Assembly (NCBI GenBank): GCA_024278345.1
Contig: JAJRTK010000442.1
Coordinates: forward strand, 1 to 12,173
Length of the DNA: 12,173 nt
Source of the DNA: a bacterium
GTDB lineage: Bacteria; CSSED10-310; JAJRTK01
Direction: 5' to 3'
Under the pieces are notes generated by a model, which was given only the letters and a program-made list of their open reading frames with translations, ran no database searches and was not told where the DNA came from. A program made the translations under genes and the position numbers. Shown here one piece after another: positions 1 through 12,173 of this stretch (its first letter is position 1; each line of letters starts with the position of its first letter).

Positions 1-1
1 C

Positions 2-48
2 GCTCCCTGGCGTGGGTCTGGGAGCGGCGCTCCCAGCGGAGGTCCGGA
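2..48. repeat. Left copy of the 47-bp terminal direct repeat
   Basis: Bases 2-48 are identical, in the same orientation, to bases 12127-12173, the last 47 bases of the window. The match fails at the next base to the left: base 1 is c, whereas 12126 is g. The repeat holds a complete stem-loop (arms 18-25 and 29-36, triloop GGC) plus the 3' arm of a preceding stem. It is either the overlap of a circular molecule or two copies of a dispersed element at which an assembly stopped. Confidence 0.9.
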
Positions 49-97
49 GGCGGAGCCTCCGCCGGGTTCCAGGGCTGGAAGCCCTGGGGCTGGACCC
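18..97. repeat. Modular hairpin array, left part (three tandem triloop stems)
   Basis: Three perfect short stems follow each other. The first is CTGGGAGC (18-25), loop GGC, GCTCCCAG (29-36). The second is CGGAGGC (45-51), loop GGA, GCCTCCG (55-61). The third is CCAGGGCT (69-76), loop GGA, AGCCCTGG (80-87). Each is preceded by a GGTC/GGGTT-like spacer, so the array looks built from degenerate modules of roughly 25 bases. CTGGACCC at 90-97 would close the whole array by pairing with GGGTCCAG at 12112-12119 if the ends were joined, or with the missing left part of this copy. The function is unknown; a dispersed intergenic palindromic (REP-like) element is the closest description. Confidence 0.75.
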
Positions 98-107
98 GAA
101 GTTCACT

Positions 108-182
108 GGGTGGCCGGTGCCGACCGCAGGGAGAGTCGGCTTCGCCGACCACCGATGACCAAGGCCGGCGGGACAAAGCAGG
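108..182 (+). repeat. Flank of the hairpin array: GGGTGGCCGGTGCC, triloop stem, ATGACCAAGGCC motif
   Basis: Bases 108-121 (GGGTGGCCGGTGCC) match 13 of 14 bases of the reverse complement of 12070-12083. A stem GTCGGC (135-140), loop TTC, GCCGAC (144-149) follows; GCCGAC at 119-124 could compete for the same arm. Bases 153-168 (CGATGACCAAGGCCGG) recur exactly at 5592-5607. GACAAAGCAGG (172-182) recurs with one base missing at 5613-5622. The block lies about 100 bp ahead of the kinase start. From 183 to 279 I see only the weak upstream context of that gene. Confidence 0.65.
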
Positions 183-279
183 ATTCGCCGGCGGCCCATT
201 ATCCCGCTTTGCATGGATATCCGATGAAGAAAAGGAGGCCGGGAGTCCCCGCGGTTCGGCGCCGGCCCGGCGGGAGGCT

Positions 280-966
280 GTGGCCCTCTTCGGAAGAGGC
301 CGGCTGCGGCGAATCTGGTGGCAGGACCGGGAATGCCTTTTGAAGTGGCACTTGAGAGGCGGCTTTTTCGGCAAGCTGCACCAGGGGTTTTGGCGGCCGT
401 TCGGAAGGATCTACCGGCGTCTTGCCGCGGAAGAGCAAGCCCGGAAGGCGGGAATTATCGTTCCCATCACCGTTTGTGTCGGTTTTCGCCACTGTCCGTC
501 GGGCCGGTACGAGATTCTGTCCATCACCGAGTCCCTGACAGGTTGGCGCGACCTCCAATTGTCCGCGACGGCCCTTGACGGGAAGCTATTTGCACGGATC
601 GGCGGTATGCTCTGTTCCCTCCACGACGGAGGTGTTCATCACGGCGACCTCAACCTCAAAAATATTCTCCTTGGCCCTGATGGAGAGCTTGCTCTCGTTG
701 ATTTCGATCCAGCGGTGGCGGGCCCGCCGTTGGGGAACCGGGTGCGCCGCGAGGCTCTCATGCGTTTTCGACGTTCCATGGCGAAACATTCCCTGTCGCC
801 CTCCCTTTTTGGAAACCTGATTGCCGGGTATGATCGACCCGGTCTTTGGGGGAGAGGGGCCGAAGTCTCTTCAAGGCTTGGATTGGCCTTCCACTCCGTG
901 GGCTGGAGGCTGGCCGCTTTCTGGAACGGTGTCCGTCGAGGGCAGGGGAATGAGCAGGGGAAGTGA
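280..966 (+). CDS. LPS core kinase, Kdo kinase (KdkA/WaaP-like) family
   Basis: This is a probable sugar kinase that phosphorylates Kdo or an inner-core heptose of lipid A-core from ATP at the cytoplasmic face of the inner membrane. The 228-residue product has protein-kinase-like lipopolysaccharide kinase motifs. Lys22 lies in LLKWHLRGGFFGKL, which resembles the RHYYRGGLWGKL stretch I recall from Haemophilus KdkA. The catalytic loop is HGDLNLKNILL (121-131, Asp123), and the metal-binding motif is LVDFDPA (139-145, Asp141). The start is GTG with GGGAGG at 272-277, only 2 bases upstream, which is unusually tight. The frame stays open to base 1 without another ATG, GTG or TTG that I found between about 110 and 280, and the N terminus is shorter than KdkA, so a few residues may be missing. 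The stop overlaps the next gene, suggesting one LPS-core operon. Whether the acceptor is Kdo or heptose cannot be told. Confidence 0.82.
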   Translation: MALFGRGRLRRIWWQDRECLLKWHLRGGFFGKLHQGFWRPFGRIYRRLAAEEQARKAGIIVPITVCVGFRHCPSGRYEILSITESLTGWRDLQLSATALDGKLFARIGGMLCSLHDGGVHHGDLNLKNILLGPDGELALVDFDPAVAGPPLGNRVRREALMRFRRSMAKHSLSPSLFGNLIAGYDRPGLWGRGAEVSSRLGLAFHSVGWRLAAFWNGVRRGQGNEQGK

Positions 967-2086
967 AGAAACTTTGACGGTGGGCCAAGGATTTCGAGAT
1001 TCTTCCCCGGAACCGATTCCGGCGCTGGGATCGTCTGGAAAAACCCTCCTCATCGTGCGCCTGGGCGCCCTCGGCGATGTGATCCGAATTCTCCCCTTGG
1101 TCCGGGGCCTTCGGTGCCGGTGGAGGGCATCGACGGTTGCGTGGGCCGTGGGAGAAGCTTTGCTACCCCTGGTGAGCGCTCATCCCTCAGTGGATCGAGT
1201 CATTGGGTTTCCAAAGCTAAGGCTCTCGACTCTTCCAGCCTGGTTCCAACGACTTGGGGAGATCCGCTCTTCTCTTCGCCCCGACATTTGCCTGGATTTT
1301 CAGGGCCTGGCAAAAAGCGGCCTCATTGCTCTGGGAAGTGGAGCGACCCACCGCCTGGGACTGGGCCAAGGCCGCGCACGGGAGATGAGCTGGCTTGCAC
1401 TCCACGGTCAGAACCTCTTGCCGGGGCGGAGCCGATACGATGAAGCTCTGGATTTGGCGGGACTTGAGCCTGGAGATTGGCTAGCCGGTGCGCGGGAGCT
1501 ACGCAGGACTTGGCGGAACGACGGTTCTTCGGCGAAAGCTCTTCTCAATGGTTCGCTCCCACCCCAGGAAGCCCCCGTACGCCGTGGACTCCTTTTTCAT
1601 CCGGGTGGCTCGAAGCGAAATCTCTACAAGCGTTGGCCGCCGGCTTTCTACGCCGAGCTCGGCCGGAACCTGTCCCGACGCCTGTCCGAACCCGTGGAGA
1701 TCCAGTACGGCCCAGGGGAGCGGGAGCTCGCCAAGGAGATTGCCGGCTCTATTCCAGGGGCGGGATCCACCACAAGCGCATCACTCTTGGAGATGTTTCG
1801 GAAGCTCCAAGGGGCTCGCCTTTTCGTCGGAGGCGACACCGGTCCTCTCCACGTGGCGCTCCTTGCGGGGACCCCAGCTCTGGCCATCTACGGGCCTTCG
1901 GATCCCGCAATTTACGCGCTTCCAAGGGCGGCGCCTCACCGAGTCGTCCGGTGGCCTGTTCCCTGCGGGCCGTGCCGCAACCGGCGCTGCCGCACCCTGG
2001 ATTGTCTTCAGGCCGTCCCGCCAGCGGCGGCCGAAGCCGCCGCCATGGAGCTCCTTGAGAAAGCAGAGCGGGCTACTGGTCCATAG
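950..2086 (+). CDS. Glycosyltransferase family 9, LPS heptosyltransferase-like
   Basis: The enzyme is predicted to transfer ADP-heptose to the LPS inner core at the cytoplasmic side of the inner membrane. The 378-residue product has the GT9 hallmarks in order: N-terminal Rossmann strand LLIVRLGALGDVIRILPL (33-50; Asp43 sits where WaaC has its catalytic Asp), DFQGLAKSG (116-124), LFHPGGS (215-221) followed by YKRWP (226-230) in the second fold, and the donor-site motif GGDTGPLHVALLAGTP (294-309). A cysteine-containing tail (Cys339, 342, 347, 352) is typical of heptosyltransferases. The ATG at 950 has GAGGG at 938-942, 7 bases away; a longer open frame from 821 overlaps the kinase too far. About 30 residues precede the first strand, so a slightly later start is possible. 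It overlaps the kinase by 17 bp, supporting co-translation. WaaC-type and WaaF-type donors cannot be separated by eye. Confidence 0.88.
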   Translation: MSRGSEETLTVGQGFRDSSPEPIPALGSSGKTLLIVRLGALGDVIRILPLVRGLRCRWRASTVAWAVGEALLPLVSAHPSVDRVIGFPKLRLSTLPAWFQRLGEIRSSLRPDICLDFQGLAKSGLIALGSGATHRLGLGQGRAREMSWLALHGQNLLPGRSRYDEALDLAGLEPGDWLAGARELRRTWRNDGSSAKALLNGSLPPQEAPVRRGLLFHPGGSKRNLYKRWPPAFYAELGRNLSRRLSEPVEIQYGPGERELAKEIAGSIPGAGSTTSASLLEMFRKLQGARLFVGGDTGPLHVALLAGTPALAIYGPSDPAIYALPRAAPHRVVRWPVPCGPCRNRRCRTLDCLQAVPPAAAEAAAMELLEKAERATGP

Positions 2087-3512
2087 CACCGCCCAGGTAT
2101 TCCCAGAAGAACGACTCGTTGGCCGATTTGAAGCTTGACATGATGGCTTGCGCCGCCGGTTGCCCGCGAACCGCGGCGGGGGGCATGCGCGCCAGACGTC
2201 GTTTGACTTCCAAATACTCTGGCGAGTTTTCCACGACTCCCTGCTTGGGCGGCAGGAAGTAGCCCACCTCCCGGTCCACCGCCGCAATGCGATCCGCGTC
2301 GTTGGGGTGATCGGAGAAGAACTTGTCCAACCGTGTCTGCTTGCGGCCTCGCTCCTGGGCGAGCTTGTCGAAGAAAGTGGCGAGACCTCTGGGATTGTAT
2401 CCCGCCTTCCAGGCGTAAGTGGCGCCCAAATGGTCCGCTTCCGCTTCTCGCTTCCGCGTGCCGCCCAGAATCCAGAACTGCGTTCCCATCATGGCCAGCC
2501 CTCGGACAAGATCCTTGACTTCCCGGTTGTTACCCTTGATCTGCCCGGCCAGGATTTCTCCCGCCGCCACGGCCACCAACACTTTTCCGATGGCGGAGGT
2601 CATTCCCTCCGTCCCGTGACGGCTCGTCACGTGGGCGACCTCGTGAGCCAGCACACCGGCCAGCTCACCCTCATTTTCCGTCGCCTCGATAAGGCCGCGG
2701 TAGACGAAGACAAAGCCGCCAGGCAGCGCAAAAGCATTCAAAATGTCCGCGTCGATGACTCGAACCTGGTAGGGCACGTATGGCATGTCCGATGCCTTGA
2801 CAATTCGCTGGATCATGTTCTCCGCGTAGCTCTGCACCACCGGATCTTGCACAAGAGGATGCTGGGCCGTGCTGTTGAGCTGCTGGAAGAACTTGAGGCC
2901 CATGGAGACATCTTCGTCGAAGGAAAAGAAGTTGATTTTGCCCTTGTTGATGTTTCGCTGGCCGATTTCGTCCAGGTTGGCGAACTTGAATTTCACATCC
3001 TGGCAAGCCAAGTAGCTGTCGGGCTGCCGGAAAACAATCTGGATCCGATCCACGGCCCCCTGAAACTGGAACAAATTCCTACAATCGCCGCCTCGATCCG
3101 TATTCGTCCGGAACCTGGCGAAGTGCTTACCTTGCTTGACGATGCGGGCGTTTCCCGCCTTGCCGCCCTTCTTTGCCTTGAACTGATACTCCATGGTCCG
3201 CCGGGGAAGACCCGGTTCATCCCAATTGAACCGAATGCGAACCGCCTTGAGGTTTCTGGCCTGCTGCTGGGGAAACGAAGCCATACCGCGGCCATCTGTT
3301 TTTGCCCTGGCCACGATCTTCAAGTCCGCGCCTTTCTTGGTTTGCACCATGAGAAGAGCTTCGGTGCCTGCCACCGTCTGCCGGGTTTCGTGGTCCAGGA
3401 CGATCACGGAGACCGGAGGGATGATGAATTCTGTTGCCGCCCGGGCAGAGGCGGCCCACGATTGAATACCAAGCAGTGCGATCAGGAGTGCCGCGAACTG
3501 TTTTCGGTTCAT
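2073..3512 (-). CDS. Secreted M48-family zinc metalloprotease with N-terminal beta domain
   Basis: This is probably a periplasmic envelope protease or chaperone in the manner of BepA/LoiP. The 479-residue precursor starts with a type I signal peptide (MNRKQ, hydrophobic core, likely cleavage after ARA at 25). Residues about 31-100 look like a carboxypeptidase-regulatory-type beta sandwich (VIVLD, TVAGTEA, TDGRGMASF). Residues 100-190 have no family I recognise and contain the only two cysteines seen (144, 170), a possible disulfide. The peptidase domain runs from about 200 to 420: HEVAH (290-294; zinc ligands His290 and His294, catalytic Glu291), third-ligand motif EAEAD (356-360), and FFSDHPNDADRI (398-409). 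AAAGGAG at 3520-3526 is 7 bases from the ATG. Its 3' end overlaps the convergent GT9 gene by 14 bp. No TPR repeats follow the peptidase domain, unlike BepA. Confidence 0.88.
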   Translation of the reverse strand: MNRKQFAALLIALLGIQSWAASARAATEFIIPPVSVIVLDHETRQTVAGTEALLMVQTKKGADLKIVARAKTDGRGMASFPQQQARNLKAVRIRFNWDEPGLPRRTMEYQFKAKKGGKAGNARIVKQGKHFARFRTNTDRGGDCRNLFQFQGAVDRIQIVFRQPDSYLACQDVKFKFANLDEIGQRNINKGKINFFSFDEDVSMGLKFFQQLNSTAQHPLVQDPVVQSYAENMIQRIVKASDMPYVPYQVRVIDADILNAFALPGGFVFVYRGLIEATENEGELAGVLAHEVAHVTSRHGTEGMTSAIGKVLVAVAAGEILAGQIKGNNREVKDLVRGLAMMGTQFWILGGTRKREAEADHLGATYAWKAGYNPRGLATFFDKLAQERGRKQTRLDKFFSDHPNDADRIAAVDREVGYFLPPKQGVVENSPEYLEVKRRLARMPPAAVRGQPAAQAIMSSFKSANESFFWEYLGGAMDQ

Positions 3513-3615
3513 GGAGGGGCTCCTTTCTTCCCTTTTTCGGCTGCCGCAGCGCCGAAACTTCTTTTTTCACTCAAGGGTCGGTTTTTTCTTCTGTTCCGCT
3601 CCCGCTGCGCGCCAG

Positions 3616-3636
3616 CCGGCGCACATCACTCGCCGG
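3616..3636 (-). promoter_or_regulatory. GC-rich stem-loop in the protease 5' leader
   Basis: CCGGCG (3616-3621) and CGCCGG (3631-3636) are perfect complements around a 9-base loop. They lie between the proposed promoter at 3665-3693 and the protease start, so they would fold in the leader transcript. There is no U tract, so it is not an obvious attenuator. The rest of 3513-3792 shows no gene. Confidence 0.3.
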
Positions 3637-3664
3637 GGCAACCGAAATATCGGGCCCAAAACCG

Positions 3665-3693
3665 AGTGTAAGAGTTTCTCTTTCCACCGTCAA
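3665..3693 (-). promoter_or_regulatory. Candidate sigma-70-type promoter for the M48 protease
   Basis: Read on the minus strand, TTGACG (3693-3688) and TACACT (3670-3665) are separated by 17 bases. This matches 5 of 6 and 4 of 6 positions of the housekeeping consensus. Transcription would begin near 3658, leaving a leader of about 145 bases before the ATG. The protease then has its own promoter within the 280-bp gap downstream of the SDR gene. The evidence is sequence pattern only. Confidence 0.4.
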
Positions 3694-3792
3694 CGCACAA
3701 TCGGTGGCCCGTGAAAAATCAATCCCTCCAGCAATTGCTACAAGTCCCTCCTTATGGGGAAGAACAACTTGGTGTCCCGATGGTTGCCGGGC

Positions 3793-4530
3793 CTAAAGCC
3801 TCGCGCTTCGCCCCCCGTCCACCGCCAGAATCTGCCCGTTGATGAATTCCGGGCCGCGAAGCAAAAAGAGCACTGTGTCCGCCACTTCATCTTCTTTTCC
3901 GTAGCGCCCCATGGGGATTCGTGAACGCATCGCCACGGCCGCGGATTCCTTGAAATCGTCCGGGCCGTAGATGATTCCCGGAGCAACGGCGTTGACGCGG
4001 ATTTTGGGGGCCAATTCCAGGGAGAGGCATCGCGTGAGTGCTTCCAGAGAGGCTTTTGTCATACAGTAGTTGCTGGTTTTCGGGAGCGCCCGTTTCGCCG
4101 CGATATCCAAAAGGTTGACGATGCTCCCTCCGCGCTCCTTCATGCGCCCCGCTGCCTGCTGACAACAGAGGAACGGTGCCCGGACATTGAGTTTCCAAAG
4201 GGCGCCCAACGCACTCGGCATGACTTCCACGAAAGGCGTGCGGTCAAAGAGTGCGGCGTTGTTCACCAGGTAGTCCAGTCTTCCCGCCAGCTTGTCCAGT
4301 TCCTGGAAAAGACGCACGATCTCTTCCGGACGTTGGAGGTCTGCTCTCACACTCCATGCTTTTCCACCTTTGGCTTCAATCTGCTTCACTAGATCTTCCG
4401 CGGCTTGCCCCGAGCGATGATAATGGACCAGAATTCCACAACCATCCCGGGCGAGCCGCCGTGAGATGGCCCGGCCCAGGCGGACGGCTCCGCCGGTCAC
4501 GAGCGCCACGGCCCTTTCTTTATCATCCAT
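3793..4530 (-). CDS. Short-chain dehydrogenase, pteridine reductase (PTR1/FolM)-like
   Basis: This is a predicted cytoplasmic NADPH-dependent reductase of a pterin such as dihydrofolate or dihydromonapterin. The 245-residue protein is a classical-length SDR. The cofactor loop is TGGAVRLGRAI (12-22), and HYHRS (36-40) at the end of the second strand is the NADPH-type arginine motif usual in pteridine reductases. NNAALF (90-95) and IRVNAVAPG (177-185) are also present. The catalytic set appears to be Asp142, Tyr155 and Lys159. Asp takes the usual Ser place, and the 13- and 4-residue spacings equal those of PTR1 (Asp181, Tyr194, Lys198). The ATG at 4530 has GAGGAG at 4538-4543, 7 bases away; an upstream in-frame ATG at 4605 is rejected because it would enter the divergent LOG gene and lacks this site. 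Other SDR substrates remain possible. Confidence 0.85.
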   Translation of the reverse strand: MDDKERAVALVTGGAVRLGRAISRRLARDGCGILVHYHRSGQAAEDLVKQIEAKGGKAWSVRADLQRPEEIVRLFQELDKLAGRLDYLVNNAALFDRTPFVEVMPSALGALWKLNVRAPFLCCQQAAGRMKERGGSIVNLLDIAAKRALPKTSNYCMTKASLEALTRCLSLELAPKIRVNAVAPGIIYGPDDFKESAAVAMRSRIPMGRYGKEDEVADTVLFLLRGPEFINGQILAVDGGRSARL

Positions 4531-4596
4531 GCTCCCGCTCCTCTTTTCCTTGCCCGACTGTTGAGCGCTGCCTTCACTCACGGAGAGTCCCGTCTG
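4531..4596. promoter_or_regulatory. Divergent spacer between SDR and LOG genes
   Basis: These 66 bases separate two divergent starts and carry both ribosome-binding sites: GAGGAG on the minus strand (4538-4543) and GGAGAG on the plus strand (4582-4587). Both promoters must lie here or overlap the coding ends. I see no convincing -35/-10 pair. Confidence 0.45.
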
Positions 4597-5454
4597 ATGA
4601 ACCAAAAACTACCCGATCCGCCGGATCTGAGTCGAGTGCCATCTTTTCGCTTGGCCTTCGAAGACCTCGATTTCCTTAGGACTGATCGCCTTCGACCTGT
4701 CCGCTTTCAGCTCGAGCTCTTGAAGCCCACGGTGGTCTTGGACGAGCAAAAGGTCTACGCCACGGTCGTTCTTTTTGGAAGCGCCAGAATCTTGTCGCCT
4801 GAAGAGGCCCGGCGTCGCTTGGAAGAAGTCCGCCGCCAAGTGGAGGCCGATCCCGGGAGTGAAGTCGCTCGAAGGGCAGTCCAGCAAGCGGAACGGGCTG
4901 TCCGCACCAGCGCCTATTATGAGATTTCACGCGAATTCGCGAAAATCGTCAGCAGCCGCGCCAAAGAAGAGATGGGGTCCGAGCTTGTCATCGTCACTGG
5001 CGGCGGCCCGGGAATTATGGAGGCCGGGAATCGGGGAGCGGCGGAAGCTGGCGGGCGAAGCATCGGCCTGAGCATCTTGCTGCCAAGGGAAAACGGACCC
5101 AACCCTTATGTCAGCCCCGATCTTTGCTTCCAGTTCCACTATTTTGCCATCCGGAAGATGCACTTTCTGATGCGGGCTTTGGCCATGGTCGTCTTTCCCG
5201 GTGGTTTCGGGACGATGGACGAAATGTTCGAGCTGTTGACGCTGAGCCAAACAGGAAGAGCCGACCGGATTCCCATCGTTCTTTGCGGTACCGAGTTTTG
5301 GAGCCGTGCCATCAATTTCCAGTTCCTGGTGGATGAAGGAGTCGTTTCGGCCAAGGATCTCGATCTGTTTGTTTATGCCGACACCGCCGAGGAAATTTGG
5401 GCGCGGATTTGCGAGTTCCCCGGTCCTACACAGCCGGCGATCCGGGCGACGTAG
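4597..5454 (+). CDS. LOG-family protein (nucleotide 5'-monophosphate phosphoribohydrolase-like)
   Basis: The LOG family splits adenosine or other nucleoside monophosphates, or cytokinin ribotides in plants and some bacteria, into base and ribose 5-phosphate in the cytoplasm. The 285-residue product shows the family signatures: VVLFGSAR (57-64), TGGGPGIMEAGNRGA (134-148), RKMHF (186-190) and PGGFGTMDE (201-209), whose Gly-rich loop and Glu209 form the active site. It is longer than compact LOG proteins of about 180-200 residues because of a 50-residue N-terminal extension and a charged helical insert (about 66-115). It resembles the larger bacterial variants often misnamed lysine decarboxylase. 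The ATG at 4597 has GGAGAG at 4582-4587, 9 bases away; an in-frame TTG at 4561 lacks such a site. The exact substrate is not readable from sequence. Confidence 0.85.
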   Translation: MNQKLPDPPDLSRVPSFRLAFEDLDFLRTDRLRPVRFQLELLKPTVVLDEQKVYATVVLFGSARILSPEEARRRLEEVRRQVEADPGSEVARRAVQQAERAVRTSAYYEISREFAKIVSSRAKEEMGSELVIVTGGGPGIMEAGNRGAAEAGGRSIGLSILLPRENGPNPYVSPDLCFQFHYFAIRKMHFLMRALAMVVFPGGFGTMDEMFELLTLSQTGRADRIPIVLCGTEFWSRAINFQFLVDEGVVSAKDLDLFVYADTAEEIWARICEFPGPTQPAIRAT

Positions 5455-5464
5455 GCACGGGTCA

Positions 5465-5585
5465 CGAACCGTTTCGCCCCGGTGGGAGGAGACAAGAAAA
5501 AGACCTCCCATCGGGCCGCGGCGACCCTGTTTCCAGCCAGGGTGCCAGGGCCGGAGGCCCCGCTACCGCCTCAGAAACGGGCTCG
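5465..5585 (+). repeat. Second multi-hairpin element, closed by an outer stem
   Basis: CCGTTTC (5469-5475) and GAAACGG (5574-5580) are perfect complements, flanked by CGA and TCG that could extend the stem with a bulge. Inside lie three stems: GGTGGGAGG (5481-5489) with CCTCCCATC (5504-5512, one G-U), ACCCTG (5524-5529) with CAGGGT (5538-5543), and GGGCC (5548-5552), loop GGA, GGCCC (5556-5560). The result is a cloverleaf-like drawing with the same GGA triloop as the array at 18-97. It could be an RNA leader of the methyltransferase operon, a read-through-limiting 3' structure of the LOG gene, or a DNA repeat. There is no U tract. Confidence 0.5.
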
Positions 5586-5591
5586 ACAAAA

Positions 5592-5622
5592 CGATGACCA
5601 AGGCCGGAAAATGACAAGCAGG
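5592..5622 (+). repeat. Second copy of the ATGACCAAGGCC motif, overlapping the methyltransferase start
   Basis: CGATGACCAAGGCCGG (5592-5607) is identical to 153-168, and GACAAGCAGG (5613-5622) corresponds to 172-182 with one base fewer. The conserved block therefore spans the proposed methyltransferase start codon. Its AAGG (5600-5603), 7 bases from the ATG, is the only ribosome-binding-like sequence for that gene. Confidence 0.7.
5594..5614 (+). CDS. Possible six-codon leader peptide MTKAGK
   Basis: An ATG inside the repeated motif opens a six-codon frame (MTKAGK) whose TGA at 5612-5614 overlaps the methyltransferase ATG at 5611 as ATGA. The spacing is typical of translational coupling, so ribosomes finishing the mini-frame could restart on the methyltransferase. 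No convincing ribosome-binding site precedes it. At the left copy the same motif would start MTKAGG and run on to 343, so the peptide itself is not conserved. This is a weak proposal. Confidence 0.2.
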   Translation: MTKAGK

Positions 5623-6225
5623 GTAGAAAGAGAAGAAGCCTTCAGTGGCCGGCCCCGGGAAGATCTCCACCTCTCCGAGCCTGCCTCCAGGGAGACGGCG
5701 GCACCCAGAAAGAGGGAGTCGGTCCCGGCCCGCCTCGTGGTCCATCGACCTCGGCCCCGCCGGTTACTGGATTTCGGCTGTGGACTGTCAAGGGATGTCG
5801 CCTTCTTTCGGGAGCACGGGATCGACGCCATCGGCTATGATCCCTATTATCATCCCCGGAATCTGGAGGGCTGGAGCGGGGGGTTCGAGATGGTCACCTG
5901 CACCTATGTTCTCAACACGCTTCCACCGTTTCTTCGAGCCAGAGTGATGGACCAGATCAAGAGGTTGCTTTCTTCCGGTGGCCGGCTGGTCTTGTCCGTG
6001 AGGACTCTTTCGGACGTGGAAAGGGAACGGCGCCCCGATTGGCGTCCCGACGAAGATGGCTGGAGAACCCACCGCGGGACCTTCCAAAAGGGGTTTACCC
6101 TGGCCGGTCTCCTGGCACTCTTGGATGAAGAAGGTTTTGTTGATCCCGTGATCTTGCGGAAAGGCCACGGCCTCACCGTGGAAGCCGTCTGGCAACCGCG
6201 GCCCCAAAACGGAGAAAACGGATGA
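5611..6225 (+). CDS. Class I SAM-dependent methyltransferase, substrate unknown
   Basis: This is a predicted cytoplasmic methyltransferase of 204 residues. Motif I is LLDFGCGLSRDV (52-63), the acidic end of strand 2 is GYDPYYHP (75-82, Asp77), and the strand-4 motif is CTYVLNTLPP (97-106). LLSSGGRLVLSVR (119-131) and GTFQKGF (156-162) follow. The sequence GYDPYY plus TYVLN plus VR recalls methyltransferases found in some phages and those linked to DNA phosphorothioation, from memory and without a search; such proteins often have an RKxSxP-type segment before motif I, and RKRESVPARLV is found here at 33-43. The first 45 residues are charged and low in structure. The start lies inside a repeated block and has only AAGG as a ribosome-binding site, so it is uncertain. 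The gene overlaps the HAD gene by ATGA, indicating an operon. Confidence 0.75.
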   Translation: MTSRVEREEAFSGRPREDLHLSEPASRETAAPRKRESVPARLVVHRPRPRRLLDFGCGLSRDVAFFREHGIDAIGYDPYYHPRNLEGWSGGFEMVTCTYVLNTLPPFLRARVMDQIKRLLSSGGRLVLSVRTLSDVERERRPDWRPDEDGWRTHRGTFQKGFTLAGLLALLDEEGFVDPVILRKGHGLTVEAVWQPRPQNGENG

Positions 6226-7082
6226 GCCCTGTTCGCTTGCTTGTCACCGATCTCGACAACACCCTCTATAGCTGGGTCGGCTATGTTCTTCATGCCATCG
6301 ACGCGATGTTGGACTCCCTCCAGGCGACCACTGGATTGAATAGAGAAGCGATCCTGGCCTCCCTCCAGGAGGTCTACTCCAAAAAAGGGAGCATCGAGTA
6401 CCCTTTTGTCATCCAAGAGGCCTCCATTTTCCAGGGCCAGATCGAGGATTTCGAATCGTTCGCCCAGAAGGTCATCCTCCCGGCTCGAAAGGCCTTCGCC
6501 AGCGCCAGGATGGACCACTTGCGTCTCTATCCGGGAGTCATGGAGACGCTCCAAGCTCTCCGGGCGAAGGGGATTCACATGGTCGCACTTTCTGATGCTT
6601 CGGCCTTCTCCGCCACACTGCGGGTGCGCCTTTTGGGGCTGGACCAGGTTCTGGAAGCGATCTACGCCATCGTCCCCTACCCCCTTCCCCCAAAGGACCG
6701 GATCGAGCGAGGCATTCTGGAAAAGCTCGAGGCTGGCTTCTACGATCCCAGCCCCTTCGACGTGGTCGAGCTCCCGCTTTACGCCATCAAGCCATCTCCA
6801 GACGGCCTCCAAAGAATTTTGGCCCGCTTTGGCGTCAAGCCCCGGGAAGCGGCCTTGATTGGAGACAATCTCAAGAAAGATGTCGGCCTGGCCCAGTCCA
6901 CCGGCCTGCTGGATATTTGGGCTCGCTACGGGACGCGGTTTTCTCCCGGGGAAGAGGAACGACTCCGGAAGGCCATTCCCCGGGAAGTGATGCGGAGGAA
7001 TGCACCAGAGGCGGAGGAATCGTCCCTGCGGCCCACTCATCTGGTGGATCGGTTCGACGAGTTGTTGGAGATCCTTGCATAA
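6222..7082 (+). CDS. HAD-superfamily hydrolase (phosphatase-like)
   Basis: This is a predicted cytoplasmic Mg-dependent phosphatase of 286 residues. All four HAD motifs are present: DLDNTLY (10-16; nucleophile Asp10, acid/base Asp12), SDAS (124-127), Lys190 in IKPSPDGL, and IGDNLKKD (213-220; Asp215, Asp220). Residues about 17-110 between motifs I and II form a helical C1-type cap, so the substrate is probably a small phosphorylated metabolite. The stretch between motifs II and III is about 65 residues, which seems long for this class, and a charged tail of about 45 residues follows motif IV. The ATG overlaps the methyltransferase stop by 4 bases, and GGAG at 6211-6214 sits 7 bases away. The pairing suggests a shared step but does not reveal it. 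Confidence 0.85.
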   Translation: MSPVRLLVTDLDNTLYSWVGYVLHAIDAMLDSLQATTGLNREAILASLQEVYSKKGSIEYPFVIQEASIFQGQIEDFESFAQKVILPARKAFASARMDHLRLYPGVMETLQALRAKGIHMVALSDASAFSATLRVRLLGLDQVLEAIYAIVPYPLPPKDRIERGILEKLEAGFYDPSPFDVVELPLYAIKPSPDGLQRILARFGVKPREAALIGDNLKKDVGLAQSTGLLDIWARYGTRFSPGEEERLRKAIPREVMRRNAPEAEESSLRPTHLVDRFDELLEILA

Positions 7083-7107
7083 CCGGTGGGGTGAAAACGG
7101 CGAGTAG

Positions 7108-7127
7108 CGGGCGTCGGATGGCGCCCG
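7108..7127. terminator. Stem-loop between convergent HAD and hydrolase genes
   Basis: CGGGCG (7108-7113) and CGCCCG (7122-7127) form a 6-bp GC stem with an 8-base loop in the 91-bp gap between convergent genes. The position suits a bidirectional terminator, but no U tract follows on either strand, so it may act by another means or be chance. Confidence 0.35.
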
Positions 7128-7173
7128 ATGGGAGCGGAATGCAGCACAAAGAGAAAAGAGGGTCGGCTCGATT

Positions 7174-8184
7174 TCAGGAAGCCTGGCTCATCGTGGCCGT
7201 GGAGGCTTCTTTCGCGAATTCTTCCTCGATCTCCGAAAGCCAACGGGCCAACGGCTGGAAGACGACGACAGGGGCCGCTCGGCTGATGAAGAGATCGGCG
7301 TGGGCGAAACGTTGCTGCGGGGTCCCCACTTCCAAGCGCTTGCGGATGGCGGATCCCACGGTGTGGTAGGCGGAGAAAACCGACTCGGGGGGAACGATCC
7401 CGTCCCCGTTGGCGGCAATACAGAAGAAGGGGCGGCAAAACCCCTTCAGGTGCTCGCTCAACGGCCGGCCACCGTAGAGAAGCTCGCGCCGGCAAAACCA
7501 CTCGGCGATCTCCTGGTTAATGCGGCGGCTGGGATCTTCCACGGTTCTCACGAAGGCCCGGACGTCCGATTTGTCCACGAGCTCGGGATTGAGGTAAGGC
7601 GACAGGAGCCTTGGAAAACGGAAAAGCAAGGGTAGGGCGAGCCGTGCAAACTGCCGTGAACCGCGGATGGGGATCTTGCCTACGAGCCTCGGCGACGAGA
7701 ACAGGATCCGGATAAGCGGGTGGACCCGAACCCAGCGTAAGGGCCCGGCGATACTTGTCAAAGATGCCAAGGGAGCGCTCCCGGCTGCCACACCCAAATA
7801 CAGCAGTGTCGCGCCGAGACTGCAACCAATACCGTGAAACTCGCTCTTTCCCGTGAACGTGTGTTCCCGGGCGAACCGCCAGATTGCCCCCAGATCAGCG
7901 ATAGCTAGATGCGCCATCCCATAGTTTCGGGTCCCGTGTGTGGCAAAACTGCCACCCTGGTTCCGGAGATCCGCCGCCCAGACCTCGAACCCCGCGTGCG
8001 CAAGCACGCCTTCCATGGAGAGCCCGTTGCCATGATACGTAAAGATCGAGCTGTTCATCCCATAACCCGGTACGATGAGGACGGGATGTAGATCTCGGCG
8101 GAGCTGCTCCGGATCGACGACCTGCCGGAGGGACAAGATCCAGCCCTCGCCGTTATCGACTTGATGGTGGCGCCGCTGCAACAT
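7174..8184 (-). CDS. Alpha/beta-fold hydrolase (lipase/esterase-like)
   Basis: This is a predicted serine hydrolase of 336 residues with no signal peptide, so it is probably cytoplasmic. The fold markers are VLIVPGYG (35-42, oxyanion-hole strand), GFEVWAADLRNQG (65-77), the nucleophile elbow GCSLG (120-124, Ser122), NGDGIVP (259-265, Asp261 as the acid) and FAHADLF (293-299, His295). Residues about 145-245 form a helical lid. The overall pattern resembles the lysosomal-acid-lipase or PHA-synthase-like branch, in which an ester of a lipophilic acid is typical; this is inference. The ATG at 8184 has AGAGGT (8191-8196) 6 bases upstream; a longer frame from a GTG at 8235 has no comparable site. 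It lies downstream of mltD in the same direction with a 153-bp gap, so co-transcription is possible but not shown. Confidence 0.8.
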   Translation of the reverse strand: MLQRRHHQVDNGEGWILSLRQVVDPEQLRRDLHPVLIVPGYGMNSSIFTYHGNGLSMEGVLAHAGFEVWAADLRNQGGSFATHGTRNYGMAHLAIADLGAIWRFAREHTFTGKSEFHGIGCSLGATLLYLGVAAGSAPLASLTSIAGPLRWVRVHPLIRILFSSPRLVGKIPIRGSRQFARLALPLLFRFPRLLSPYLNPELVDKSDVRAFVRTVEDPSRRINQEIAEWFCRRELLYGGRPLSEHLKGFCRPFFCIAANGDGIVPPESVFSAYHTVGSAIRKRLEVGTPQQRFAHADLFISRAAPVVVFQPLARWLSEIEEEFAKEASTATMSQAS

Positions 8185-8329
8185 GGGAAGACCTCTTTCG
8201 GGGAGGGAGCGTGTCGCGTGGAACAATTCCCGCACAGGTTCAGAGGGACGCGGAGGAATGGAGGATTCTGGGAAGGTTTAATGCCAGGTAATGGCGAAAC
8301 CCTGGTGAAAAAGGGAAACTCGGCGGTGC

Positions 8330-8346
8330 GGCGCCCGTCAGGCGCC
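8330..8346 (-). terminator. GC-rich stem-loop spanning the mltD stop codon
   Basis: GGCGCC (8341-8346), a 5-base loop containing the mltD stop, and GGCGCC (8330-8335) form a short GC stem at the very end of the gene. A run of five Ts on the minus strand occurs about 20 bases later, too far for a classical intrinsic terminator. The 8185-8337 spacer shows nothing else clear. Confidence 0.25.
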
Positions 8347-9855
8347 CCGCTGAGGGATCCTCAGGACCTGTCCAATCCTCAAGAAGTGCCTGGACCGAAG
8401 GCGGTTCAGCCGCACGATGGCGCGGATGGAGACCCGAAACCGTTGTGCGATCTTCGAAAGCGTGTCCCCCCGCCGCACTCGATACCGCGAAGCCCCAGCG
8501 TATCGCGTCAGTTTGTGGGGTTTGATAGATGGGAGCTTGGCGGCAAACAGGCCGCTCGTTCCCATGGGCACACGGAGCCCGAATTTCCGCGGCGGCGTCA
8601 CCGAATAGCGTAGAGAAGGGTTGAGCTTCTTGAGCAGCCTTTGGGAGACCCCCACTGCCGCCGCGATGCTTTTGAGATGCACTTGCTTGTTCATCTCGAA
8701 AGTCTCGTGAGTAGGGCCGGAACCCGGCTCACCCAAATCGTCAAACCCAAACGCCGCAGGGTCTTGGATGATGTAGAGCGTTGCATAAAAGCGCGGCACG
8801 TAGCGGGCTGTCTCATAGGGAAGGAAACGGAACAGATCCCAGAAGTCATCCAGGTAGTTGACCTTTTGGCGTCGGATTGCACGGGCCACGTTGCCTTCGC
8901 CGCAATTGTAGGCGGCAAGAGCCGTGCTCCAGTCTCCGAATAGACCGTGGAGCTGCTGCAAATAGGCGATGGCCGCGTCCGTTGCCAGGTCTGGGTCCAT
9001 CCGCTGGTCCACCCAAGAATCCCGCTTCAGCCCGAACCGGTATCCCGTACTGGGAATAAATTGCCACAGACCAAGTGCCCGCGCCCGCGACAGAGCCCGG
9101 ACCTTGAAACCACTCTCGATGAGCGGAAGCCAAGCAAGCTCGCTGGGCATGTGGTGCTCCGCCAATTTCTTTCGGATCCGGGGGAGATAGCTTCCAGCCC
9201 GATGGTACGATTCTAGGAAAAACCTGCGTTCCCGGTTCTGGAACGACTTGATTTCCCTGCGCACCCAGTCGTTCATCACCAACGGAATCTCCGTCGATCC
9301 GCCGGCGAGGGCCTGGCCCTTGGATGCCTCCATCGTCACCACAAGCTTGGCAAGCCCCAATTTGAGCGATTCCCGAAGTTTCGCCTCTTCCACTTCCAAT
9401 TCACCGGGCATCAGGACGACGTCTCGAAGTGCAAGATCAATCTCTGCACGGGATTCCGGCAGCCGGCCTTCCTTCCAGTGCTTCTTTGCCAGCTCGTAAT
9501 GGTGGGAGGCCGAATCCAAAAAACGAGCCTTGGCGTCTGGCCAGAGAGGCTCCTGCTCCCCTTGGTCCAGAGAAACCACCGGAAGCGACGTCTCTCCCAG
9601 AATCTCAAACTCTTGAATCTCTTCGGATGGAGCAGGAAAGGCCTCCAGCGTCGAATCAGGCGCCCGCCCGCGTTCGGGGGGATCAGCCGGTAAGCTCTCC
9701 ACGACTCCGTTTGGGTTGGAAGCGATGGCCCGCGAAACCACGTTCCGCTCCGAAGTTTGCGTTGTTCCAGCACAAGCGGTCAACAACACAAGGAGCACTG
9801 ACCCCATTGCCGTGGCCCCCCGACATCTTTTGCTTCCGCCGCCAAACCGCACCAT
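8338..9855 (-). CDS. mltD: Membrane-bound lytic murein transglycosylase D-like lipoprotein
   Basis: The enzyme cleaves the MurNAc-GlcNAc bond of peptidoglycan, forming 1,6-anhydro-MurNAc ends, from the inner face of the outer membrane. The 505-residue product starts with a lipoprotein signal whose lipobox LTAC gives Cys28, followed by Ala-Gly, so no inner-membrane Asp signal is present. Residues about 30-110 are a low-complexity linker and 115-180 look helical. The SLT domain spans about 215-345: LPLIESGF (244-251, catalytic Glu247), ALGLWQFIPSTG (260-271), ALAAYNCGEG (312-321). A degenerate LysM-like segment (391-431) precedes one clear C-terminal LysM (457-501, YRVRRGDTLSKIA). E. coli MltD has two LysM repeats at this place. 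AGGAGGAG at 9859-9866 fixes the ATG at 9855 over a longer frame from 9930. Confidence 0.92.
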   Translation of the reverse strand: MVRFGGGSKRCRGATAMGSVLLVLLTACAGTTQTSERNVVSRAIASNPNGVVESLPADPPERGRAPDSTLEAFPAPSEEIQEFEILGETSLPVVSLDQGEQEPLWPDAKARFLDSASHHYELAKKHWKEGRLPESRAEIDLALRDVVLMPGELEVEEAKLRESLKLGLAKLVVTMEASKGQALAGGSTEIPLVMNDWVRREIKSFQNRERRFFLESYHRAGSYLPRIRKKLAEHHMPSELAWLPLIESGFKVRALSRARALGLWQFIPSTGYRFGLKRDSWVDQRMDPDLATDAAIAYLQQLHGLFGDWSTALAAYNCGEGNVARAIRRQKVNYLDDFWDLFRFLPYETARYVPRFYATLYIIQDPAAFGFDDLGEPGSGPTHETFEMNKQVHLKSIAAAVGVSQRLLKKLNPSLRYSVTPPRKFGLRVPMGTSGLFAAKLPSIKPHKLTRYAGASRYRVRRGDTLSKIAQRFRVSIRAIVRLNRLRSRHFLRIGQVLRIPQRGA

Positions 9856-9916
9856 CGTCTCCTCCTGCAAGACCACTTGGAAAGGAAGCCGTAAGCAAAC
9901 TTCCCATGGATGACGT

Positions 9917-9946
9917 ACTATACCCAACAACGGGTCACGGAGTAAA
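9917..9946 (-). promoter_or_regulatory. Candidate promoter for mltD
   Basis: On the minus strand TTTACT (9946-9941) and TATAGT (9922-9917) are separated by 18 bases, giving 4 of 6 and 5 of 6 consensus matches. Transcription would start near 9910, about 55 bases before the ATG. It lies in the 168-bp gap after the surface-protein gene, implying that mltD can be transcribed on its own. Confidence 0.4.
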
Positions 9947-10023
9947 TCGGCAGCCCTCTTCTTCAGCGTGGACAGTCTGGACTCCCTGTTCTTTTTCTTT
10001 GGGTTGGCTTCCGCTCTCGTCGC

Positions 10024-11820
10024 TCACCTCCGTTGCGCGCCAATCGCCCTCTCCCGCCGGCTGAAACTCGATCTTCCCCCGGTTGCCCAGCGTCTCCCCA
10101 ATGCCAGCAGCAGAAGCGCCAGGACCAGAATCGCCGTCCGAGGCGTCGTCGCTAACGGCGCCGAAGAGAGATCCAGATAATAATCCTGAGTCCCCGTGCA
10201 TCCAGATCCCGCTGATACCTCAAAGACCCAGGGCCCCGGGTCAGGATCCAGGATGCGGATCTGCCGCAAGGTTGGCGCCAGACGGAGCAGTCCGAACTCC
10301 TCTCCGCTGGGAGTCCAGATCCGGATGTCGGTGACACAGTTCGGATCAGCGGGGCCGTACAAGTAATAGTTGATCCGGAGCTCGTCGTCCGGGGCATCAA
10401 CCTGATGCGTACTGATTTCCGGGTTGCCGGGAACAACGGTTCTTGGAGTGGCCGTTGCCGTGGGAGTCGGGCTGGACGTCGGAGTCAGAGTCGCCGCCGG
10501 AGTCACCGTCGAAGTCGGCGTTGGCGTGGACGTGGGAGTCGGCGTTGGCGGCGTTGTCAGGTCGAAATCGGCAACCGCGGCCCAGAGCGTCCCGCCGATG
10601 GGATCGTGGAACACCAGATGGATCTTCTGATCGACGGCGGCAACCACCGGATGCTCGCCACCAGCCGGACCCGCGTCAGAGGGAAGACCGAGGGGGCCTG
10701 GGAATTCCGTGAGCAACTCGTCTCGGAAGGAATAGGTGAGCCGCGGAATGCCGTTGCCATCTTCCCGGTCCCAGACAACCATGATTCTGGAAGGCGATGC
10801 TGCCACGATTTCCGCGATCCCCGGGACACTGTCAAAGCTGCTATCCAGAATCTGCGATTGCAGAACGGTTTGAGTCGAAGGCTGGTATCGCGTGTAGAGC
10901 AAATGCCTGGATCCATCCGTGGTGTCTGTACTGACCGTGGCAAACTGGATCTCATCATCGTCGAGCACGGCCAGGCGGCTCGCCCCCACGCTCCCCACGA
11001 TCCCCGTAAGCGGAAGGGTTGTCACAACCCAGTTCTGCCCGTCGAAGCGGCCGTGGAAGCTCTTGTGGAACCGTCCCACTTCGTGGAGCATTGTCGGCCC
11101 GAGAGCCGTATCGAGGTTTTTCTGAAGACTGTCCGTTCCCTCGGGAGCCAGGCGCGTCGTTTCCAGGATGGTGGCGTTCACCAAGCTGATCCGCAGATCG
11201 TACGTGCCATCTTGCCAAACCGCGGGCTCGAAAGCCGGCTCTCCGGGTTTCGGCAGTCCTGCCGAGCCTTCAAGGTCGCGCACCGCCCCTCCAATCAGAA
11301 GGGCAAAGAGATGGAGTCCGCCTCCGGCGATCCAGTACCGGACTGAGAGATCTTCAATGTCGGCCGGCAAAATCACGGTCTTGACGCCACCGGTTATGTT
11401 GCCGCCAATGTCCACGTGCCGCAAGAAAGCCAGAGAAGTTGGCGGCTTGCCCGCCCAAGCGATCCAGGCTCCGCCCAGGGCATCGAGAGTTAGCCGGGGC
11501 TGGTTCTTGTCCAGTTGTCCCCCGTTGGCCGGCGTGTTCGGATCACTGATCTTCTGCTCCACGCCCCACGCCAATGTGTCGTAGTGGCGGTAATAGATCT
11601 CCGAGCCACGACGGTAGACAAGATGCCCTCGCCCTCCGGGAGTCATCTCCAAATCAAGGTTGCCGCCACCTGAATCAAGAGCGGAAAAAGATTCGAAGTC
11701 CAGAGCCCGGACCGGCGGGGGTGCCATCACGAGCAAGCCCACCAACAGGGTTGCGCACCCGAAGAGCCTGTTCCACGCCGTTCTGAATTCTTCCGAGCCC
11801 CCGCGGATCCAGTTGTTCAT
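10024..11820 (-). CDS. Secreted beta-propeller-like protein with Thr/Pro linker and C-terminal anchor
   Basis: The function is not recognised. The 598-residue precursor has an N-terminal signal sequence (residues 1-39, hydrophobic 20-33, likely cleavage after VRA). Residues 40-420 contain recurring short motifs such as GRGHLVYRRGSEIYYRHYD, LTLDALGGAWIAWAG, SRIMVVWDREDGNG and KIHLVFHDPIGGTLWAA, the pattern of sialidase-like or BNR-type propeller blades. A Thr/Pro-rich linker occupies 421-463. Residues 466-553 form a small domain with two cysteines (495, 541). A single hydrophobic segment (TAILVLALLLLAL, 562-574) and a basic tail of 24 residues end the protein, like a sorting or anchoring signal, but I see no invariant motif of a named CTERM class. 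AAGGAGG (11827-11833) sits 6 bases from the ATG. A cell-surface or periplasmic binding role is inference. Confidence 0.72.
   Translation of the reverse strand: MNNWIRGGSEEFRTAWNRLFGCATLLVGLLVMAPPPVRALDFESFSALDSGGGNLDLEMTPGGRGHLVYRRGSEIYYRHYDTLAWGVEQKISDPNTPANGGQLDKNQPRLTLDALGGAWIAWAGKPPTSLAFLRHVDIGGNITGGVKTVILPADIEDLSVRYWIAGGGLHLFALLIGGAVRDLEGSAGLPKPGEPAFEPAVWQDGTYDLRISLVNATILETTRLAPEGTDSLQKNLDTALGPTMLHEVGRFHKSFHGRFDGQNWVVTTLPLTGIVGSVGASRLAVLDDDEIQFATVSTDTTDGSRHLLYTRYQPSTQTVLQSQILDSSFDSVPGIAEIVAASPSRIMVVWDREDGNGIPRLTYSFRDELLTEFPGPLGLPSDAGPAGGEHPVVAAVDQKIHLVFHDPIGGTLWAAVADFDLTTPPTPTPTSTPTPTSTVTPAATLTPTSSPTPTATATPRTVVPGNPEISTHQVDAPDDELRINYYLYGPADPNCVTDIRIWTPSGEEFGLLRLAPTLRQIRILDPDPGPWVFEVSAGSGCTGTQDYYLDLSSAPLATTPRTAILVLALLLLALGRRWATGGRSSFSRRERAIGAQRR
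10432..10560 (-). repeat. In-frame repeats coding the Thr/Pro-rich linker
   Basis: The segment encodes residues 421-463, mostly alternating Thr and Pro with some Ser, Ala and Val. The DNA is made of degenerate short units in the style of gtcggcgttggcgtgg on the plus strand. Such tracts expand and contract by slippage, so the linker length is likely variable between strains. Its role would be to hold the propeller away from the C-terminal domain and membrane. Confidence 0.8.
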
Positions 11821-11997
11821 CGTGAGCCTCCTTCAAGAGAACAAGGACGAGTAAGCTAGCGGTCTCCTTACTGATTGCCCAGCCTCGAAACTCTTTCCGG
11901 GATTGCGCCGAGCCACCCACCGGCGGCCGGAGCGGAGCCTCACCCGATATCCGCCAGCGACCGCGAGAATCTTCTTTCCATAGCGCCCCCAAACAAG

Positions 11998-12053
11998 ACG
12001 CAACGCGTCGTTTTGCGTTCGACGGTCGTTGCGTGCGGGTCTCCCGGCCCGCA
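11998..12053. repeat. Two adjoining stem-loops upstream of the surface-protein gene
   Basis: The first stem pairs ACGCAACG-CGTCG (11998-12010) with CGACG-(GT)-CGTTGCGT (12020-12034): 13 base pairs with one 2-base bulge and a 9-base loop. The second is TGCGGG (12034-12039) with CCCGCA (12048-12053) and an 8-base loop. They lie in the 353-bp gene-free end of the window, 178 bases ahead of the surface-protein ATG. They may be a leader structure or part of the repeat element next to them. From 11834 to 11997 I see nothing I can support. Confidence 0.55.
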
Positions 12054-12057
12054 TGGG

Positions 12058-12083
12058 GGCCTCGGTCATGGTACCGGCCACCC
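12058..12083 (-). repeat. Inverted counterpart of the array flank (GGCCTCGGTCAT plus GGTACCGGCCACCC)
   Basis: Reading the minus strand, GGGTGGCCGGTACC (12083-12070) is followed at once by ATGACCGAGGCC (12069-12058). These match 108-121 at 13 of 14 and 155-166 at 11 of 12 bases. In the left copy the two blocks are separated by 33 bases holding an extra stem. The two flanks therefore point outward from the hairpin array in opposite directions. Confidence 0.6.
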
Positions 12084-12111
12084 GAAAAAAGCGCGCAGCG
12101 CACAAAGATGT

Positions 12112-12135
12112 GGGTCCAGGGAGCTGGCTCCCTGG
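12112..12135. repeat. First hairpin of the right-end array and outer closing arm
   Basis: CCAGGGAGC (12116-12124) and GCTCCCTGG (12127-12135) form a 9-bp palindrome with 2 bases between; 8 pairs with a CTGG loop is more realistic. GGGTCCAG (12112-12119) overlaps it and is the perfect complement of CTGGACCC at 90-97, the probable outer closing stem of a full element. Confidence 0.65.
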
Positions 12136-12173
12136 CGTGGGTCTGGGAGCGGCGCTCCCAGCGGAGGTCCGGA
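12127..12173. repeat. Right copy of the 47-bp terminal direct repeat
   Basis: Identical to bases 2-48 and running to the last base of the window. It includes the stem CTGGGAGC (12143-12150), loop GGC, GCTCCCAG (12154-12161), and ends inside the 5' arm of the next stem, which is seen complete at 45-61 in the left copy. Confidence 0.9.

Follow-up and report, generated by a model that had tools for sequence, protein, structure and literature searches.

A chain of short hairpins at the end of a bacterial contig: the probable interior of a ~201-bp MITE with exchangeable modules

Among described repeats, the closest in plan to the element reported here is QMITE2 of Coxiella burnetii, the two being likened by description rather than by a comparison of their sequences (PMC5896051, PMC10969869). 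QMITE2 is ~190 bp in length, carries 23-29-bp terminal inverted repeats and 7-9-bp direct repeats that differ from site to site, and occurs in dozens of copies, with truncated forms and a role as a target for another element (PMC5896051, PMC10969869). The closest system in modularity is the BOX element of streptococci, in which a hairpin module may be missing or present more than once, as is the case here (PMC3049150). Its boxA and boxC ends surround tandem copies of boxB, and in S. suis the same middle modules (boxB) are located between different end modules (PMC3049150). The Chunjie MITE of Geobacter uraniireducens and the Correia and ERIC elements are likewise non-coding, folded, transposable sequences of 100-235 bp, with copy numbers from tens to hundreds. 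The termini of Correia, ERIC, and RUP are TA, and these elements are not described as chains of triloop hairpins (PMC10969869, PMC2229807). A high AT content is usual in bacterial MITEs (PMC10969869). The REP/BIME sequences with RAYT are also high-copy palindromic units that are in part mosaics, as here, but they are tied to a Y1 transposase and are without terminal inverted repeats and 8-bp duplications (PMC2817692, PMC3733652).

The stretch of DNA under investigation (the window, 12,173 nucleotides) is contig C381 of the genome of an uncultured bacterium, G000, which comprises 6.06 Mb in 550 contigs. The original prediction, made from the letters alone, was of three consecutive perfect stems of 7-8 bp enclosing the loops GGC, GGA, and GGA between positions 18 and 97, and this was borne out. 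All three are read on the forward strand. Hairpin 2 (18-36) has 8 bp, with arms CTGGGAGC and GCTCCCAG and a GGC triloop, hairpin 3 (45-61) has 7 bp and reads CGGAGGC-GGA-GCCTCCG, and hairpin 4 (69-87) has 8 bp, with arms CCAGGGCT and AGCCCTGG around a GGA triloop. The spacers are CGTGGGT (11-17) in front of hairpin 2, CGGAGGTC (37-44), and CCGGGTT (62-68). The window contains five triloop stems of at least 7 bp, four of which belong to a repeat referred to as family A; dinucleotide shuffling of the window gave a mean of 1.2 such stems, and in none of 300 shuffles did three fall within 70 nt. The three stems at 18-97 are hairpins 2-4 of a family-A copy, the left part of which has been lost at the contig start.

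Complete copies of family A are ~201 bp in length, GC-rich (0.69 versus 0.575 in a genome sample), non-coding, and interspersed. They are delineated by 24-bp terminal inverted repeats, GGCCTYGGTCATSGTWYCGGCCAC, and 491 of 505 cells are paired between the two ends. After the first terminal repeat come a brief run rich in A, then hairpin 0, which is small (GCGC-GCA-GCGC or a variant of it), and the sequence ACAAAAAYGTGGGT. Hairpins 1-4, with the linkers CGTGGGT, CGGAGGTC, and CCGGGTT between them, lead into a variable segment and then into the second terminal repeat. The interior is thus built of units, each composed of a short linker ending in GGTC-like bases and a 7-8-bp hairpin with a loop of 3-4 nt. 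Compared with QMITE2, the element is present in higher copy number, has a GC content of 69%, and, instead of a GTAG REP, contains a chain of four to five short hairpins common to a second family; the folding energy reported for QMITE2 is -113 kcal/mol versus -127 kcal/mol here (PMC5896051, PMC10969869). Unlike BOX (PMC3049150), the element has middle modules whose arms differ from one another, and long, perfect inverted repeats flanked by duplications of 8-9 bp form its ends.

The first 120 bases of the window match at least 40 places in G000, itself included, and a first look yielded 329 candidates. Family-A ends number from 268 to ~310 in this genome, with 268 at two or fewer mismatches versus 0 for the reversed pattern. 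An arbitrary 450-kb sample contained 30 matches, or ~67 per Mb with partial copies counted. The absence of further copies in the genome had been put forward as grounds for abandoning the original prediction, and yet the core occurs 274 times in G000 versus 0 in a reversed control. The idea that the stems are independent modules that scatter themselves did not hold, however, since they are fixed parts of one ~201-bp mobile element. In 289 other genomes the core motif is at chance level, and no copy of either the element or its core was found in plasmid, phage, and viral collections.

Three elements are contained within the window. Copy 1 (1-166, forward strand) is truncated on its 5' side by the contig start and is without its left terminal repeat, hairpin 0, and half of hairpin 1. 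It scores 102 bits with the covariance model R1, and its identity to the best-matching of the other copies in the genome is 97-99% across 115-117 bp. Its right terminal repeat (109-166, forward strand) runs from GGTGGCCGG (109-117) to CCGATGACCAAGGCC (152-166), with GATGACCAAGGCC as its end at 166, and is interrupted by a hairpin module of ~34 nt (118-151). The TTC-triloop stem predicted at 135-149 is real (GTCGGC-TTC-GCCGAC, 6 bp) and lies in this module. The left repeat carries a related insert at the equivalent position in locus L055 and different inserts in L054 and L056. Adjoining copy 1, the segment at 167-222, GGCGGGACAAAGC ... TTATCCCGCTTTGCATGGATATCC, resembles, as judged by eye, a decayed terminus of the second family. 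Copy 2 (12058-12173, forward strand; 74 bits with R1) is truncated on its 3' side by the contig end and retains the left terminal repeat (12058-12081), hairpin 0 (12091-12101, GCGC-GCA-GCGC), hairpin 1 (12116-12135), and hairpin 2 (12143-12161). It is a different copy from copy 1 because the terminal-repeat subtypes differ, that of copy 2 being ATGGTACC.

The third element, on the reverse strand at about 5454-5605, is decayed: its family-A end at 5605 is intact, whereas the partner at ~5454 is degenerate. It gives a weak match to R1 (18.4 bits, E 0.007) and has no visible target-site duplication around it. Inside it lies the GGA-triloop stem that had been noted at 5548-5560, which is real but of just 5 bp (GGGCC-GGA-GGCCC), and which resembles a hairpin-4 variant of the same sequence. 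A further weak match to the covariance model at 10420-10528 is spurious and arises from 18-bp coding tandem repeats. These repeats (10443-10560) encode a proline/threonine-rich linker (PTPTSTPTPT) in a large open reading frame on the reverse strand (10024-11820).

Overlooked in the original prediction was a 47-bp direct repeat joining the contig ends, with positions 2-48 identical, letter for letter, to positions 12127-12173. A circular replicon was considered on the basis of this identity and rejected, given that the two end copies differ in terminal subtype and that copies of the repeat are interspersed. Both contig ends fall within copies of family A, as do 10 of 68 contig ends in an arbitrary sample of contigs. 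The assembly breaks inside the repeat at both ends of this contig, and the interspersed repeat thus accounts for where it breaks.

A second MITE, family B, has different termini and a core in common with family A. Its ends, GGGTATCCACGYAAGGCGGGACA, are unlike those of family A and occur 464 times in G000 versus 0 in a control, such that family B is the more numerous of the two, with the same core placed between quite different terminal repeats; none was found in seven other genomes of the phylum. The interior opens with hairpin 0, the linker, and hairpin 1 as in family A, and the hairpins 2 and 3 that follow, in unchanged order, are particular to family B. Hairpin 3 reads C-GGAGGC-GGA-GCCTCC-G in family A and C-GGGGAC-GGA-GTCCCC-G in family B, with two pairs differing and the pairing kept. 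Hairpin 1 is sometimes swapped for a longer CCCGTTGC...GCAACGGG hairpin, and hairpin 3 of family B for GCATGCGGGCC...GGCCCGCATGC. Modules are also lost, as at L082, which is without hairpin 1, and at L030, where hairpin 4 is shortened by 9 nt. Each hairpin behaves as a module that can be gained, lost, or exchanged. Families A and B are new, the MITE kind is already known, and the interior of this MITE is unusually modular.

Movement of the elements, past or present, is evident from their flanks. Target-site duplications of 8-9 bp surround the complete family-A copies of G000, exact in 13 of 22 and with one mismatch in another 3, versus 0 of 415 in a shifted-flank control. Those of family B are 8 bp in length and exact in five of six complete copies (0 of 102 in the corresponding control). 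Five near-full copies (L082, L083, L086, L088, and L094) are without a duplication, perhaps as a result of assembly joins or recombination. The copy at C5:335-535 splits a match to PF01610 (ISL3 transposase) at model position 161, with the match present to either side, and nine ISL3-gene bases, GTTCAAGCG, are doubled around the copy. There are also nested copies, as at L101, which lies inside another repeat. The duplications, the split ISL3 gene, and the copies inside other repeats are characteristic of a MITE moved by a DDE transposase. In the same region (L014:1-1000, contig C5), an ISL3-type element lies inside a family core with its end adjoining AAAAATGTGGGTCCAG, and its gene is itself interrupted by a family-A copy, so that the nesting runs in both directions.

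A transposase with matching terminal repeats was not found in G000, which is 88% complete and broken at repeats, in a search that covered IS1595, ISL3, IS256, IS1, and DDE_Tnp_1. IS1595 was rejected as the autonomous partner on account of its ends, which read GGCTCT.... ISL3 was rejected as well, since its 3' end, read on the opposite strand, is GGCTCTTCGCCAT, and it sits inside a family core. IS256 is absent from the genome, and no family-A or family-B ends surround a transposase at the IS1 and DDE_Tnp_1 (IS4/IS5-type) loci. The IS1595-type transposase observed at L090:1200-2150 and L091 (contigs C322 and C295), with the GGCTCT... ends, is frame-broken and contains a further hairpin repeat (...CGCGCC-N3-GGCGCG...GGAGCGGAACGCAAC), with matches at many other loci in G000. 

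Folding of the full element is far stronger than that of shuffled sequences (z of -7.3 as RNA and -7.4 as DNA). In 16 diverse family-A interiors, 98.2% of cells are paired, versus 34-57% with slid partners. Pairwise diversity is 0.236 in the loops versus 0.054 in the stems; the difference between stems and linkers is weak (p 0.28). Recent transposition has left most copies nearly identical. Within family A, double changes were observed at three of 31 interior pairs, with five of the seven such cells contributed by one subfamily, and this variation is too small for covariation to establish strict conservation of the arms. In family B, the loop-closing pairs are C-G, T-A, and mismatched intermediates, and the last two pairs are AC/GT, AT/AT, and CC/GG, with CC/GT and AA/AT as mismatched intermediates. 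Compensatory changes are clear between the families and few inside family A. The proposal that different arm sequences share one geometry applies across the families, as in hairpin 3. Hairpins 1 and 2 both contain the arm GGGAGC; their arms are thus not independent, and RNAalifold pairs the two hairpins with each other. A GNA triloop as a fixed signature was discarded since the loops vary, those of hairpins 0 and 3 also including GCA, GAA, GTA, GCG, AAC, AGA, and GGC.

Structure outlasts sequence in these elements, but the suggestion of selection on structure is supported only in part. Recent amplification, the arm common to hairpins 1 and 2, and the swapping of modules account for much of the pattern, and with the correction of palindromes as a further candidate no firm claim of selection is made. 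Such correction, by template switching at quasi-palindromes during replication, would keep the stems perfect and could produce this pattern in the absence of selection, with which it competes while being compatible with a MITE; we regard it as a serious possibility, though less likely than not. The minimal 3-nt loops, the perfect arms, and the gain and loss of whole hairpins (L082 and L030) are in keeping with it, as are the uncompensated changes present in recent copies, and the wobble and mismatch intermediates fit correction and selection alike. Multiplied transcription terminators built of hairpin clusters, by comparison, appear decidedly unlikely as the explanation of the repeat. Such clusters can terminate without a strong U-tail (PMC8355165), and the element folds on either strand, but 17 of 19 near-complete copies are not followed by a T-run (the exceptions being L085, in an A/T run, and L094, with TTTT). 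Furthermore, according to crude gene calls, five of the 14 intergenic copies with scorable neighbors lie between converging genes, the others being mixed. Given that most copies have no downstream T-run, the element is probably not a classical intrinsic terminator, and any termination may be a by-product and not what drives its spread.

A family of structured RNA genes repeated by chance, such as a decoy RNA that binds protein and has GGA loops, would explain the very stable fold, the GGA in several loops, and the conserved single-stranded ACAAAAAYGTGGGT. It is nonetheless most improbable, for the loops are not fixed as GGA, and the termini and duplications mark a transposon. Rfam gave no match for the window at gathering, nor for two full copies at E<=1. 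Scarcely probable at all is a REP/BIME-like array spread by RAYT, a Y1 HUH tyrosine transposase for which single-stranded hairpins would be the substrate. The short hairpins, the high copy number, and one Y1_Tnp-like frame in the genome are consistent with such an array, but that frame is the sole Y1 match and falls below the family cut-off (21.5 versus 23 bits), leaving none above it in G000, and no family-A terminal repeat lies near it. The unit is ~200 bp rather than 20-40, with long terminal inverted repeats and 8-9-bp duplications, and in place of a GTAG or CGTC tag at the end of a 20-40-nt palindrome there is a 201-bp element with GGCC ends. Y1 transposition of the IS200/IS605 kind is not known to make such repeats or duplications. 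The Y1-type transposase-like frame observed at L009:1012-1737 (contig C390) has an internal duplicated stretch, GGCGGGTTCGGAACCCGCCCCTACTCAACCTGACACCACGGACCGGGC.

The hairpin chain is very probably, then, the interior of a ~201-bp MITE, with families A and B forming one MITE system. The defining features that were tested are all present, namely a short, non-coding, multicopy sequence, terminal inverted repeats, and a duplication of fixed length. With regard to the usual but non-defining traits, the element is not AT-rich (GC 0.69), and an autonomous partner was not found. The terminal repeats are probably bound by a transposase, putatively of the DDE type, that is provided in trans, and insertion at a staggered cut would yield the 8-9-bp target-site duplication. 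Folding of the interior in RNA or in single-stranded DNA might blunt the effect of an insertion on transcription and stop read-through. The folded interior could be kept since the insert is thereby harmless, or because it is useful to the element.

Related sequences were observed outside of G000. In G003, which belongs to another family of the same phylum, family-A-like ends surround different folded interiors, with one exact duplication, CGAGAAAAC. Terminal-repeat pairs 1.8 and 2.2 kb apart in that genome were rejected as an autonomous element as they fall in ordinary genes. At L144:3066-3614, also in G003, a phosphatase-like open reading frame seems to take its final codons from a family-A-like end (RGRNDERGRGDRQATR), and thus a MITE end appears to have been fused into a gene. 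A covariance model of the chain matched four places in G030, from another phylum, with single weaker matches in G055 and G003. The G030 loci are intergenic arrays of two to four hairpins, such as GCGGGGTC with AAGGGGC-GGA-GCCCCTG (L179:1450-1600 and L183:1500-1615), and at L184, L185, L179, and L183 the hairpins are joined by CGGGGTC linkers, as in GCGGGGTC followed by three GGA-loop hairpins. The linkers there follow the grammar of the chain in G000. A 400-kb sample contains three arrays with the CGGGGT linker, of the recurring kind CCGGGGGAAATCATTTCCCCCGG-CGGGGT-CCAGGGGCGGAGCCCCTGG. Hairpin pairs overall are close to expectation in G030 (14 versus 9 in shuffled sequence), and it is the repeated sequence rather than the count that stands out. 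In viral contigs, two scans with a generic pattern of this grammar gave three contigs and a third scan gave 0, as did a reversed-linker control; these counts are uninformative. The likeness in G030 could be convergence in GC-rich DNA. It is rather unlikely, though conceivable, that the string of GGTC-type linkers and GGA-type triloop hairpins is a free-standing functional module in several phyla, captured here by at least two unrelated MITE families.

If the hairpin/linker grammar were common across phyla, it would suggest a general and as yet unnamed structured element. G000, in which the terminal repeats of two MITE families together exceed 700, is well suited to studying how folded cargo is gained and exchanged by non-autonomous elements. 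The presence of one hairpin core between unrelated ends allows the effect of the core on spread to be separated from that of the termini.
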